Source: Nitrosomonas sp. (GTDB lineage Bacteria; Pseudomonadota; Gammaproteobacteria; Burkholderiales; Nitrosomonadaceae). Taken from it: 64,000 nucleotides of DNA. The notes beneath the pieces are model-generated. The model was given only the letters and a program-made list of their open reading frames with translations, searched no databases and was not told where the DNA came from. A program made the translations under genes and the position numbers. The DNA lies in the NCBI RefSeq assembly GCF_020852615.1, contig NZ_JADZAJ010000041.1:1-64000 (forward strand). Reading direction: 5' to 3'. Every line of letters begins with the position of its first letter. Within the stretch, counting starts at the first letter, position 1. This document shows positions 1 through 64,000 of the stretch, in pieces.

Positions 1-213
1 ACCCATCCAGATCCGGTCAAAATCCGGCTCCATCGAATCCATGCCATGGGAATAGGCAAACGTACGCTGATACCATACCCAGAATACCGCTATGCCCAGA
101 ATGGGCAGCAGGCCGTATTTGTAGTACCTGGCGTCAAACCATTCCGATTTGTCGTAAGCCAGTTTACCAGCGACTTGCTGTACAGCCTTATCCTTCAATA
201 TGCTTGTAGCCAT
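1..213 (-). CDS. amoC: Ammonia monooxygenase subunit C, N-terminal part (runs off left edge)
   Basis: These are the first 71 codons of AmoC, a membrane subunit of the ammonia monooxygenase that oxidises ammonia to hydroxylamine. The protein begins [13 protein letters not shown], has a hydrophobic segment at about residues 34-48, and then the AmoC-typical [19 protein letters not shown] at 51-69. The start is supported by AAGGAG nine bases upstream. Whether amoA and amoB follow cannot be seen because the gene leaves the window. From memory, the N-terminus (ILKDKA, then DKSEWFDA) looks more like the singleton AmoC3 of Nitrosomonas europaea than the operon copies; this is inference. The family call is firm, the copy type is not. 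Confidence 0.93.
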
Positions 214-278
214 AAATAACACTCCTTCTTGTAACAGTCAGAATTTCCGGAGAAATTCCTGAATTAGAAAAAAGTAAG

Positions 279-389
279 TTACCAGTCGGGTTTCAAAGTG
301 AAATCCGATTTAGGACAGTTCCGGGTTGCTGAGAAAATTGCGGTTAACCGAACCACCCTCATACAACTGCCGGATTCAGACACTTTCAT
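279..389 (-). CDS. Possible 36-residue upstream ORF ahead of amoC
   Basis: A short frame begins MKVSESGSCM and ends in TAA about 65 bases before amoC, on the same strand. A good GAGGAG site lies nine bases before its ATG, which is the only reason to list it. It has no recognisable domain, and the sigma-E-like -35 sequence falls inside it. It could be a small leader ORF or chance. Confidence 0.2.
   Translation of the reverse strand: MKVSESGSCMRVVRLTAIFSATRNCPKSDFTLKPDW
298..322 (-). promoter_or_regulatory. Candidate sigma-E-type promoter of amoC
   Basis: On the minus strand GGAACT at 322-317 matches the -35 element used by extracytoplasmic stress sigma factors, about 105 bases before the amoC ATG. 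No convincing -10 element follows at the usual 15-16 base spacing, so the call rests on one hexamer. It is of interest because the stress-responsive singleton amoC of N. europaea has, as I recall, been linked to sigma-E. Confidence 0.3.
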
Positions 390-417
390 GGCGAACATCT
401 CCTCTGTTTTTGTGAAT

Positions 418-440
418 AAAAAACCTGTTTTTTTACAGGT
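418..440 (-). terminator. Hairpin plus T-run upstream of amoC (terminator or attenuator)
   Basis: Read on the minus strand, ACCTGT and ACAGGT form a six-base-pair stem with a six-base A loop, followed directly by six T. This is the form of a small intrinsic terminator. No gene lies upstream on that strand within the window, so it would end read-through from the right or act as an attenuator for a long amoC transcript. Confidence 0.45.
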
Positions 441-699
441 ACTTATGTGATGCCTTAAATCAGATAAAGTTCAATATCGAAATATATGGCCTATTCCATG
501 CCAATTACGCTGAAAAGCAGGGGTATATTTCCGGTTTACACTCCTTCTGTCGTGGTGCCGGTATGTCGCCGGGTGAAAGCGTACAGCAGTGAACTGTACC
601 GCTTCCTCAGTCGGGGTATTTTGATTATGAAATCCGGCCAGGCTGATCAGGCTTTCCCCCATTCAGTTTTCATTCAGATTGGGTGGCGTAAATTGGTAT

Positions 700-719
700 C
701 ATCAGGAATCAGCCTGATG
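700..719. promoter_or_regulatory. Perfect 7-bp inverted repeat, possible operator
   Basis: CATCAGG, a six-base spacer and CCTGATG form a perfect inverted repeat 23 bases before the ATG of the histidine-rich protein, just ahead of the GAGGAGG ribosome binding site. The position suits an operator or 5' UTR hairpin. No binding protein can be named. Confidence 0.3.
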
Positions 720-742
720 AGTACAACACCGAGGAGGAAAAT

Positions 743-1084
743 ATGAATATCAAAATAAAAAATCTGACTGGCCTGGCGTTGACCGCATTCCTGGCTGCCA
801 GTCTGGCTGCACCCTCTATGGCATATGCGGGTGGGGGACATCGTGGTCATCACGATCGCCACGATCATCATGATCGCCACCATCACCATGACCATTATGA
901 CCATTACTGGCGTTCTGGCGGGCAGGTACGTATCTACAGTCAGCCGCCAGTCTATTATCAGCAGCAGTATTACCCGCAACCGCAGTACAGCTATTATCCT
1001 CCGGCCCCGGTTTATATCGTTCCGCCTCCCCGGGTATCGGTGGGGGTCAATACCCCAAATGTAGATTTCATGTTACGTTACTGA
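743..1084 (+). CDS. Histidine-rich exported protein of unknown function
   Basis: A 113-residue protein with a Sec signal peptide (about residues 1-29, ending SMAYA before GGG). A dense His/Asp segment follows (about 31-54, with HHDRHDHHDRHHHHDHYDHY as its core), then a Tyr/Pro/Gln-rich segment and the tail VGVNTPNVDFMLRY. The histidine cluster would suit binding of divalent metals such as Ni, Cu or Zn in the periplasm, but that is inference. A strong GAGGAGGAAAAT site precedes the ATG. The next genes are a PepSY protein and a two-component pair on the same strand, so a shared envelope-stress or metal theme is possible. Confidence 0.75.
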   Translation: MNIKIKNLTGLALTAFLAASLAAPSMAYAGGGHRGHHDRHDHHDRHHHHDHYDHYWRSGGQVRIYSQPPVYYQQQYYPQPQYSYYPPAPVYIVPPPRVSVGVNTPNVDFMLRY

Positions 1085-1168
1085 CGGTACAAGCGGGCGT
1101 CAGATACGGGTCAGAGCTTACCCTTTCCCCGCTTGATTTCTATTTTCGGTATACGGGGATGGGGTGTG

Positions 1169-1459
1169 ATGACGAAATGGTGGCAAGCGGCACTGGTGGT
1201 GCTGAGCGTGGTCGCTGCGATATCGGACACCACGGCCGGTCGGCATAATTCTGCCAGTGGGCGTAACAGCGCGACCAGTCCTGCCGGCGGCATTTCAGAG
1301 CAACATGCGATTGCCATTGCGCAGCAGCATTTCAAGGGGCATGTGCTGGCAATCAGCCAGTCTGATAAACACTATCGCATCAAAATTCTTAGCGAGCGAG
1401 GTACCGTTCATATGGTGCTGATCAATGCCGTGGATGGCTCTGTCGTATCCGCTCGCTGA
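1169..1459 (+). CDS. PepSY-domain exported protein
   Basis: A 96-residue protein with an N-terminal signal or anchor (MTKWWQAALVVLSVVAAIS). It then has a low-complexity Ser/Asn/Gly linker and a C-terminal PepSY-like domain: GGISEQHAIAIAQQHFKG, then YRIKILSERG, then LINAVDGSVVSAR. PepSY modules act outside the cytoplasm and often accompany sensor kinases or proteases. ATG 1169 is chosen over TTG 1133 because the hydrophobic segment starts directly after it and GGGGATGGGG lies upstream. It sits 80 bases before a response regulator, the usual PepSY plus PhoP/PhoQ-like arrangement, so it probably modulates or is controlled by that pair. Confidence 0.75.
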   Translation: MTKWWQAALVVLSVVAAISDTTAGRHNSASGRNSATSPAGGISEQHAIAIAQQHFKGHVLAISQSDKHYRIKILSERGTVHMVLINAVDGSVVSAR

Positions 1460-1539
1460 TTCCTGGATGACTCCTGAAATCAGATGCATGATTCAAGTCA
1501 ATTCATTCTGTTACCACAAGTGTGCCGCAGGGGAGCTGA

Positions 1540-2226
1540 ATGCGTATTCTGGTCATTGAGGACGAACCGCATTTGCAAAACCAGATTCGCCAGCAGCTGG
1601 AAGCCGCCGGGTACATGGTAGATACCAGCGGTGATGGTGATGAAGGGTTGTTTCTTGCCACAGAGTATCGTTTTGATGCTGCGATTATTGATATCGGCCT
1701 GCCTGGTAAATCCGGCCTGGAAATCATCAGTGCACTGCGGGAACGCGGCAGTCTGCTGCCGGTTCTGGTACTGACTGCACGCAGCAGCTGGCAGGATAAA
1801 GTGCAGGGGCTGGAGGCGGGAGCAGATGATTACCTGACCAAACCGTTCCAGATGGAAGAGCTGCAGGCCAGAGTCAGGGCATTGCTGCGCCGCGCTACCG
1901 GCATTCCGCAAACCTTGCTGAAATGCGGCCCTATTTCGCTGGATGTAACGGCGCAATCCGTCAGCATTAATGATACAAACATTGAACTGACCACGTTTGA
2001 ATACCGTCTGCTGGAAGAGCTGATACGCCACCGCGGTGAAGTGCTGTCCAAAGAATCGCTGGCGGATTCCCTCTATCCGCACGATGAAGATCGCGACAGC
2101 AACGTGCTTGAAGTCATGATCGGCAGATTACGGCGCAAACTCGATCCGGAAGGCACGCTGAAACCGATCGAAACCATGCGCGGGCGCGGCTACCGTTTCA
2201 CGCTCGACTGTAACAAACCATCATGA
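1540..2226 (+). CDS. OmpR/PhoP-family response regulator
   Basis: A 228-residue DNA-binding response regulator. The N-terminal receiver has the acidic pocket (IEDE, residues 6-9), the phosphoacceptor Asp51 in IIDIGLPG, and the conserved Lys in YLTKPF near 104. The C-terminal winged helix of the OmpR class includes ELTTFEYRLLEEL and ends with the MRGRGYRFTL hallmark. Its last four bases overlap the kinase start (ATGA), so the two are translationally coupled. With the preceding PepSY gene it resembles PhoP of PhoP/PhoQ systems; the stimulus cannot be read from the sequence. Confidence 0.92.
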   Translation: MRILVIEDEPHLQNQIRQQLEAAGYMVDTSGDGDEGLFLATEYRFDAAIIDIGLPGKSGLEIISALRERGSLLPVLVLTARSSWQDKVQGLEAGADDYLTKPFQMEELQARVRALLRRATGIPQTLLKCGPISLDVTAQSVSINDTNIELTTFEYRLLEELIRHRGEVLSKESLADSLYPHDEDRDSNVLEVMIGRLRRKLDPEGTLKPIETMRGRGYRFTLDCNKPS

Positions 2227-3563
2227 TGTCGCTCAATCAGCGCGTCCTGATTAGTGCCACACTGGTACTACTGGTCTTTATTGCCGGAATCACCCTGACA
2301 CTGGATCGCGCGTTCTATGACAGTGCACGTGTCGGCGTAAAGGATCGGCTGTTCGCCAAACTGCTGATGCTGCTGGGTGATGCTGAAGTGGAAGAATCCG
2401 GTGATCTGGATGTTGCCACCAATCTGCTGGATGCGGAATTCAGCCATGTCAATTCCGATATCTACGCCTTTGTGACGGGCCCTGCCAATACCATCCTCTG
2501 GCGCTCCACCTCCTCCCTGAATAAACCAATGCCAGCCATCACCCCGCTGGAGAAAGGCAGCAAGGAGTTTGAGCAGATTACTCTGGAGGGGGAGCCTTAT
2601 TTTATCTACCGTTACAGCGTTGCCTGGGAAATCGCGTCTGGTGATGTGCCGCTGGTTTTTAACGTGATTACCGATACGGTGCTGCTGGATGCGCAAATTG
2701 AACGCTATCGTGAAGATATGTGGAGCTGGCTGGGGCTGATGGTAGTTTTCCTGCTGGCTACGCAAATGCTGGTTTTACGCTGGGGGTTACTGCCATTACG
2801 TACAGTTTCCACCGAGCTGGCAGCGATTGAATCCGGTCATCAGGACAATCTGAAAGGGACCTACCCCAAAGAACTCAAACTGCTGACTGACAGCATCAAT
2901 TCCCTGATAGCGCATGAACGTAAACAGCAAAGGCGTTATCGCAACGGGCTGGCTGATCTTGCTCACAGTCTTAAGACGCCACTGGCCGTACTGCAAGGTG
3001 CAGTTCAAGGCGAAGGTGATGAGGCTGCCCGGTACAAAATAATGCAAGAGCAGATTGAGCGCATGGATAATACTATCCAGTACCAGCTGCGCCGCGCTGC
3101 AACGGCCGGCAGTTCGCCCGGAATGGGGGTGGTTCTGTTGCGCCCGGTGGCAGACAGAATCATCAGCCTGGTTACCAGGGCTTATCGTAATAAACAGCCG
3201 GACATTACAGTGGAAGTGGATGACAGCATCGGTTTGCGTATCGACGAGGGCGATCTGATGGAGCTGCTTGGCAATCTGATCGACAATGCCTTCAAATGGT
3301 GCCGCCACAGCATCCGTTTATCTGCCGGTTATCAGGAAGATCAGGTCGTGATTCAGATCAGTGATGACGGCCCCGGTATTCCACCACAGGAAATTACCCG
3401 CATTCTGGAACGTGGTGCACGTGCGGATCAGTCGACTCCCGGCCACGGTATTGGTCTTGCCATCGTGCGCGACATTATGCAGGTCTATGATGGCGGGTTG
3501 CTGATTGAAAACAGCCCTGGTGGCGGTCTCAGCGTAATTTTGTGTTTTGAGAAAAGCAAATAA
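2223..3563 (+). CDS. PhoQ-like membrane sensor histidine kinase
   Basis: A 446-residue kinase. Transmembrane segments at about 7-27 and 168-186 bracket a periplasmic sensor of roughly 140 residues. A HAMP-like linker follows, then the H-box LAHSLKTPLAVL with His248, the N-box NLIDNAFKW, and the ATP-binding G-boxes DDGPGIPP and GHGIGLAIV. The HSLKTPLAVL form of the H-box is characteristic of the PhoQ branch. The periplasmic domain carries acidic clusters (EVEESGDLD), which in PhoQ relate to divalent cations; that parallel is inference. It overlaps the response regulator by four bases. Confidence 0.92.
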   Translation: MMSLNQRVLISATLVLLVFIAGITLTLDRAFYDSARVGVKDRLFAKLLMLLGDAEVEESGDLDVATNLLDAEFSHVNSDIYAFVTGPANTILWRSTSSLNKPMPAITPLEKGSKEFEQITLEGEPYFIYRYSVAWEIASGDVPLVFNVITDTVLLDAQIERYREDMWSWLGLMVVFLLATQMLVLRWGLLPLRTVSTELAAIESGHQDNLKGTYPKELKLLTDSINSLIAHERKQQRRYRNGLADLAHSLKTPLAVLQGAVQGEGDEAARYKIMQEQIERMDNTIQYQLRRAATAGSSPGMGVVLLRPVADRIISLVTRAYRNKQPDITVEVDDSIGLRIDEGDLMELLGNLIDNAFKWCRHSIRLSAGYQEDQVVIQISDDGPGIPPQEITRILERGARADQSTPGHGIGLAIVRDIMQVYDGGLLIENSPGGGLSVILCFEKSK

Positions 3564-3715
3564 CACAGTATCAGAGCAGCTGCATTATCAGGGCGAATAT
3601 CCTTTTTTGCCCCGCGTGCTTCACGCTTCCAGCGGCGAAACAATCGTGTTGCCACATCCCGCGCTTTAATGAATTACCCGGGTTTAATACCGGGGGATTG
3701 TCTGGAATGGCAGCT

Positions 3716-3979
3716 CTATTTTTTCTTCAGATAAAACAAATATTCGCCCGTATTTTCGGATGAGGACAACAGTTCATGTCCGGTCTGATCGGCGAACACC
3801 TGAAAGTCAATCATCGCCCCCGGATCAGTCGCCATGATCTTGAGCACCTGTCCACGCGCCATTTCAGACAGGGATTTTTTTGTCCGCAGAATAGGCAGCG
3901 GGCAGATGAGCCCGCGTACATCCAGCTCTCTGTCAAACAATTCGTTATCCGGATTCATTTTGTGATTGTCTTGAATCAT
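3716..3979 (-). CDS. tusA: TusA/SirA-family sulfur carrier protein
   Basis: An 87-residue protein of the TusA (SirA/YedF) fold with the hallmark LDVRGLICPLPILRTKK, where Cys26 of the CPxP motif carries the persulfide. TusA relays sulfur for tRNA 2-thiouridine, molybdenum cofactor and, in some lithotrophs, sulfur oxidation. It stands alone, so the partner is not shown. The first ATG at 3979 touches the end of the repeat element at 3980-4104, so its ribosome binding site would come from the element. A second ATG at 3958 (MNPDNEL) has no better site. Confidence 0.9.
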   Translation of the reverse strand: MIQDNHKMNPDNELFDRELDVRGLICPLPILRTKKSLSEMARGQVLKIMATDPGAMIDFQVFADQTGHELLSSSENTGEYLFYLKKK

Positions 3980-4104
3980 CCTGAAAACCCCGGTTGACCG
4001 CTTGTTTGTTGTCTTAACATCATGACAGTTTTCAACTTTATTTCCATTTTCGTGTTCACCTCTCTGGCGAGTTCACTCCTGCCCGCCCAACTGAGGTTTT
4101 CAGG
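3980..4104. repeat. MITE-like element, short (internally deleted) copy
   Basis: A 125-bp element bounded by inverted ends: CCTGAAAACCCCGGTTGA at the left and the complement of CCTGAAAACCTCAGTTGG at the right. Its left ~90 bases match those of the element at 50523-50758 with a handful of substitutions. The ~111-base middle of the longer copy is missing, joined at about 4073. There is no coding capacity. The ends suggest a miniature inverted-repeat element moved in trans, or a repeat transcribed as a hairpin. No clear target duplication flanks this copy. Confidence 0.75.
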
Positions 4105-4182
4105 ATTATCCCGATTAGCAGATCGGTGAATTTTACCTGTTTGGGATAGTGAAGATCTAATACTGATTGCCGGGAGCGTTTT

Positions 4183-5262
4183 TTACATCGACAAGGGTTG
4201 CACATAGCCGGTCAGCTCCATGTAGCCATGCCCGGCAGGTTCACCATCGCGCGTGAGGGTGACAGCGCCTTCCCAATAAACTGCGCCGGCAGAGGTGCGT
4301 GCATCCAGTTCCTGATCATCCATTAACGGTGTAATCAGCCATTCGATTTTTCCGGTCCGGACGCGGGTGGCAACCGGATAATCTGCCTGGGTGCGGGCAG
4401 AATGCCAGGTGCGAATCGGGTGAAAACTGACCTGATCGGGCGTGAATGTCTGAATATGGCCGGCAGCATCGCGTAACGCGGCATGTGCCCGGATTTTACT
4501 GCCGTCTTTTCCGCGTATCTGGAAAGCCATCAGAGCAGCGCCATCAGCGAGGCTCGCGCCAATCCAGTCCCAGCCTTGTGCATTGGCATCCAGCAGTGCG
4601 CTTGACCATTCGTGATCGAGCCAGGCGGTGCCGGTTACCGGCATATCTTCTCCCTGGCGGCGGATGGTGCCGGTTATCTGTAAATGCGGTTCACTGTAAT
4701 AGTAACTGGCCTGTTCCGGTTCAGGCCCTTTGCGGGAGAAGCCGTTTTCACCCTGCTGCATCAAGGGTTGTGCAGGTGTCAGCGTGAAATCCAGGGTGAA
4801 ATTTTCTGCCCTGATATGGGTGCGGTAATGGCCATCAGCTTCGCGCACAAAAGACCAGTCATCCAGTTTGACATCGGTATTGCCGGTTCTGGCATATGCC
4901 AGATCGAAGCCTGCACGGGCAATTTTCTGATCATGCTGCAATCGGCCGATTGCCGGATCAGACAGTGCAACATGGGCAATGATCAGCTGTTGCGGAGAGA
5001 AGTGGCTGGGGTTGTCTCTGTCGGCCCGGGTGGCTGTGCGGAAGAAAGTGATCTGAAAGCCGAGCGGTTTCCCTGCCGGGGTTTCCAGCCAGCCGGTTAC
5101 ATACCACCATTCAATTCTGAAATCGTTATGTGCGCCAAAATCATCCGGGAATTCAAGGATCTTTCCGGGAACAACCGGTGCCAGTGCGGGTGGAGCGGAA
5201 GTTGCCATACCCTGAACAGCCAGCCAGCCAGATACTATCCAGAATATAAAAAGGTTACGCAT
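4183..5262 (-). CDS. AttH/CrtC-type lipocalin-like secreted protein
   Basis: A 359-residue protein with a signal peptide (MRNLFIFWIVSGWLAVQGMA). The body has the AttH/carotenoid 1,2-hydratase-like motifs: FPDDFGAHNDFRIEWWYVTG near the N-terminus, GFQITFFRT, and GTAWLDHEWSS in the middle. This two-lipocalin fold acts in the periplasm. Its start overlaps the stop of the upstream permease by one base, and the gene is third in an ATPase-permease-AttH operon, the layout of AttEFGH-type export systems in proteobacteria. The cargo is unknown. Hydratase activity on carotenoids is not implied. Confidence 0.85.
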   Translation of the reverse strand: MRNLFIFWIVSGWLAVQGMATSAPPALAPVVPGKILEFPDDFGAHNDFRIEWWYVTGWLETPAGKPLGFQITFFRTATRADRDNPSHFSPQQLIIAHVALSDPAIGRLQHDQKIARAGFDLAYARTGNTDVKLDDWSFVREADGHYRTHIRAENFTLDFTLTPAQPLMQQGENGFSRKGPEPEQASYYYSEPHLQITGTIRRQGEDMPVTGTAWLDHEWSSALLDANAQGWDWIGASLADGAALMAFQIRGKDGSKIRAHAALRDAAGHIQTFTPDQVSFHPIRTWHSARTQADYPVATRVRTGKIEWLITPLMDDQELDARTSAGAVYWEGAVTLTRDGEPAGHGYMELTGYVQPLSM

Positions 5263-7811
5263 TACCAGTCCTCCCTGACGGCACGAATGACATTACCGGA
5301 CGCTGCACGGCGGCTGGCGGAAAATGCGGTTGTTGCCGCCGCCCCCAATACTGCCAGTGCCATCAGCAGCAGCCATGTCCAAGGCATGTGCAGTTGCATG
5401 CTCCAGTGGAAAGATTGTGGATTGATGATAAAAATCAGGATCAGGCTGATGCCGGTGCCCAGCAGAAATCCGGCAGCAATACCAAATCCGGAGAGTAGCC
5501 CGCCTTCCAGCGTCAGCATGCGATAAATTTGCCGTTTGCTGAAGCCAATGTGACGCAACATGCCAAATTCCCTGACCCGGGTCAGCGTTTGAGCTGAAAA
5601 GCTGGCTGCCACACCCATCAGGCCGACGCCAATTGCTACCAGCTCCAGCAGATAGGTGACGGCAAAACTGCGATCAAACTGCTTCAGGGCAACGGCGCGA
5701 ACCCGGCCGGTTTCCATGATTTCCAGTGTGTTGCCAAACGGCAGTGCCTTCAGCGAAGCAATTACCGTGTCGGTTACAGCCCCTTTTTTCAGCCACAGTG
5801 CAGCATCACTGATATGATCGTCTCCCGTCAGATTGCGATAATCAGACAGCTGCATCTGAACAGCGCCAAACATGCGGCCGTAATCGCGCCAGATTCCGGC
5901 AACAATAAAAGATTGTGCGGGATCGGCAAAAGGCAGTGTGACCCGCATGCCGGTCTGATAGCCGTACAGATCAACCATGGCTTCTGATGCCCAGATCGGT
6001 ATGGTATCCGGTGGAATATCGCCGGGTGAAAGTGCGACTCCGGTCAGCGGCAGAATCAATCCGGGGTTGTTTTCGTCAATCGGCCGTGCCAGCAGTGTAA
6101 TGTTTGGCCTGGCGGGATCCAGCGTCAGCGGGATCGAGCGGATGAAATCAGTGCGTTCGACAGCCGGAATGCCGGCGATTGCCTGTTGCTCGTCCCGTAT
6201 GAATCCACGCATATCCTGATGAATAGTGGAGTGCAGATAAAGATCGGCCGGCAGCACACGTGTCAGCCAGTCATCGACCGATATACGGAAACTGGCCACC
6301 ATGATCGCCATGGCAACCATCAGGCTGAAGCTGACCAGTATTCCGCCCAGCGCAACCGCAGCCAGACCGGAGGCGTTGGAAAGCCGGGTGACGGCCAGTA
6401 CAGTCAGTACACCGGATCTGCCCGGATTGAGCGCATGTGACAATGCGGAAAAAAACAGGCCGCACAAATATGGCAGTGCAGCCATGCTGCCGACCAGCAG
6501 CAGGACAACTGCAAGGTAGCCGAATACGGGCAGATCATTCACTGGCGGTAAACCGGAAAAAAGGATGCCTGCCAGCAAACAGACAGCAGCCAGTCGGGGA
6601 GCGCGTAATGCAGCCAGCACGGTGTACTCACTGCCGGATTTAAGCGCGGGCGCCGGGTGTGTGTGAGCCGCTTCCCATGCAGGCAGCAGGCTGCCTGCAA
6701 TCGTGACGCCGGTACCCAGCAGAAAATAAAACAGTGCAGCGAGGGGATCGGGGTGCAGGCGGGGCTCCAGCCCCGGGAAAAAACCGGCTCCCAGATCTGC
6801 CCCGAGATGGTGAAGGGCTGTGGCCGCCAGCAGATAACCCAACGCCAGCCCCAGCAGCGATCCCAATATACCCAGCGATCCGCTTTCCAGCAGTAACTGG
6901 CGCAACAGCTGGCGGCGTGTCATGCCCAGCACACGCAGCAGAGCCAGCTGTGACCGTCGCCGGATGGTGGACAGCACCTGGCCGGAAAAAATCAGGAATG
7001 CACCGGTAAACAGGGCAACCAGCGCCAGGATATTGAGATTAACGCGATAGGCGCGTGACATATTGCGTGCCCGTATATCGTCATCCTCACTTTCTGTCAG
7101 CAGAAAAGACGGGCCCAGCTCTTTATCCAGTGTTGCCCGGAAAGCATGGTGATCCACGCCTTGCTGCAGTTTCAGTTCAATGCGGGAAAGGCGGCCGATC
7201 TGGTCGAAGCGCCACTGTGCCGCGCCAATATCCATGACGGCAATACGCTGGCCGGCATGTACCCGGGTTAATCCGCCAGCGACACGCAATTTCACCTGTT
7301 TGGCTCCCGTACTGACCTCAATTGAATCACCCTGTTTGACAGCGAACCATTCCATTGCAGCCGGAGACAGAAAGACAGCGTCGTCAGCCAGAGTATCCAT
7401 GCGCTTATCTTCGGCGGGAACCCCAATCAGATCGGGCGTGACAGCAGCAGCACGAAACACATCCAGCCCAAGAATCGTGAGGACGGGGTTGTGCATGGTT
7501 TTTGTTTTGGCGGGTACGCCAGCGGTAATCTCCAATACCGGGCTGGCTTGTGCCACACCGGTATGATGCATGAGTGCGGGGTAAAGGGATTCATCAAATG
7601 TGGTTCGTACGGCGCGCACTGTCAGATCGGATGTGCCGGAGAGACTGCGGGTGGCTGTAGAAAATTCAGTAACTGCAGCGGTATTGATGAGGTGGATGGT
7701 GAAGCCCAGCGCCACACCCAGCATGATGGCCAGCACGGCGACAATGGATTGCAGGCGGTGTGAGTGCCACTCGCCCAGCAGCAGCCAACGGGTAAGTAAT
7801 GCCGGGGTCAT
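5262..7811 (-). CDS. FtsX/MacB-like ABC transporter permease (fused double-domain)
   Basis: An 849-residue membrane permease. It has an N-terminal transmembrane helix (AVLAIMLGVALGFTIHLI), a large periplasmic domain, a first FtsX core (about residues 260-380), a central set of helices, and a second FtsX core at the C-terminus (LELVAIGVGLMGVAASF, then the last two helices). This is the LolCE/AttFG arrangement in one chain. It overlaps the ATPase by four bases and the AttH gene by one. Such permeases extract lipids or lipoproteins, or export small molecules, driven by a LolD-like ATPase; the substrate here is not evident. Confidence 0.88.
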   Translation of the reverse strand: MTPALLTRWLLLGEWHSHRLQSIVAVLAIMLGVALGFTIHLINTAAVTEFSTATRSLSGTSDLTVRAVRTTFDESLYPALMHHTGVAQASPVLEITAGVPAKTKTMHNPVLTILGLDVFRAAAVTPDLIGVPAEDKRMDTLADDAVFLSPAAMEWFAVKQGDSIEVSTGAKQVKLRVAGGLTRVHAGQRIAVMDIGAAQWRFDQIGRLSRIELKLQQGVDHHAFRATLDKELGPSFLLTESEDDDIRARNMSRAYRVNLNILALVALFTGAFLIFSGQVLSTIRRRSQLALLRVLGMTRRQLLRQLLLESGSLGILGSLLGLALGYLLAATALHHLGADLGAGFFPGLEPRLHPDPLAALFYFLLGTGVTIAGSLLPAWEAAHTHPAPALKSGSEYTVLAALRAPRLAAVCLLAGILFSGLPPVNDLPVFGYLAVVLLLVGSMAALPYLCGLFFSALSHALNPGRSGVLTVLAVTRLSNASGLAAVALGGILVSFSLMVAMAIMVASFRISVDDWLTRVLPADLYLHSTIHQDMRGFIRDEQQAIAGIPAVERTDFIRSIPLTLDPARPNITLLARPIDENNPGLILPLTGVALSPGDIPPDTIPIWASEAMVDLYGYQTGMRVTLPFADPAQSFIVAGIWRDYGRMFGAVQMQLSDYRNLTGDDHISDAALWLKKGAVTDTVIASLKALPFGNTLEIMETGRVRAVALKQFDRSFAVTYLLELVAIGVGLMGVAASFSAQTLTRVREFGMLRHIGFSKRQIYRMLTLEGGLLSGFGIAAGFLLGTGISLILIFIINPQSFHWSMQLHMPWTWLLLMALAVLGAAATTAFSASRRAASGNVIRAVREDW

Positions 7812-8491
7812 TGCCGGTTTTCCGGTTGGGCTGAGTGAAACGGAGCAAGGCCATAACTGTCCAGCTTCAGGATTTTGTCCGCAGTTTCCGCTGCGGTGTG
7901 TGAATGAGTGACGATAATTGCAGAAGCGCCACTGGTTTTGATCTCGGTGCGGATCAGCCGCAGTATCTCTCCGGCAGTATCCTGATCAAGATTTCCGGTG
8001 GGTTCGTCCGCCAGGATCAGGCGCGGGTGATGTACCAGTGCGCGGGCAACAGCCACACGCTGCAGCTCTCCCCCGGACAGCTGATGCGGGAAATCCTGCT
8101 CCCTTCCCTGCAGCCCCACTGCGGCCAGCATGGCAGGTGCACGATCAAGTGGCAGTCGGTTGAGCAGTAATGGCAGTGAAACATTCTGCAGCAGCGTCAG
8201 ATGCGGCAAAACGTGAAACGCCTGAAAAATAAATCCCAGATGCCTGCGTCGCAGCAGGGTGGCGGCTTCATCTTCCACCGGTAAAACTTCGCCTTCAATC
8301 CGGATTTCACCGCTATCAGGGCTGTCCAGGCCGGCAATTAGATTCAGCAGTGTTGATTTGCCTGCACCGGATTCTCCCATGATTGCGATGTATTCACCGG
8401 CTGTAAAGCGGTACGACAGCCCGGACAACACCTGACGGCCGGCGTAGGTTTTGCTGATTTTGTGCAGTTCCAGAACGGGTGTAAGGCTCAT
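7808..8491 (-). CDS. LolD/MacB-type ABC transporter ATP-binding protein
   Basis: A 227-residue ABC ATPase with Walker A GESGAGKSTLLNLI, Q-loop IFQAFHVLPHLT, signature LSGGELQRVAVARAL, Walker B LILADEPTGNLD and a switch His in IVTHSH. The start is set at 8491 (MSLTPVLELHKISKTYAG), where the family normally begins; an in-frame ATG at 8557 would add 22 atypical residues and cut into the divergent promoter. It is the first gene of the ATPase-permease-AttH operon and overlaps the permease start by four bases. Confidence 0.9.
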   Translation of the reverse strand: MSLTPVLELHKISKTYAGRQVLSGLSYRFTAGEYIAIMGESGAGKSTLLNLIAGLDSPDSGEIRIEGEVLPVEDEAATLLRRRHLGFIFQAFHVLPHLTLLQNVSLPLLLNRLPLDRAPAMLAAVGLQGREQDFPHQLSGGELQRVAVARALVHHPRLILADEPTGNLDQDTAGEILRLIRTEIKTSGASAIIVTHSHTAAETADKILKLDSYGLAPFHSAQPENRQ

Positions 8492-8545
8492 ACCGGATAT
8501 TGTATAGTTGAGAACGTGATCAAAGCATACGAGGTTTTGACTGAA

Positions 8546-8893
8546 ATGGACATTCAAATCAAAAGAGCTTACGAACCGGCTGATCCGGCAGATGGCTGCC
8601 GTATTCTGGTGGATCGACTCTGGCCGCGCGGATTGAAAAAAGAACAGGTGGCGTGTGATCTGTGGCTGAAAGAAATTGCACCAAGTACGGATTTACGCAA
8701 ATGGTTTAACCACGAGCATGAAAAATGGCCGGAATTCCAGCGGCGCTATCGGGATGAACTGTCTGCCAGTGCTGATGTGAAAGAACTGCTGGACAGAGCA
8801 GCCCGAGGACGGCTGACACTGGTATACGGCGCGCATGATCAGGAATGCAATCAGGCGGTGGTACTACGGGATTATCTGCTGGAGCTGTGCTGA
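8546..8893 (+). CDS. DUF488 (YeaO-like) protein
   Basis: A 115-residue cytoplasmic protein of the DUF488 family. It shows RILVDRLWPRGLKKE near the N-terminus, the central W-FNHEHEKWPEF segment and a late LVYGAHD. The biochemical role of the family is not established. ATG 8546 (MDIQIKRAYEPADP) matches the usual family start; longer in-frame openings run into the upstream ABC promoter. It is divergent from the ABC operon with a 54-base gap, so the two share a promoter region. Confidence 0.85.
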   Translation: MDIQIKRAYEPADPADGCRILVDRLWPRGLKKEQVACDLWLKEIAPSTDLRKWFNHEHEKWPEFQRRYRDELSASADVKELLDRAARGRLTLVYGAHDQECNQAVVLRDYLLELC

Positions 8894-9001
8894 GAAGGTT
8901 CTGTTTTACATGGATACGGTGGCTGATTGAGGATTTTTCAAATCGAGCGTTGCACTTCAAATTTGCATCCGGGAATATAAACAGAACGCATAATGCGCAT
9001 A

Positions 9002-9020
9002 AGCTATTGTATAAATAGCT
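9002..9020. promoter_or_regulatory. Palindrome upstream of the pch operon, possible operator
   Basis: AGCTATT, a five-base spacer GTATA and AATAGCT form a perfect 7+7 inverted repeat 57 bases ahead of the pchC start. The AT-rich centre is typical of repressor or activator sites. A second small symmetry, GCAT-5-GCAT, lies just upstream near 8988. No regulator gene is adjacent. Confidence 0.35.
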
Positions 9021-9076
9021 GTTATATCTTTTTTGTTGAGTGACTTGTTTCGTCAGCAATAAACGGAGGTATCAAA

Positions 9077-9433
9077 ATGTTTTTTCTTAAAGAAAATTGG
9101 GCTGGAAAACGAATCTTCATGACCAGTATTACGCTATCCACGATATGGCTTGTTCTGTTCGTTTATATGATTGAAGAAGCTGTCGGGAAAGATATTGGAA
9201 ATAGCGATCAGTGGTCAGGTGGAAGAAACGTTTACGACACGATATGCCAGCATTGTCACGAAACCGGGGTAGGTCCTGTTATCAAAGGCCGGCAACTGCC
9301 GGTTGAGTATATTACTCATGTCGTACGGCACGGATTTCGAGCCATGCCGGCCTTTCCCGAGCCATATATCAGCAATGAAGATTTGAAATCGCTTGGACAG
9401 TATATTCAGCAAACCACTTCTGAAAAAAAGTGA
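9077..9433 (+). CDS. pchC: p-Cresol methylhydroxylase cytochrome c subunit
   Basis: A 118-residue class I cytochrome c with an N-terminal signal anchor (about 14-32). The single haem site is CQHCH, and RAMPAFPEPYISNEDL supplies the axial Met. VYDTICQHCH, VGPVIKGRQLP and FRAMPAF closely resemble the Pseudomonas PchC sequence as I recall it. The subunit takes electrons from the flavoprotein PchF, which hydroxylates the methyl group of 4-alkylphenols by dehydrogenation and hydration in the periplasm. It is first in a pchC-pchX-pchF run and has a good GGAGGT site six bases before ATG. Confidence 0.85.
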   Translation: MFFLKENWAGKRIFMTSITLSTIWLVLFVYMIEEAVGKDIGNSDQWSGGRNVYDTICQHCHETGVGPVIKGRQLPVEYITHVVRHGFRAMPAFPEPYISNEDLKSLGQYIQQTTSEKK

Positions 9434-9443
9434 GGGTGATTCT

Positions 9444-10154
9444 ATGGATACGCAACGTCGCCTGTTACTCAAAAGTATCGCTCTGGGTGGAATTTCAGGT
9501 TGTCTCGGATGGGTGGGTTCAGGTACTGCCCTGGCTGCTGCCAGGCAAACTCAATCTGCCGGGCTGATCAATCCTGTCACAACTCTGCTGCTGGTAAATC
9601 GGAAGGCTGAATATTCAGCTTTTCTGCAAGGAGCAAGAGTTACCGGGAATACCAATATAAAAATATATGACCTCGACTCCGAGCGGGATTTTCTGTCATC
9701 ACTACAGCGCCATATTAGCGGGATGTCAACAGAAGGGCTTATCGTTACAGGTCTGGCGGATGATGCTCACGGTACGCTTATTATCGATCAGGCGCGTTCT
9801 CTGGGTGCCTGTATGCGCTGGCTGGGACAACATACAGTGGAGTCGGGACAATCCCGTCATTTGTTGTATAGCAGCGAGATTGCTGGTGATCGCGGTGGGT
9901 TGTTTGGTCGCCGGCTTGCATCGCATGGCTTTAGCTGTATCTCTGAAGGAGGCCGGATGAGAGAAGGACAGCCATTATATGAGCCCGTTTTGTACACTCG
10001 TGAAGGAGGTACGGAAGATTTGCAATGGAGTATGGACCTTGGATTTGCGCTGGTCGGCAATGACCCGGCCGATTTTTCGAATATTTCACAGATTGACAGT
10101 AACTCGATCGTGCCACTGAACGGACATTTTATTTCCTTTACCTTTGAGATTTGA
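9444..10154 (+). CDS. pchX: Exported protein between the cresol hydroxylase subunits (PchX position)
   Basis: A 236-residue protein with a twin-arginine-type leader (MDTQRRLLLKSIALGG, cleavage near TALAAA). The mature part has no motif I recognise; it contains alternating beta-like and helical stretches and no haem or metal-ligand cluster. ATG 9444 is chosen because GAGGGTGAT precedes it and the leader starts there. In Pseudomonas the genes run pchA-pchC-pchX-pchF with an unassigned pchX in the same position, so the symbol is by synteny. A role in export or assembly of the flavocytochrome is inference. Confidence 0.65.
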   Translation: MDTQRRLLLKSIALGGISGCLGWVGSGTALAAARQTQSAGLINPVTTLLLVNRKAEYSAFLQGARVTGNTNIKIYDLDSERDFLSSLQRHISGMSTEGLIVTGLADDAHGTLIIDQARSLGACMRWLGQHTVESGQSRHLLYSSEIAGDRGGLFGRRLASHGFSCISEGGRMREGQPLYEPVLYTREGGTEDLQWSMDLGFALVGNDPADFSNISQIDSNSIVPLNGHFISFTFEI

Positions 10155-10165
10155 GGAGATTCACT

Positions 10166-11734
10166 ATGAGCGAACAAAAGTATGCTGTGTTGCCCCGGGG
10201 AATTTCCCAGCAGGAATTTCAGAAAGCCATCGAAGAATTTCAAAAGCTGCTTGGTGATGAAAATGTATTGACCAAACCAGAACAGCTGGTCCCCTACACA
10301 AAAATCATGATGCCGGTTGCTGATTCCGAACATGCTCCGTCGGCTGCTCTGGTCGCAACGACTGTGGAACAGGTTCAGGGAATTGTCAGGATCTGTAACA
10401 AATACAAGATTCCCATCTGGACTATTTCTACCGGTCGCAATTTTGGCTATGGCTCTGCTGCCCCGCAGCATCGTGGACAGGTGATACTGGATCTCAAAAG
10501 AATGAACAAAATCATTCATGTTGATCCGGATCTGTGTACAGCACTGGTTGAGCCCGGGGTAACTTATGGGCAGCTATATGACTACCTGCAGAAAAACAAT
10601 CTGCCATTAATGCTGTCATTTTCCGCGCCATCTGTCATTGCCGGGCCGGTTGGCAATACCATGGACCGTGGCGTCGGCTATACCCCGTATGGCGAGCATT
10701 TTATGATGCAATGCGGTATGGAATTGGTATTGGCCAATGGTGAAATACTGAGAACCGGAATGGGAAGTGTTAAAAATGAAAACAGCTGGCAGGTTTTCAA
10801 GTGGGGATATGGTCCAACTTTGGATGGCATGTTTACCCAGTCCAATTACGGTATCTGTACCAAGATGGGTTTCTGGCTGATGCCCAGACCTCCGGTAATC
10901 AAACCATTTGAGATCCGGTACGAAAATGAATCTGATATAACGGATATTGTCGAGCTGCTGCGCCCGCTGCGAATTGCCCAGATCATTCCAAATTCAGTCG
11001 TGATTGCCAATATACTTTGGGAAGCAGGGAGCGCCAATGTGCGCCGTTCTGAATATGTAACTGGAGGTGGCGCAACACCGGATTCAGTACTCAGGCAAAT
11101 CCAGCGTGATAAAAATCTGGGTGCCTGGAATGTTTATGCCGCACTGTACGGTACTCAGGAACAGGTTGACGTTAACTGGAAGATTGTTACTGAAACGATC
11201 AAAAAATCAGGTAAGGGTAAGATCATTACTCAGGAAGAAGCGGGCAATACTCAGCCATTCAAGTATCGTGCCGAGCTGATGTCCGGGATACCCAACCTGC
11301 AGGAATTTGGATTGTATAACTGGCGTGGTGGTGGCGGCTCCATGTGGTTTGCGCCAGTCAGTCAGGCTCGTGGCAGCGAATGTGATAGACAGAAGACGCT
11401 GGCAAAAAAAATTCTCAACAAATACGGCCTGGATTACGTGGGTGAATTTATTGTCGGCTGGCGTGATATGCATCACGTCATCGATGTGCTGTACGACCGT
11501 ACCAGCAAAGAAGAAACCGAGTCTGCCTACCGGTGTTTTCATGAGCTGATCAATGAGTTCGAAAAGGAAGGTTATGCTGTTTACCGCGTTAACACTGCCT
11601 TTATGGAGCGTGTTGCACAGAGTTATGGCCCGGTAAAGCGCCGGGTCGAACATGCAATTAAACGGGCACTTGACCCCAACAATATTCTGGCACCGGGAAA
11701 ATCCGGAATTGATCTTGATACTTTTAAGGAATAA
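10166..11734 (+). CDS. pchF: p-Cresol methylhydroxylase flavoprotein subunit
   Basis: A 522-residue FAD enzyme of the vanillyl-alcohol oxidase/PCMH family. It converts p-cresol to 4-hydroxybenzyl alcohol and on to 4-hydroxybenzaldehyde. The FAD-binding PCMH domain holds WTISTGRNFGYGSAAP (85-100) and GPVGNTMDRGVGYTPYGEHF. In EFGLYNWRGGGG the tyrosine is residue 384, the number of the Tyr that covalently holds FAD in the Pseudomonas enzyme. Near-identity to PchF is apparent throughout, as far as I recall that sequence. ATG 10166 follows GAGGAG. There is no pchA aldehyde dehydrogenase next to it. The protein lacks its own signal peptide, so it presumably reaches the periplasm with a partner. Confidence 0.93.
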   Translation: MSEQKYAVLPRGISQQEFQKAIEEFQKLLGDENVLTKPEQLVPYTKIMMPVADSEHAPSAALVATTVEQVQGIVRICNKYKIPIWTISTGRNFGYGSAAPQHRGQVILDLKRMNKIIHVDPDLCTALVEPGVTYGQLYDYLQKNNLPLMLSFSAPSVIAGPVGNTMDRGVGYTPYGEHFMMQCGMELVLANGEILRTGMGSVKNENSWQVFKWGYGPTLDGMFTQSNYGICTKMGFWLMPRPPVIKPFEIRYENESDITDIVELLRPLRIAQIIPNSVVIANILWEAGSANVRRSEYVTGGGATPDSVLRQIQRDKNLGAWNVYAALYGTQEQVDVNWKIVTETIKKSGKGKIITQEEAGNTQPFKYRAELMSGIPNLQEFGLYNWRGGGGSMWFAPVSQARGSECDRQKTLAKKILNKYGLDYVGEFIVGWRDMHHVIDVLYDRTSKEETESAYRCFHELINEFEKEGYAVYRVNTAFMERVAQSYGPVKRRVEHAIKRALDPNNILAPGKSGIDLDTFKE

Positions 11735-11776
11735 TGGTTCCTGAGATATGGTTTTTCGAGATACCCAATATTTATT

Positions 11777-12268
11777 ATGAAAAAAATCAGAATCGGGCAG
11801 GGGTTTGATATTCACCCGCTGGTGGTCGGGCGTGATCTCATCATCGGCGGGGTGGTCATTCCGTATGAAAAGGGGTTACTGGGTCATTCGGATGCGGATG
11901 TACTGCTGCATGCCTTGTGTGATGCACTGCTGGGTGCGGCTGCACTGGGTGACATTGGCCGGCATTTTTCTGATACGGATGCGCGCTACAAAGGTATCGA
12001 CAGTCGCAGGCTGGTGCGTGAAGTTCACCGGCTGCTGACTGAAGCAGGCTATCAGGTGGTGAATGTTGATGCGACCATCATCGCACAGGCGCCCAAAATG
12101 GCACCGCATATTCCGGGGATGATCGCCAACATCGCGCAGGATCTTGCTATCCCGCCGGGTGATATCAACGTTAAAGCAAAAACGGCTGAAAAACTCGGTG
12201 TGGTCGGGCGCGGGGAGGGCATCGTTGCGGAAGTGGTTTGTCTGATCGCGGGCAGAAACGAGGTCTGA
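11777..12268 (+). CDS. ispF: 2-C-methyl-D-erythritol 2,4-cyclodiphosphate synthase
   Basis: A 163-residue IspF of the MEP isoprenoid pathway, closing CDP-ME-2-phosphate to the cyclodiphosphate with release of CMP. The metal-ligand signature GFDIHPL lies at 9-15, followed by [20 protein letters not shown] at about 34-53, [11 protein letters not shown], and the C-terminal [17 protein letters not shown]. Length and motifs are full for the family. ispD is not adjacent. thpR follows six bases later, suggesting cotranscription through rimI. Confidence 0.97.
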
Positions 12269-12273
12269 GCACC

Positions 12274-12819
12274 ATGTCTGACACGTCGTCTCCGGTCAGG
12301 CTGTTTTTTGCATTGTGGCCGCCGGAAGCCGTACGCGAGCAACTGGCGCGATTGGCTAGAAAGATTGCAGATCACTGCCCCGGCCGTCCTGTACGACCGG
12401 AAAATCTGCATCTGACGCTGGCGTTTCTGGGAGAAACAGACCGCAATATGATTCCGGCATTGCGTCAGGCGGGTTCAGTCATTCAAAATGTATCGTTTGA
12501 TCTGCTGCTGGACAAGCTGTACTGCTGGGGTAAAGGCAATATCATCGCTGCCGGAATTTCGCAAAACAGTCATGAACTGGCGGCACTGGCACAGGAGTTG
12601 CGCAATCAGCTGACTGCTGCCGGAGTGCGTTATGACATGGTGAAATTCGTGCCGCATGTTACGCTGGTGCGCAATGCAAAATGTAATCACATATCTGAAA
12701 TAATCCGCCCTGTTACCTGGACAGCCACACACTGGTCGCTGGTGCAGTCCCGGCTATCCCAATACGGATCAGTCTATCAATCGCTTGCAGACTGGACACT
12801 CGCGCCACCGGATAATTAA
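12274..12819 (+). CDS. thpR: RNA 2',3'-cyclic phosphodiesterase (2H superfamily)
   Basis: A 181-residue LigT/ThpR enzyme with the two HxTx motifs of the 2H phosphoesterases, HLTL in NLHLTLAFLGET and HVTL in FVPHVTLVRN, plus the N-terminal RLFFALWPP. It hydrolyses 2',3'-cyclic phosphates of RNA and can join tRNA halves in vitro. ATG 12274 is the first plausible start, six bases after ispF. Its stop TAA shares its last A with the ATG of tsaB, a tight coupling. Confidence 0.93.
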   Translation: MSDTSSPVRLFFALWPPEAVREQLARLARKIADHCPGRPVRPENLHLTLAFLGETDRNMIPALRQAGSVIQNVSFDLLLDKLYCWGKGNIIAAGISQNSHELAALAQELRNQLTAAGVRYDMVKFVPHVTLVRNAKCNHISEIIRPVTWTATHWSLVQSRLSQYGSVYQSLADWTLAPPDN

Positions 12820-13496
12820 TGAACATCGTCGCATTTGATACCTCAACCGAATATTGCTCCCTTGCGCTGTGGCTGGATGGCAGGCTTATCAGCCGGGATG
12901 TGCTGGCGGGACAGCGTCATTCCGAATTGCTGTTGCCGATGCTGCAAACCATGCTGAATGAGGCCGGGGTTACGCTCAACCGGATTGACGGTATTGCTTT
13001 TGGAGCAGGCCCGGGTTCATTCACCGGGTTGCGCATTGCCTGTAGCGTCGCGCAGGGGCTGGCATTTTCTCAGGATATACCGGTTGTCGGAATCAGTACG
13101 CTGGAGGCACTGGCACAACGGGTAGATACGCCTAAAGTACTGGCCGTGCTGGATGCACGCATGGGTGAACTCTATTTCGCTGCATATGAAAAAGCAGCAA
13201 CCGGCTGGTCTGCTGTCCATGAACCCCTGCTGTGCCGGCCGGAAACGGCTCCGGCAGTATCCGGGGGCGGGTGGACAGGCTGCGGCAGCGGTTTTGATCT
13301 GTATCAGCCTGGCCTGTCTGAACATTACAATGGCAACCTGCAGCAGATCATTTCCGGCTGTTATCCGCATGCCAGGGAAATGGTGCAAATGGCAGTGATC
13401 CAATTTGACAATGGAGAGGGCAAAGCAGCAGAAGAAGCACTGCCGGTGTATATCCGCAACAAAGTCGCGCTGAAAGAAAGCGAGCGGGGGCGATAG
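12819..13496 (+). CDS. tsaB: tRNA threonylcarbamoyladenosine biosynthesis protein TsaB
   Basis: A 225-residue ASKHA-fold protein needed with TsaC, TsaD and TsaE to make t6A37 in ANN-decoding tRNAs. Family motifs are IVAFDTSTEYCSLAL at the N-terminus, GQRHSELLLPM, and AFGAGPGSFTGLRI in the ATPase core. It overlaps thpR by one base and rimI starts three bases after its stop. The tsaB-rimI neighbourhood is common in proteobacteria. Confidence 0.96.
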   Translation: MNIVAFDTSTEYCSLALWLDGRLISRDVLAGQRHSELLLPMLQTMLNEAGVTLNRIDGIAFGAGPGSFTGLRIACSVAQGLAFSQDIPVVGISTLEALAQRVDTPKVLAVLDARMGELYFAAYEKAATGWSAVHEPLLCRPETAPAVSGGGWTGCGSGFDLYQPGLSEHYNGNLQQIISGCYPHAREMVQMAVIQFDNGEGKAAEEALPVYIRNKVALKESERGR

Positions 13497-13498
13497 CA

Positions 13499-14023
13499 AT
13501 GGAAACGGCAGCGACCGGCAACTCCCGGATCAGCATTCGTGAAATGCGTGAGGAAGATCTGGAACAGGTTATCCGCATCGAGCATGAGATTTTTCTCTTC
13601 CCTTGGTCGATCATCAACTTCAGTGATTCAATCAGGGCCGGCTACCATTGTCGCGTGCTGATACAGCCAGGCGCCGGATCCGGGACTGAACCGGGCGCCA
13701 AACCTGATACAGAGATATCGGGTGCGGATGTGGTGGCGGGTTACGGCATTCTCATGGTCGGACCGGGTGAAGCGCATGTACTGACACTGGGGGTGGGGTT
13801 TGCCTGGCAGAATCAGGGGCTGGGTGGCAAGATGCTGCACCACCTGATTGAGCTTTCCAGAGAGCATCAGGCGGACTATGTGTTGCTGGATGTGCGCGAA
13901 TCCAATACCGGGGCGGCAAACCTGTACCGCCGCCTTGGATTTCAGCAGATTGCCGTGCGCAAGGGCTATTACCCGGCAATGTGCGGGCGCGAAGATGCGC
14001 TGGTCATGAGACTGGAACTGTGA
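13499..14023 (+). CDS. rimI: Ribosomal protein S18-alanine N-acetyltransferase
   Basis: A 174-residue GNAT acetyltransferase that acetylates the N-terminus of ribosomal protein S18. The core has IRIEHEIFLFPWS, the acetyl-CoA loop QNQGLGGKML, and the RimI-typical LDVRESNTGAANLYRRLGF. It is about 20-25 residues longer than usual because of a Gly/Pro/Glu-rich insert at about 58-78 (GAGSGTEPGAKPDTE) between two beta strands. It is coupled to tsaB. Confidence 0.93.
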   Translation: METAATGNSRISIREMREEDLEQVIRIEHEIFLFPWSIINFSDSIRAGYHCRVLIQPGAGSGTEPGAKPDTEISGADVVAGYGILMVGPGEAHVLTLGVGFAWQNQGLGGKMLHHLIELSREHQADYVLLDVRESNTGAANLYRRLGFQQIAVRKGYYPAMCGREDALVMRLEL

Positions 14024-14080
14024 ATCCGAAGATACAGATTCCCGGATTTTCCGGTTTGTCTGATTAAACGGTGTACAACC

Positions 14081-14827
14081 ATGGATCCAAATAGGCTCAA
14101 GGAACTCGGGTTGTTACCGGCGTGGCGCATCAGGCCGGGTGCCATTCCCGGACAACCTTCCGTTCAGTTACCTGCCGCATCATCTGCAGGCGCACCCGCT
14201 GTGGAGGATGCTTTGTCAGCAGAGGATCGTACAGCCGTTATCGCTCGTGCCGGCTGGGATCAGTTGCGGCAGAGGGTCAGCAGTTGCACCGCCTGTCCGC
14301 TCAGTCAGACGCGCAAGCAAACCGTGTTCGGTGTCGGTGATGAACAGGCTGACTGGCTGTTTATTGGAGAAGGGCCGGGCGCGCGCGAGGATGAGCTGGG
14401 TGAACCGTTTGTCGGCCAGGCCGGGAAACTGCTCGATAACATGCTGCAGACGATTCATCTTGAGCGTGGCAAGAATGTCTATATTGCCAATATCGTGAAA
14501 TGTCGCCCGCCGGGAAATCGTAATCCGCTGGATGCAGAAGCGGAACAGTGTCGCCCCTATCTGCTGCGCCAGATTGCATTGATTCAGCCCAGGCTGATCG
14601 TGGCACTGGGCAAGGTGGCTGCCCAGAACCTGCTTGCCACCGATGCCAGCATTGCCAGCCTGCGCGGCAGGTTGCATGAATTCTCCGGTATTCCCCTGAT
14701 CGTTACCTATCACCCGGCCTATCTGCTGCGATCACTGGCTGACAAAGCCAAAGCATGGGAAGACCTGTGCTTTGCCCGCGCAACCATGCAGGCCATGCAG
14801 AATCTGCCGGCTGTCCCCCGGCTGTAA
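14081..14827 (+). CDS. Family-4 uracil-DNA glycosylase (Fe-S type)
   Basis: A 248-residue glycosylase that removes uracil from DNA. The catalytic core starts near residue 60 after a Pro/Ala-rich extension. Fe-S cysteines are visible in CTACPL, the CRPP motif and EQCRPYL. Active-site motifs are [20 protein letters not shown] and HPAYLLR. The N-terminal stretch ([17 protein letters not shown]) resembles the short DNA-polymerase-linked leader seen in many betaproteobacterial copies. It lies 57 bases after rimI on the same strand. Confidence 0.92.
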
Positions 14828-14840
14828 GCGGTTTTATTGT

Positions 14841-15440
14841 TCAGGCTGCTGTCAGCCGCCGGGCGCGGAAGGCACGGCCTGCTTTTTCGGGGTCCAGCAC
14901 GGGCAGCATGCGTATGGTACTGCCGCTGCCAATCCGTGCCAGTTTGCCGGAATGGATCACACATTTCAGATCATCGCCCGCCGATCCGCCAAACTGCAGT
15001 AATGCCGGTTCCCATTCGACGAGTTCAATCGATTTCAGGGTGGGGATGGCAAACCCTGTCGCTTTATCGTCAATTTCCACTGCCGGAATAGTCGTGGCGG
15101 ATGAAGTTCTGTTCCGGGCTGCCGACATCCGCCAGCACTACGATTTCACCATTGGATTTCAACCCTGCATTACTCAATACCAGAAACCGCTGTGATACCG
15201 AAGCCGGAAAAGACGTTCCGGGAATGACACCGCTGAACAATTCCGGGTGTGGCAAGGCACATCGTCACTTCGCCGGAACAGATGCGTACAGCATCAATTA
15301 CCTGATTTGTGTACACCGCTGGCATCAATGACAGGTTGCAGAGCGTATTCTGCCGGTTCATTCGGCCACGCGATAAAACGTACCGCCTGAAAATGGAGGA
15401 GAGGGCCTGGCATGGATAAAGGCGGAAATACTTGCCTTTT
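14841..15440 (-). pseudogene. Frameshifted remnant of an unrecognised protein
   Basis: On the minus strand, protein-like pieces continue one another across three reading frames. In order they are PSPPFSGGTFYRV, WPNEPAEYALQPVIDASG, VIDAVRICSGEV, ELFSGVIPGTSFPASVSQ with LVLSNAGLKSNGEIVVLADVG, and IPAVEIDDKATGFAIPTLK through RIGSGSTIRMLPVLDPEKAG to a stop near 14841. Breaks fall near 15375, 15290, 15240 and 15115. No single frame spans it and I do not recognise the family. It reads as a decayed gene of at least 190 codons; the upstream limit is approximate. Confidence 0.55.
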
Positions 15441-15506
15441 TACCCGGTTTGCCTGCCAGATCAGGGAATTAACATTGGCAAACCATACTTATAACAGGAA
15501 AATGCC

Positions 15507-16820
15507 ATGCAGAATCACAGAAACGGGTGGAGGCTGATCCCGGTTACATTAGCCTTGCACACCATGCCGGTACTGGCAACAAACGGCCATATTCTCCACG
15601 GGGTCGGGCCCATTAATCAATCCATGGGCGGGGCTGGAATAGCGACATCGATCGATGCGATCGGGTCCAACCATAACAATGTGTCGTCGATTTCCTTTCT
15701 TGACACAAGTTCCATTGAGTTTGCTCTGGAGCTGTTTATCCCAAACCGGAGTTTTTCCGGGACCGTCAATGGCGGTCCTTCCGGTACCGTGGACAGTAAG
15801 ACCCGCGAAGCGATCCTGCCCTCTTTTGGCCTCGTGTACAAGACACAAGGCCCCTGGGCATTCGGATTTTCAGCAATGGGAATATCAGGATTCGGCGTGG
15901 ATTACCCGGCCAACAATCCGAATCCTGGCGGCAATTTCAATCCTCTGGCGTTACCCCAGTCAATGGGTGGGTTTGGTGCTGTTTACTCGAATTGCCAGAT
16001 GATGCAGTTGACCCCTTCAGTGGCGTACCAGTTGACACCAGATTTATCGCTGGGTGTGGGAGTGAATGTTGATTGGGCTGCGATGGTAGTCGATCCCTGG
16101 CCTGGTACTACTCCCAACGCATCTGGTTTTCCCACCGGCACACATGCTGCTTCCACCTGGGGGTGGGGGGTTACTGTCGGTGCAACTTACAGATTGCTTG
16201 ATCAGCTGAAACTCGGCCTGGTATTCAAAAGTCCGCAGTGGTTTGGCAGCTTTTCCTGGAATTCCCAGTATCCCGATGGTACGCCAGCGAACTTTCGTTT
16301 CCGGCTGGACTATCCCATGATCATCGGTGGCGGACTGAGTTATCAGCCTGTTGAACCCCTGCTGCTGGCGCTTGATGTCAAATGGATCAATTACAGCGGT
16401 ACAAAAGGTTTCGAACAGAAGAACTGGGCGATGACCGCTTCGGGGCCGTTTGTTCAGGGGTTTGGATGGCGGGATATCTGGACGGTATCACTTGGTGCGC
16501 AGTATAAGGTTACGCCTGCTTTTGCCGTGCGTGCGGGCTATAACTACGGGGGAAGTCCCATTTCTTCCGGACAGCAGTTCTTCAATGTCTTTGCTCCGGC
16601 CATTGTCCGCCATCACCTGACTGCAGGTGCCGGCTACGAGCTGACCCGCCGTCTGGGGCTGAATGTTTCCTACTATCACGCTTTCTCGGCGGAACAGTCC
16701 GGTACTTTCATCAGTGACGGTACGGGCATGGTTCCGATTAACCAGCCGATTCCCGGAACGCAGGTAACCAACCGGTTGCATGAGAATTCGATCGCGATGC
16801 AAGTCACTTACAAATTCTGA
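15507..16820 (+). CDS. FadL/TodX-type outer-membrane transport protein
   Basis: A 437-residue outer-membrane beta-barrel of the OMPP1/FadL/TodX family, which takes up hydrophobic substrates such as fatty acids or aromatics. After the signal peptide (about 1-24, ending MPVLA) comes the hatch-like NGHILHGVGPINQSMGGAG. Alternating amphipathic strands follow, with SPQWFGSFSWNSQ and VRAGYNYG, ending in a terminal Phe (MQVTYKF) as usual for barrels. The gene stands alone. A role in taking up aromatic substrates for the nearby pch operon is possible but not shown. Confidence 0.9.
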   Translation: MQNHRNGWRLIPVTLALHTMPVLATNGHILHGVGPINQSMGGAGIATSIDAIGSNHNNVSSISFLDTSSIEFALELFIPNRSFSGTVNGGPSGTVDSKTREAILPSFGLVYKTQGPWAFGFSAMGISGFGVDYPANNPNPGGNFNPLALPQSMGGFGAVYSNCQMMQLTPSVAYQLTPDLSLGVGVNVDWAAMVVDPWPGTTPNASGFPTGTHAASTWGWGVTVGATYRLLDQLKLGLVFKSPQWFGSFSWNSQYPDGTPANFRFRLDYPMIIGGGLSYQPVEPLLLALDVKWINYSGTKGFEQKNWAMTASGPFVQGFGWRDIWTVSLGAQYKVTPAFAVRAGYNYGGSPISSGQQFFNVFAPAIVRHHLTAGAGYELTRRLGLNVSYYHAFSAEQSGTFISDGTGMVPINQPIPGTQVTNRLHENSIAMQVTYKF

Positions 16821-16861
16821 TTTTTCCCGGGTGCACTTTGACAGTTAATTTTTATATCATT

Positions 16862-19800
16862 TTACCGGCTGTATCTGCACCCCGGCCCGACTAATATACT
16901 TCTTCCACCTGATTGAGGAATGACCTGAATACGGGTGCTGATGCGTTCCTGCAGCGCGGCAACATGAGAGATGATCCCGATCAGTTTGCCTTCCTGCTGC
17001 AGGCCGGCGAGTGTTTCCAGCGCGGTATCAAGCGTTTCTTCATCCAGCGTGCCGAAGCCTTCATCCAGAAACAGGGAATCTATCCGGATATTGCGGCTGA
17101 CCATGCGGGAAAGGCCGAGTGCCAGTGCCAGGCTGATGATAAAGCTCTCTCCCCCGGAGAGGTTTTTGGTGGAGCGGATTTCGCCGGTCTGGTAGCTGTC
17201 GATAATGTTAAGCTCCAGCGGGCGAGCCGGGTCGCGAATCAGGAGATAACGATCGGAAAGTTTCTGCAGTTGCCGGTTGGCGTGGCGGATCATGACTTCG
17301 AAAGTCAGTCCCTGTGCAAAGTTGCGATATTTTTTACCATCCGCCGAGCCGATCAGCCCATGCAGCAGATCCCAGCGGGCACATTCCCGTTTCTGCGCCT
17401 CGATTACCTGCAACTGTTCCTGCTGTTTTTGTCTGCTGTTTTCGTTATCTGCAAGTTTTTGCCGCAATCCGCCGATTTCCTGTTGCAGTGCCTGCTGACG
17501 GGCGATCTGTTGTGCCAGCACCTGATCGTGAAAATCCCGGGGCTGGTCGGTCATGGACTTCAGTTGTTCGGCCTGTAACGCAATCGTTTTATCTTTTTGC
17601 CGGGTGTCCAGCATGGTTTTCTCATCTGCAAGCTGTTGGGCACATTGTGCAAGGCGTTTGCGTTCTGTTTCCGGCAGACAGGCGGCGGTAAAGCCCGCTT
17701 CATCGGCAAATCCGGATTGAGTGAGCCGTGCAGCAAAGGCTGCCTGCAGTTTTTCCAGCTGCACGGCACGGGTGGTGATGGTTTTTGCCAGATCTTCTGC
17801 CCGGTTTTTCAGTCGGTTGTACTGTTGTATTTCTGTTTCCAGCTGCTGACGGGCATGATCTGCTGATTTTTGTGCGGCCTCTATTGCAGTGGTTAGTAAC
17901 CGTTCTTCCTGATCAGGCTGTTTGTCAGCAAACAACTGAAGGCGTGTTGTATGCAGCTTGCCAAGTTCCTGCCGGAGCTGATCGAACTGCTCCTGTCGTG
18001 ATTGCAGTTCTGCTTCGTGTTGCCGGATCTGAGCGGACTGATACTGGCGCTGCACCCTCAGTATCCCGATTTTCTGCTCAAGTTCTCTGGTTTTATCCAG
18101 TGATTCACGCTGCACACTGATTTCGTTTTCCAGTATCTCTGCCATTTGCAGGATACAGGTCATTCGGGCCAATTTGTCATCTGTTTCCTGCAGTAACCGG
18201 GGTAGTTCCGGAAACACGGTGGTGGATGGCAGACCGGGGAACAGCGATGCAGTGCATTGCTGCAGCAGGGTTTCATCCGCCTGAACCTGTCTGTGGATTT
18301 CCTGCTGTCTGCTGGTGACCTGCTCGATGTCCCTGTTTGTTTCCGCCTGTCTGATTTTTAATGTTGAAATGGTATCGATCCGGGCTTTCAGCATCGTTCT
18401 TGCCTGATTCAGCGCCGTGATATTGTCATCCGGCTGAGGGATATTTCCTGCTGCATAAGGATGTTGCAGTGCGCCGCACAACGGGCAGGGCTCATCTTCT
18501 TTCAGCTGTTGTCTGGCCTCTTCAAGGTGGCTGATTTTTTTGAGCAGCAGTGCCTGTGTTTCGAGCAGGCTGATTTCCCGCTCAAGCGCCCCCAGCATTT
18601 TTTCCTCTGCTGCAAGCTGTTCCACAAGCTGTGCTTTTCCAGCCAGCAGGGAATGGGTGTGTTTTTCCAGTTCGGCAGAAGTCTGCTTCAATGCAGCCAG
18701 CGATTGCGTGGCTTCAATCGCTCGGGCCGCAAGCGTTTTTTGTCCGGACAATATGGTGATTTCCTGCCGCCAGTCTGCCAGGCTTCGGTTTTCGAGCAGC
18801 TGCTTTTGTTCAGCCTGTCTCTGGTTCAACAGGCCTTGGTAATGCGTAAAATCTGTTTGTGTGCCATCCGGCTGAATGACGTGGCGCTGCTGTAAAAAAC
18901 CAGTCAGTGCCGCTTGCAGTCCAGCAAGCCGGATTTCATTTTGCTGGTATTGATTGTGCAGAGCAGTGAGTGTCTTTTTCTGGGCTGCAATTCCGTTGCT
19001 TGCCGCGCTGATGGGAGATTCTTTTTCCCGGATCTGAATATCCAGTTCCCGTACTTTGCGGAGCAGCGGGATGGTTTCCTGCTGTTTTGTCCGCTGGCGA
19101 TCACATTGTTCATTGAGGAATTTCAGGGATTGTTCGGCCTGTTTGACGGCCTGTTCAAGCCCGGGCAGGGAGGCAGCGCAGATGGCCAGATTGTTCCGGT
19201 CAGTTTCCTGCTCGTTGCGGATCGAAGTGAGTCTGCTGTATTCACCAAGCAGTTCAAGTGCACGGCTGGCACTGTCGAGTTTGCAGATGTCAGGAGCCAG
19301 CACTTCTTTCCGGTTTAACCATGCCTGCTGTTGCCCGGCGATCAGGTGCAATTCCGATTTGAGGCGAGTGATATGTTCCAGCCAGGCAAGGATTTGCTGC
19401 TCGTGCGCAATCTGCTCACTCAACCCGGCATTTTGCTGAATTTTTTGTGCAAGCTCGGTGTGAAGCTGCTGCTCATCAGCCCTGGTCAGCGGTTGTATGC
19501 TATTGAGCCCGGCCGACAGCCGATCCAGCTCCCGGCGCGCAGATGCCCGGGTTTCGTGCACATGGATGGAAATGCGACTGTATATTTCAGTACCGGTGAT
19601 CTGTTCCAGAATCGGGGCGCGTTCATCCGGTGCCGCCTGCAGGAATGCGGCAAATTCTCCCTGTGCCAGCAGCATGGAGCGGGTGAAGCGGGCAAAATCC
19701 ATTCCGGTGATTTTTTCAATCTGCCTGCTGACTTCCGCCAGCCGGGTTTCCAGTATCTTTCCGGAATCAGCGTCAGCCAGCTCATGCCGGGGATTCTGCA

Positions 19801-20125
19801 ATTCCCCATCCGGCCTTTTGCGCGCCCGATGCTGGCCCCAGTGGCAACGGTAGCGGCCGGAAGGTGTGGAGAAAGTCACTTCAGTAAAACATTCGCCCGT
19901 TTGCCGCGACATGATCTCATTTTCACTTTTGGTGATCTTGCTCAGGCGGGGGGTGCGTCCATACAGTGCCAGGCAGATTGCATCGAGCAGGGTTGTTTTA
20001 CCCGCTCCGGTCGGGCCGGTAATTGAAAAAATACCATCTGATACAAAGGTGGGATCAGTGAAATCAATCTCCCATTCGCCAGCCAGCGAATTCAGATTTT
20101 TGAGGCGTACCTGCAGTATCTGCAT
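16862..20125 (-). CDS. sbcC: SbcC, ATPase subunit of the SbcCD DNA nuclease
   Basis: A 1087-residue SMC/Rad50-like protein. Walker A GPTGAGKTTLLDAICLALYG is near residue 37. Two long coiled coils flank the zinc hook CPLC near residue 547. The signature LSGGESFIISLALALGLS and Walker B LFLDEGFGTLD lie at the C-terminus. With SbcD it cuts hairpins, palindromes and protein-blocked ends. Its partner sbcD is also on the minus strand but 4.3 kb upstream, with unrelated plus-strand genes between, so the usual sbcDC operon is split here. Confidence 0.96.
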   Translation of the reverse strand: MQILQVRLKNLNSLAGEWEIDFTDPTFVSDGIFSITGPTGAGKTTLLDAICLALYGRTPRLSKITKSENEIMSRQTGECFTEVTFSTPSGRYRCHWGQHRARKRPDGELQNPRHELADADSGKILETRLAEVSRQIEKITGMDFARFTRSMLLAQGEFAAFLQAAPDERAPILEQITGTEIYSRISIHVHETRASARRELDRLSAGLNSIQPLTRADEQQLHTELAQKIQQNAGLSEQIAHEQQILAWLEHITRLKSELHLIAGQQQAWLNRKEVLAPDICKLDSASRALELLGEYSRLTSIRNEQETDRNNLAICAASLPGLEQAVKQAEQSLKFLNEQCDRQRTKQQETIPLLRKVRELDIQIREKESPISAASNGIAAQKKTLTALHNQYQQNEIRLAGLQAALTGFLQQRHVIQPDGTQTDFTHYQGLLNQRQAEQKQLLENRSLADWRQEITILSGQKTLAARAIEATQSLAALKQTSAELEKHTHSLLAGKAQLVEQLAAEEKMLGALEREISLLETQALLLKKISHLEEARQQLKEDEPCPLCGALQHPYAAGNIPQPDDNITALNQARTMLKARIDTISTLKIRQAETNRDIEQVTSRQQEIHRQVQADETLLQQCTASLFPGLPSTTVFPELPRLLQETDDKLARMTCILQMAEILENEISVQRESLDKTRELEQKIGILRVQRQYQSAQIRQHEAELQSRQEQFDQLRQELGKLHTTRLQLFADKQPDQEERLLTTAIEAAQKSADHARQQLETEIQQYNRLKNRAEDLAKTITTRAVQLEKLQAAFAARLTQSGFADEAGFTAACLPETERKRLAQCAQQLADEKTMLDTRQKDKTIALQAEQLKSMTDQPRDFHDQVLAQQIARQQALQQEIGGLRQKLADNENSRQKQQEQLQVIEAQKRECARWDLLHGLIGSADGKKYRNFAQGLTFEVMIRHANRQLQKLSDRYLLIRDPARPLELNIIDSYQTGEIRSTKNLSGGESFIISLALALGLSRMVSRNIRIDSLFLDEGFGTLDEETLDTALETLAGLQQEGKLIGIISHVAALQERISTRIQVIPQSGGRSILVGPGCRYSR

Positions 20126-20227
20126 GCGTCGTTTTTATGATTTAACTTTTAATATGTAATGAACAGAATAGATAAACTTATTTTTATTGTATTTATAATC
20201 AATCATTTATACATATATAGAAAATCC

Positions 20228-20256
20228 TTGACATAAAACTAAAAATGCAGTATTAA
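20228..20256 (+). promoter_or_regulatory. Sigma-70-type promoter for the small lipoprotein
   Basis: TTGACA at 20228-20233 and TATTAA at 20251-20256 are 17 bases apart in an AT-rich intergenic region. The -35 is a perfect match and the -10 matches four of six. Transcription would start near 20263 and lead into the lipoprotein at 20352. The gap is divergent, with sbcC on the other side. Confidence 0.55.
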
Positions 20257-20351
20257 ATAAATGTCTTTCTTAAAAAGAGGGGCAGCAGGTCAGGACTGTT
20301 GGAAGAACTATATTGTTGTTAGTGTACTTTTTCTTATAGGAGACTGGAAAA

Positions 20352-20510
20352 ATGAAAATGTTACGTGTACTTCTTGCCGCAATGGTTGCAGCTACCACGC
20401 TGGGTGGGTGTATTGATACTGATAAGCCTGCCAACTATCCGCCAAGCATGATGATGGAACGCGACAGCATGCCGGATAACCTGGATAAAGCCGAGCAAGG
20501 CAAAAAATGA
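20352..20510 (+). CDS. Small lipoprotein, unknown function
   Basis: A 52-residue protein: MKMLRVLLAAMVAATTLGGC is a lipoprotein signal with lipobox LGGC and Cys20 as the lipidated residue. A 32-residue polar tail follows, rich in Met, Asp and Lys (PPSMMMERDSMPDNLDKAEQ). A clear promoter lies upstream and an intrinsic terminator 30 bases downstream, so it is a single-gene transcript. Size resembles entericidin-like or Lpp-like small lipoproteins, but I cannot assign it. Confidence 0.75.
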   Translation: MKMLRVLLAAMVAATTLGGCIDTDKPANYPPSMMMERDSMPDNLDKAEQGKK

Positions 20511-20540
20511 GAAACAGGATATGACAAAAAAACAAATATA

Positions 20541-20569
20541 ACCGCCCTTCACGGGCGGTTTTCTTTTTT
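20541..20569 (+). terminator. Intrinsic terminator of the small lipoprotein gene
   Basis: ACCGCCC and GGGCGGT pair around a short TTCAC loop and are followed by TTTCTTTTTT. This is a textbook Rho-independent terminator 30 bases after the lipoprotein stop. Confidence 0.9.
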
Positions 20570-20761
20570 GGGCTCCCGTTTACTGGGATTCTTGTTTCTG
20601 AGATACCGGTTGTGGTGCGCTTGCAATGTTCATTTCCATACCCATTTTCCGGAAAGTACAGTGCTTCAGGATCCGGGCGCTTCAGATCCCTGTGCTTTAG
20701 GGCCTTTCTGGCGCGGGTCAGTACTGCTGATTTTATTGAAAAGAATGGAGGGGGGTAAAAC

Positions 20762-21577
20762 ATGATGACAGCTGTCCGTTCACCTGCAGTGGCGGGGTTG
20801 TTTTATCCTGCTGACGGCTATCAGCTGAAACAGAATGTGAGTCATTTGCTTGCATCGGCAACGTCATGTCATGTCAGGCCCAAGGCATTGATCGTGCCAC
20901 ATGCAGGCTATATATACTCGGGTGCGGTTGCCGCGTCCGCTTATGCCGGTCTGGTTCCTTTTGCCCATGTAATCAGGCGGGTGGTGTTGCTGGGACCGGC
21001 ACATCGTGTGGCGGTGCGTGGGCTGGCCCTGCCCGGGATGGATGTGTTTGAGACTCCGCTGGGTGAGGTGAAAGTGGATCAGCAGCTCGTGGCTGCGATT
21101 GCGAATTTTCCGCAAGTGGCTGTCAGTACGGAAGCGCACACCCTGGAACATGCTCTGGAAGTACAACTGCCATTTTTACAAAGTGTACTGGACGATTTCA
21201 CGTTATTGCCCCTGGCGGTGGGGACGGCGACAGCAGAGGCCGTGGCGCAGGTGCTGGAACAGCTGTGGGGTGGAGAAGAAACGCTGATCGTGGTCAGTTC
21301 AGATCTTTCACATTATTTGCCTTATTCCGTCGCACAACGGACTGACCATGAAACCGTGCAGGCGATATTGCATATGCACCAGCCAATTGCACATAACCGG
21401 GCGTGTGGCAGTGTATCTGTCAATGGTCTGATTATTGCAGCGCAAAAGCATCATTTAACACCGCTTCTGCTGGATTTGCGAAATTCCGGAGATACGGCGG
21501 GGCCACGCGATCAGGTAGTGGGCTATGCAGCGATTGCCTTTACTGAGGGGAGTGCTGGCGATGATCCGGTCAACTGA
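20762..21577 (+). CDS. amrB: MEMO-family protein (AmmeMemoRadiSam system protein B)
   Basis: A 271-residue MEMO1-like protein, related to class III non-haem dioxygenases. It has SPAVAGLFYPAD at the N-terminus, VPHAGYIYSGAVAASAYAG (residues 43-61), LLGPAHRVAVRGLALP, EHALEVQLPFL and VSSDLSHYLPY, with conserved His residues in the metal-like pocket. A strong GGAGGGGGG site precedes the ATG. The next gene overlaps it by 17 bases. Its function in bacteria is unknown; it occurs together with AMMECR1 and a radical SAM enzyme, as here. Confidence 0.93.
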   Translation: MMTAVRSPAVAGLFYPADGYQLKQNVSHLLASATSCHVRPKALIVPHAGYIYSGAVAASAYAGLVPFAHVIRRVVLLGPAHRVAVRGLALPGMDVFETPLGEVKVDQQLVAAIANFPQVAVSTEAHTLEHALEVQLPFLQSVLDDFTLLPLAVGTATAEAVAQVLEQLWGGEETLIVVSSDLSHYLPYSVAQRTDHETVQAILHMHQPIAHNRACGSVSVNGLIIAAQKHHLTPLLLDLRNSGDTAGPRDQVVGYAAIAFTEGSAGDDPVN

Positions 21578-22160
21578 TCAGGATGAGCAGGGCAAGGTGT
21601 TGCTGAAGATTGCGCGGGATGCGATTTGTCGGGCGCTGCATGTGCCCTGTGACCCGGTAAAAACGGATGCCGGTATGGACTGGTTGCAGCAGCCGGGAGC
21701 AACTTTCGTTACATTGACACGATACGGCCAGCTGCGCGGTTGCATCGGCTCCCTGGAAGCAAGTAATCCACTGATTGAAAATGTGCGTAACAATGCGGTG
21801 GCTGCTGCGTTGCGCGATCCGCGCTTTTCTCCGCTGAGTGCAGATGAACTGGATTCTGTTCATGTGGAAGTTTCTCTGCTGTCCCGGCAGCAGCCGGTCA
21901 GTTTTACCAGTGAAACAGATGTGCTGACGCAATTACGCCCGGGAATCGACGGTGTCGTGCTGGAATACGGACAGCACCGCAGCACGTTCCTGCCGCAAGT
22001 CTGGGAAATGCTGCCTGAACCGGGGCAATTTCTGGCCAAGCTGAAAGCCAAAGCCTATTTGCCGGAGGATTTCTGGGATGAAGGTATCAGGCTGTCACGT
22101 TATACCGTCAGTAAATGGCATGAGATGGATGATACGAAGGGGGAGGGGACCAATGGATGA
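21561..22160 (+). CDS. amrA: AMMECR1-domain protein (AmmeMemoRadiSam system protein A)
   Basis: A 199-residue AMMECR1 protein. The conserved motif LRGCIGSLEA is at about 58-67, with RYGQ just before it, DPRFSPLSADEL in the middle and FLPQVWEMLPEP later. ATG 21561 is preceded by GAGGGGAG and lies inside the end of amrB, so the two are coupled. Its stop overlaps the start of amrS by eight bases. A nucleic-acid or small-molecule role has been suggested for AMMECR1 in general, but no reaction is established. Confidence 0.93.
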   Translation: MIRSTDQDEQGKVLLKIARDAICRALHVPCDPVKTDAGMDWLQQPGATFVTLTRYGQLRGCIGSLEASNPLIENVRNNAVAAALRDPRFSPLSADELDSVHVEVSLLSRQQPVSFTSETDVLTQLRPGIDGVVLEYGQHRSTFLPQVWEMLPEPGQFLAKLKAKAYLPEDFWDEGIRLSRYTVSKWHEMDDTKGEGTNG

Positions 22161-23250
22161 ACCAATCAGTGCTGCTGAACAATTTCCGGCCAGATACTGG
22201 CATCGACTCGACGATGGACGTATTCAGTGCGATTTGTGTCCGCGCGACTGTAAATTGCATGATGGACAGCGCGGCGCCTGCTTTGTGCGCGGTCGGGCAG
22301 GTGGGGCAATGGTGCTGACGACTTACGGACGCTCATCCGGTTTTTGCATTGATCCCATTGAGAAAAAACCGCTGAACCAGTTTTATCCCGGCAGCAGTGT
22401 GCTGTCGTTTGGTACTGCCGGCTGTAATCTGGCCTGTAAATTTTGCCAGAACTGGGATATTTCAAAATCGCGCAGTTTCGACAGGCTGCAGGATCAGGCC
22501 AGCCCGGAAGCCATCGCCCGCAGCGCGGAAATGTATCACTGCAAAAGCGTGGCATTTACTTACAACGACCCGGTAATTTTTGCCGAGTATGCAATGGATG
22601 TGGCGGATGCCTGCCACGCCCGGGGAATCAAAACAGTTGCAGTTACAGCAGGCTATATCCGCGCTGAGCCGCGGCGGGATCTGTTCGCCGGGATGGATGC
22701 GGCAAATGTTGATCTGAAAGCATTCACGGATGAATTTTACGTTAAGCAAACGGGTGCACACTTGCAGCCGGTACTGGATACATTGTGTTATCTGAAGCAT
22801 GAAACCAATGTCTGGCTTGAGCTGACCACATTACTGATTCCGGGATTGAACGATTCCAGCGAAGAAATTACCGCGATGAGCAACTGGATCATGCAAGAAC
22901 TGGGGCCGGACGTCCCGCTGCACTTTAGCGCTTTTCATCCGGATTACAAACTGACAGATATTCCTCCCACCCCGTCAGAAATCCTGGTTCGGGCACGAGA
23001 GATCGCACTGGGTGCCGGGTTGAACTACGTTTATACCGGTAATGTGCATTATGCCGAAGGTGATACCACGTTCTGCCCGGGGTGCGGGAGCGCTGTCATC
23101 GTGCGTGACTGGTATGAAATCGAGCAATACCATTTGACAGCAGATGGCCATTGTGAGCACTGCCATACCCGGATTGCCGGCTGTTTTGAGCCCTTTACCG
23201 GCCAGTTTGGCCGTCAGCGAATTCCGGTCAAAATCAGCGCTATGGCCTGA
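22153..23250 (+). CDS. amrS: AmmeMemoRadiSam system radical SAM enzyme
   Basis: A 365-residue radical SAM protein. The 4Fe-4S motif CNLACKFC lies in GTAGCNLACKFCQNWDIS at about 90-107. Two extra Cys sets look like metal knuckles: CDLCPRDC at about 24-31, and CPGCG with CEHCH near the C-terminus. The body resembles activating enzymes of the PFL-activase type. ATG 22153 is the start consistent with the family and overlaps the AMMECR1 stop. It is the third member of the conserved triad, whose product or modified target is unknown. Confidence 0.94.
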   Translation: MDEPISAAEQFPARYWHRLDDGRIQCDLCPRDCKLHDGQRGACFVRGRAGGAMVLTTYGRSSGFCIDPIEKKPLNQFYPGSSVLSFGTAGCNLACKFCQNWDISKSRSFDRLQDQASPEAIARSAEMYHCKSVAFTYNDPVIFAEYAMDVADACHARGIKTVAVTAGYIRAEPRRDLFAGMDAANVDLKAFTDEFYVKQTGAHLQPVLDTLCYLKHETNVWLELTTLLIPGLNDSSEEITAMSNWIMQELGPDVPLHFSAFHPDYKLTDIPPTPSEILVRAREIALGAGLNYVYTGNVHYAEGDTTFCPGCGSAVIVRDWYEIEQYHLTADGHCEHCHTRIAGCFEPFTGQFGRQRIPVKISAMA

Positions 23251-23394
23251 TTGCAGGAAATTTCGGGGTACTTTGTATTATGTGGCTGTTAAAAGATGGT
23301 TAACAGCAGGTGGTTAACGGCGCAGATACCAGCCGGATATAAAATTTCCCTGCATACCGGATTCCAGGATCTCTGTGGGATATGCCAGGCTGTA

Positions 23395-23736
23395 TCAGTG
23401 CCGGCGGCGGGTAAATCGGCTGTTTTCGCTGCCGCTTTGTTCAGAGCCGCACCATTGACTTTCACACGGTATACCATCTCCGTCGCCATCCATTTTTGCA
23501 CCCGGGCAATTCTTGAGAAAGAAAGTGGCTTCTGTACATGAAGTCATCTGAGAACAGTAAGTCCGGCCATCACAATGGAATGAATCCGGCGATGACACTT
23601 CCTGGTATATCGTTGAAATGATCTTGGGCATGGTAATTTCTGGTGCAGTCGTTTGATAGTTTTGATGCAGTTTGTACTTGTGGTTTCCGTACCAGCCAGC
23701 GGCTACAATGACGGCAATAAGAACCAGATACTTCAT
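23395..23736 (-). CDS. Excalibur-domain membrane-anchored protein
   Basis: A 113-residue protein with an N-terminal hydrophobic anchor (MKYLVLIAVIVAAGWYG), a linker and a C-terminal excalibur calcium-binding domain. The latter shows FHCDGRTYCSQMTSC, FFLKNCPG, then the calcium loop MDGDGDGIPCESQWC. Six or more cysteines suggest disulfides in the periplasm. Excalibur domains are often appended to nucleases or surface proteins, but none is fused here. It faces the radical SAM gene tail to tail with a 144-base gap. Confidence 0.85.
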   Translation of the reverse strand: MKYLVLIAVIVAAGWYGNHKYKLHQNYQTTAPEITMPKIISTIYQEVSSPDSFHCDGRTYCSQMTSCTEATFFLKNCPGAKMDGDGDGIPCESQWCGSEQSGSENSRFTRRRH

Positions 23737-23966
23737 TTATTTTCCTTTAATGTAAAAATACTGCTGCAGAGAAATGGCTGGTTTTGCATCTGATAGAAAT
23801 TGTCCAGAAAATTCTCTGTTTAAGCTAAACGGCTGCTTTCTGATTGGATTGAATGAGAGATCCCAGAGAAAACCGGTATTTTTAGCCGGATAGCACCTGC
23901 TGTATCATCCCGGTCCGGGTTTCAGGGTATAAACTGTGCCGGTTTTAAGGTTCAGGAAAATACAGT

Positions 23967-24347
23967 ATGAAACAGCTGCTTCTAATTGCTTCCGGGGGGG
24001 CCGCAGGTTCGGTCGCTCGCTATCTGCTGTCCGGCTGGGTACTTCATCATGCGGCAGGGTGGCGATTTCCGCTTGCCACCTTTACGATTAATCTGACCGG
24101 CTGCCTGATCGTTGGAATGCTGGGGGCGCTGGTTGTCAAACACGGTTTTTTTTCGGCAGAAACCCGCCTGTTCCTGTTTACCGGAATTGCTGGCGGGTTT
24201 ACCACCTTCTCAGCCTTTAGTCTGGAAACTTTTTATCTGCTGCGCCAGGGGGAAATACCGATTGCCGCAGGGTATGTACTGGCCAGCGTGGTTGCTGGTT
24301 TGCTGGCACTGTGGCTGGGATTCAGTATGATTTCTGACCGGTTCTGA
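23967..24347 (+). CDS. crcB: Fluoride-specific ion channel CrcB/Fluc
   Basis: A 126-residue membrane protein with four transmembrane helices. It has the Fluc signatures GGAAGSVARYLLSGW near the N-terminus, FTINLTGCLIVGMLGA (pore Asn) and GIAGGFTTFSAFSLE, whose Thr/Ser/Phe line the fluoride path. It exports fluoride as a dual-topology dimer. I looked for a fluoride riboswitch in the 230 bases upstream and saw none. It stands alone. Confidence 0.95.
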   Translation: MKQLLLIASGGAAGSVARYLLSGWVLHHAAGWRFPLATFTINLTGCLIVGMLGALVVKHGFFSAETRLFLFTGIAGGFTTFSAFSLETFYLLRQGEIPIAAGYVLASVVAGLLALWLGFSMISDRF

Positions 24348-24465
24348 GGCTCGCATGGGACTGAACAGCCAGGGTGCGAAGGGAAGTGTGCTGCCGGTCA
24401 ATCTGTATTGAATCGGGAAGATGCGACGTTATTGCTTTGGGTTGGCAGCAGGTTTTCTATCACCA

Positions 24466-25707
24466 TCAGTCGATTCTGATGTCTTCTTCCGCCAGTGAAA
24501 CAAGAATTTCCTGATACGCCTGCCACAATTCGGCACGTTGTTCTTCCGGGATGGCAGCGGCTGACAGACAGTGCTCGAATACCTCGTGGACACTGAGTTC
24601 CTCCAGCGTTCCGCCATTATCGATCTGATCGAGTATCTGGTTCATGATCCGGTTATTTCTGATGCGCAAAATTTCCAGTTGTGACCCCTCAACGGCCAGT
24701 TGCAGACGTTCCTGCAGATCGGTGATCATTTCGTCGCCTTCATAAATAATTTCCAGCCAGGCGCAGGAGTTCGCTGCAGAAAGCATGGAGATCCTGTCTG
24801 AGATTACCTGCCAGTTTCCCCTGATGCGTTCGAGCGGCTGGAAAACCGGGATATTGATCAGGCTGACAGCAGGGCAGGTTGCAGAAATCTGCCGGTTGAA
24901 TTCAATCAGACAAACACTCTTCTCCTGATTGGCTTCACCGAAACCGATTGGCAGGGGAGAGCCGCTGTAGCGCATGACGGGTGAGTTATTCACCTGCTGC
25001 GGCACATGCAGGTGGCCCAGTGCCAGGTAATCAATGTCGGATGGGAAAATCGAGGCCGGAACATGCGCCAGTGATCCGACATACAGTTCCCGTACGCCAT
25101 CACCTTCAACAGTCTGTCCGCCGGCAACGAACACATGCCCCATCGCGATAATCGGGACAGAAGGTGAAAGTGTGTCACGCTGCAGCCTGGCCAGGCTGAT
25201 TACCTCGGCATAGTGGTCACGTATTCCCCCGACCAGTTTGCGCGATTTGTCTTCCATACTTTCTCCTGCCTCTGCCGTGCGGATATCCCGATCCCGCAAA
25301 TGTGGAACGGCGCAGACGATCAGTTCCGCATTCCCCTCCGGATCATGGAGAACCAGTATTTCATCTGCCGGGTTGCCGGACAGACTGCCTGTGACGTGCA
25401 CATCCAGTGCGCTGAGTAATTCCCGGGGAGCGCTGAGAAAGGAAGGAAAGTCATGATTCCCCGCGATGATGACGACATGCCGGCAGGCAGAGGCGGCAAT
25501 GCGGTGCAGAAAACGGTAATAAAGCTGCTGTGACCGGTTGCCCGGGGTGCTGGTATCAAAAATATCACCCGCAATCAGCAATACATCAACCTGCTCCTGC
25601 TCGATCGTTTCCACCAGCCACGTGAAAAAGGCTTCAAATTCATCATACCGTTTGCGGCCATACAAGGTCTTGCCGATATGCCAGTCAGAAGTGTGAAGAA
25701 TTTTCAT
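24466..25707 (-). CDS. sbcD: SbcD, nuclease subunit of SbcCD
   Basis: A 413-residue Mre11-like phosphoesterase with the metal-binding motifs HTSDWHIGK (5-13), AGDIFDTSTPG (46-56), AGNHDFPSF, GHVFVAGG and LGHLHVPQQV. The C-terminal capping domain is full length. Its partner sbcC is on the same strand further left but separated by six other genes. The SbcCD complex acts on palindromes and covalently blocked ends during replication. Confidence 0.96.
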   Translation of the reverse strand: MKILHTSDWHIGKTLYGRKRYDEFEAFFTWLVETIEQEQVDVLLIAGDIFDTSTPGNRSQQLYYRFLHRIAASACRHVVIIAGNHDFPSFLSAPRELLSALDVHVTGSLSGNPADEILVLHDPEGNAELIVCAVPHLRDRDIRTAEAGESMEDKSRKLVGGIRDHYAEVISLARLQRDTLSPSVPIIAMGHVFVAGGQTVEGDGVRELYVGSLAHVPASIFPSDIDYLALGHLHVPQQVNNSPVMRYSGSPLPIGFGEANQEKSVCLIEFNRQISATCPAVSLINIPVFQPLERIRGNWQVISDRISMLSAANSCAWLEIIYEGDEMITDLQERLQLAVEGSQLEILRIRNNRIMNQILDQIDNGGTLEELSVHEVFEHCLSAAAIPEEQRAELWQAYQEILVSLAEEDIRID

Positions 25708-25830
25708 AGGGCATCAGGGTGTGGAACAGATTGTCGGAATTGGTTTTGTCTGTGAAAACAATATGAGGTTAATACATTTTCCGTATTCGAAGTGATGCTC
25801 TGTTTTATTCCGCATAAATGCAGGGTCTGA

Positions 25831-25859
25831 TTGACGCTGATCAGGTTAATCGGTATAGT
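25831..25859 (+). promoter_or_regulatory. Promoter of the tRNA-Pro/Arg/His cluster
   Basis: TTGACG (25831-25836), a 17-base spacer and TATAGT (25854-25859) form a strong sigma-70 promoter ending 13 bases before tRNA-Pro. A short leader is typical for tRNA operons. Confidence 0.75.
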
Positions 25860-25871
25860 GACCGACTTTTC

Positions 25872-25948
25872 CGGGGTGTAGCGTAGTCTGGTAGCGCGCC
25901 TGGTTTGGGACCAGGATGTCGGGAGTTCAAATCTCTCCACCCCGACCA
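25872..25948 (+). tRNA. tRNA-Pro (TGG)
   Basis: A complete cloverleaf: acceptor CGGGGTG pairs with CACCCCG, the anticodon loop TTTGGGA carries TGG, the T arm GGAG-TTCAAAT-CTCC is present and CCA is encoded. It is first of three tRNAs behind a clear promoter. Confidence 0.97.
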
Positions 25949-25992
25949 ATTTACGTGTCGCTGATACGGGCCAGAGCCCGGTTTGAGTCGTA

Positions 25993-26069
25993 GTGCCCGT
26001 AGCTCAACCGGATAGAGCACCAGCCTTCTAAGCTGGGGGTTACAGGTTCGATTCCTGTCGGGCACGCCA
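25993..26069 (+). tRNA. tRNA-Arg (TCT)
   Basis: Acceptor GTGCCCG pairs with CGGGCAC. The anticodon stem CCAGC/GCTGG frames loop CTTCTAA with anticodon TCT, which reads AGA/AGG. The T arm is intact, the discriminator is G and CCA is encoded. Confidence 0.97.
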
Positions 26070-26116
26070 AAACAGACCGGAATTTCCCTGGTTATGTTGG
26101 TTTTTTCAGATCCATG

Positions 26117-26192
26117 GTGGCTGTAGCTCAGTTGGTAGAGTCCCGGATTGTGATTCCGGTTGTCGTGGGTTCGAGTCCCATCAGCCACCCCA
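26117..26192 (+). tRNA. tRNA-His (GTG)
   Basis: Acceptor GTGGCTG pairs with CAGCCAC. The extra G expected at -1 (26116) faces discriminator C26189, as in all bacterial tRNA-His. The anticodon loop TTGTGAT carries GTG. CCA is encoded. Confidence 0.97.
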
Positions 26193-26481
26193 CCAATTAA
26201 TCATCCATATTTTTCCTGATCCTCCCTGTTCCTGTCCGCCAGGCAGCCCGAATCATTTACTGACTGGCCTGAAGAACTGCTTAACGGGTTTTTCTGATTC
26301 CAGCCATGATTTTCTGAGGATTTTCTGAAAAATGCTCTGAAAAACGTTAGCGGGGCCATTTCAGCACAAAGAAAGAACGGACAAAAACAGGTGAAAAAGC
26401 GCAGTTTACAGAGAGTCAATGCGCATTTTGAGTCTGTTTCTAACGTAGTGATGGCAACACAGACAGTTTTCCAGAGGATTT

Positions 26482-28857
26482 CTAAAAATTTTCGTAGCGG
26501 TTAACGTCAAAAATTCCCGCCTGTAATGGCTGTTGCTGTTTTTGCCAGGCGGTGATGTCGTGCAGTATTTCCCAGAATTGCGGGTGCGTGCGCCGTATTC
26601 CCCAGGTTTCCACGATCTGTTCGAAATCTCTGGTTTTTTTCGCTTTCCCCAGTTGTGATACAAATTTTCCGATTTCTGCAGCAGGAACATCGAACATAAA
26701 ATTGGGATAGCTGCCGGTAATGCCGGGATAAACGGTAACACGGTCTTTTTCAGGCTGGTAACGCAGTTCTTCACCCAGCATGAAGGCGACATTGCTGTGA
26801 GCGCGATCTCTCAGCAGGGTATAAACAGTACGCTCGTTATGTCCATGCCTGACACGGATAAATGTGACTTCTGACAGTTGTGTAATACCTGAAAAACTGG
26901 AAGCCGGCTGTGCTGCAATACGGGATAGTGCCTGATCAGCCTGTTGTATCCAGTGCGGCTGGCCGGTGCGGCTGCAGTTTTCCTGTTCACAACGATTCAG
27001 CGGGTCATGCGCCATGGTGTTGATGGACTGGAAACGTTCAAGCATGTGTGATGCCAGTTCCAGTTTCGGGTTTTCCGTGACGAAACGCTCCGCTGAGGGA
27101 GATCGATCGTCAATATCCTCGTAAACGATACCAAACTTCAGTTTACCCAGATCCTGATACCAGTCGTTCAATACGGTTTTACGCTGCCCGGCAGGAAGCA
27201 GACGTACAAAATTCTGTTCCGAACCATTACGGATCAGATCAAAGTAAAGCCGTGTCAGGATCTGATGGGCGACGTTGCCAAAAACATCAAAATTAACGAC
27301 CAGCTGGTAGTAAGTTTGCTCCAGTAACGGGTAATCCATTAACCACAGGGTTTGCGGAACCGCACCAGTCAGCCCGCTTACGACAGAGGCACTGTTGTGA
27401 TGGCGGAAAACAGTCAGCAGTGCGTTTTTATTCTGGCCGGCGCCATTCCAGATGTCTTCCAGCGATGCTCCCTGCGGTTGCTGTGAAACATAATGCTGCT
27501 GGCGCAATGTCAGATAGTCATTATGACGTTTGAGATAATGCAGCCAGTTTTCACCGGCATCCAGCAGGCGATCATCCTGCCCTGGCATGCCCAGCAAGGG
27601 GATAGCCTGTTGCTGGTAGGCACTGTCTGTAACGAAAAGATCGGATTCCGGTGACTGAAATACTGTCCAGAAATGATCGCGTATCACATCGGTTGCAATC
27701 TGGCCGCGACAAACTGGCCCGTGGATAAAAGTGCGTACAAAATATTCTGCCTCATCCAGCATGAACTGGTAGCGTGCACGTGCCGGGATAGCGGCAAAAG
27801 TGACAAATGGATTGGAGCGCTCGGTATAGCCATAACCTGGTAAATCGCCCACAGACCAGGCGTCGCTGAAAAACAGTTCATCAATGCGCTGCAGCTTTTT
27901 CCGGTCGAGCGGATAGAGAATGCGCCGCTTGTGTGTGATCGTGCCTGCTACCGGGCGCAGACGGTAGAAGAATGGCCCGCCCGGGTCGTCATTCGGGCTG
28001 ACTGTGGCAATGGGGATGACCGCTTCACCTGGCGGGGCGGATGAACGCAACAGCTCGAAAAAACGGGGTTCATTCCCGGATTCCGGAAAATACAGGTAGG
28101 CCAGAAACAGGTGTTCATACAGCCAGCGTGCCACCAGCCCGCCGCGTTTGTCTTCCCGGTTAAATAACGCTTCCCATGTCCGGATTGCCTGTTCTTCAGC
28201 CTGCGTCAGTGTAACGGGTTCATCTGGTATTGCTGCACCCTGATCCAGCCACCCGGCCAGGAGGGAATACTCTCGGTCAGTCAGGCCGCTGGTGCCAAGC
28301 GGCATACCTTCCAGGGGGTGATCATGTGCATAATCGGGAAATTCATCTTCTGAAATACATTGATTGTCACGACTAAAACCGGTTTTGATCGAATCCGGCA
28401 ATTTGCTGCCGGGCCGGGGTGGAAATTGCTTTCCCAGCATGATCATGTTTTTCAGCAGGGATTGAGTCTGTTCTTTTTTAGCCTGCAAAACAGAATAAAA
28501 GCCGCGTTCTCGCCAGCCTTCAACAGTAAGCTCATCTATACCCAGACGGGTGGGCTTCATCGCTTTGGTGCGGATATTGCTGTAAACCTGCTGGTGAGAG
28601 GCGCCACGCTCCAGTCCCTCGGCATTTTCTAGTTTGAGCTGGCATGGTGCATCAAAGCAGCTGTGGCAGGAAAGGCACTTGGTTTCGATAATTGGCTGGA
28701 TTTCTTTGATGAAAGAAACCTGGTGTCTGGCGGGTGCCGGTAAATCGGCCGGAGCGGGAACCGGCTGTTTACCGGGAAATGAATGCTCGTTATCTCCGCA
28801 TGCGGACAATATCAGGATAAGGCTCAGTAAACACGGCAACAGGCAATAGGTGCGCAC
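26482..28857 (-). CDS. cti: Fatty acid cis/trans isomerase (haem lipoprotein)
   Basis: A 791-residue periplasmic enzyme that converts cis to trans unsaturated fatty acids in membrane lipids during solvent, heat or osmotic stress. The N-terminus is a lipoprotein-like signal (ILSAC, Cys20). A cytochrome c-type haem site CLSCH follows at 61-65 in IIETKCLSCHSCFDAPCQL. The family block LEGMPLGTSGLTDREYSLL is near residue 180, and the body is full length. It is transcribed towards the tRNA cluster. glnE lies 105 bases upstream on the same strand. Constitutive or inducible control is not visible. Confidence 0.93.
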   Translation of the reverse strand: MRTYCLLPCLLSLILILSACGDNEHSFPGKQPVPAPADLPAPARHQVSFIKEIQPIIETKCLSCHSCFDAPCQLKLENAEGLERGASHQQVYSNIRTKAMKPTRLGIDELTVEGWRERGFYSVLQAKKEQTQSLLKNMIMLGKQFPPRPGSKLPDSIKTGFSRDNQCISEDEFPDYAHDHPLEGMPLGTSGLTDREYSLLAGWLDQGAAIPDEPVTLTQAEEQAIRTWEALFNREDKRGGLVARWLYEHLFLAYLYFPESGNEPRFFELLRSSAPPGEAVIPIATVSPNDDPGGPFFYRLRPVAGTITHKRRILYPLDRKKLQRIDELFFSDAWSVGDLPGYGYTERSNPFVTFAAIPARARYQFMLDEAEYFVRTFIHGPVCRGQIATDVIRDHFWTVFQSPESDLFVTDSAYQQQAIPLLGMPGQDDRLLDAGENWLHYLKRHNDYLTLRQQHYVSQQPQGASLEDIWNGAGQNKNALLTVFRHHNSASVVSGLTGAVPQTLWLMDYPLLEQTYYQLVVNFDVFGNVAHQILTRLYFDLIRNGSEQNFVRLLPAGQRKTVLNDWYQDLGKLKFGIVYEDIDDRSPSAERFVTENPKLELASHMLERFQSINTMAHDPLNRCEQENCSRTGQPHWIQQADQALSRIAAQPASSFSGITQLSEVTFIRVRHGHNERTVYTLLRDRAHSNVAFMLGEELRYQPEKDRVTVYPGITGSYPNFMFDVPAAEIGKFVSQLGKAKKTRDFEQIVETWGIRRTHPQFWEILHDITAWQKQQQPLQAGIFDVNRYENF

Positions 28858-28962
28858 AAATAACTCCGGAAGGGAACGAATGGTGAGGATTTTATCCCGG
28901 GGGGCCTTATAGAAACAGAATAGCAGCAGAATAAACTCGTGTTTTCAGCATCAGTGTTCTCT

Positions 28963-31752
28963 TCATCTGCCAAAAACATCTTCCCACAGCTGAAATACCG
29001 CCTGTCTGGCATCACTTAAATGATCACTTGCCACACGTGCAAATTTCTGGGAGGTATCTCTGGGCAGGGTTGTGCTGCCGGCTTCCGGATTACCGCTTAG
29101 CCTGAGCTGGTGCTGCGTTCGCCGGAGTTCGCGATAAGCTACTAATGCTGCGCTGGCTTTGTCGGCGGATGTCAGTCCCAGCTCACCTGCAAGTTTGAGC
29201 AGGGCGATATTGCCGATATTGCCGGTCAGCTGCGGATAGCGGTGGGCATAACCCAGCACCAGATATTGCACGATGAATTCCACATCAATGATGCCGCCGT
29301 GGTCGTGCTTGATATCGAATAGCGGTGTGGGGTTCGGGTGTGCTTCCAGCATTTTTCTGCGCATCACCAGAATTTCCTGTTTTAGTTTTGCCGGATCACG
29401 TGGCTGGCAAAGTATGTTTTTACGCATCCGTTCAAACATTTCGCCCACATTATGATCGCCAACGACAAAACGCGCCCGCGTCAGTGCCTGATGTTCCCAC
29501 ACCCAGGCCTGCTCATGCTGATACTGGCTAAATGCTTCGATAGCGTTCACCAGTAATCCGCTGGTGCCATTCGGACGTAATCGCAGATCGGTTTCATACA
29601 ATATGCCGGCGGATGTCTGGCTGGTCAGCCACAGATTGATGCTTTGCGCCAGCTTGGTATAGATTTCTGCGGCATCGGGGTGGTTATCCTGGTAGAGAAA
29701 TACAATATCGAGATCGGAGACATAGCCCAGTTCTTTCCCTCCCAGTTTGCCGTAGCCGATAATGGCAAAAACCGGGGACTCCAGGTGCTTCTTTTTCAGG
29801 CCCTGCCAGGCGAGTTGCAGCACATTGTCGAGGATGAGATCAGCCAGCTCGGTTAAATGATCGCTGAGTTTTTCCAGCAGCAGATCCCCCTCCAGGTCAA
29901 TGGCGAGCAGGCGAAATGTCTGTGCATGCTGAAAATGGCGCAATACATCCATTTGCCATTCCACCATCTGTGCTTTGGGGATGTTGACATGATGCAGCTG
30001 ATGAACGAGTTCTGTTTTGAGTGCCGGCCAGTCCGGCAGGGTGTGCAGCCCGGATGGCGCGAGTAATTCGTCCATGAGAATCGGGTGCCGGCCAAGATAA
30101 TCGCTTGCCCACTGGCTGGCGCTGACCAGTTTTGCCACGCGCGGCAGTGTTTGCGGGTGTTCCTGCAGCAGGGCGAGGTAGGCTGAATATCTGCCGATTT
30201 TTTCAAGTAACTGCAACATGCGTTCCAGCGTGATTTCTACGGAAGAAAAGCGGGTAATTACCTCCATCAGTGCGGGTATCAGCTCAAATATACGTTCCTG
30301 GTTGGGCTGGGAGAGCTGCCGGAAAAAAGTGCTGTTGTAAAACTGCCGGATACGTGCGGTAATTTTATCGGGGTTGATGTAACCAAGTGTTTGCAGCTCT
30401 CTGCTGAAGGCTTCGGTTGTTTCGTTATCTTCAGGCTGTTCCGGGTTGACCCGGGTAAATATGTCGTGCTGGACAACCTTGCGGCGAGCAGCAAAAATCT
30501 GCTCGAAATGACGGGTGACATTCTGGCGGTGCAGATCGAGATGATCAAGGAAATCCGCATAATCATTAAACCCCATGCTTTTTGCAATCAGTACCTGGTC
30601 ATCAGGCTGTTGCGGCAAATTCTGGGTTTGCTGATCGTCGAGATACTGCAGGCGGTGTTCAAGTTTACGCAGAAAGCAGTAGGCATCGGTCAGTTCTGCG
30701 ACGGTCTGCTCGGGAAGTGGCTGTTTCTGCCGCAGCCGCCACAGCACACCAAGCGTGGGGCGTATGCATAAATCGGCATCACGTCCGCCCCGGATCAGCT
30801 GGAATACCTGAGTAATGAATTCAATTTCACGAATACCGCCAGGGCCAAGTTTGATATTGTCGTGCAGCTCGCGCCGATCGACTTCCTTCCGTAACTGCGC
30901 ATGCAGACTGCGCATGGCTTCATAGGCTTCAAAATCCAGGTATTTGCGGAATACAAAAGGGCGCACGATCAGCTCCATCAGCGCTGCTTCGGCCACCGAT
31001 GAACCGGTAATAACGCGGCTTTTGATCCAGGCATGCCGCTCCCATTCGCGCCCCTGGGTAATGAAATAGTCTTCAAGCATGGGCAGGCTGATGGCAAGCG
31101 GGCTGTTTTCACCGTGCGGGCGCAGCCGCATATCGACACGAAATACATAGCCGTCCACGGTATAATCATTCAGGCTTGCAATCAGCTTCCGCCCCAGCCT
31201 GACAAAAAATTCATGATTGCTGATGGATTTTCTGCCATCTGTTTCACCATCTTCGGGATAAATAAAAATCAGATCCACATCAGAGGATACATTGAGTTCG
31301 CCTCCTCCCAGCTTTCCCATTGCCACGATCAGCAGCTGCTGCTCTGTGCCGGTTTTTTCTCCTGCCGGTTTACCAAAATGGTCGGGTTGCGTCATTGCCA
31401 TATGGAGAAATTCCAGTGAGAAGCGGATCGTTACATCTGCCAGTGCAGTCATGGTTGTCATGACCTCGTTCAGATCAGCCAGTCCGGCCAGATCACGTGC
31501 AGCCAGCCGGAGGATGACGCATTTACGCAGCTGGCGCAGTATCCGGTGCAGATCCGCTTCCTCCAGAAGCGGAACAGGGGGCGATTGCAGAAAATCTGAC
31601 ATCTCCTCCCATGAAAAAGGATTTTGTAATTGATCCAGCAGGCTTTGCCGGAGATCGGGCTCGCTTTCCAGTGTGCGTTTCAGGTACCGGCTGTAAGGCA
31701 GGATACTGTTGACAATGGAAGTGGCCTGGTGTGTGTGGATGGATGTGGGCAT
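28963..31752 (-). CDS. glnE: Glutamine synthetase adenylyltransferase/deadenylase
   Basis: A 929-residue bifunctional enzyme that adenylylates glutamine synthetase in nitrogen excess and reverses it in limitation. Two nucleotidyltransferase domains are visible: KLGGGELNVSSDVDLIFIY in the first half (residues ~150-170) and YGKLGGKELGYVSDLDIVFL in the second. Each has the G-G-E/D-x-SDxDL core, separated by the regulatory helices. Length is normal (E. coli about 946). It is the nitrogen-control gene expected of an ammonia oxidiser. Confidence 0.97.
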   Translation of the reverse strand: MPTSIHTHQATSIVNSILPYSRYLKRTLESEPDLRQSLLDQLQNPFSWEEMSDFLQSPPVPLLEEADLHRILRQLRKCVILRLAARDLAGLADLNEVMTTMTALADVTIRFSLEFLHMAMTQPDHFGKPAGEKTGTEQQLLIVAMGKLGGGELNVSSDVDLIFIYPEDGETDGRKSISNHEFFVRLGRKLIASLNDYTVDGYVFRVDMRLRPHGENSPLAISLPMLEDYFITQGREWERHAWIKSRVITGSSVAEAALMELIVRPFVFRKYLDFEAYEAMRSLHAQLRKEVDRRELHDNIKLGPGGIREIEFITQVFQLIRGGRDADLCIRPTLGVLWRLRQKQPLPEQTVAELTDAYCFLRKLEHRLQYLDDQQTQNLPQQPDDQVLIAKSMGFNDYADFLDHLDLHRQNVTRHFEQIFAARRKVVQHDIFTRVNPEQPEDNETTEAFSRELQTLGYINPDKITARIRQFYNSTFFRQLSQPNQERIFELIPALMEVITRFSSVEITLERMLQLLEKIGRYSAYLALLQEHPQTLPRVAKLVSASQWASDYLGRHPILMDELLAPSGLHTLPDWPALKTELVHQLHHVNIPKAQMVEWQMDVLRHFQHAQTFRLLAIDLEGDLLLEKLSDHLTELADLILDNVLQLAWQGLKKKHLESPVFAIIGYGKLGGKELGYVSDLDIVFLYQDNHPDAAEIYTKLAQSINLWLTSQTSAGILYETDLRLRPNGTSGLLVNAIEAFSQYQHEQAWVWEHQALTRARFVVGDHNVGEMFERMRKNILCQPRDPAKLKQEILVMRRKMLEAHPNPTPLFDIKHDHGGIIDVEFIVQYLVLGYAHRYPQLTGNIGNIALLKLAGELGLTSADKASAALVAYRELRRTQHQLRLSGNPEAGSTTLPRDTSQKFARVASDHLSDARQAVFQLWEDVFGR

Positions 31753-32015
31753 GCAGGATAAATGGCGTTGTACCCGGTTACGTTACCGTGTGATGCAAGG
31801 GGCTGAATAAAATAGGAATCGGTTACATTATTACCATGGTGAGCAGTTATTGCGGTAATCATATCCTGCCGGAAGATGCGGAAGCTGTCTTTTCGTATAC
31901 GAAAGCAGAATTCCAGGTGGTGTATGGACTATACCTGGCGGCAGTTTCGCGGGCAGGTTTGTCATGAGCAGATTTGTCATGGGTGGATTTGTATTGGCCA
32001 GGTTATTTTGAAGTT

Positions 32016-35000
32016 ATGCCGCATTCTTTTTTGCGTCTTTGTGCCATTGGGTTGAGCCGGGCAGGCAGAGGGCTGCTGCTGGGGTTAATGCTGGCCGGCC
32101 TGCTGTTGCTTGCAATGCGTTACTGGATTTTGCCTGATATTGGAAGGTATCGTTCTGATATTGCTGCCGCTGTTACTGATGTTGCCGGGCAGCCGGTACA
32201 GATTGATGCGATTAAGGCTGACTGGGATGGACTGCGCCCGCATCTGTCGATGCAGGGAGTGAGTGTGTCAGATCGGCTGGGTAATCCGGTACTGGTATTC
32301 CCGGAAATAGAGGGCACAGTTTCGTGGCGGTCACTGCTGCGCGGTGAGCTCAATTTTCATGAAATTGTAATTGATCGGCCTGCGCTGGTAACGCGCCGGG
32401 ATACGGAAGGGATCTGGCATATTGCGGGGGTCGCCCTGAGTGAAAACCGGCAGGAGAGCGGGTTTTTAGACTGGCTGCTGCGTCAGCGGCGTTTGATCGT
32501 CAAACAGGCCACTGTTTACTGGCAGGATGAGTTGCACCAGCGGCCGGTGCATTATTTTGAGTCGGTCAGCCTGTATTTGCAGAATACACGCTGGGGAAAG
32601 CGCCATCAGTTCGGGTTACAGGCCGGATCATCCAGTCCTTTGTTTTCACGGGCAGAGATACGGGGTGATTTTGTTACTGATGCTATCCGTGCGTTATCAG
32701 GCTGGCAGGGACGACTGTTTGTTGAGTTACGGGATTTTGACCTGGAAAGCTGGCAAAAATGGATGATATTGCCGGCAGAGCTGTCTCTGAAAAAAGGTAA
32801 AGGCAGCATGCGGGCCTGGACAGATATTCATGCTGGCAGCTTTACAAGGTGGGTGTCGGATATCAGTTTGCAAAATGCAACTATTCAGTTTGCCCGGCAT
32901 TTGCCGGCGATGGAGCTCAGCTGGCTGTCCGGCCGGGGAGGATGGCAGAGGGGCGATGAGGTAAAGGAGGTGGTGAAAGGGAAGGTAAAGGGAATAGATC
33001 AGCAGTGGTTTTCCCGGGATTTGAAAATCGGTTTTAACGGCTTGCCGCTGACTGCGCTGACAAATATTTCTTTACACGTACTGGACCGTAAAGATCCGAC
33101 CCTGTCTGAATACAGTCTGCAGGCGGAAGGGTTGGATATGAGCGTGCTGACCCGGCTGGCGGCCAGTTTGCCGGTAAAAGACGGCTTGCATAAGCTGTTG
33201 TCAGGGTTGTCTGCACGCGGAACGGTGAAGCACGTCAACCTCAAGTGGCAAGGTGACTGGACACAAAAATCACCTTTCCGGATCAATGCCGGTTTCAGTG
33301 ATATTGCGGTACGGTCATTGGATGACTACCCTGCATTCAGTGGGCTCAGCGGGGTAATTGATGCAAGCGAAACAGGAGGATCACTGTTCCTGTCTTCAAA
33401 GAATGCAGCAATCAGCAAACCTCGACAACAGGAAGAAAAACTCCGTTTTGATACGCTAACCGGGCGGCTGGACTGGAAAACTGCCGCTGATCATGAGGCG
33501 ACCCGAATCAAGTTTAGTAATATTGCTTTCAAAAATGACGCCGGCAGTGGTTCTTTGCAGGGGAGTTATATCTTTGGCAAGGATGTGCCCGCACAGGTTG
33601 ATCTGGCGGGAAGTGTGTCACAAGGCGATCTGCAGCTGCTGGAGAGAAATATCACCTGGGTGGCCGGTAATGCCTGGAAAAGCAGGCTGAGCGGAGCGGC
33701 TGTATCAGGTCAGGTAAGTGATGCGAAATTTCATATCAGGGGACCGCTGCATGGTGAATTTACCGGCAAAAATCATGATTTCTCTATAAATGCAGAGGCT
33801 GCCATCCATAATGCCGAGATCAGAATACCGGGTGACTGGCCGGAAATATCCGGGGTAACCGGACGGGTTTCAAAACAGGAAGGGGAGGTTAATTTGTCAT
33901 TTTCTGCTGCCAGTGTCGCTGGTATTGGTTTGCAGAAATTTACCCTGCAGACGGATGACTGGCATGCTGATCGCCCGGAAATCAGAATACGGGGTGTGGC
34001 GGAAGGAGAAAGCGCGGAGATGGCTGCCCTGTTAAGCAGGATGGCCGTCGATCAGCATGTGAATGAACTGCTGAAGCGAACCGGGTTTTCCGGAAAAGGG
34101 CAGTTGCAGGCAGATGTGGTGTTGTCAGCAGCCCGGGAAAAATTTTCTGTTACCAGGCTGCAGGGGCGCTACCAGTTTAAAGATAACCGGATTGACTTTG
34201 ATCGTTATGTGCCTGATTTTGACAAGGTCAATGGCTCGCTGATTTTCAGCGAATCAGGTGTCGTGCTGGAAGATATGCATGCCCGGCTGCTGGGAGGTCC
34301 GGTTGATATTTTTTCCTCGCCATTACCCGAGGGAGGGATACGAATTTCTGCCAGGGGTCGGGCAGATTTTGAGCGTTTCCGGTCAGAAGATTCGCCGGTT
34401 AAATCAATTCAGTTGTCGCAACTGTGGACGCAGTTTGCACATGGCGCTTCGGACTGGCAGGTTGCGGTTGATGTTGAGCGGAATAAGGTTGGCATCGTGA
34501 TCGAATCTTCACTGGAGGGTGTGGAGTTGACGTTTCCGGCACCGTTTTCCAAACCGGCAGCCCGGGCAGTTCCCATGCGGCTGGAGAAGATTTTTACCTC
34601 GCCGCACGATGATTTTTTGCGCTTTCATTATGGCGATTCCCTGACGGCGGAGTTTCAGCGTATTCACGAGAAGACACATTTTTATCATCCTGTACGCGGA
34701 ATTATCCGCTTTGGCGGGCATGGTACATTGCCGCAGGATAAGATAACCCGGATCGAAGGCTCCATTCCTCGCCTGCAGTGGGATCAGTTGCGGACATTGT
34801 TCAAATGGCATGCCGGGATGGATGTTTCGCTCGATCATGATGCTCGTGGACTGGATAATATTTTGACGAGATCGCTGCAATTTGACCTGAAAATTGACCA
34901 GGCTGAGTTTCTGTCCAGTATTTTTAATGATGTTGCACTGTCAGGTGAAAGGGCGGGTGAAACCTGGCGGGTACATGTTTCCGGTCAGGAAGCCGATGGC

Positions 35001-35933
35001 AAAATAATCTGGCACACGGCAGAACCGCAGAAAGTTGTGGCACGTTTAAACCGGTTAAAAATTCCCGAAAATGCTCCGATAAATACTTTTATATCACAAA
35101 CGCAGGAATCTCCCGGGGATTGGCCGGCTCTGGATATTGAAGCTGATGAACTGTTTGCAAAAGAGGGGCGGCTGGGCCAGCTCAAACTCAGCGCTGTACA
35201 AAGAAAGGATGGCTGGCTGGTGGAAAATCTGGATATCCGGCATCCGGACAGCAGGTTGCTGGCAAATGGGTTGTGGGAAAATCATGTACCACCTTATCGG
35301 ATGTACAGTCATATCCGGCTGCAATCCGGCAATATTGGAAAGTTACTTAAGCGTCACGGTTATCCGGGGCGTATTGCTCGCGGCGAAGGGGTGCTGGAAG
35401 GTGATCTGAATTGGGCGGGGAAACCATCATCACCTGATCTTCCGACATTGTCCGGCAGCCTGCAGCTGGATGCGCAGCACGGGCAGTTTACAGAATTGAA
35501 ACCCGGCATTGCCAGATTACTGGGGATTTTTGATCTGAAATCCCTGCCTCGCAGACTGATGCTGGATTTTTATGATGTATTCGGTAAGGGTTTTGGATTT
35601 GATGAGTTGAGTGGCCTTATCAACATCCGGAATGGTATTGCTTCGGTTGATAATCTGTACATATCAGGGAGTGCGGCAGAGCTTGCTTTAAGCGGGAAAC
35701 TGGATCTGGTGAATGAAACACAGGCCTTGAATCTGAAAGTGTTTCCTTCGTTGGGATTGGCAACACCGATTGCCGGAATTGCCGCCATGATTGCCAGCAG
35801 AACCTTGCGGGATCCTTTTGACCGGGTGTTGCTCAATGAATATGAGATCACCGGGAGCTGGAGTGATCCGGTAGTCGCCAGGCTGAATGAGGAGAGTGGC
35901 GGGGCCGGGCGGCCGCAAGGCCTGCCTCACTAG
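32016..35933 (+). CDS. YhdP-like AsmA-family envelope protein
   Basis: A protein of about 1305 residues of the YhdP/TIGR02099 type. It has one N-terminal transmembrane helix (GLLLGLMLAGLLLLAMRYWI), then a very long periplasmic beta-rich region built of AsmA-like repeats. The C-terminal AsmA domain includes NWAGKPSSPDLPTLSGSLQL and FDELSGLINIRNGIASVDNL. Such bridge-like proteins span the periplasm and move phospholipids to the outer membrane. ATG 32016 (MPHSFLRLCAIGLSRAGRG) matches family starts; an in-frame TTG at 31974 adds 14 unlikely residues. The 263 bases upstream hold no other gene. Confidence 0.9.
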   Translation: MPHSFLRLCAIGLSRAGRGLLLGLMLAGLLLLAMRYWILPDIGRYRSDIAAAVTDVAGQPVQIDAIKADWDGLRPHLSMQGVSVSDRLGNPVLVFPEIEGTVSWRSLLRGELNFHEIVIDRPALVTRRDTEGIWHIAGVALSENRQESGFLDWLLRQRRLIVKQATVYWQDELHQRPVHYFESVSLYLQNTRWGKRHQFGLQAGSSSPLFSRAEIRGDFVTDAIRALSGWQGRLFVELRDFDLESWQKWMILPAELSLKKGKGSMRAWTDIHAGSFTRWVSDISLQNATIQFARHLPAMELSWLSGRGGWQRGDEVKEVVKGKVKGIDQQWFSRDLKIGFNGLPLTALTNISLHVLDRKDPTLSEYSLQAEGLDMSVLTRLAASLPVKDGLHKLLSGLSARGTVKHVNLKWQGDWTQKSPFRINAGFSDIAVRSLDDYPAFSGLSGVIDASETGGSLFLSSKNAAISKPRQQEEKLRFDTLTGRLDWKTAADHEATRIKFSNIAFKNDAGSGSLQGSYIFGKDVPAQVDLAGSVSQGDLQLLERNITWVAGNAWKSRLSGAAVSGQVSDAKFHIRGPLHGEFTGKNHDFSINAEAAIHNAEIRIPGDWPEISGVTGRVSKQEGEVNLSFSAASVAGIGLQKFTLQTDDWHADRPEIRIRGVAEGESAEMAALLSRMAVDQHVNELLKRTGFSGKGQLQADVVLSAAREKFSVTRLQGRYQFKDNRIDFDRYVPDFDKVNGSLIFSESGVVLEDMHARLLGGPVDIFSSPLPEGGIRISARGRADFERFRSEDSPVKSIQLSQLWTQFAHGASDWQVAVDVERNKVGIVIESSLEGVELTFPAPFSKPAARAVPMRLEKIFTSPHDDFLRFHYGDSLTAEFQRIHEKTHFYHPVRGIIRFGGHGTLPQDKITRIEGSIPRLQWDQLRTLFKWHAGMDVSLDHDARGLDNILTRSLQFDLKIDQAEFLSSIFNDVALSGERAGETWRVHVSGQEADGKIIWHTAEPQKVVARLNRLKIPENAPINTFISQTQESPGDWPALDIEADELFAKEGRLGQLKLSAVQRKDGWLVENLDIRHPDSRLLANGLWENHVPPYRMYSHIRLQSGNIGKLLKRHGYPGRIARGEGVLEGDLNWAGKPSSPDLPTLSGSLQLDAQHGQFTELKPGIARLLGIFDLKSLPRRLMLDFYDVFGKGFGFDELSGLINIRNGIASVDNLYISGSAAELALSGKLDLVNETQALNLKVFPSLGLATPIAGIAAMIASRTLRDPFDRVLLNEYEITGSWSDPVVARLNEESGGAGRPQGLPH

Positions 35934-36119
35934 CGTTTTTCAGAGGATCCTGAATCCGTTCTGGAATCGGGTCAGAATACAAAATAATGGTGGTGAAGTG
36001 CAGTTTCTCCACTTTGGAATATAACCTGGGGAAGAGGAAGCCCAATATGAGCGGTTTGAAGATAGGATTAAGAGCAGTATTTTTGTTGGCGGACAATAGA
36101 TACGGGGAGGGTAAAAATC

Positions 36120-36983
36120 ATGTCAGCTGAGGTTCGTACTGATCAGGCAACCCGTTCCGGGGCAGGTGAGCATGCCAAAATAAAGGTGGCAGCTGTTCAG
36201 ATGGCTTCTGGTCCGAGTGTTTCAGCCAATCTTGAAGAGGCTTTTCGTCTGATTGAGGAGGCGGCTGCCAGGCAGGCCAGGCTGGTGGTGCTGCCGGAAT
36301 ATTTCTGTATTATGGGAATGAAGGATACGGACAAGCTGGCGGTACGTGAAAATCCCGGTGAAGGGGAAGTTCAGAATTTCTTGAGTGAAACAGCCAGGCG
36401 ATTCGGTATCTGGCTGGTGGGCGGATCAGTACCGCTGGTTTCGCCGGTATCAAACAAGGTTTATAACAGCTGCCTGGTTTACGATGAGCACGGCCAGCAG
36501 GTGGCACGCTACGATAAGATCCACCTGTTTGGGTTATCGATGGGTAACGAGAATTTTGCGGAAGAAAAGACCATCGATGCAGGTAACCGGGTGGTTGCAC
36601 TTGATTCGCCTTTCGGGCGGATGGGACTTTCGATCTGTTACGATCTGCGTTTCCCGGAGCTTTACCGTATGATGGGTAAAGTTGATATCATTCTGGCACC
36701 CGCTGCATTCACTGCGATTACCGGTAAAGCACATTGGGAGACGCTGATTCGGGCGCGTGCTATTGAGAATCAGGCTTATCTGGTTGCGCCTGCACAGGGA
36801 GGGTTTCATGTGAACGGACGGGAGACCAATGGCGACAGTATGATTGTTGACCCGTGGGGTGTTGTTATCGATCGTCTGCCACGCGGATCCGGTGTGGTCG
36901 TTGCTGAAATTGACCGCAGTTATCAGCTAAGTGTACGGGCGAGTTTGCCGGCTCTGGAACATCGTTGCCTGCTCGCCTGTTAA
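36120..36983 (+). CDS. Carbon-nitrogen hydrolase (Nit1/NitFhit-like amidase)
   Basis: A 287-residue nitrilase-superfamily hydrolase. The catalytic triad is visible as Glu in VVLPEYF, Lys in RYDKIHLF and Cys in SICYDLRFPELY. The family also has GLSMGNENFAEE. The closest group is the Nit1-like omega-amidase/deaminated-glutathione amidase branch, which repairs deaminated metabolites. The first ~20 residues (SAEVRTDQATRSGAGEHA) are an extension before the usual IKVAAVQM start. It lies between yhdP-like and tldD, a frequent betaproteobacterial order. Confidence 0.92.
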   Translation: MSAEVRTDQATRSGAGEHAKIKVAAVQMASGPSVSANLEEAFRLIEEAAARQARLVVLPEYFCIMGMKDTDKLAVRENPGEGEVQNFLSETARRFGIWLVGGSVPLVSPVSNKVYNSCLVYDEHGQQVARYDKIHLFGLSMGNENFAEEKTIDAGNRVVALDSPFGRMGLSICYDLRFPELYRMMGKVDIILAPAAFTAITGKAHWETLIRARAIENQAYLVAPAQGGFHVNGRETNGDSMIVDPWGVVIDRLPRGSGVVVAEIDRSYQLSVRASLPALEHRCLLAC

Positions 36984-37028
36984 GTGAACCCTGCATCTAA
37001 TTTTGATGCTATTTTGATTTTTCTGCAG

Positions 37029-37078
37029 ACAGGCCGCTGTTGTTCAACTCAGCAGCGGCCTGTTTATTGATTTTTTAT
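37029..37078 (+). terminator. Intrinsic terminator after the amidase gene
   Basis: ACAGGCCGCT and AGCGGCCTGT form a ten-base-pair GC-rich stem around a 15-base loop, followed by TTATTGATTTTTT. It sits between the amidase stop (36983) and tldD (37095), so tldD probably has its own promoter or relies on read-through. Confidence 0.8.
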
Positions 37079-37094
37079 TAAGTGTATCTCCGGA

Positions 37095-38546
37095 ATGATG
37101 GATTCATTTGCGATTGCCGATCAGTATTTACTGGCCCCTTATGAGCTGAACACGGACAGGCTGCAGGATGTGTTCGGGCATATTCACTCTCATCAGATTG
37201 ATTATGCGGATATTTATTTTCAGTACAGCCGGTCGGAGGGCTGGGTGCTGGAAGAAGGTATCGTTAAATCAGGCAGCTTTAATATCGATCAGGGAGTTGG
37301 GGTGCGTGCAGTCAGTGGTGAAAAAACCGCTTTTGCCTACTCGGACGATATCAGTAATCAGGCGCTGATTTCTGCTGCCCGTGCAACGCGTGCGATTGCT
37401 GCTCAAGGCGGTGGAGCACAGGCACATATCACGAAGTTATCGGGAAATACTGCCAGACAGGCTTTATATTATCCCTCTCTGGATCCCGTTGCACTTTGCG
37501 GGGATGCTGACAAGATCAGCATGCTCGAACGGCTGGAGGGGTTTGCACGTGCACTGGATAAACGGGTTATTCAGGTTATGGCTTCGCTGTCAGGGGAGTA
37601 CGAGGTTGTGATGGTGGTGCGCAGTGACGGGCTGCTTGCCTCCGATGTACGGCCACTGGTACGGGTATCGCTCCAAGTGATTGTTGAAGAAAATGGCCTG
37701 CGGGAGCAGGGAGTCTCTGGCGGGGGCGGGCGTTTCGGTTACGCCTATTTCACTGATGCTGTATTGCAGGATTATGCTCAGAAAGCAGTTCGCCAGGCAC
37801 TGGCGAATCTGGCTGCAAAACCGGCACCTGCGGGAAGTATGACAGTTGTGCTGGGTAGTGGCTGGCCGGGTATTTTGCTGCACGAGGCAATTGGGCATGG
37901 CCTTGAAGCCGATTTCAACCGGAAAGGAAGCTCGGCTTTTTCCGGCCGGATCGGTGAACGGGTGGCGGCGCCAGGCGTGACAGTGGTTGACGACGGTACG
38001 ATACGTGATCGCCGCGGATCACTGAATATGGATGATGAAGGTAACCCGACGCAATGCACTATGCTGATTGAGGATGGCATACTCAGAGGCTATCTGCAGG
38101 ACAGTCTGAATGCCAGGCTGATGAACCAGCCGGTTACCGGTAACGGCAGGCGTGAATCATTTGCACATATCCCCATGCCGCGCATGACCAATACCTGTAT
38201 GTTAAATGGTGACAGAGATCCGGAGGAAATCATCGCTTCCGTCAAACAGGGTTTGTACGCGGTCAATTTTGGTGGCGGGCAGGTTGATATCACCAGTGGC
38301 AAATTCGTATTCTCTGCTGCGGAAGCCTATATGATTGAAAATGGTAAAATCACCTATCCGGTAAAAGGGGCTACCCTGATTGGTAACGGGCCGGACGTAC
38401 TGACTCGTGTTTCCATGATTGGTAACGATCTGGCGCTGGATCCCGGTGTCGGTACCTGTGGCAAGGAAGGGCAGAGTGTACCGGTAGGGGTTGGGCAGCC
38501 GACTTTGCGGATTGATGGTTTGACGGTTGGAGGAACGAACGGGTAG
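37095..38546 (+). CDS. tldD: TldD metalloprotease subunit
   Basis: A 483-residue protein of the TldD/PmbA family. With TldE it forms a heterodimer that cleaves unfolded peptides, including microcin B17 leader and CcdA. The zinc motif HEAIGHGLEAD is at about 264-274 and the ligand-bearing C-terminal domain is complete, including DPGVGTCGKEGQSVPVGVGQ. The N-terminal half has DYADIYFQYSRSEGWVLEEG. tldE/pmbA is not in the window. Met1 and Met2 (37095/37098) are equally possible starts. Confidence 0.96.
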   Translation: MMDSFAIADQYLLAPYELNTDRLQDVFGHIHSHQIDYADIYFQYSRSEGWVLEEGIVKSGSFNIDQGVGVRAVSGEKTAFAYSDDISNQALISAARATRAIAAQGGGAQAHITKLSGNTARQALYYPSLDPVALCGDADKISMLERLEGFARALDKRVIQVMASLSGEYEVVMVVRSDGLLASDVRPLVRVSLQVIVEENGLREQGVSGGGGRFGYAYFTDAVLQDYAQKAVRQALANLAAKPAPAGSMTVVLGSGWPGILLHEAIGHGLEADFNRKGSSAFSGRIGERVAAPGVTVVDDGTIRDRRGSLNMDDEGNPTQCTMLIEDGILRGYLQDSLNARLMNQPVTGNGRRESFAHIPMPRMTNTCMLNGDRDPEEIIASVKQGLYAVNFGGGQVDITSGKFVFSAAEAYMIENGKITYPVKGATLIGNGPDVLTRVSMIGNDLALDPGVGTCGKEGQSVPVGVGQPTLRIDGLTVGGTNG

Positions 38547-38869
38547 TCCCCGTATACCGGGCCTGGTCAGAACCACTCTGGGTGTGCTGAGATATTTACG
38601 GGAAGTAAATCTGTAATCCTAGTAACATATAGCGGGTGTTGGCCAGCTCGTGCCCTGTATTTTTCGCGGCTGATAAAGAAGATATAAGATGGGTTCCCTC
38701 TTCGGTTAATCGAATGATGGCTGCTCATTTTTTCTTTCAGGAAGCTGGAAGTTCCGGGTGCGGGGTGTTTTCTATTTTCCGGCTTTGTAATTGACAATCA
38801 ATACAAGGCAAATACTGATTCTAACGACAAGATGAAGAAAGATTATTTTGCATCTGAGGATTCCCTGGC
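38547..38869 (+). promoter_or_regulatory. Leader/promoter region of the ilvBNC operon
   Basis: This 323-base gap contains no convincing gene. A TTGACA hexamer at 38791-38796 lies 74 bases before the ilvB ATG, followed at 16-17 bases by a poor -10 (TACTGA/ACTGAT). Near 38586 GTGCTGAGA is followed by a small hairpin (ATTTAC/GTAAAT). I see no run of Ile, Val or Leu codons that would mark a classical ilv attenuator. Confidence 0.35.
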
Positions 38870-40573
38870 ATGAGTACTGAACTGACAGGTGCTGAAATTA
38901 CGATACGCTGTCTGCAGGAAGAAGGCGTAACCCACATCTTTGGTTATCCCGGTGGTGCCGTATTGTTTCTGTACGACGAATTGTTCAAACAGGATAAAGT
39001 CAAGCATATTCTGGTTCGTCATGAACAGGCTGCTCTCCATGCGGCAGATGGTTACGCGCGCTCCAGCAATAAAGTTGGCGTGGCACTGGTAACATCCGGC
39101 CCGGGGGTAACCAATGCGATAACAGGCATTGCTACCGCCTACATGGATTCAATTCCCATGGTAATCATCAGCGGGCAGGTACCTACTGCTGCCATCGGAC
39201 AGGATGCTTTCCAGGAAGTGGATACAGTAGGAATTACACGCCCCTGCGTTAAACATAATTTTCTGGTAAAAGATATATCGGAGCTGGCGACAACCATCAA
39301 AAAGGCTTTTTATATTGCATCAACTGGTCGCCCGGGGCCTGTGCTGGTGGATATTCCTAAAGATGTGACTCAGCAAAAAACGGAATTTCACTACCCTAAC
39401 AGTGTTTCTTTGCGTTCCTATTCGCCAGTAACCAGCGGCGATTTTCAGCAGATCAAGAAAGCTGCCCAGATGATCCTGGAAGCCAAGCGGCCCATGGTTT
39501 ATTCTGGTGGCGGGGTGATTCTGGATAATGCTGCGCCGGAATTGACAGAGTTTGTGCGGATGCTGGATTTTCCCTGTACCAGTACGCTTATGGGGCTGGG
39601 AGGCTATCCGGCAACAGATCGGCAGTTTGTCGGTATGTTAGGTATGCATGGCACCTATGAAGCTAATATGGCGATGCAGTACTGCGATGTGCTGATCGCA
39701 GTGGGTGCCCGTTTTGATGATCGTGTCATTGGCAACCCTAAACATTTTTACAGCGAAGAACGGAAGATTATCCATATTGATATAGATCCATCGTCGATTT
39801 CCAAACGTGTCAAAGTGGATGTGCCGATTGTTGGCAGTGTGTCTGCCGTATTAAAGGAACTGATTGCTCAGTTGAAGGCTGGAAGAGAAGCAGCTGATGC
39901 GCATGCCATGTGTAAATGGTGGGAACAGATTGAGTTATGGCGAGCGCGGGATTGTCTGAGATACGATCGTGCAGCCAGCGTTATCAAACCGCAGCTGGTA
40001 GTGGAGAAACTATATGAAATAACTGGCGGGGATGCATTTATCACATCCGATGTCGGTCAGCACCAAATGTGGGCGGCACAGTTTTATAAATTTGATAAGC
40101 CGCGCCGCTGGATCAATTCTGGTGGCCTGGGTACGATGGGGTTTGGTCTGCCATCTGCCATGGGGGTGCAGATAGCCAATCCAGGCAGCACGGTTGCCTG
40201 CATTACCGGAGAAGCGAGTATCCAGATGTGTATCCAGGAGCTGTCCACCTGCAGGCAGTATCATTTGCCCATCAAGATTATTAATTTGAATAACCGCTAC
40301 ATGGGGATGGTACGGCAATGGCAGGAATTTTTTCATGGCAACCGTTACGCTGAATCCTACATGGATGCGCTGCCTGATTTTGTCAAACTGGCCGAAAGCT
40401 ATGGACATGTCGGGATGCGGATTGATAAGCCGGAAGATATTGATGGCGCTTTAAGAGAAGCTTTTAAACTGGATAAACAGCTGGTATTTATGGATTTCAT
40501 TACGGACCAAACCGAAAATGTTTTTCCAATGGTGCCTGGTGGTAAGGGTTTATCCGAGATGATCCTGGTATAA
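38870..40573 (+). CDS. ilvB: Acetolactate synthase, large (catalytic) subunit
   Basis: A 567-residue ThDP-dependent enzyme making acetolactate and acetohydroxybutyrate for Val, Leu and Ile. The N-terminal Pyr domain has HIFGYPGGAVLFLYDEL and the catalytic Glu in VRHEQAALHAADGYAR. The FAD-binding middle domain contains GARFDDRV. The C-terminal PP domain holds the ThDP motif with GEASIQMCIQEL and NNRYMGMVRQWQEFF. It is followed four bases later by the regulatory subunit. Confidence 0.97.
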   Translation: MSTELTGAEITIRCLQEEGVTHIFGYPGGAVLFLYDELFKQDKVKHILVRHEQAALHAADGYARSSNKVGVALVTSGPGVTNAITGIATAYMDSIPMVIISGQVPTAAIGQDAFQEVDTVGITRPCVKHNFLVKDISELATTIKKAFYIASTGRPGPVLVDIPKDVTQQKTEFHYPNSVSLRSYSPVTSGDFQQIKKAAQMILEAKRPMVYSGGGVILDNAAPELTEFVRMLDFPCTSTLMGLGGYPATDRQFVGMLGMHGTYEANMAMQYCDVLIAVGARFDDRVIGNPKHFYSEERKIIHIDIDPSSISKRVKVDVPIVGSVSAVLKELIAQLKAGREAADAHAMCKWWEQIELWRARDCLRYDRAASVIKPQLVVEKLYEITGGDAFITSDVGQHQMWAAQFYKFDKPRRWINSGGLGTMGFGLPSAMGVQIANPGSTVACITGEASIQMCIQELSTCRQYHLPIKIINLNNRYMGMVRQWQEFFHGNRYAESYMDALPDFVKLAESYGHVGMRIDKPEDIDGALREAFKLDKQLVFMDFITDQTENVFPMVPGGKGLSEMILV

Positions 40574-40577
40574 CGGT

Positions 40578-41069
40578 ATGCGACACATAATTTCTTTGTT
40601 AATGGAAAACGAGGCAGGTGCTTTGTCGCGAGTGGCGGGCCTGTTTTCTGCTCGTGGTTACAATATTGAGTCCCTGTCCGTTGCTCCGACAGAAGATCCG
40701 ACACTATCCCGTATGACGCTGGTTACTAACGGGCCGGATGAAATCGTTGAACAGATTACCAAACAGCTCAACAAGCTGATTGAAGTTGTCAAACTGGTTG
40801 ATTTGGTTGATGAGGGTTACGTTGAACGTGAGCTTATGCTGGTAAAGGTAAGAGCAGTGGGTGAAGATCGCGAAGAATTGAAGCGGCTTACTGATATATT
40901 TCGAGGCAATATCATTGATGTTACCGATAAAATCTACACTATCGAGCTTACCGGAACCCGGTCAAAACTGGATGGATTTTTGCAGGCAATAGATCATAAC
41001 CTGATTCTGGAAATAGCCAGAACGGGGGTTTCGGGTCTCAGCCGCGGAGAGCGGATTTTAAAGTTGTAA
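40578..41069 (+). CDS. ilvN: Acetolactate synthase, small (regulatory) subunit
   Basis: A 163-residue regulatory subunit with an N-terminal ACT domain (LLMENEAGALSRVAGLFSARGYNIESL) that binds valine for feedback inhibition. A C-terminal ferredoxin-like ALS_ss_C domain follows, with RELMLVKV and IDVTDKIYTIELTG. It resembles IlvH in length. It begins four bases after ilvB. Confidence 0.96.
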   Translation: MRHIISLLMENEAGALSRVAGLFSARGYNIESLSVAPTEDPTLSRMTLVTNGPDEIVEQITKQLNKLIEVVKLVDLVDEGYVERELMLVKVRAVGEDREELKRLTDIFRGNIIDVTDKIYTIELTGTRSKLDGFLQAIDHNLILEIARTGVSGLSRGERILKL

Positions 41070-41087
41070 ATTTTTACCGGAATCTGA

Positions 41088-42176
<1,089 letters not shown>

Positions 42177-42180
42177 GCGT

Positions 42181-42831
42181 ATGTCGACTTCCTACTATCC
42201 GCATCCGGTTATTGCGCGTGAAGGTTGGCCCTTTATTACTGGCGCGTTTGTTACGGCATTACTGGTGCAGTATCTGGCAGACTGGCAATGGGCACTGCCA
42301 TTCTGGTTGATTGCACTGTTTATTCTGCAGTTTTTTCGTGATCCTTCACGGGTGATTCCCGATCTTGCCGGGGCTGTACTTGCTCCGGCTGATGGGCGAA
42401 TTGTTGCCGTAGATCAGGTCCGGGACCCGTTTCTTTCACGTGAAGCACTGAAAATCAGTGTTTTCATGAATATCTTTAACGTACACTCAAACCGAAGCCC
42501 GGTGGATGGTGAAATACGTAATAAATGGTACTTTCCCGGGAGTTTTCTTAATGCAAGCCTGCCCAAAGCTTCGCTGGAGAATGAACGAAATGCCTTGTGG
42601 ATCAGGGCTGATGGCGGACAGGATGTGATTTGTGTGCAAATAGCAGGCCTGGTTGCAAAACGGATTGTCTGTCATGCCCGGTCCGGAGAGCACCTTGCCC
42701 GTGGGCAGCGTTTCGGCTTCATTCGTTTTGGTTCACGGGTGGATGTCTATCTTCCGCTGGGAACAAAGGTTAATGTCAGAATTGGAGATAAGGTTCGTGC
42801 TACCGAAACAGTACTGGCGGAATTTCACTGA
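42181..42831 (+). CDS. psd: Phosphatidylserine decarboxylase (short, self-cleaving)
   Basis: A 216-residue proenzyme of the short PSD-A type. It cleaves itself between Gly and Ser in [13 protein letters not shown] near the C-terminus to generate the pyruvoyl group. An N-terminal membrane segment ([17 protein letters not shown]) and [17 protein letters not shown] are as expected. It makes phosphatidylethanolamine from the phosphatidylserine formed by pssA, which follows 29 bases later. It starts four bases after ilvC. Confidence 0.95.
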
Positions 42832-42860
42832 CATTTTTAGACTGGAATCCATTTTCATTT

Positions 42861-43640
42861 ATGCGGGAATCTGATTCAGAACGAATATCGGTTGTAAAGC
42901 TGCGATGGAAAAGACGGGGGATATATCTGCTACCCAATCTTTTTACCACCGCAGCGTTGTTCTCCGGTTTTTATGCGATTGTGCAGGCTATGAACGGCCA
43001 TTACGAGCATTCCACTATTGCTGTTTTTGTGGCTATGGTATTTGATGGCCTGGATGGCCGGGTAGCCCGTCTGACACATACGCAAAGTGAATTTGGTGCA
43101 GAGTACGACAGTTTGTCCGATATGGTTTCATTCGGGACAGCGCCCGCGCTGATCGTATATGAATGGGCGCTGAAAGATCTGGGAAAACTGGGCTGGATTG
43201 CCGCATTCATTTATTGTGCTTGTGCTGCATTGCGACTGGCTCGTTTCAATGTCACTGTTGAAGTGATTGATAAGCGATTTTTTCAGGGGTTACCCAGCCC
43301 GGCTGCGGCTGCTTTGATTGCCGGGGTGATCTGGGTAGCGCTGGATTTTCAGGTGGCCGCTGCCAATATAGCCTGGCTGGCCTGGTTAATGACGTTATTT
43401 GCCGGATTGACTATGGTAACCAATATTCCGTATTACAGCGGCAAGGAAATCAACCTGCAAAAGAAAGCTTCTTTTTTTGTGGTTGTGTTACTGCTTTTGT
43501 TTATTTTTGTACTGATTCCAAGCCACCCCCCGCTGGTATTGTTCGGAATTTTTTTATCCTATGCCTTATCCGGGTACGGTATGAAAATCTGGCGGTTCTA
43601 CAAGAATAGAAAACGCAGTGAAATCCGTAAAGAATCTTGA
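42861..43640 (+). CDS. pssA: CDP-diacylglycerol-serine O-phosphatidyltransferase
   Basis: A 259-residue integral membrane enzyme with the CDP-alcohol phosphotransferase motif DGLDGRVARLTHTQSEFGAE then YDSLSD, whose aspartates hold the metals. Six or so hydrophobic helices follow. It supplies phosphatidylserine to the preceding decarboxylase. The psd-pssA pair inside the ilv-leu cluster is a conserved betaproteobacterial arrangement. Confidence 0.95.
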   Translation: MRESDSERISVVKLRWKRRGIYLLPNLFTTAALFSGFYAIVQAMNGHYEHSTIAVFVAMVFDGLDGRVARLTHTQSEFGAEYDSLSDMVSFGTAPALIVYEWALKDLGKLGWIAAFIYCACAALRLARFNVTVEVIDKRFFQGLPSPAAAALIAGVIWVALDFQVAAANIAWLAWLMTLFAGLTMVTNIPYYSGKEINLQKKASFFVVVLLLLFIFVLIPSHPPLVLFGIFLSYALSGYGMKIWRFYKNRKRSEIRKES

Positions 43641-43687
43641 ATATCTGCCGGTTGCGCAATGAAGGTAAACACTTTATATTTGCCGGC

Positions 43688-43783
43688 ATGATGCAATTTA
43701 CTGAAACTGTCTTCTCCTTCCATTCTTTCTACTCGGCAGCCCTGTTGTTTTTGACTGTTCGACTGCTGCGCCTTGCGCGCTAA
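43688..43783 (+). CDS. Candidate leader peptide upstream of leuA
   Basis: A 31-residue frame starting MMQFTETVFSFHSFYSAALL and ending FLTVRLLRLAR, 93 bases before leuA. The C-terminal half has six Leu codons of 13 (CTG, TTG, TTG, CTG, CTG, CTT). Downstream, GGCTG and CAGCC (43821-43836) can form a hairpin, and the same GGCTG could pair with CAGCC at 43737-43741 inside the leader. That is the logic of transcription attenuation, but a T-rich terminator is not evident. The call depends on codon content and position only. Confidence 0.45.
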   Translation: MMQFTETVFSFHSFYSAALLFLTVRLLRLAR

Positions 43784-43876
43784 TATTTCAATTATTTCTC
43801 AATCTGTCTTGAAGTATAAAGGCTGACATAACAGCCGACCGTCCTGATTCAGTCAAAATAATAGTGGAGTGGAACA

Positions 43877-45409
43877 ATGAAAGAGCGTCTGGTTATTTTT
43901 GATACAACGTTGCGTGACGGGGAGCAAAGCCCTGGTGCCTCCATGACTATGGAGGAAAAAGTGCGTATTGCCAGGCAGCTGGAGCGCATGGGAGTGGATG
44001 TGATCGAGGCTGGTTTCCCGGCGGCATCAAAGGGAGATTTTGAAGCAGTCAGGGCAGTGGCAGAGGTGGTGAGCAACAGCACGGTATGTGGACTTGCCCG
44101 TGCCATCGAGGCCGATATCAATCGTGCCGGCGAGGCTTTGCAGGTGAATCAGAATGTGCGTATCCATACCTTTATCGCCACTTCCCCGATTCATATGAAA
44201 AATAAGTTGCGCATGTCACCTGAGCAGGTGATTGAGCAGGCGGTAAAGGCAGTGAAGTGGGCGCAGCAATATACAGATAACGTTGAATTTTCTCCTGAAG
44301 ATGCCGGCCGGTCAGAGATTGATTTTCTTTGCCAGGTACTGGAAGCTGTGATCGATGCAGGTGCGCGGACGCTGAATATTCCGGATACAGTGGGATACAC
44401 CATGCCGGACCAGTTTGGTGCGCTGATCCGCACACTGCGTGAACGTATTCCCAACTCTGACAAAGCCGTTTTCTCAGTTCATTGTCATAATGATCTTGGT
44501 CTGGCAGTGGCCAACTCACTGTCTGCCGTTATGAATGGTGCGCGTCAGGTGGAATGTACGATTAATGGTTTGGGCGAACGCGCCGGTAATGCTGCACTGG
44601 AAGAAATTGTAATGGCAGTACGTACCCGGCAGGATTATTTCCCGTGTGATACACGTATTGATACCACGCAGATCGTACCCTCCAGCAAGCTGGTGTCGGG
44701 GATTACCGGGTTTCCGGTACAGCCTAACAAGGCGATTGTCGGTGCCAATGCGTTTGCACATGAATCAGGTATTCATCAGGATGGCGTACTTAAGCATCGT
44801 GAAACCTATGAAATTATGCGTGCTGAAGATGTGGGCTGGGGGGCAAATAAGCTGCTGCTGGGTAAACATTCCGGCCGGAATGCGTTTCGCAGTCGCTTGA
44901 AAGATCTGGGAATCGAATTGGAATCAGAAGAGAAACTGAATGCCATGTTTATGCGCTTCAAGGATCTCGCGGATAAAAAGCACGAGATCTTTGATGAAGA
45001 TCTGCATGCGCTTGTTTCAGATGAGGCTCAGGTTCCCGAGGAATATTATCGCCTGTTATCACTGGCTGCACGCAGCGAAACAGGAGAAATGCCATTTGCC
45101 CGGGTGGTGATTGCTATAGGCAACAGCGAACAGCAGGCTGAATCAGAGGGGAGTGGCCCGGTGGATGCAGCATTTCGTGCTATCGAGAAAATATTGGACA
45201 GCAGGGCAGAACTGCAGCTGTACTCTGTTAACAATATCACCAGCGGGACAGATGCCCAGGGTGAAGTGACAGTCCGCCTGCAGAAAGCCGGGCGTATCGT
45301 CAATGGGCATGGGGCCGATACGGATATCATTACAGCTTCGGCCAAGGCTTATCTGAGTGCCTGCAATAAACTGCACTCCAGCCTGGAACGGACGCATCCA
45401 CAGGTTTAA
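43877..45409 (+). CDS. leuA: 2-Isopropylmalate synthase
   Basis: A 510-residue enzyme for the first step of leucine synthesis, condensing acetyl-CoA with 2-oxoisovalerate. The catalytic TIM barrel opens with [17 protein letters not shown] and has the metal motif [16 protein letters not shown] and [14 protein letters not shown]. The C-terminal LeuA dimer domain binds leucine for feedback control. GGAG lies before the ATG, and the Leu-rich leader frame lies upstream. Confidence 0.97.
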
Positions 45410-45415
45410 GAATAA

Positions 45416-46012
45416 ATGGGTACTTTTAAGAATCCGGCCGTGCAGAGTGTGGCAGATAAATGCAGCAGTGAATATCATGCAACACAACACCATGATTTAT
45501 CTGCAGAACCCGCTGTTAGAGGTACCCGCACAATCATTGGCATAATTCAGCAGAAGTGTGTTGTTTTTTCTCTGGTATTTGCTGTTTTATGCCTGTTTGC
45601 TCAGGGGGCTGAAGCCTACGATTTCAGTTTCGAAGATAGCACAGGTAAAACTCACACTTTATCCGGCTATAAAGGAAAGTGGGTACTGATCAATTTCTGG
45701 GCGACATGGTGCCCGCCCTGTTTGAGGGAAATTCCGGACCTGTCTGAACTGTCCAGGGAAAGAAACGATATTGTTATCATCGGTATTGCCATGGAATACG
45801 ATGATGCACGGGATGTTCTGAAGTTTGTGGATAAGATGACAATTCCTTATCCGGTTGTACTGGGTGACAGAGCCTCGGTTGCTCAGCTCGGCGATGAGAT
45901 CTCACTGCTGCCAAGTACGTACCTATATGACCCTCAAGGTAGGCCGGCTGCCAGAAAAATCGGTCTGATTACGCGTACCGAAATTGAGAATTTTATTGGA
46001 AAGGCCCGCTGA
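45416..46012 (+). CDS. TlpA-like periplasmic thioredoxin
   Basis: A 198-residue thioredoxin-fold protein anchored or exported by a hydrophobic stretch at about 48-67 (VVFSLVFAVLCLFAQGAEA). The redox motif WCPPC sits in NFWATWCPPCLREIPDL, and cis-Pro lies in SLLPSTYLYD. Members of the family reduce apocytochrome or target disulfides in the periplasm. The 45-residue polar region before the hydrophobic segment is unusual and no later start codon is obvious; either it is a cytoplasmic tail or the true start differs. It begins six bases after leuA. Confidence 0.85.
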   Translation: MGTFKNPAVQSVADKCSSEYHATQHHDLSAEPAVRGTRTIIGIIQQKCVVFSLVFAVLCLFAQGAEAYDFSFEDSTGKTHTLSGYKGKWVLINFWATWCPPCLREIPDLSELSRERNDIVIIGIAMEYDDARDVLKFVDKMTIPYPVVLGDRASVAQLGDEISLLPSTYLYDPQGRPAARKIGLITRTEIENFIGKAR

Positions 46013-46074
46013 AATAATATCAGTCAGTGTTATCAGCCTGGATTACCAGTCAGTATCACCCGTAAATCTTACAG

Positions 46075-46671
46075 TTACTTTGCAGCAACCTGGTAAACCC
46101 AGTTGCGTCGCCAGGCATTGAATATCAGGTTGGGATACTCGGCTTTCCCCAGGCTGCCGTTGTATCTGCCCAGTGCTCTGAAATAATCACCTTGCTCCAG
46201 ATCAAGGTAGTGGCGCAGAATCGTACAGCCATAACGCAAATTGACACGCAGATGAAACAGATTGTGTTCCGGATTGCCGATCATATCCACCCAGAACGGC
46301 ATCACCTGCATAAACCCGCGCGCGCCCGCAGAAGAAACAGCATATTTTCTAAAGTTGCTTTCCACCTGAATGATGCTCAGTACCAGTTCAGGGTCAAGCC
46401 CGGCGCGGGTGGCTTCGTAGTGAACAGTAATCAGGAACGCCCTGCGCTCTTCCATATTCGGGATCCGTTTTTCCAGACGTTCTGCCATACTGTCCAGCCA
46501 GTCTCTGGCTTCAGGTCCCGGAAGGGTGACAAGCATGGGTACGGCCCGGTCGCTGACAGAACGTTGCAGCACAGTGCGGGTGCTGGCCGATAGTGGCTCA
46601 TAAACCTGTGCGCCAGCTGTAACTGTGCCTGGAATGATTAAAAATAATAATGAATATATCAGTCGCCACAT
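46075..46671 (-). CDS. Lytic transglycosylase (SLT domain)
   Basis: A 198-residue exported transglycosylase that cleaves peptidoglycan to 1,6-anhydromuropeptides. A signal peptide (about 1-19) precedes a GH23 core. The catalytic Glu lies in [20 protein letters not shown], followed by FMQVMPFW and ALGRYNGS. Its start lies within the end of proS (13-base overlap), so the two are probably cotranscribed. Confidence 0.92.
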
Positions 46672-48365
46672 ATTTCCTTGATGACGGGAATAATTTCCTG
46701 TAATGAGAGCATACGGGGCGTTTTATCCATACGCCCCTGGTATTCCACCACTCCGTCTCGCAGATTCCGTTCGCCAATTACAATACGATGTGGAATCCCG
46801 ACCAGTTCCTGATCAGCAAACATTACACCCGGCCTTTCTTCGCGATCATCCAGTAATACTTCGATATTCGCTGCACGACAGGCCTGATAAAGTTTCTCGG
46901 TTTCAGTCCGGACCTGTTCGCTCTTATGGTAGCCGACCGGGATGATTGACAGCTGAAACGGAGCGATTGCCTGTGGAAACAGAATGCCTCGCTCATCGTA
47001 GTTTTGCTCAATAGCGGCGGCAACAATGCGTGAAACACCAATACCATAACAGCCCATTTCCAGAATTCGGGTTTGCCCGGATTCATCCAGACAGGTTGCC
47101 TTCATTTTTTCTGAATACTTGGTGCGTAACTGAAAAACATGGCCCACTTCAATGCCCCGGCAAATTTCAAGTATGCCTTTCCCGTCAGGTGAAGGGTCAC
47201 CTGCTGCCACGTTGCGGATATCAAAAACCTGATCCGGCAATGGCAGGTCACGCTCGAAATTGACCTGGTGCAGATGAAAGCCTGCTTCATTTGCACCACA
47301 GGCAAAATTGCTCATTTCCAGCACGGCCCGATCAGCGATGATTTCTGCTTTTATACCCACAGGCCCGAGGTACCCTGGCGGACAACCCATTTCAGCAGTG
47401 ATTCTGCTTTCCTCGGCAAATTCAAAATTGCTGAGGGATGGAATTTTTCTGACTTTAGTCTCATTGAGTTGATGATCACCACGCAACAGCAACAGGTAGA
47501 ATTTTTCACCAGCAGTTACGGCCAGTGTTTTAAGCGTCTGCTCAACCGGGATACCCAGGAATTCAGCCACATCCTGGCAGGATTTACGATCAGGTGTGGC
47601 AATCTTTTCCATGATTCCTGCCGGTTCTTCGCGTGGAATACCATGTGCCACGGCTTCAGCCAGTTCAATATTGGCGGCGTAGTCAGAATCGGGGCAGAAG
47701 GCAATGGCATCTTCACCGGAATCAGCCAGAACATGAAATTCATGCGATCCGCTGCCGCCTATTGCCCCGGTATCAGCAGCGACTGCACGGAATTTCAACC
47801 CGATGCGGGTAAAAATCCGGCTGTATGTCTCCTGCATGAGGCGGTAGGTCTGCTCCAGACAATCCACATTGGCATGAAAGGAATACGCATCTTTCATGAT
47901 GAATTCCCGCGCACGCATCACGCCAAATCGTGGACGGATTTCATCACGAAACTTGGTTTGAATCTGGTAGAAATTGATGGGCAGCTGCCGGTAGCTTTTG
48001 ATTTCACGGCGTGCAATATCAACAATCACTTCTTCATGTGTCGGACCAAAGCAAAAATCATGCTTGTGGCGATCCTGGATTTTCAGCATCTGCGGACCAA
48101 ATACGTCCCATCGGCCTGTTTCCTGCCAGAGTTCGGCCGGATGAACGGCTGGCATCAAAAGTTCTAAAGCGCCACTGTTGTTCATTTCCTCGCGGATGAT
48201 ATGTTCGATCTTGTGTAGAATTCTCAGACCAAGCGGCATCCAGGTATACAATCCGCTGCCCAGGCGCTTGATCAGCCCGGCGCGCAGCATGAGGCGATGA
48301 CTGATTAACTCCGCTTCAGCCGGGGCTTCTTTGAGTGTAGAAAGGAAGAATTGAGAAACGCGCAT
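46659..48365 (-). CDS. proS: Prolyl-tRNA synthetase
   Basis: A 568-residue class II synthetase of the bacterial type with the editing insertion between motifs 2 and 3. Motif 1 is in the [17 protein letters not shown] region, motif 2 in [18 protein letters not shown] and motif 3 in [17 protein letters not shown]. The C-terminal anticodon-binding domain includes [20 protein letters not shown]. Length is standard. Confidence 0.97.
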
Positions 48366-48596
48366 GATGGGATTCCATTATCATAGTAGGTGATTAGGTA
48401 ATTTTACCTTGAAACCACCTTTATCCGGCGTGCTTTGGCGGGATCTGACCGCTGTGCGGAAAGGTCAGAGAGGCGAATGGCAGGAAACCTGACGATCTTG
48501 ATTGCTGTAAATTTTTGTGGCTGTAAATCGTTACCAAAATATGGAAAAATTGTCGGCAATTCAATATAGATTAAGTTAAATTGACAGGTGAATCGG

Positions 48597-49160
48597 ATGA
48601 TCGACCGTAATGGATACAGAGCAAACGTCGGTATTATCCTCCTGAATTCAAAGAACCAGGTTTTTTGGGGGAAGCGTGCCAGACAAAATTCATGGCAGTT
48701 TCCACAAGGCGGGATCAAATCGGGGGAAACGCCCACCCAGGCCATGTACCGGGAGCTGGCTGAGGAAACAGGGCTGCAATCGGCACATGTGGAAATTCTG
48801 GGGAGGACCAGAGAATGGCTGCGTTACGATGTACCAGCCTGCTGGACCCGTCGTGACTGGCGTAAAAATTACCGGGGGCAGAAACAGATCTGGTTTCTGC
48901 TGCGCATGTTGGGAAGAGATTGTGATGTATCACTCAAAACCTGCGCCCATCCTGAATTTGATGCCTGGCGCTGGAACCAGTACTGGGTTGAGCTGGAGTC
49001 TGTAGTTGAATTTAAACGGCAGGTTTATCGCCAGGCATTGACAGAGCTTTCCCGATTGCTGGATTACGAGGCCGGACTGGGTAGTGATCAGGCTTACAAA
49101 GAGTTATCGGAGCCGGTTGAAGTACCGGAAGAAAAACGATCGGGCTCCGGACAAAGCTGA
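48597..49160 (+). CDS. rppH: RNA 5'-pyrophosphohydrolase RppH
   Basis: A 187-residue Nudix enzyme that trims the 5' end of mRNA and starts RNase E decay. [17 protein letters not shown] is the RppH N-terminus. The Nudix box is [20 protein letters not shown] continuing to TGL, with WQFPQGG just before it. ATG 48597 is chosen over GTG 48588, which is in frame but extends past the family start. It is divergent from proS with a 231-base gap. Confidence 0.96.
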
Positions 49161-49262
49161 GCACCATTCCTGTTCGGCTGCAAGTTGTTCTGCTTTCTTA
49201 TCAGGCGTAGGCGGCTGCGCCATATTAGCCGTTACAATTATTCAAATTAAAAGGAGAGTGCA

Positions 49263-50267
49263 ATGATCAAGCGTACATTGACTGTTTCGCTGCTGTCACT
49301 AAGTCTGGGAGCAATGTTTGCATCTGCCGGTGCGATGGCTGCCAATGAACCGATACAACCGATTAAAGCGGTAACTCCGGAAAATGCCGAGGTGGCAGAG
49401 CTGGGAAAAATGCTGTTTTTTGATCCCCGGCTTTCCAAATCAGGGTTTATTTCCTGCAACTCCTGCCATAACCTGAGTATGGGAGGTACCGATAATATCA
49501 AAACCTCGATTGGTCATAAATGGCAGCAGGGCCCGATCAATGCACCAACCGTACTGAATTCCGGTATGAATCTGGCGCAATTCTGGGATGGCAGAGCTAA
49601 GGACCTGAAAGCTCAGGCTGCCGGTCCGATTGCCAATCCGAAAGAAATGGCCTTCACCCATGAAATGGCAGAAAAAGTGATTGCTTCCATTCCACAGTAT
49701 CGTGCGCATTTCAAAAAGGCATTTGGTTCGGATGAGGTAACGATTGATCGCATTACAACCGCAATTGCCCAGTTTGAGGAAACCCTGGTTACACCAGGCT
49801 CAAAATTTGATCGCTGGCTGGATGGGGATAAAAATGCACTAAATCAGAATGAGCTGGAAGGCTATGATCTGTTCAAAAGCAGCGGCTGTGTCCAGTGCCA
49901 TAACGGGCCGGCTGTCGGTGGGAATTCTTACCAGAAATTCGGTGTCTATAAGCCTTATGAAACTAAAAATCCGGCTACGGGCCGGATGGGCGTGACCGGT
50001 AATGAAGCAGACCGCAACGTATTCAAAGTACCAGTGTTGAGAAATATCGAATTGACCTACCCCTACTTCCATGATGGTGGGGCAGCAACACTGGAGCAGG
50101 CTGTGGAAACAATGGGAAGGATACAGTTGAATCGCGAGTTCAATAAGGATGAAATTTCCAGGATCGTCGCCTTCCTGAAAACCCTGACCGGCAACCAGCC
50201 TGACTTCAAGCTGCCTGTTTTGCCACCTTCCAACAACGATACCCCGCGCCCTCAGCCATTTGAGTAA
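49263..50267 (+). CDS. Di-haem cytochrome c peroxidase
   Basis: A 334-residue periplasmic peroxidase of the MauG/CcpA family that reduces hydrogen peroxide with electrons from small c-type cytochromes. A signal peptide (about 1-28, ending AMA) precedes two c-haem motifs, CNSCH in the N-terminal domain and CVQCH in the C-terminal one, and RLSKSGF-like and YPYFHDGGAATLEQAV elements. N. europaea has a well studied enzyme of this kind that does not need reductive activation. AAGGAGAG precedes the ATG. Confidence 0.95.
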   Translation: MIKRTLTVSLLSLSLGAMFASAGAMAANEPIQPIKAVTPENAEVAELGKMLFFDPRLSKSGFISCNSCHNLSMGGTDNIKTSIGHKWQQGPINAPTVLNSGMNLAQFWDGRAKDLKAQAAGPIANPKEMAFTHEMAEKVIASIPQYRAHFKKAFGSDEVTIDRITTAIAQFEETLVTPGSKFDRWLDGDKNALNQNELEGYDLFKSSGCVQCHNGPAVGGNSYQKFGVYKPYETKNPATGRMGVTGNEADRNVFKVPVLRNIELTYPYFHDGGAATLEQAVETMGRIQLNREFNKDEISRIVAFLKTLTGNQPDFKLPVLPPSNNDTPRPQPFE

Positions 50268-50321
50268 TACTGAGAAAGGTATTCCCGTCTTGAGTAGTAT
50301 TAAGCAGTAACTTGCATGTAC

Positions 50322-50360
50322 GCCTGGCTGCCTTCGTGACAGATAAGCAGCCAGGCTGTT
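50322..50360 (+). terminator. Hairpin downstream of the peroxidase gene
   Basis: GCCTGGCTGC and GCAGCCAGGC pair perfectly over ten bases with a 15-base loop, followed by TGTTTCGTT. The T run is weak. It lies 55 bases after the peroxidase stop. Between here and the repeat element at 50523 I see no gene. Confidence 0.5.
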
Positions 50361-50522
50361 TCGTTCCGGTATCCAAAATTCTGTACAGATCACCTGCCTG
50401 ATTTCCGGGAAGCGCTGCTGTGACTGCGCTCGCACATGATTATGGGATGGCGTATGTGCCTGTATCGTAGTGATGGATTTGCTGTGACTGATTCCGGGGA
50501 TTACAGCACAGCATAAAATAAA

Positions 50523-50758
50523 CCTAAAAACCCCGGTTGATCGCTTGTTTGTTGTCTTAACATCATGACAATTTTCAACTTTATTCCCATTTTCGTATTC
50601 ACCTCTCTGGTGAGTTTGCTACGAGCAGGAGTGTGCCTTTTTCCGTGCGCATGGCTGCGTTGCAACTCCTTGGAAGGGAACGACCATTTCGCGTTGTTGC
50701 GCCTTGCCCTGCATCAGGAAGAAGGCACACTCCTGCCTGTTCAACTGAGGTTTTTAGG
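50523..50758. repeat. MITE-like element, full-length copy
   Basis: A 236-bp element with inverted ends: CCTAAAAACCCCGGTTGA at the left and the complement of CCTAAAAACCTCAGTTGA at the right. It is flanked by a possible 5-base target duplication ATAAA. Inside is a second inverted repeat of about 20 bases with one mismatch (50625-50644 against 50717-50736, GCAGGAGTGTGCC core). Its outer arms match the 125-bp copy at 3980-4104, which lacks the middle. It has no coding capacity and ends 16 bases before the regB ATG. Confidence 0.78.
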
Positions 50759-50774
50759 ATAAAAGAGCGGATTA

Positions 50775-52070
50775 ATGGGTATTTTCAGCATCCTGAATCA
50801 ATCTCCTTCCGGTAAAAATCTGCAGCGCCTGTTTCTGCTCAGGATTATTGCCATCATTTCCCAGATTATTATTTTCTGGGTTGTTTACAGCATCATCGAG
50901 CTTGAATTGCCATGGACGGCAATTATTCTGACAATTACCGTACTTGCGGTTCTGAATTTACTGACCTGGATCCGTTTACGTTATTCCTGGCCGGTGACCT
51001 ATCCGGAATTCTTTGCGCAGCTGCTGATAGATGTTGCCGGGCTGACTGCATTGCTGTATTTCAGTGGCGGTTCAACCAACCCGTTTATCTCGCTTTATTT
51101 GCTGCCACTCACGATTGCTGCCACGGTACTGCCCTGGCACTACACCTGGATCATGGCGGCGATCACCATTTCCTGTTACACCTCGCTGCTGTTCAAGTTC
51201 ATACCGCTCCCGCATGATCACCTCGACGATCACAGCCGTCACATGTTTGAATTTAACCTGCATGTCTCGGGGATGTGGCTGACATTTGTGCTGAGCACCT
51301 TACTGATCACCCTGTTCGTCGTCAAAATGAATGCTTCCATCCGTGATCGTGACAAGGAATTATCCAAATCGCGTGAACAGGCATTGCAGAATGAGCAGAT
51401 CATTGCACTGGGTACGCTCGCAGCCGGAGCAGCGCATGAACTGGGAACCCCATTATCGACCATGGCTATTATCACCGGTGAGCTGCAGCAGGAATCTCCC
51501 GGAAATAGTGAATTTCAGAACAATATCCGTATCCTGCGGGATCAGATTATCCTGTGTAAACAGACATTGACCCATTTGCTGGCTGATGCCGGGCAGTCCC
51601 GGGTAGAAGAGGGGAGTGGCCAGCCGGTTGATAATTTTCTGCAGCAAGTCATTGATAAATGGCAGCTGATACGTCCTTCAATCCGGTTTACCTATCAGTG
51701 TAATGGTGTGCGCCCCGCGCCAATTATCATGAATACCCGTTTACTGAGCCAGTCTGTTTTGAATCTGCTGAATAACGCAGCGGATGCATCAACCCGGCAG
51801 GTTACCATTACCAGTTGCTGGGATGAAACACAGCTGCACCTCGAAATTCTTGATGACGGGCCGGGATTGGACGCAGAAGCAGTTGAACATGCAGGTGAAC
51901 CGTTTTTTACCAGTAAAGGGCCGGGGCAGGGGTTTGGCATCGGGCTGTTTCTTGCCAACACCAATATCGAACGTTTCGGCGGAAGCGTGCGTTTATTCAA
52001 CCGGCCGGAAGGCGGAGCATGCACGCATGTTACCCTGCCGGTCTTGCACGGGACAACCAGTACTTCATAA
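50775..52070 (+). CDS. regB: RegB/PrrB-type redox sensor histidine kinase
   Basis: A 431-residue kinase with six N-terminal transmembrane helices. FSGGSTNPFISLYLLPL between them contains the GGxxNPF motif that binds ubiquinone in RegB. The H-box AAGAAHELGTPLSTMA has His221. The following helix carries a Cys in IILCKQTLTHLL, at the position of the redox-active Cys of RegB. N- and G-boxes are NLLNNAADAS, DDGPGLD and GQGFGIGLFLA. RegB signals the redox state of the quinone pool and acts with the next gene. The repeat element ends 16 bases upstream, so it probably supplies part of the 5' UTR. Confidence 0.92.
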   Translation: MGIFSILNQSPSGKNLQRLFLLRIIAIISQIIIFWVVYSIIELELPWTAIILTITVLAVLNLLTWIRLRYSWPVTYPEFFAQLLIDVAGLTALLYFSGGSTNPFISLYLLPLTIAATVLPWHYTWIMAAITISCYTSLLFKFIPLPHDHLDDHSRHMFEFNLHVSGMWLTFVLSTLLITLFVVKMNASIRDRDKELSKSREQALQNEQIIALGTLAAGAAHELGTPLSTMAIITGELQQESPGNSEFQNNIRILRDQIILCKQTLTHLLADAGQSRVEEGSGQPVDNFLQQVIDKWQLIRPSIRFTYQCNGVRPAPIIMNTRLLSQSVLNLLNNAADASTRQVTITSCWDETQLHLEILDDGPGLDAEAVEHAGEPFFTSKGPGQGFGIGLFLANTNIERFGGSVRLFNRPEGGACTHVTLPVLHGTTSTS

Positions 52071-52086
52071 CAAAAGGAGAATGCTT

Positions 52087-52632
52087 ATGAATGATTCCAT
52101 CGATCGTCCCAGTCTGCTGATCGTTGATGATGATGAGGTTTTCTGTGGTGTACTGGCAAGGGCGATGGTAAAGCGCGGGTTTGACACCACCTGCACGCAC
52201 AATATCAAAACGGCGATCGAACAGGCGGAATTACTGGTACCGGAATATGCCATCATTGATCTCAAGCTGGGGAATGAATCCGGTCTGCTGCTGGTCGAGA
52301 AAATCAGGGAACTGGATCCTGGTACCCGTATCATTGTATTGACCGGATACGCCAGTATCGCGACGGCGGTTGAAGCTATCAAACTGGGGGCCACTCATTA
52401 CCTGGCCAAGCCGGTAGATGCAGACGACATTATGGCCGCATTCGAGCGAACCAGTGGAGATATAGAAACACCGATCAGCCCGTACCCTCTATCAGTAGAA
52501 CGACTGGAATGGGAATACATTCACCGTATCCTCATGGAAAACGATAACAACATCTCCGTTACAGCCAAGGCTCTGAATATGCATCGCAGGACATTGCAGC
52601 GCAAACTTTCAAAGAAACCGGTACAGCTGTAG
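52087..52632 (+). CDS. regA: RegA/PrrA-type response regulator
   Basis: A 181-residue regulator. The receiver has LIVDDDEVF and a phosphoacceptor Asp in YAIIDLKLGNESGL, then VLTGYASIATAVEAIKLGAT typical of RegA. The C-terminal Fis-type HTH is NNISVTAKALNMHRRTLQRK. ATG 52087 is preferred because AGGAG lies seven bases upstream; ATG 52081 is too close to it. RegA controls respiration, nitrogen and carbon genes in many proteobacteria. Confidence 0.93.
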   Translation: MNDSIDRPSLLIVDDDEVFCGVLARAMVKRGFDTTCTHNIKTAIEQAELLVPEYAIIDLKLGNESGLLLVEKIRELDPGTRIIVLTGYASIATAVEAIKLGATHYLAKPVDADDIMAAFERTSGDIETPISPYPLSVERLEWEYIHRILMENDNNISVTAKALNMHRRTLQRKLSKKPVQL

Positions 52633-52852
52633 TGGTTACAGCCGGCAGTTTTACAAAAGACAGAATGGGTTGCGACTGTAGCCAGGTGGTTTACGGCCAT
52701 TTTGCTGTCGCAGAGAAAGCGGCTGGAAGCCGCCGGATTCTTGACAAAAACACCTGAATGTAACATCATGCACAGCTTTCCGGGTGTGCCGGAAGCCGTA
52801 AAGAGTTGCAAAATAAAGAGCAGGGAGACAAACGATCTCTCGCGTAAAAAAT

Positions 52853-52929
52853 GCGCCCGTAGCTCAGTTGGATAGAGTACTTGGCTACGAACCAAGGGGT
52901 CGTGGGTTCGAATCCTGCCGGGCGCGCCA
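52853..52929 (+). tRNA. tRNA-Arg (ACG)
   Basis: Acceptor GCGCCCG pairs with CGGGCGC. The anticodon stem CTTGG/CCAAG frames loop CTACGAA with anticodon ACG, whose A34 would be inosine for CGN codons. Discriminator G and CCA are encoded. Confidence 0.97.
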
Positions 52930-52994
52930 ATAAAAAAGGTATTGCTGCCCACGTAGCCGGCGATATTTATAAAAAGTAATTCCAGTTATCTCGA

Positions 52995-53070
<76 letters not shown>

Positions 53071-53078
53071 AAATTCAG

Positions 53079-53106
53079 CGCCCAACTGTTCTCAGTTGGG
53101 CGTTTT
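53079..53106 (+). terminator. Terminator after tRNA-Phe
   Basis: CGCCCAACTG and CAGTTGGGCG form a perfect ten-base-pair stem with a TTCT loop, followed by TTTT. It ends the tRNA-Arg/tRNA-Phe transcript. Confidence 0.85.
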
Positions 53107-53308
53107 CATTTGTGCTTCCCGCATGACACGCGGGGTTCCCGCACATTCTGCGTGTGCGACCGAGGTCCTATGGCCTGGCAGGAACATCCCCGGTTGCCCT
53201 CCGTTCCGCCCTCTCTTCTCTCGAAATCGGCGCTAACTTCTTCGCCGTGGCACACGCGGACGGCGTTTTTCGTCAATCACTTATGCGTGCGCCGACGGGA
53301 ATGGTTGG

Positions 53309-53351
53309 CTCGCGGGTTTGCACGAGCAAAGCAGAACGGCAAACCCGCGAG
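53309..53351. repeat. 13-bp perfect inverted repeat at the island edge
   Basis: CTCGCGGGTTTGC and GCAAACCCGCGAG are perfect complements separated by 17 bases, just past the stop of the DUF2188 gene. It could be the terminator of the minus-strand operon, though it lacks a T run, or a recombination or end sequence of the inserted DNA. The stretch 53107-53364 holds no gene I can support. Confidence 0.6.
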
Positions 53352-53364
53352 GCCAGCCTCCACG

Positions 53365-53595
53365 TCAACCCTTGGGCGGGAACGGATCGTCATCGTAGCT
53401 GTTGCGCTCACGGATCTGGCCGTTCCGCCCTTGGATGAGCATCTCGCTCTGCTGGTTGATGGCGATGTCCCGCGCACGGTCAATCGCCTGTTGCTGCGTG
53501 TCATGGATGGAGGTGAGACGGTCGTTGCCTTCTCCCCGCACACCCCACTGATCACCGCCGTTGATGGGTACGACCCATTGGTTCTTTCCGCTCAT
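53365..53595 (-). CDS. DUF2188 small protein
   Basis: A 76-residue protein beginning MSGKNQWVVPINGGDQWGVR. It has the DUF2188 pattern: a strand with W-V-P...W-V-x-G-E, then QQQAIDRARDIAINQQSEML, then IQGRNGQIRERNSYDDDPFP. These small proteins occur on mobile elements and in stress contexts; no activity is known. The start at 53595 has GGAGAG upstream. It is the last gene of the minus-strand accessory operon, 71 bases after the preceding gene. Confidence 0.8.
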   Translation of the reverse strand: MSGKNQWVVPINGGDQWGVRGEGNDRLTSIHDTQQQAIDRARDIAINQQSEMLIQGRNGQIRERNSYDDDPFPPKG

Positions 53596-53666
53596 TTCAA
53601 TCTCTCCTAAAAATGAAAAAGTCAGGCTCTTGAAGTCGGCGCGAGCCAGGCGCTTCGGTGCTGAAT

Positions 53667-54632
53667 TCATGTCATGACGTTCGCCCCCTTTCCAGTTGCC
53701 GAACACGGCATCGCATATAGTCCAGCGCGTTGCTGTGTGACGACGAGTGCCCCGTAGGCAGCCAGTCGAGCCTCGTGCTCCGGCTTGCCCTTGTCCTTCG
53801 ACTTGATCTTGAACAGGTCAATCGGCTTGTCGCTCTTCTGGCCAGCGCGCTGCATGATCCTTTCGCCGTCCACCTCGGCCCCCTTGAACGACCAGAGCGC
53901 TTCGAACACCTTGGCCTGACCTTGGGTGAATCGGATTGGTGTGGACTGCACATCCTGCAGCGTTGCCCACTTGAAGTCGGCCGAGAACGGCCCGTTCACT
54001 GGCGCGGCCGGATCGGCCACTGCTGGCACTGCAAACGGCACCGAGGGGATGAAGGTGATTGCGCCGCCATAGAACGTGAAACGTTCCTCCAGTGCCAGCC
54101 ATTCCACGCTGGAGCCGAAGGGCGATCCACGCGTCGTGCGCGGCCTGGGAGTGATGACCCGGATGTTGCTTCCCGCTACCCGAATACGATCCAGCAAGGT
54201 CGGCTCATGCAGCACTCTCGTCAGATCTCGGGCCAGCACGACCGGAGAGCGGCGGGCATTACCGAGCCGCCAAGCACCGTCGCCCAAGTCATCGATGTCG
54301 TCGCGGCTCTCGATGTCGAGCGCGAGGCGCATTTTCTGCCGCAGCCACTCTTCGTCCAGGGCCAACGCCGCACCGTCGCTTGCCTCGACAGGCACCTGGC
54401 CACACTCCGGGCACCGGCAGATCCGACCGCCCCGTCCATCGCCCCAGACCTGTGCCCGATGCTGCTGACAGTGGGGGCAGAGTACAAAAGACTGATCCAC
54501 CACTGTTGGCCTGACGGCTTTGCCGAGCACAGATAAAGCTGATACCTCGTGTGGCGAGAACGTGGCCCGCAGCACCGGCGTGCCGCCTGCGAACAGGCGG
54601 CAAACCAGGGCCCAGGCATCATGCGTAGTCAT
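53667..54632 (-). CDS. Unrecognised protein with zinc ribbon
   Basis: A 321-residue protein. Near residues 52-77 it has CPHC followed 22 residues later by CPEC (LCPHCQQHRAQVWGDGRGGR, then ICRCPECGQVPVE), a zinc ribbon. An alpha/beta region follows, with RRSPVVLARDLTRVLHEPTL and a C-terminal Lys-rich segment (FKIKSKDKGKPEHEARLAAY). I cannot name the family. ATG at 54632 overlaps or nearly abuts the end of the preceding gene, depending on that gene's frame. Codon use and GC are like the rest of the accessory segment and unlike the chromosome to the left. Confidence 0.7.
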   Translation of the reverse strand: MTTHDAWALVCRLFAGGTPVLRATFSPHEVSALSVLGKAVRPTVVDQSFVLCPHCQQHRAQVWGDGRGGRICRCPECGQVPVEASDGAALALDEEWLRQKMRLALDIESRDDIDDLGDGAWRLGNARRSPVVLARDLTRVLHEPTLLDRIRVAGSNIRVITPRPRTTRGSPFGSSVEWLALEERFTFYGGAITFIPSVPFAVPAVADPAAPVNGPFSADFKWATLQDVQSTPIRFTQGQAKVFEALWSFKGAEVDGERIMQRAGQKSDKPIDLFKIKSKDKGKPEHEARLAAYGALVVTQQRAGLYAMPCSATGKGANVMT

Positions 54633-55459
54633 TGGTCAGTCCTCGAAGGTGGATGAGGAACTGACTGGGTCGGTCTCCGGCGGCAACTCTTGGGCACTGA
54701 GGGTCTGGCCCTTCTGCAAGATGCCACCGCAACCAGGTAGCCTTCCAGCTGCGCCTGCATCTTGGCGTCGAACTTGTGCAGGTTCAGCCGTCCTTTGCTG
54801 GTCACTTCGATGGTGACCACCTTGGGGCGAGTCCTGCCCGGTTCGGGCGGGTAATAGAGATTGACCTGTGCCGCTGTCACCGCCCACTTACCCTCCAGCG
54901 GGCCAGGCAGCTTCTCCTTCAGCAGATCGTGCACCGAGCGTTGCTGGCTGGATTGCATCGCCGTGCATTCGATCTTCAACGCCGTGTCGGGGCTGAGCAG
55001 GGTGAGTGCCTTCAACTGCACCATCGAAAAACCGTCCTCAAAGACCTCCGGCACATCGAACCCGGTGCGCAGCATCGACAGATCCGGAGTCGGCGACTTG
55101 ATCTTGTGAGCGCTTGCTTTCACGCCCAGCACATGCTCCGCGAAGGCCTCGACCAACATCTGTTGGTACTTTGCGCCGCCGCGCACCAGCGTGCGCACCA
55201 CACCGGTGGACTTGGCGTACTCCAGCACCATGCGAATGTTGGGGTTGCCGACCCGGCGCTTCAGGGTCGCGCCCTCGAACTCCAGGCACAGCGTCGCCAT
55301 GCCCTTGACATGGACTGACAGCAGGAACACCTCCGGGCTGCGCTCGACTAAGTGCGCCACGCTGCCGTCTCCGCATTGCGGTTCGCGCTTGTAGAAGGCC
55401 GAGATGGCGTGACGCAACGCGGTCAGATTGGCATCCGAGCCGTTTGGTTGGCGCTTCAA
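54629..55459 (-). CDS. Unrecognised protein, possibly frameshifted at both ends
   Basis: An open frame of 276 residues with no domain I recognise; the core has FLLSVHVKGMATLCLEFEGA, YAKSTGVVRTLVRGG and VVTIEVTSKGRLNLHKFDAK. Two signs of frameshift are visible. At the 5' end the only in-frame start is TTG 55459 without a ribosome site, while AGGAG and ATG 55491 sit in another frame that stops exactly over that TTG. At the 3' end, after LEGYLV (about 54735), the frame turns Arg-rich, while the alternative frame reads GILQKGQTLSAQELPPETD and stops at 54636, three bases before the next ATG. Either sequencing errors or decay would explain this. Confidence 0.6.
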   Translation of the reverse strand: MKRQPNGSDANLTALRHAISAFYKREPQCGDGSVAHLVERSPEVFLLSVHVKGMATLCLEFEGATLKRRVGNPNIRMVLEYAKSTGVVRTLVRGGAKYQQMLVEAFAEHVLGVKASAHKIKSPTPDLSMLRTGFDVPEVFEDGFSMVQLKALTLLSPDTALKIECTAMQSSQQRSVHDLLKEKLPGPLEGKWAVTAAQVNLYYPPEPGRTRPKVVTIEVTSKGRLNLHKFDAKMQAQLEGYLVAVASCRRARPSVPKSCRRRPTQSVPHPPSRTDQ

Positions 55460-55498
55460 GCCAAGATCGTATTGCTGCGTCTGCTGCCCATGCTGCTC

Positions 55499-55703
55499 CT
55501 AAAAGCTGAAGTCATAGGCGCGTTCGAACAGCGCCGGGTGGTGGACGTAGAGCCAGAAGGAACGGTGGATGTCGCTTGCACACAGCGCCAAACCCGCCAG
55601 CGCAGCACCATCGGCCACGATCGCGTCCCGGCGGCCCGCGTTTGATCGCATGTACGCGCTCGCCATCGAGCGCTTGATGCAGGATGGCCTTGCGCTCGAT
55701 ACG
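55499..55703 (-). pseudogene. Small frameshifted ORF between the unknown genes
   Basis: Two frames join into one protein-like sequence: RIERKAILHQALDGERVHAI then KRGPPGRD in one frame, continuing as AIVADGAALAGLALCASDIH and RSFWLYVHHPALFERAYDFS in another, with stop at 55499. The break lies in a GC-only stretch near 55630. No proper start codon is seen. An intact ATG start exists only at 55666 in the second frame and gives 55 residues. A short gene with one indel, or a sequencing error, is likely. The stop TAG overlaps the AGGAG of the next gene. Confidence 0.5.
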
Positions 55704-55720
55704 CTACCCGTTGGCGAAAC

Positions 55721-56830
55721 TCAGTGCCCTTGAGGTTCGCCTGTGGAGGCTGTCTTCGCGTTCGACGCACTGGCTTGCTTGCAACTCTGTGCAAGCTGCC
55801 CTGCAAATTCGGCCAACTGTTCCCGAATTCGCCGACCCCGCGCTTCCTCGCCCGCAAACGGCTTGCTGAACATCAGCCCAACCATTTCCTTGATGCGCTC
55901 CTCTCGTTGCGGATCACCCCCTTCGACTCCGGCATGAACGTGATAGGCGTGCCGCTGGTTCAAGGTTTCTGCCAGATCCCGATCCAGGGTCTGGCCTGCC
56001 AGAACGTAGCCAAGTTTATGCTGGTACTGTCGACTGATATCGCAGATCTGTAGCAGATCGATGTCGCCCAGGCCCTTGAGCAGGCCGTTGCGGCCAAAGG
56101 TATTGAGATCGGCCAGGGTCTCCGAGAGCTTGCCGCTGCCGATGGGTGCCGGGCCGTGGCCCTGGCATTGTTCGATGATGTGCTGCTCGATGCGCGCCGA
56201 GAGCACGAAGCGCACGTACCACGGATCAAAGTAGTGCAGGGGTAATTTCTCTGGTAATGCTCGCCAGGCTTCGCTCATGGGGATTTTGACGCCCATCGGT
56301 GCGCGCAGATCAATGCGCCAGTTTGCCGTGTCAATCTCGTCGACAAATTGCGTCAAGAAGACCTCGTCGGCAACGATGGCCTGCAGGCATTCGAATAGGT
56401 GGGCAGGCGTCTCGAAGCCCAGTGATGCGATACGCAACCCGGTGGAACCCAACAACTGCTGCAACTCCGCGAGGGCATGTTCGATCTCGACGACCGACGC
56501 GGGCGGGCGCCGCCCGGTATGTTCAAAGATGGCCATCGGTGAGAGCGCCAGATGGCTTTCGCGGTCGCTCCAGTCGCGCACGAAGGCGCAGAAGATCTTG
56601 AAGGCGAGCGCATCGACGGCCCGTTTGGTGTTCGTCTGCCGATGCTTGAAGGCCTGGATCAGGCTGTTGTCGAGCACGAGGTAGATGGGCCCCTGCAATT
56701 CGTAGGCCGAGGCATAGCGCGAGCCGAACCACAAGGTCAGATCGAAGCAGCGCAGAATCGCACCATCGTCGAGTCTTTGCAAAGCGGTGCGCAGCCGGTC
56801 GGCCAGCCGCTGATGTTTCTTGTTCGTCAT
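55721..56830 (-). CDS. Unrecognised 369-residue protein of the accessory operon
   Basis: A soluble protein with no family I can name. The N-terminal half has DLTLWFGSRYASAYELQGPI, then IYLVLDNSLIQAF and AFKIFCAFVRDWSDRESHLA. The middle has LHYFDPWYVRFVLSARIEQH and the C-terminal part is helical (REERIKEMVGLMFSKPF). LVLDNSLIQAF is faintly like the first strand of PIN-type nucleases, but the acidic set is not clear. Its ATG overlaps the stop of the PaaK-like gene by four bases, so it belongs to the same operon as the ligase and the secretion genes. Confidence 0.7.
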   Translation of the reverse strand: MTNKKHQRLADRLRTALQRLDDGAILRCFDLTLWFGSRYASAYELQGPIYLVLDNSLIQAFKHRQTNTKRAVDALAFKIFCAFVRDWSDRESHLALSPMAIFEHTGRRPPASVVEIEHALAELQQLLGSTGLRIASLGFETPAHLFECLQAIVADEVFLTQFVDEIDTANWRIDLRAPMGVKIPMSEAWRALPEKLPLHYFDPWYVRFVLSARIEQHIIEQCQGHGPAPIGSGKLSETLADLNTFGRNGLLKGLGDIDLLQICDISRQYQHKLGYVLAGQTLDRDLAETLNQRHAYHVHAGVEGGDPQREERIKEMVGLMFSKPFAGEEARGRRIREQLAEFAGQLAQSCKQASASNAKTASTGEPQGH

Positions 56831-58197
56831 GCTTTTTCCCCACTGTCTGGGATCGAGGAAGTGAATTCCTCGAACTTGCCGCTGGCCAACAAGGGCAAGG
56901 GGATCTCACGAAGCTCCCAAGCCCAGCGGTAGGCATGGCCCAACATCTGATCCAGTGTTGCCTGCAATTTCTGCAGTTGTTCGGAGCTTGGCGCGGGTGC
57001 GCACACCAATCGTGCCGTGATGGCGTCCGCAGCGGTCTGCTCGAACTGGTACTGGCGTATTTGCGGGATGGCGTTCAGCATTCGCTTGGTGTCTAATACC
57101 GGCCAGAACAGCTTGCCCTCGGGGTTCATGGCCATGTTGCGGGTGCGTCCCATGACCCGGCGCAGGGTAGGCAACCCCCGGCCGCAGGAACAGGCGGGGC
57201 CGACCTCGGCCCAGTCATGTAGCGCATAGCGAATCAACGGCATGGCGAAGTTGTGCAGATCGGTCACCACCACTTGGCCGATTTCGCCTTCCCGGCAGGG
57301 TTGCCCCATCTTATTGAGCATCTCGACCAGTAAATGTTCGGATTGCACGTGCAACAGGCCGCTGTCCGGACATTGCAGGGCGATAACGCCGATCTCTTGG
57401 GCGCTGTAGAGATCGGTCAGTGGCATGCCCAAGACTTGCTGGCACTGTTCGCGCAGTGCCGGGGTGACCGCGCCGCTGATGGTGCGCACCTCGCGCAGGC
57501 GCGGCAGGGTGACGGCCTCATGGCGCATGTGCGTCAGCAAAGCATCCAGGTTGGCCGGATAGGTGAGCAGGATGTCGGGATTGACGCCCTGCAACCAGCG
57601 TGACTGGACTTGCACATCGGTCGAAATCGGCAAGTGCCAGGCCGGGCCGCTGCGTAAGATGCCGCCCCATCGCTCGGGCTTGGTGGAATCCACCGGCTGC
57701 GGAAACTGGCGGATGATGGCCATCGTGGCAGAGAGATCACGCCGATGCCAGAGATGGTCGCGCAGCGTGGCCGCTTGCCAGAAGAGCTGGGTGAGCGCCG
57801 TGCGCCGCACCGTCACGGGTTCAGCCGTCGACCCGCCTGTCGCAATGTCGAATGTCTTGCCGTGGGCGCGCGGATAGGTGGCAGCCCGTATGGCATCGGC
57901 GTGCGTTTGCAGATCTGTGCGGGTCAGCAGCGGAATGTCGTGCCAATTGGCCAGACCGTTGGGAAGCCGCTCGCGATAGAAGGCGCAGTGGCGACGCGCA
58001 TGGTCGAGCAGCACACCCAGTTGTCGATTCTGTTGCTTGCGCAAGGCCCCAGCCGACAACCACTGTGTGCTTTCCATCTGGAACAGCAAGGCCAGCACGG
58101 CGGCATCGCGCGCACCGACCACCGCTGGCCAGTGGACGCTCGGCACCTGGCTGGGCAGCGCGCCGGTCAGCGTCGACTGCCGTGGGACATCATTCAT
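56827..58197 (-). CDS. PaaK/CapK-like adenylate-forming enzyme
   Basis: A 456-residue member of the phenylacetate-CoA ligase/CapK branch of ANL enzymes. It has RRHCAFYRERLP near the N-terminus and the phosphate loop FDIATGGSTAEPVTVRR at about 116-132. YSAQEIGVIALQCP binds the adenylate, and VVTDLHNFAMPLIRYALHDW is the central block. Next is CSCGRGLPTLRRVMGRTRNM with GR-D/N-like hinge residues. Such enzymes activate an acid as an acyl-AMP or thioester; CapK relatives work in surface-polymer or natural-product pathways. The substrate is unknown. It overlaps the HlyD gene and the next gene by four bases each. Confidence 0.85.
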   Translation of the reverse strand: MNDVPRQSTLTGALPSQVPSVHWPAVVGARDAAVLALLFQMESTQWLSAGALRKQQNRQLGVLLDHARRHCAFYRERLPNGLANWHDIPLLTRTDLQTHADAIRAATYPRAHGKTFDIATGGSTAEPVTVRRTALTQLFWQAATLRDHLWHRRDLSATMAIIRQFPQPVDSTKPERWGGILRSGPAWHLPISTDVQVQSRWLQGVNPDILLTYPANLDALLTHMRHEAVTLPRLREVRTISGAVTPALREQCQQVLGMPLTDLYSAQEIGVIALQCPDSGLLHVQSEHLLVEMLNKMGQPCREGEIGQVVVTDLHNFAMPLIRYALHDWAEVGPACSCGRGLPTLRRVMGRTRNMAMNPEGKLFWPVLDTKRMLNAIPQIRQYQFEQTAADAITARLVCAPAPSSEQLQKLQATLDQMLGHAYRWAWELREIPLPLLASGKFEEFTSSIPDSGEKA

Positions 58198-59561
58198 CGC
58201 TCCCGGCCAGCCTCGTGCCAGGCCTTTTTCACGGGCGACAGCAGATATTCCGCCACCGTGCGGTCGCCCAGCAGGATTTCCGCCGTGGTCTGCATGCCAA
58301 CCGACAGCGGGTATTTCACACCATCCGTTTCCAGCGCGCTGGCATCGAGCGTCACCAGCGCCTTGTAGCGCAGCGGACGTTGCCCGGCGCCTTGCAGGCC
58401 CTTGTCGCGGGCTTCTTCTTCGCTCTGGGCATCGGCGCTCACGTGTTCGACGGTGCCTTGTCCCATGCCGTATTTCTGGAAGGTGTAGGCGGCAAACTTG
58501 AGCTTGACCGGCTGACCCGGTCGCACGAAGCCGATGTCCTCGTTCGACACCCAGACCTCGGCCTTGAGCTTTTCTTCTTGGGGCACGAGGCTGGCCAGCA
58601 CGGTACCAGATTGCACCACGGTGCCGGAGGTGTGCGTGGCTAGATCCTTGATCACGCCGTCCTGCGGAGCTTTCAATTCCAGGAGTTCGCGCCGGTGTTG
58701 CTGCTTCTCCTGTTCCCTGGACAGTTTGTCGAGCTGCGCTTGGGCCTCATTGCGCTCGGCGTGCAACTGCCGCAGATAATCGGCCTTGATCTGCTTCAAC
58801 TTCTTCTGCGACTGGTCGATGCTGGCCTGGGCAGAGGCGATCAGGTGGCCTTGTGTGGCCAGCTCCTGCTCCTTCTCGATGCGCTCGCGGCGTTTGTCCG
58901 AACCCATCAAGCCACCGGCGAAGCCCTCCTTGACCAGTTTCTCGTATGCCTTGTCCTGCTCGCGGTAGTGGGGCAACACGGCTTCCAGGCGTGTCTTCTG
59001 CTGGCGAGCTGCGGCCAGTTCCTGTTGCGCCTTGACCAAACGGCTGTGTTCCTCGGCGAGCGCTGCTGCCAGAGCATCGCGGTTGGCCTGGTACTGAGCG
59101 GCGGTTTCTCGCAGAAGTGCTGAGGGAGCCTGAATGTCCGGCTGAAAGGGTATGCCGCCAAGCTCGGCGTCGATGCGGGCCAGCTGAAGGCGTTTGCGGA
59201 CGTATTCGGTGGTGATGGCGTCCAGATCGGTGTTGGTGATCAGCGCATCCATGCGCATCAGGGTCTGTCCGGCGCGCACGGTTTCGCCCTCGCGCACCAG
59301 GATTTCCTTGACGATACCCGCTTCCGAGGGCTGCACGATCTTGAGGTAGCTGGCCGGTACCAGCTTGCCGTCGGCCATCGCCACGATATCCAACCGTCCC
59401 AGCAGCGCCCAAACGATGAGAAAGGCGACCAGTGCTAGGATGGCCCACAGCACCCGCCGCCCCTGCGGGTGCGGCGCGCTGTGCTGCAAACGAATCAGCG
59501 GCGGATGGAAATCCTGATGATCGCTGTGGGCGTGTTGGATGAGGGACTTCAATGAAGGCAT
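58194..59561 (-). CDS. HlyD-family type I secretion adaptor
   Basis: A 455-residue membrane-fusion protein. It has one N-terminal transmembrane helix (VLWAILALVAFLIVWALLG), a lipoyl half (IVQPSEAGIVKEILVREGET), and a long alpha-hairpin coiled coil rich in Gln, Lys and Glu at about 150-290. The second lipoyl half (ELKAPQDGVIKDLATHTSGT) and beta-barrel (EVWVSNEDIGFVRPGQPVKL) follow. It links an inner-membrane ABC exporter to TolC. The ABC ATPase is not in the window and may lie to the right of the RTX gene. It overlaps the glycosyltransferase end by 13 bases. Confidence 0.92.
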   Translation of the reverse strand: MPSLKSLIQHAHSDHQDFHPPLIRLQHSAPHPQGRRVLWAILALVAFLIVWALLGRLDIVAMADGKLVPASYLKIVQPSEAGIVKEILVREGETVRAGQTLMRMDALITNTDLDAITTEYVRKRLQLARIDAELGGIPFQPDIQAPSALLRETAAQYQANRDALAAALAEEHSRLVKAQQELAAARQQKTRLEAVLPHYREQDKAYEKLVKEGFAGGLMGSDKRRERIEKEQELATQGHLIASAQASIDQSQKKLKQIKADYLRQLHAERNEAQAQLDKLSREQEKQQHRRELLELKAPQDGVIKDLATHTSGTVVQSGTVLASLVPQEEKLKAEVWVSNEDIGFVRPGQPVKLKFAAYTFQKYGMGQGTVEHVSADAQSEEEARDKGLQGAGQRPLRYKALVTLDASALETDGVKYPLSVGMQTTAEILLGDRTVAEYLLSPVKKAWHEAGRER

Positions 59562-60805
59562 GCCGGGGGGCTCTCTTGGGGTTCTTGGGTCTTCCAGGTG
59601 CTGTCAGTGTTCCAGCCATCGAGAAACGTGCGTTCGATGAGGAACAGGCTTTGTTCGATGGTCTGGCTGGGCGAGTAATCGGCGTGGCGACTCCGGAACG
59701 AACGGGCAGCCTGCCGATACGCGGGGTTGCCGAGCAGTTCCTGCAGTGACGCGGTGACGCTGGCCGCATCGATCCGGCCACCGAGCAATTTGCCTGCCCC
59801 CAGAGCCTCCACCCGATGGGCAAAAAGCGCCTGCTCGACATGCCGGGGCCGCATCGCCAAGGGCACACCAGCCAGCAAGGCCTGAGTCGTGAAGCCGCTG
59901 TTGCCATAGCTGACGGCCAACTGTGCATCAGGCAGCAGCGAGGGCAGATCGACCGGTGCCAGCGCAATGCGCAAACACCGCGTGGCGCAACGCTTCGCCA
60001 TCTCGGGCTTCATGCCGGGCGCGATGCACAGCACCTCGGCATCCAGCCGGGCGAGCGCCTGCATGATCGATTCGAAGCCCGGTACGGCGGGTCGCAGGTA
60101 GGCCAGCACGCGTGAGCTTTCCTTGCTTTGCCAGCCAACACGCAAGGCTTGGGGCACCGAGACGATGGGCCCGACATAGCGCCCATCCGGACGCGCTCCG
60201 TAGTGGTCAAGCTCGCCAAAGGTGTCCAGGATGTCGTGCGCGCCAAACAAGTCGCGCACACGCACCGTCTTGGTGTGGCCCAACGCCTTCTGCGCAGAGT
60301 CCAGTACATGGTCAAGCCTGGTCTCAGCCGTGGTGAGCGCCTGATCGGCTACCGCATCCCAAGGCCGAATCGAGGGCCAGGGGGACACGGAGGGTGGAAT
60401 TGCAAAGCCATTGCCGATGGACAGATACGGGATTTCGGCGAGCCGTGCCGCCAGCAAGGCCGTCGGCGCATGGTCGGCGACCAGCACATCCGGGCGTACC
60501 AACGAAAACACCCCCTGCCAGGCGTTCAGCCGAGCAGCCACATCCCGCGCATCCGCAAACCCGCTGACGTGTAGTACGTCGGCATAGTTCACCGGTGGGC
60601 GGCTGCCTGTACCCGCCTGCGGGGTCAGCGGCGCGGGCAACACGGTGATGCCGGGCGCAAGCCGCTGTCCGACCGGTAGCCGAACGTCCTTGAGCGCCAG
60701 TGTCGCCTCGTGCCCACGCGCCACGAGCCCTTCGGCCAACCGCAGGCACTGGGCGAGGTGCCCGAAGGCCTCACCCAGTGCCCACACGATCAGGACGCGC
60801 GCCAT
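59549..60805 (-). CDS. MGT/UGT-like glycosyltransferase
   Basis: A 418-residue GT-B glycosyltransferase of the GT1/MGT type. The N-terminal domain opens ARVLIVWALGEAFGHLAQCL, with the Gly-His acceptor-side loop. VADHAPTALLAARLAEIPYL closes the first domain. The nucleotide-sugar domain has YLRPAVPGFESIMQALA and the donor motif AVSYGNSGFTTQALLAGVPL, a variant of the HGGxGT signature with Asn replacing the His/Gly pair. ATG 60805 (MARVLIVW) is the natural start; a longer in-frame opening runs into the RTX gene. It lies 16 bases after that gene and overlaps hlyD. Confidence 0.85.
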   Translation of the reverse strand: MARVLIVWALGEAFGHLAQCLRLAEGLVARGHEATLALKDVRLPVGQRLAPGITVLPAPLTPQAGTGSRPPVNYADVLHVSGFADARDVAARLNAWQGVFSLVRPDVLVADHAPTALLAARLAEIPYLSIGNGFAIPPSVSPWPSIRPWDAVADQALTTAETRLDHVLDSAQKALGHTKTVRVRDLFGAHDILDTFGELDHYGARPDGRYVGPIVSVPQALRVGWQSKESSRVLAYLRPAVPGFESIMQALARLDAEVLCIAPGMKPEMAKRCATRCLRIALAPVDLPSLLPDAQLAVSYGNSGFTTQALLAGVPLAMRPRHVEQALFAHRVEALGAGKLLGGRIDAASVTASLQELLGNPAYRQAARSFRSRHADYSPSQTIEQSLFLIERTFLDGWNTDSTWKTQEPQESPPACLH

Positions 60806-60821
60806 CGGCAGGGGTGACGGC

Positions 60822-63800
60822 TTACCATGACAGCTTGCCCACCCCTTCTTTGATGCCGCTAAAGCCCTTGAGCTGGGTGCCCGTATCGCAGGCGGCCAGC
60901 GACATGGCATCGACGCCGCCGCGTGCGCCGTGGGCACCGCCCTGCATCCAGCCAGCCAATCCGGAGAGATCGGCCCCCTGGTTGGCGTGGCTCCACGCAG
61001 GCGCGCTCTGGCGTTCTGCATCGAGCCGGTTCAGAGCATGGGTCAATTCGGCCCAGTGGCGCTCCACATCGTGGTTGCCCTGGCCTTGACCCGCCTGCTC
61101 GGATGCCTGTTGTTGCTCGCCCCATTGCTCGAACCAGCGGCGATCCAGCGCAGGCAAGGCAGAATGGTGCGGCTGGTCGGACTTGTCGTCGCGCTTGAAG
61201 CCGTCCAGGAAACGCCCCAAGGGGTCATCATCACGGTCGCCGCCGTGTTTGCGATCCGGGTGTCCCGGCGAGGTGCCCGCACCGTCGTTGATGTCGCCAC
61301 TGTGTCCGGGGGGCGGCGCATCCGCGCCGTTGCCCACACCTTCGTTGCCGTGACTAGCGGTCGGTACCACCGTCTTGCTGCCAAAGCTCACCCTAAAGTC
61401 ATCCGAGGCGGTCGAGCACTCGCCATGGCCATCGCTGGCGGTGACACGCACATCGATGCTGCTCTTGGCATTGGCCGGGGCGGTGCCGCTGAAGATCTGC
61501 ATCGCAGCGTCGAACTTGAGCCAGCTCGGCAGTGGCTTGCCGTTGGACAAAGTGGCCGTGTAGCTCAGCGTGTCGTTGCGGTCGGCGTCACGGAAGCTGT
61601 CTGCGGGCATCTGCCACGAGAATGCCTTGCTCTTGGCCAGTTGAACATCGGAGAGGCAGCGCACCAGATCCGGCGTGTCGTTGGTGCCCTGTACGGTTAC
61701 CGTCAATGCACCGCTGCTGCGCTGTGTGCCGTCGCTGGCCAGGTAGTTGAAGGTTTCCGTGACCGTCTCGCCCGCGCTCAAGCCCTGCACCTTGGACGAG
61801 CAATCGTCGAGCACATAGGCGTAGGTGCCGTTGGACAACAGGGTCAGCACACCGTATTCGCCGCGCCGGATACCGGGGTTGGCTACTGAGAGGCGTTCAC
61901 CTTCCGGATCGCGGTCGTTGGCCAGCACATTGCCCCAGGTGAAGAGCTTGCGATCCTCGATCAGATTGGCCGTATCCGGCGTGGTGACCGGTGCCTGGTT
62001 GCCGCCGCCCGATTCGACCGCCAGGGTGAAGCTCTGGCTGGCCGCAGCACCCGCCAGATCGGTGGCGGTGACCCGCAGGGCATAGTTGCCTGCCGAGGCC
62101 GGGGTGCCGCTGAAGGTGCCGGTGGCCGTGTCGAAGGCGAGCCATGTGGGCAGCGCGCTGCCGTCGGACAAAGTGGCCGAGTAGGTGAGCGCATCGCCCA
62201 CGTCGACGTCACGGAAACTGTCTGTGGGTAGCGTGAAGCTGAAGGCGCTGTCTTCGAGGGCACGCAGGTCTGACAGGAGTGTGCCAACTTCGGGTGCGTC
62301 ATTGGTGTTTTGCACCGTGACGTGGAAGCTGTGCAGGCTCGATGCGCCCAGTGTGTCCATGCCTTGCACGATGACGTCGAACTCGCCTACGTCGTCGTTG
62401 TCCGGTGTGCCGAACAGGGTGCGCGTGGCGGTGTCGTACTGCAGCCAGTCTGGCAGCGTCGTGTAACCAGAGACAGTAACCCGAGTCAGGATGTCGTCGC
62501 CATCGGCGTCAATGAAGAGGTCGTCGGGTAGCACCAGACTGAAGGCTGCATCTTCGAGCACCACCTGATCGTCGATGGAATTGGCGACTTCCGGTGCGCG
62601 GTTCGTGAACTCGCGCAACGTGACGGCAGTGCCATCGGCAAACTCGAAGGTGTCGATTACCGTGCCGCCGTCCGCGCCAGCCGGGGCGTAGTTGCTCACC
62701 CGCACTACATCGCCATTGGCGCCGTAATGGATGAGCAAGTCGTCGCTGTCGACTTCCAGCTGCACGTCGTCGCGGACAATGCCTTCACCGAAGGTGAGCA
62801 CGTTGCCGATGCCCGCGTCGAGGTCATCCTCAATCACGTCTTCGCCATCGCCCAGGTTGACCACGTAGGCGTCACGCTGAGCACCGCCACGCAAGACATC
62901 GTTGCCCAATCCGCCAGTGAGCACATCTTCACCGTCGCCCGATTCCATGACGTCCTCGCCGTCGTAGCCGTAGAGTCGGTCACCGACGTTGGTGCCAGTG
63001 AGTGCATTGCCACCGCTGTCGCCCTCGACCACGAAAGTCCAGGACACCAGGGTGGCGTAATCCACCGCCGTGCCGTCGGCGAACTCGAAACGTTCGATGG
63101 CGTGGCTACCCAGCACGTTCTGCGGATCGAAGCCGGTCAGACGCACCATGTCGCCATCGTCGCCGTAGGAGATGAGCAGCACATGGCCGCCGTTGCCGTC
63201 AGTCTCGAAGCGCAGGTTGTTGCGCAACTCGTTCGAGTCGATGCCAGGACCGAAGCGCAGCACATTGCCGGCATCTTCCTCAGCCACATCATCGATGGTG
63301 ACGACGCCGTCGCCCAGTTTCACGACGTAGGTGTCGTTGCCACCTTCGCCAGCCAGCCAGTCGCCACCCGGTGTCGCTTCGATCAGGTCGTTGCCGTCGC
63401 CGCCCCAGACACGATCCGTGAGGGTGGTTCCCTTGAGGGAGTTACTTTCTTCCGTACCGACGATATCGAAACCGCGTGTGAGCAGTTCCTCGTAGCCGAT
63501 TTCATCGCCTTCCAGGCCAAAGCGGAAACGCTCCACGGCACGAGGCCCCAGCGGGTTCTGCGGATCGAAGCCCGAGAGACGCACGCGGTTGCCGGTGTTG
63601 TCGAGGTCAAGGATCAGGAAGCCTTCAGCGTCATAAGACAGGCGCACATCATCGAGGGTCGTACCCTCGGGCAGTACCAGCGTGTTGGGTGCATCACCGT
63701 TATCGCTGTCGATGAGAGTGTCGCTGCCTGCATCGGCGTCGATGAGGTAGAGATCACCGCCCGCGCCGCCGCTCATGGTGTCGTCCGCCTCGCGGCCCTC

Positions 63801-64000
63801 GATCCAGTCGGCCAGCGCCGTGCCGGTCAGCACGTCGTCGTTGGGCGTGCCGATGATGCGCACGCCACGCGCCAACAAATCTTCGAACGATAACGTCACG
63901 CCATACCAAGACAGGTTGATTTCCGAAACCGGGGTCTGCATGCCTTCTGCGCGCGGGTCGAAGCCTGCGAAGCGGACTACATCGCCCTCATCATTCAAGC
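60822..64000 (-). CDS. Large RTX/Ig-like secreted protein (5' end beyond window)
   Basis: The C-terminal ~1058 residues of a very large secreted protein. From the right edge there are four blocks of the haemolysin-associated type (GDVVRFAGFDP-like, then F-x-F-x-DG-x-x-x-x-Y/F) mixed with RTX nonapeptide-like repeats (GYDGEDVMESGDGEDVLTGG). Then come three Ig-like modules with LPDWLQYDTATRTLFGTP-type repeats and one VCBS-like module (NLIEDRKLFTWGNVLANDRD). A Gly/Asp/His-rich linker leads to the tail LKGFSGIKEGVGKLSW. This is a type I secretion substrate, exported with the HlyD adaptor and folded by calcium outside; an adhesin or S-layer-like role is inference. Confidence 0.85.
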   Translation of the reverse strand, partial: LNDEGDVVRFAGFDPRAEGMQTPVSEINLSWYGVTLSFEDLLARGVRIIGTPNDDVLTGTALADWIEGREADDTMSGGAGGDLYLIDADAGSDTLIDSDNGDAPNTLVLPEGTTLDDVRLSYDAEGFLILDLDNTGNRVRLSGFDPQNPLGPRAVERFRFGLEGDEIGYEELLTRGFDIVGTEESNSLKGTTLTDRVWGGDGNDLIEATPGGDWLAGEGGNDTYVVKLGDGVVTIDDVAEEDAGNVLRFGPGIDSNELRNNLRFETDGNGGHVLLISYGDDGDMVRLTGFDPQNVLGSHAIERFEFADGTAVDYATLVSWTFVVEGDSGGNALTGTNVGDRLYGYDGEDVMESGDGEDVLTGGLGNDVLRGGAQRDAYVVNLGDGEDVIEDDLDAGIGNVLTFGEGIVRDDVQLEVDSDDLLIHYGANGDVVRVSNYAPAGADGGTVIDTFEFADGTAVTLREFTNRAPEVANSIDDQVVLEDAAFSLVLPDDLFIDADGDDILTRVTVSGYTTLPDWLQYDTATRTLFGTPDNDDVGEFDVIVQGMDTLGASSLHSFHVTVQNTNDAPEVGTLLSDLRALEDSAFSFTLPTDSFRDVDVGDALTYSATLSDGSALPTWLAFDTATGTFSGTPASAGNYALRVTATDLAGAAASQSFTLAVESGGGNQAPVTTPDTANLIEDRKLFTWGNVLANDRDPEGERLSVANPGIRRGEYGVLTLLSNGTYAYVLDDCSSKVQGLSAGETVTETFNYLASDGTQRSSGALTVTVQGTNDTPDLVRCLSDVQLAKSKAFSWQMPADSFRDADRNDTLSYTATLSNGKPLPSWLKFDAAMQIFSGTAPANAKSSIDVRVTASDGHGECSTASDDFRVSFGSKTVVPTASHGNEGVGNGADAPPPGHSGDINDGAGTSPGHPDRKHGGDRDDDPLGRFLDGFKRDDKSDQPHHSALPALDRRWFEQWGEQQQASEQAGQGQGNHDVERHWAELTHALNRLDAERQSAPAWSHANQGADLSGLAGWMQGGAHGARGGVDAMSLAACDTGTQLKGFSGIKEGVGKLSW

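Follow-up and report, generated by a model that had tools for sequence, protein, structure and literature searches.

Why should the gene for a giant RTX exoprotein share a run of genes with a sugar-transferring and an acid-activating enzyme? The question was raised by a preliminary description of a 64,000-nucleotide stretch of Nitrosomonas sp. DNA (here called the window), which proposed that the exported protein, or a small molecule exported with it, is modified before or during secretion.

A minus-strand gene run beside tRNA-Phe

The run at positions 53365..64000 comprises eight genes, all on the minus strand (Table 1); a 133-residue ORF at 55456-55857 that overlaps U369 was left out of this tally. 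The preliminary description had placed and oriented the run correctly but counted "nine or so" genes. Its junctions of 4-16 bases throughout hold for five of the seven. In reading order, the spacings are +16 bp (RTX to GT), -13 bp (GT to HlyD), -4 bp (HlyD to CapK), -4 bp (CapK to U369), +261 bp (U369 to U276), -4 bp (U276 to ZnR), and +71 bp (ZnR to DUF2188). The RTX, GT, HlyD, CapK, and 369-residue genes are thereby spaced within -13 to +16 bp, and U276, ZnR, and the DUF2188 gene look like more loosely joined island cargo.

Table 1. Positions and assignments of the genes of the run and of the adjoining tRNA gene, in window coordinates
Feature	Position	Strand	Assignment
tRNA-Phe	52995..53070	+	At GC step
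DUF2188 protein	53365..53595	-	PF09954; PADLOC candidate defence family PDC-S16
ZnR, 321-aa protein	53667..54632	-	Weak zinc-ribbon matches, under cut-off
U276, 276-aa ORF	54629..55459	-	Without Pfam/NCBIfam family over cut-off
U369, 369-aa protein	55721..56830	-	Without Pfam/NCBIfam family over cut-off
CapK, PaaK/CapK-like adenylating enzyme, 456 aa	56827..58197	-	Best NCBIfam match under cut-off
HlyD-type type I secretion periplasmic adaptor, 455 aa	58194..59561	-	TIGR01843, 331.5 bits, over cut-off
GT, GT1-type (EryCIII/macrolide-GT-like) glycosyltransferase, 418 aa	59549..60805	-	EryCIII-like_C over cut-off
Giant RTX exoprotein, C-terminal part	60822..64000	-	RTX/HCBP repeats, He_PIG and cadherin-like domains

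The run starts directly after tRNA-Phe and has a GC content of 63%, compared with 50% in the adjoining flank, and the tRNA gene at this step is probably the edge of an acquired segment. When the 3' end of tRNA-Phe was used as a candidate attachment-site repeat, no second copy was found in the same assembly. That the run is a contig artefact only was rejected, as the separate contig segment carrying the exporter (see below) likewise passes into DNA of 48-52% GC; a cluster of two CapK member sequences that represents 49 contigs, the longest of 178,730 bases, also counts against it. A misassembly at tRNA-Phe is unlikely. A phage origin was unsupported, with 39 viral-contig stretches fitting a pattern and none confirmed.

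Proteins encoded in the run

Several assignments made from the sequence alone agree with our profile searches: the RTX/Ig protein does carry He_PIG, cadherin, HCBP, and RTX domains, the HlyD and DUF2188 calls are sound, the PaaK/CapK-like family is confirmed, and U369 and U276 remain among the unknowns. What had been called an MGT-like enzyme is a glycosyltransferase, but MGT itself scored far under its cut-off. The zinc-ribbon label for ZnR finds matches only below cut-off.

The nearest solved relatives of GT are CalG1/CalG4, YjiC, and sterol glucosyltransferases. CapK has PaaK-like best PDB matches (E 7e-21 and 2e-15) and three elements that are invariant in 21 aligned sequences, GGST (121-124), YSxQE (264-268), and GK (440-441), which we take to be adenylation motifs including the C-terminal lysine. 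It was rejected as a true phenylacetate-CoA ligase PaaK because it scored 42.9 bits on TIGR02155, whose cut-off is 646.3. No HlyC-type acyltransferase family was found among the eight window proteins (Pfam, E 0.1; the stretch between the two RTX contigs lay outside the scan), leaving HlyC-type acylation unsupported.

U369 possibly has a PIN-like fold; a Foldseek search with it returned nothing informative. Integrase genes lie close to two of its plasmid relatives, and five pairs of CapK and U369 homologues have an equal longest contig (13046, 10185, 12551, 4668, and 2641), which hints at possible linkage. U276 covers only the segment 191-390 of a phage family 416 positions long and has an in-frame stop upstream (judged by eye), so that it may be a gene remnant or the 3' portion of a longer gene. 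Among 201 loci searched, there were no matches to U276, ZnR, or the DUF2188 protein. Membership of U369, U276, ZnR, and DUF2188 in the conserved system was unsupported, since only U369 recurs beside the operon, as N-terminal remnants 3' of it in L007 and L037.

The exporter and the divided RTX gene

The preliminary description advised extending the contig rightward to the ABC exporter and the operon start. This contig (C41) instead stops within the RTX gene at 68347, the frame being open up to that point and at least 2507 residues long, but an exporter of the right type does exist on contig C27 of the same genome, where it adjoins a piece of an RTX protein. The C27 exporter scores 580 bits with TIGR01846, under the cut-off of 725.55. 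The ABC gene lies upstream of RTX on C27 and likewise in L157, L155, L180, and L238. A TolC-type outer membrane factor is present in the Nitrosomonas genome (OEP family, over cut-off), and such a gene adjoins the operon in G618. ABC exporter, HlyD adaptor, and RTX substrate are encoded together, as is characteristic of a type I secretion system operon, and type I export of the RTX protein is well supported.

The two RTX pieces do not overlap. On the RTX protein of L157, the C27 piece covers residues 124-646, the C41 piece covers 643-3547, and the C-terminal tail is common to relatives. However, the database protein P0220, identical to the C27 piece, ends at 646 residues (at a stop or a contig end), and the final 22 residues of the piece do not align to the L157 protein, so that the C27 sequence may be a copy that was displaced or broken, and not the beginning of the C41 gene. 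Plasmid matches for the variable N-terminal domain (N-domain) and the small C27 ORF yielded nothing further.

Most RTX proteins of this operon type carry the FrpC self-processing module (SPM). On the C27 piece, whose membership of the C41 gene is uncertain, it spans residues 129-305 (FrpC structures 6sjw and 6sjx, E 7e-48 and 2e-47), with Asp128-Pro129 at the cleavage site. This Asp-Pro pair occurs in six of seven SPM copies from CapK-bearing genomes and in 19/33 copies overall. In L037, the module is lacking from the first 1500 residues of the RTX protein.

Recurrence of the gene set

A gene order unique to this genome would have spoken against the preliminary description. That option was refuted, and the order does recur in unrelated genomes: RTX-GT-HlyD-CapK is present in five other genomes (CapK is broken in one, and RTX lies off the contig in another), and variants occur in three more. 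Among relatives, the order at its most complete is ABC, a small low-GC gene, RTX, GT, HlyD, and CapK. A single contig of L157 holds the ABC end, a 191-aa gene, RTX (3549 aa), GT, HlyD, and CapK, and one of G618 holds ABC, a 231-aa gene, RTX (3577 aa), HlyD, and CapK, with OEP and LuxR genes adjoining. Close relatives of the C27 exporter (68-91%) were found in all five genomes with a close CapK (L004-L007 and L037), two of them as fragments at contig ends, and also in G618, G105, and G270.

L037 lacks GT, and G618 retains only a 21-residue remnant of it; CapK is broken in G105 and missing from the 20 kb examined of G270. Neither enzyme, therefore, appears to be required in every version of the operon. 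A literature search on the RTX/GT/CapK combination and on type I polymorphic RTX systems gave no name for this gene set among the matches listed.

Exchange of the N-domain and of the upstream gene

We compared the region preceding the SPM in a set that included 20 SPM regions taken from 14 genomes, out of 51 that had a match; these 20 favour complete genomes and tandem copies and hence inflate the tandem frequency. One copy (L248:2088) is the second SPM of a protein already counted, and one partial match in L257 was skipped. N-domains were unrelated in 23 of the 31 pairs whose SPMs are at least 70% identical, including neighbouring copies within one locus with SPM identities of 97, 94, and 90%. 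Across all pairs, N-domains were similar in 34/496, whereas SPMs were similar in 494/496. The reverse case was seen in three of six other relatives, which carry the N-domain of the Nitrosomonas protein on a more diverged backbone (82% versus 45%, 63% versus 42%, and, over 55 residues, 76% versus 47% identity). GC content was lower in the N-domain than in the SPM for 28 of 32 copies.

An ORF lies upstream of the copy in 29/33 cases, a figure without a chance control, and only 3 of 351 pairs of these ORFs were similar, one being the same ORF counted twice. When eight N-terminal pieces of RTX proteins, including the one from C27, were first scanned with Pfam, no toxin families emerged, and eight intervening ORFs gave two sub-threshold matches only. 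Among 10 N-domains scanned, DUF6973 was found in four and a lipase match in one. An exchangeable domain on a conserved backbone and a small neighbouring gene that differs between loci are both hallmarks of polymorphic toxin-immunity systems. The combination of unrelated N-domains on like SPMs with differing small genes thus has the signature of effector and immunity, and, judged from sequence, the N-domain and small gene likely form a polymorphic effector system.

Interpretation and competing explanations

We consider it reasonably probable that the segment is an acquired operon for type I secretion of a self-clipping FrpC-type RTX exoprotein with an exchangeable, probably antibacterial, N-domain, and that GT and CapK plausibly serve as modifying enzymes. 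The window would hold the downstream half of this operon. By analogy with the FrpC literature, Ca2+ outside the cell would fold the SPM, the folded module would cut the Asp-Pro bond to release the N-domain, and the reactive end so created would bond to lysines of neighbouring proteins. As in polymorphic toxin systems, the N-domain may be an effector that is toxic or harmful in some other way, and the small gene would shield the producing cell from it. A broader proposal is more tentative: SPM-type RTX proteins might constitute a widespread polymorphic weapon class, in which a Ca2+-clipped anhydride N-effector is welded to a surface protein of a neighbouring cell while the upstream gene protects, FrpD-FrpC being one relic pair and a subset having gained tailoring by CapK and GT. 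In the available portions of two accounts (PMC5233953, PMC7078468), FrpC-type self-processing RTX proteins are described as having no known function, or adhesion is proposed for them, and the cassette pattern would suggest a specific role, namely, that they deliver exchangeable effectors, each matched by a protective gene.

An unlikely alternative, in line with what has been proposed for FrpC/FrpD, is that the RTX protein is a surface adhesin and no weapon, its SPM bonding the N-domain to partner surfaces and its variable N-domain and upstream gene reflecting changing partners. The Ig/cadherin-like domains in the C-terminal part are consistent with this, as are the excerpted accounts, in which FrpC is non-cytotoxic and of unknown function and FrpD, encoded in the same operon, binds the FrpC N-domain at about 0.2 nM (PMC5233953), and in which SPM deletion in the FrpC relative ApxIVA weakened virulence and adhesion was proposed (PMC7078468). 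Nevertheless, swaps of whole domains with a new upstream gene each time, tandem extra copies, the low GC of both elements, and the lipase and DUF6973 N-domains fit polymorphic effectors better.

The part played by CapK and GT is a separate matter. Under the exoprotein-modification reading, CapK would activate an acid and GT would transfer a sugar before export, a weaker part of the proposal; alternatively, the two may make something exported or displayed alongside the exoprotein. Small molecules are the usual substrates of GT1 enzymes, which counts against modification of the exoprotein. In its explicit form, the alternative has CapK and GT producing a glycosylated acyl or aryl compound, such as a surface glycolipid, that is displayed or exported alongside the RTX protein without ever being attached to it. 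The solved relatives of GT and the PaaK-like ligases related to CapK point that way, as does a methyltransferase gene near CapK in the wider family (15/35 loci of set A, 8/38 of set B, and 0/20 random regions). We regard this version as doubtful, given the tight placement of the genes between RTX and HlyD and the repeated proximity of CapK to other large exported proteins.

This proximity was surveyed with a 9-kb marker span; a marker that near does not prove a shared operon, and many contigs stop short of this distance. Markers of exported proteins lay near CapK in 16/34 set B loci (19/38 before removal of four loci identical to set A), compared with 0/20 random regions (p=1.0e-4) and with 0/23 in control C, which was drawn from other taxa (p=3.8e-5). 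The set A value (14/35) is biased because seeds of the neighbour survey were taken from that set. At least half of the loci of the wider CapK family, 21/35 (set A) and 18/34 (set B), lacked such a marker, which weighs against the proposal. Among the neighbours are exported proteins belonging to no fewer than three secretion types (type I, two-partner, and autotransporter), as well as Slam-like and FecR genes, and GT41 glycosyltransferases lie near CapK relatives in some loci. Proximity of the family to large exported proteins, at times with GT41, fits modification of exported proteins, and this uncharacterised CapK-like family may point to an undescribed tailoring step.

It is very improbable, and already contradicted, that GT and CapK are part of another pathway and share the island by chance. 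The run is indeed an acquired high-GC segment, and there are relatives without GT and relatives without CapK. But the order is repeated in several genomes, the 4-bp overlap of HlyD and CapK is kept in L004 and L005, and the identities of CapK, HlyD, and ABC correlate moderately (r 0.53-0.74 over 15 non-independent pairs, with one ABC a 158-residue fragment).

Relation to described systems

Like FrpC/FrpD of Neisseria and other SPM RTX systems, the operon combines a type I-secreted RTX protein, an SPM with an Asp-Pro site, and a partner gene. It differs in that the N-domain is exchanged between relatives and is 126-233 aa long (Asp-Pro copies from CapK-bearing genomes), compared with 414 in FrpC, in that eight of nine upstream proteins examined have hydrophobic segments, and in the presence of GT and CapK. 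The cassette and immunity reading does not appear in the available portions of the FrpC accounts (PMC7078468, PMC5233953).

With polymorphic toxin systems such as CdiA, Rhs, and T6/T7 effectors, the locus shares a conserved delivery backbone, an exchangeable domain, a small low-GC neighbour, and extra cassettes, but the effector here would be N-terminal and exported by type I secretion. HlyA-type toxins likewise pair an RTX protein and HlyB/HlyD export with a modifying enzyme, HlyC, in place of which the operon has CapK and GT. In HMW1C/GT41 adhesin glycosylation, a dedicated glycosyltransferase is encoded beside a large exported protein. The arrangement is similar here, although the window GT is of GT1 type and GT41 is absent from the eight window proteins scanned.

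The contact-dependent Cdz bacteriocins of Caulobacter resemble the proposed system in type I secretion, surface display, and a small membrane immunity protein; CdzC and CdzD are of 86 and 84 aa rather than SPM-RTX giants, and the available portion of the source mentions neither GT nor CapK (PMC5380434). Min-Wnt domains fused N-terminally to RTX-like repeats are noted in the accessible part of another report (PMC12419801), and the N-terminal effector layout is thus not unheard of. FrpC-type SPM chemistry is, according to partially available sources, already in use as a ligation tool.

A GC-rich operon segment beside tRNA-Phe

The contig under study, C41, comprises 68,347 bases of a 2.09 Mb assembly in 42 contigs, and the window covers its first 64,000 bases. 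From ~53,100, directly past a tRNA-Phe gene, the GC content steps from 50% to 60–63%, and eight minus-strand genes lie past this step. The genes for the giant RTX exoprotein, a GT1-type glycosyltransferase (GT), the HlyD adaptor, a PaaK/CapK-like adenylating enzyme (CapK) and U369 are closely coupled, with gaps of 261 bp before U276 and 71 bp before DUF2188. The RTX frame stays open for at least 2507 residues, up to the contig end. Among 80 relatives searched, 48 of them of the same genus, a CapK relative at E 1e-40 was found in only two besides the source genome, both with lower scores and from other genera, so the operon segment looks like an acquisition.

Coordinates of features on contigs C41 (within the window) and C27
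Feature	Contig	Coordinates	Strand	Remarks
psRNA6, Nitrosomonas sRNA	C41	20169–20499	minus	104 bits; sole RNA family match apart from tRNAs, and the one analysis result that points to the host genus
tRNA-Phe	C41	52995–53070		GC step starts right after
DUF2188 gene	C41	53365–53595	minus	Full-profile match to PADLOC candidate defence family PDC-S16
U276	C41	54629–55500 (U276 with adjoining upstream sequence)	minus	Covers only positions 191–390 of a 416-position phage family; in-frame stop just upstream
U369	C41	55721–56830	minus	369 residues; possible PIN-like protein, relatives in L158 and L159
Region L071	C27	4749–12871		By eye, acquired DNA seemingly ends at ~6.6–7 kb, at a Fic-like gene

Judged by its sequence, U276 is probably a gene remnant. 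On a plasmid of Pseudomonas koreensis, a split relative of U369 is located close to integrase genes, and remnants of U369 lie 3′ of the operon in loci L007 and L037.

A candidate exporter and RTX start on a second contig

When the source genome was searched for type I ABC exporters, the best match was found on contig C27. At the left end of this contig, the minus strand encodes the ABC exporter and the beginning of an RTX protein. The GC content of this contig is 57–62% over the first 7 kb and 48–52% beyond. The exporter frame continues into a small membrane-like protein, at a place occupied by a separate gene in relatives. In an alignment with a single-contig Rhodoferax homologue (L157), the C27 piece maps to residues 124–646 and the C41 piece to residues 643–3547, and a search elsewhere in the assembly recovered no second copy of the RTX N-terminal part. 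An identical database protein ends at 646 residues, either at a stop or at a contig end, and the C27 piece is unaligned over its final 22 residues, so C27 may carry either the start of the RTX gene of C41 or a displaced or broken copy. By eye, the DNA past the Fic-like gene (48–52% GC) encodes sugar synthesis, including NeuB-like and cytidylyltransferase-like proteins.

Recurrence of the gene set

CapK homologues were gathered from 58 loci. The order RTX-GT-HlyD-CapK recurs in L004, L005 and L007, GT-HlyD-CapK in L006 (where the contig begins inside GT) and RTX-CapK-HlyD in L037; a distant case, L024, reads RTX-TIGR03032-ABC-HlyD-CapK. A close relative of the C27 exporter is present in all five genomes of L004–L007 and L037, and of three genomes whose CapK is no more than distantly related, one (G088) has a 60% relative of this exporter and the other two have only ~30% relatives. 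The class-level relative G618 carries ABC, a 231-aa ORF, a 3577-residue RTX protein, HlyD and CapK, with OEP and LuxR genes adjoining and a 21-residue GT remnant before HlyD; the end residues of its CapK are those of Thermithiobacillus tepidarius protein P0078. RTX-GT-HlyD is followed by a broken CapK in G105. The single-contig genome G270 has ABC, a 158-aa ORF, a 3532-residue RTX protein, GT and HlyD, with CapK absent within the 20 kb fetched, and one locus of G088 has ABC, a 213-aa ORF, RTX and HlyD, without GT or CapK.

N-domain exchange on a putatively self-processing backbone

Following the N-domain, the RTX protein has a stretch that matches the self-processing module (SPM) of FrpC. In FrpC, this module binds Ca2+; an Asp-Pro bond at the N-terminal end of the module is broken, and the aspartyl thus released becomes linked to a lysine (PMC7078468). 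The C27 piece has Asp128-Pro129. Asp-Pro is present in six of the seven SPM copies from CapK-bearing genomes (one on C27, two in the L005 genome and one each in the L006, L007, G618 and G105 genomes; the L004 N-terminus lies outside this count), and the seventh has Ser-Pro. No SPM was found within the first 1500 residues of the L037 exoprotein.

None of the 10 pairs among the first five N-domains compared is similar; the next 210 residues are 82–94% (six pairs) or 47–48% (four pairs) identical. The intervening small ORFs, which separate ABC from RTX, are likewise unrelated: nine were compared, none of their pairs fell below E 0.01, and eight have hydrophobic segments. Across the order, SPM was detected at E 1e-20 in 51 of 399 genomes; 20 regions were fetched from 14 of these, and 33 copies in 25 loci were analysed. 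N-domains are unrelated in 23 of the 31 pairs with SPM identity of at least 70% and related in eight, six of which fall inside one tandem locus, L248. Neighbouring copies of the same locus can have unrelated N-domains with SPM identities of 97% (L249), 94% (L148) and 90% (L247). The GC content of N-domain DNA is below that of the SPM in 28 of 32 copies (Wilcoxon 4.4e-6). Of the 33 copies, 29 are preceded by an ORF on the same strand, a raw count uncorrected for chance, and similarity between these upstream ORFs is limited to 3 of 351 pairs.

The N-domain of the source genome has seven database relatives, one identical. Three of the six non-identical relatives, among them an RTX protein of Aeromonas veronii, are far better conserved in the N-domain than in the backbone (82 versus 45, 63 versus 42 and 76 versus 47%); in the remaining three, both are conserved about equally. 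An initial Pfam scan, covering eight N-terminal pieces of RTX proteins, returned RTX-type repeats only, and among 10 further N-domains, DUF6973 was matched in four and class 3 lipase in one. DUF6973 (PF22322), which may be a lipocone/Min-Wnt-like toxin domain, is the N-terminal domain on the SPM-RTX backbones of L238, L239, L247 and L256. Multiple SPM cassettes lie within a few kilobases in each of L247, L248 and L249, some in short ORFs separate from the full RTX gene, and the extra cassettes look like displaced effector copies.

FrpD, encoded in the operon of FrpC, binds the FrpC N-domain at ~0.2 nM, and the study describes the function of both as unknown (PMC5233953). On our own reading, the N-domain and upstream ORF would form the effector/partner layout of a polymorphic system.

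Proposed sequence of events

The most likely course would run from a cytoplasmic exoprotein through export and self-cleavage to N-domain action on neighbours. The exoprotein might tentatively be modified by CapK and GT in the cytoplasm, and would then leave through ABC-HlyD-OEP, a step well supported by the protein families. Folding with Ca2+ and SPM self-cleavage would follow, by homology. The exchange pattern suggests that the freed or welded N-domain would act on neighbours and that the upstream gene product would shield the producer. Several observations count against this scheme: GT and CapK are dispensable in some relatives, Asp-Pro is absent from 14 of 33 SPM copies, and the RTX gene of the source genome is represented by two pieces, on C27 and C41, that may or may not form one gene. 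Virulence and adhesion data for SPM-RTX relatives in animal pathogens (PMC7078468) also weigh against it. Among the open-licence papers searched for the RTX/GT/CapK combination and for type I polymorphic RTX systems, we found no named system with this gene set.

CapK neighbourhoods

Adenylation motifs are kept in all 21 aligned CapK sequences, the PDB likeness is to PaaK-like ligases, and the nearest relatives of GT are small-molecule glycosyltransferases. We surveyed up to 9 kb around CapK for exported-protein markers (RTX; TPS exoprotein with FhaC; autotransporter; FecR; Slam-like), with marker seeds checked against Pfam, including Glyco_transf_41 in L029 and L044. Markers occur at 14 of 35 loci in set A, drawn from the 58-locus collection and subject to bias as the source of the seeds, and at 19 of 38 loci from 36 genomes in set B (16 of 34 minus four loci already in A). 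Control counts are 0 of 23 for distant CapK relatives and 0 of 20 for random regions taken from 15 of the same genomes (Fisher p for 16 of 34, 3.8e-5 and 1.0e-4, respectively). The association of CapK is therefore with exported giants as a class, but half or more of its loci carry none of the markers surveyed.

Up to 9 kb from CapK, and frequently at ~1.1 kb, there is a methyltransferase in 15 of 35 set A loci and 8 of 38 set B loci, against 0 of 20 random regions. Weak matches, below cut-off in both cases, tie CapK of the source genome and the methyltransferase of L028 to the NCBIfam families DVU_1553 and DVU_1556, so the CapK-methyltransferase pair may recur in other pathways. In L008 and L031, CapK is immediately 3′ of a methyltransferase, with a 4 bp overlap in L031. 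In L116, L125, L129, L134, L140 and L141, CapK belongs to a recurring cassette with a Slam-like TPR barrel, a FecR-domain protein and a TPR glycosyltransferase of the GT41 type, and by eye L183 resembles this cassette without GT41.
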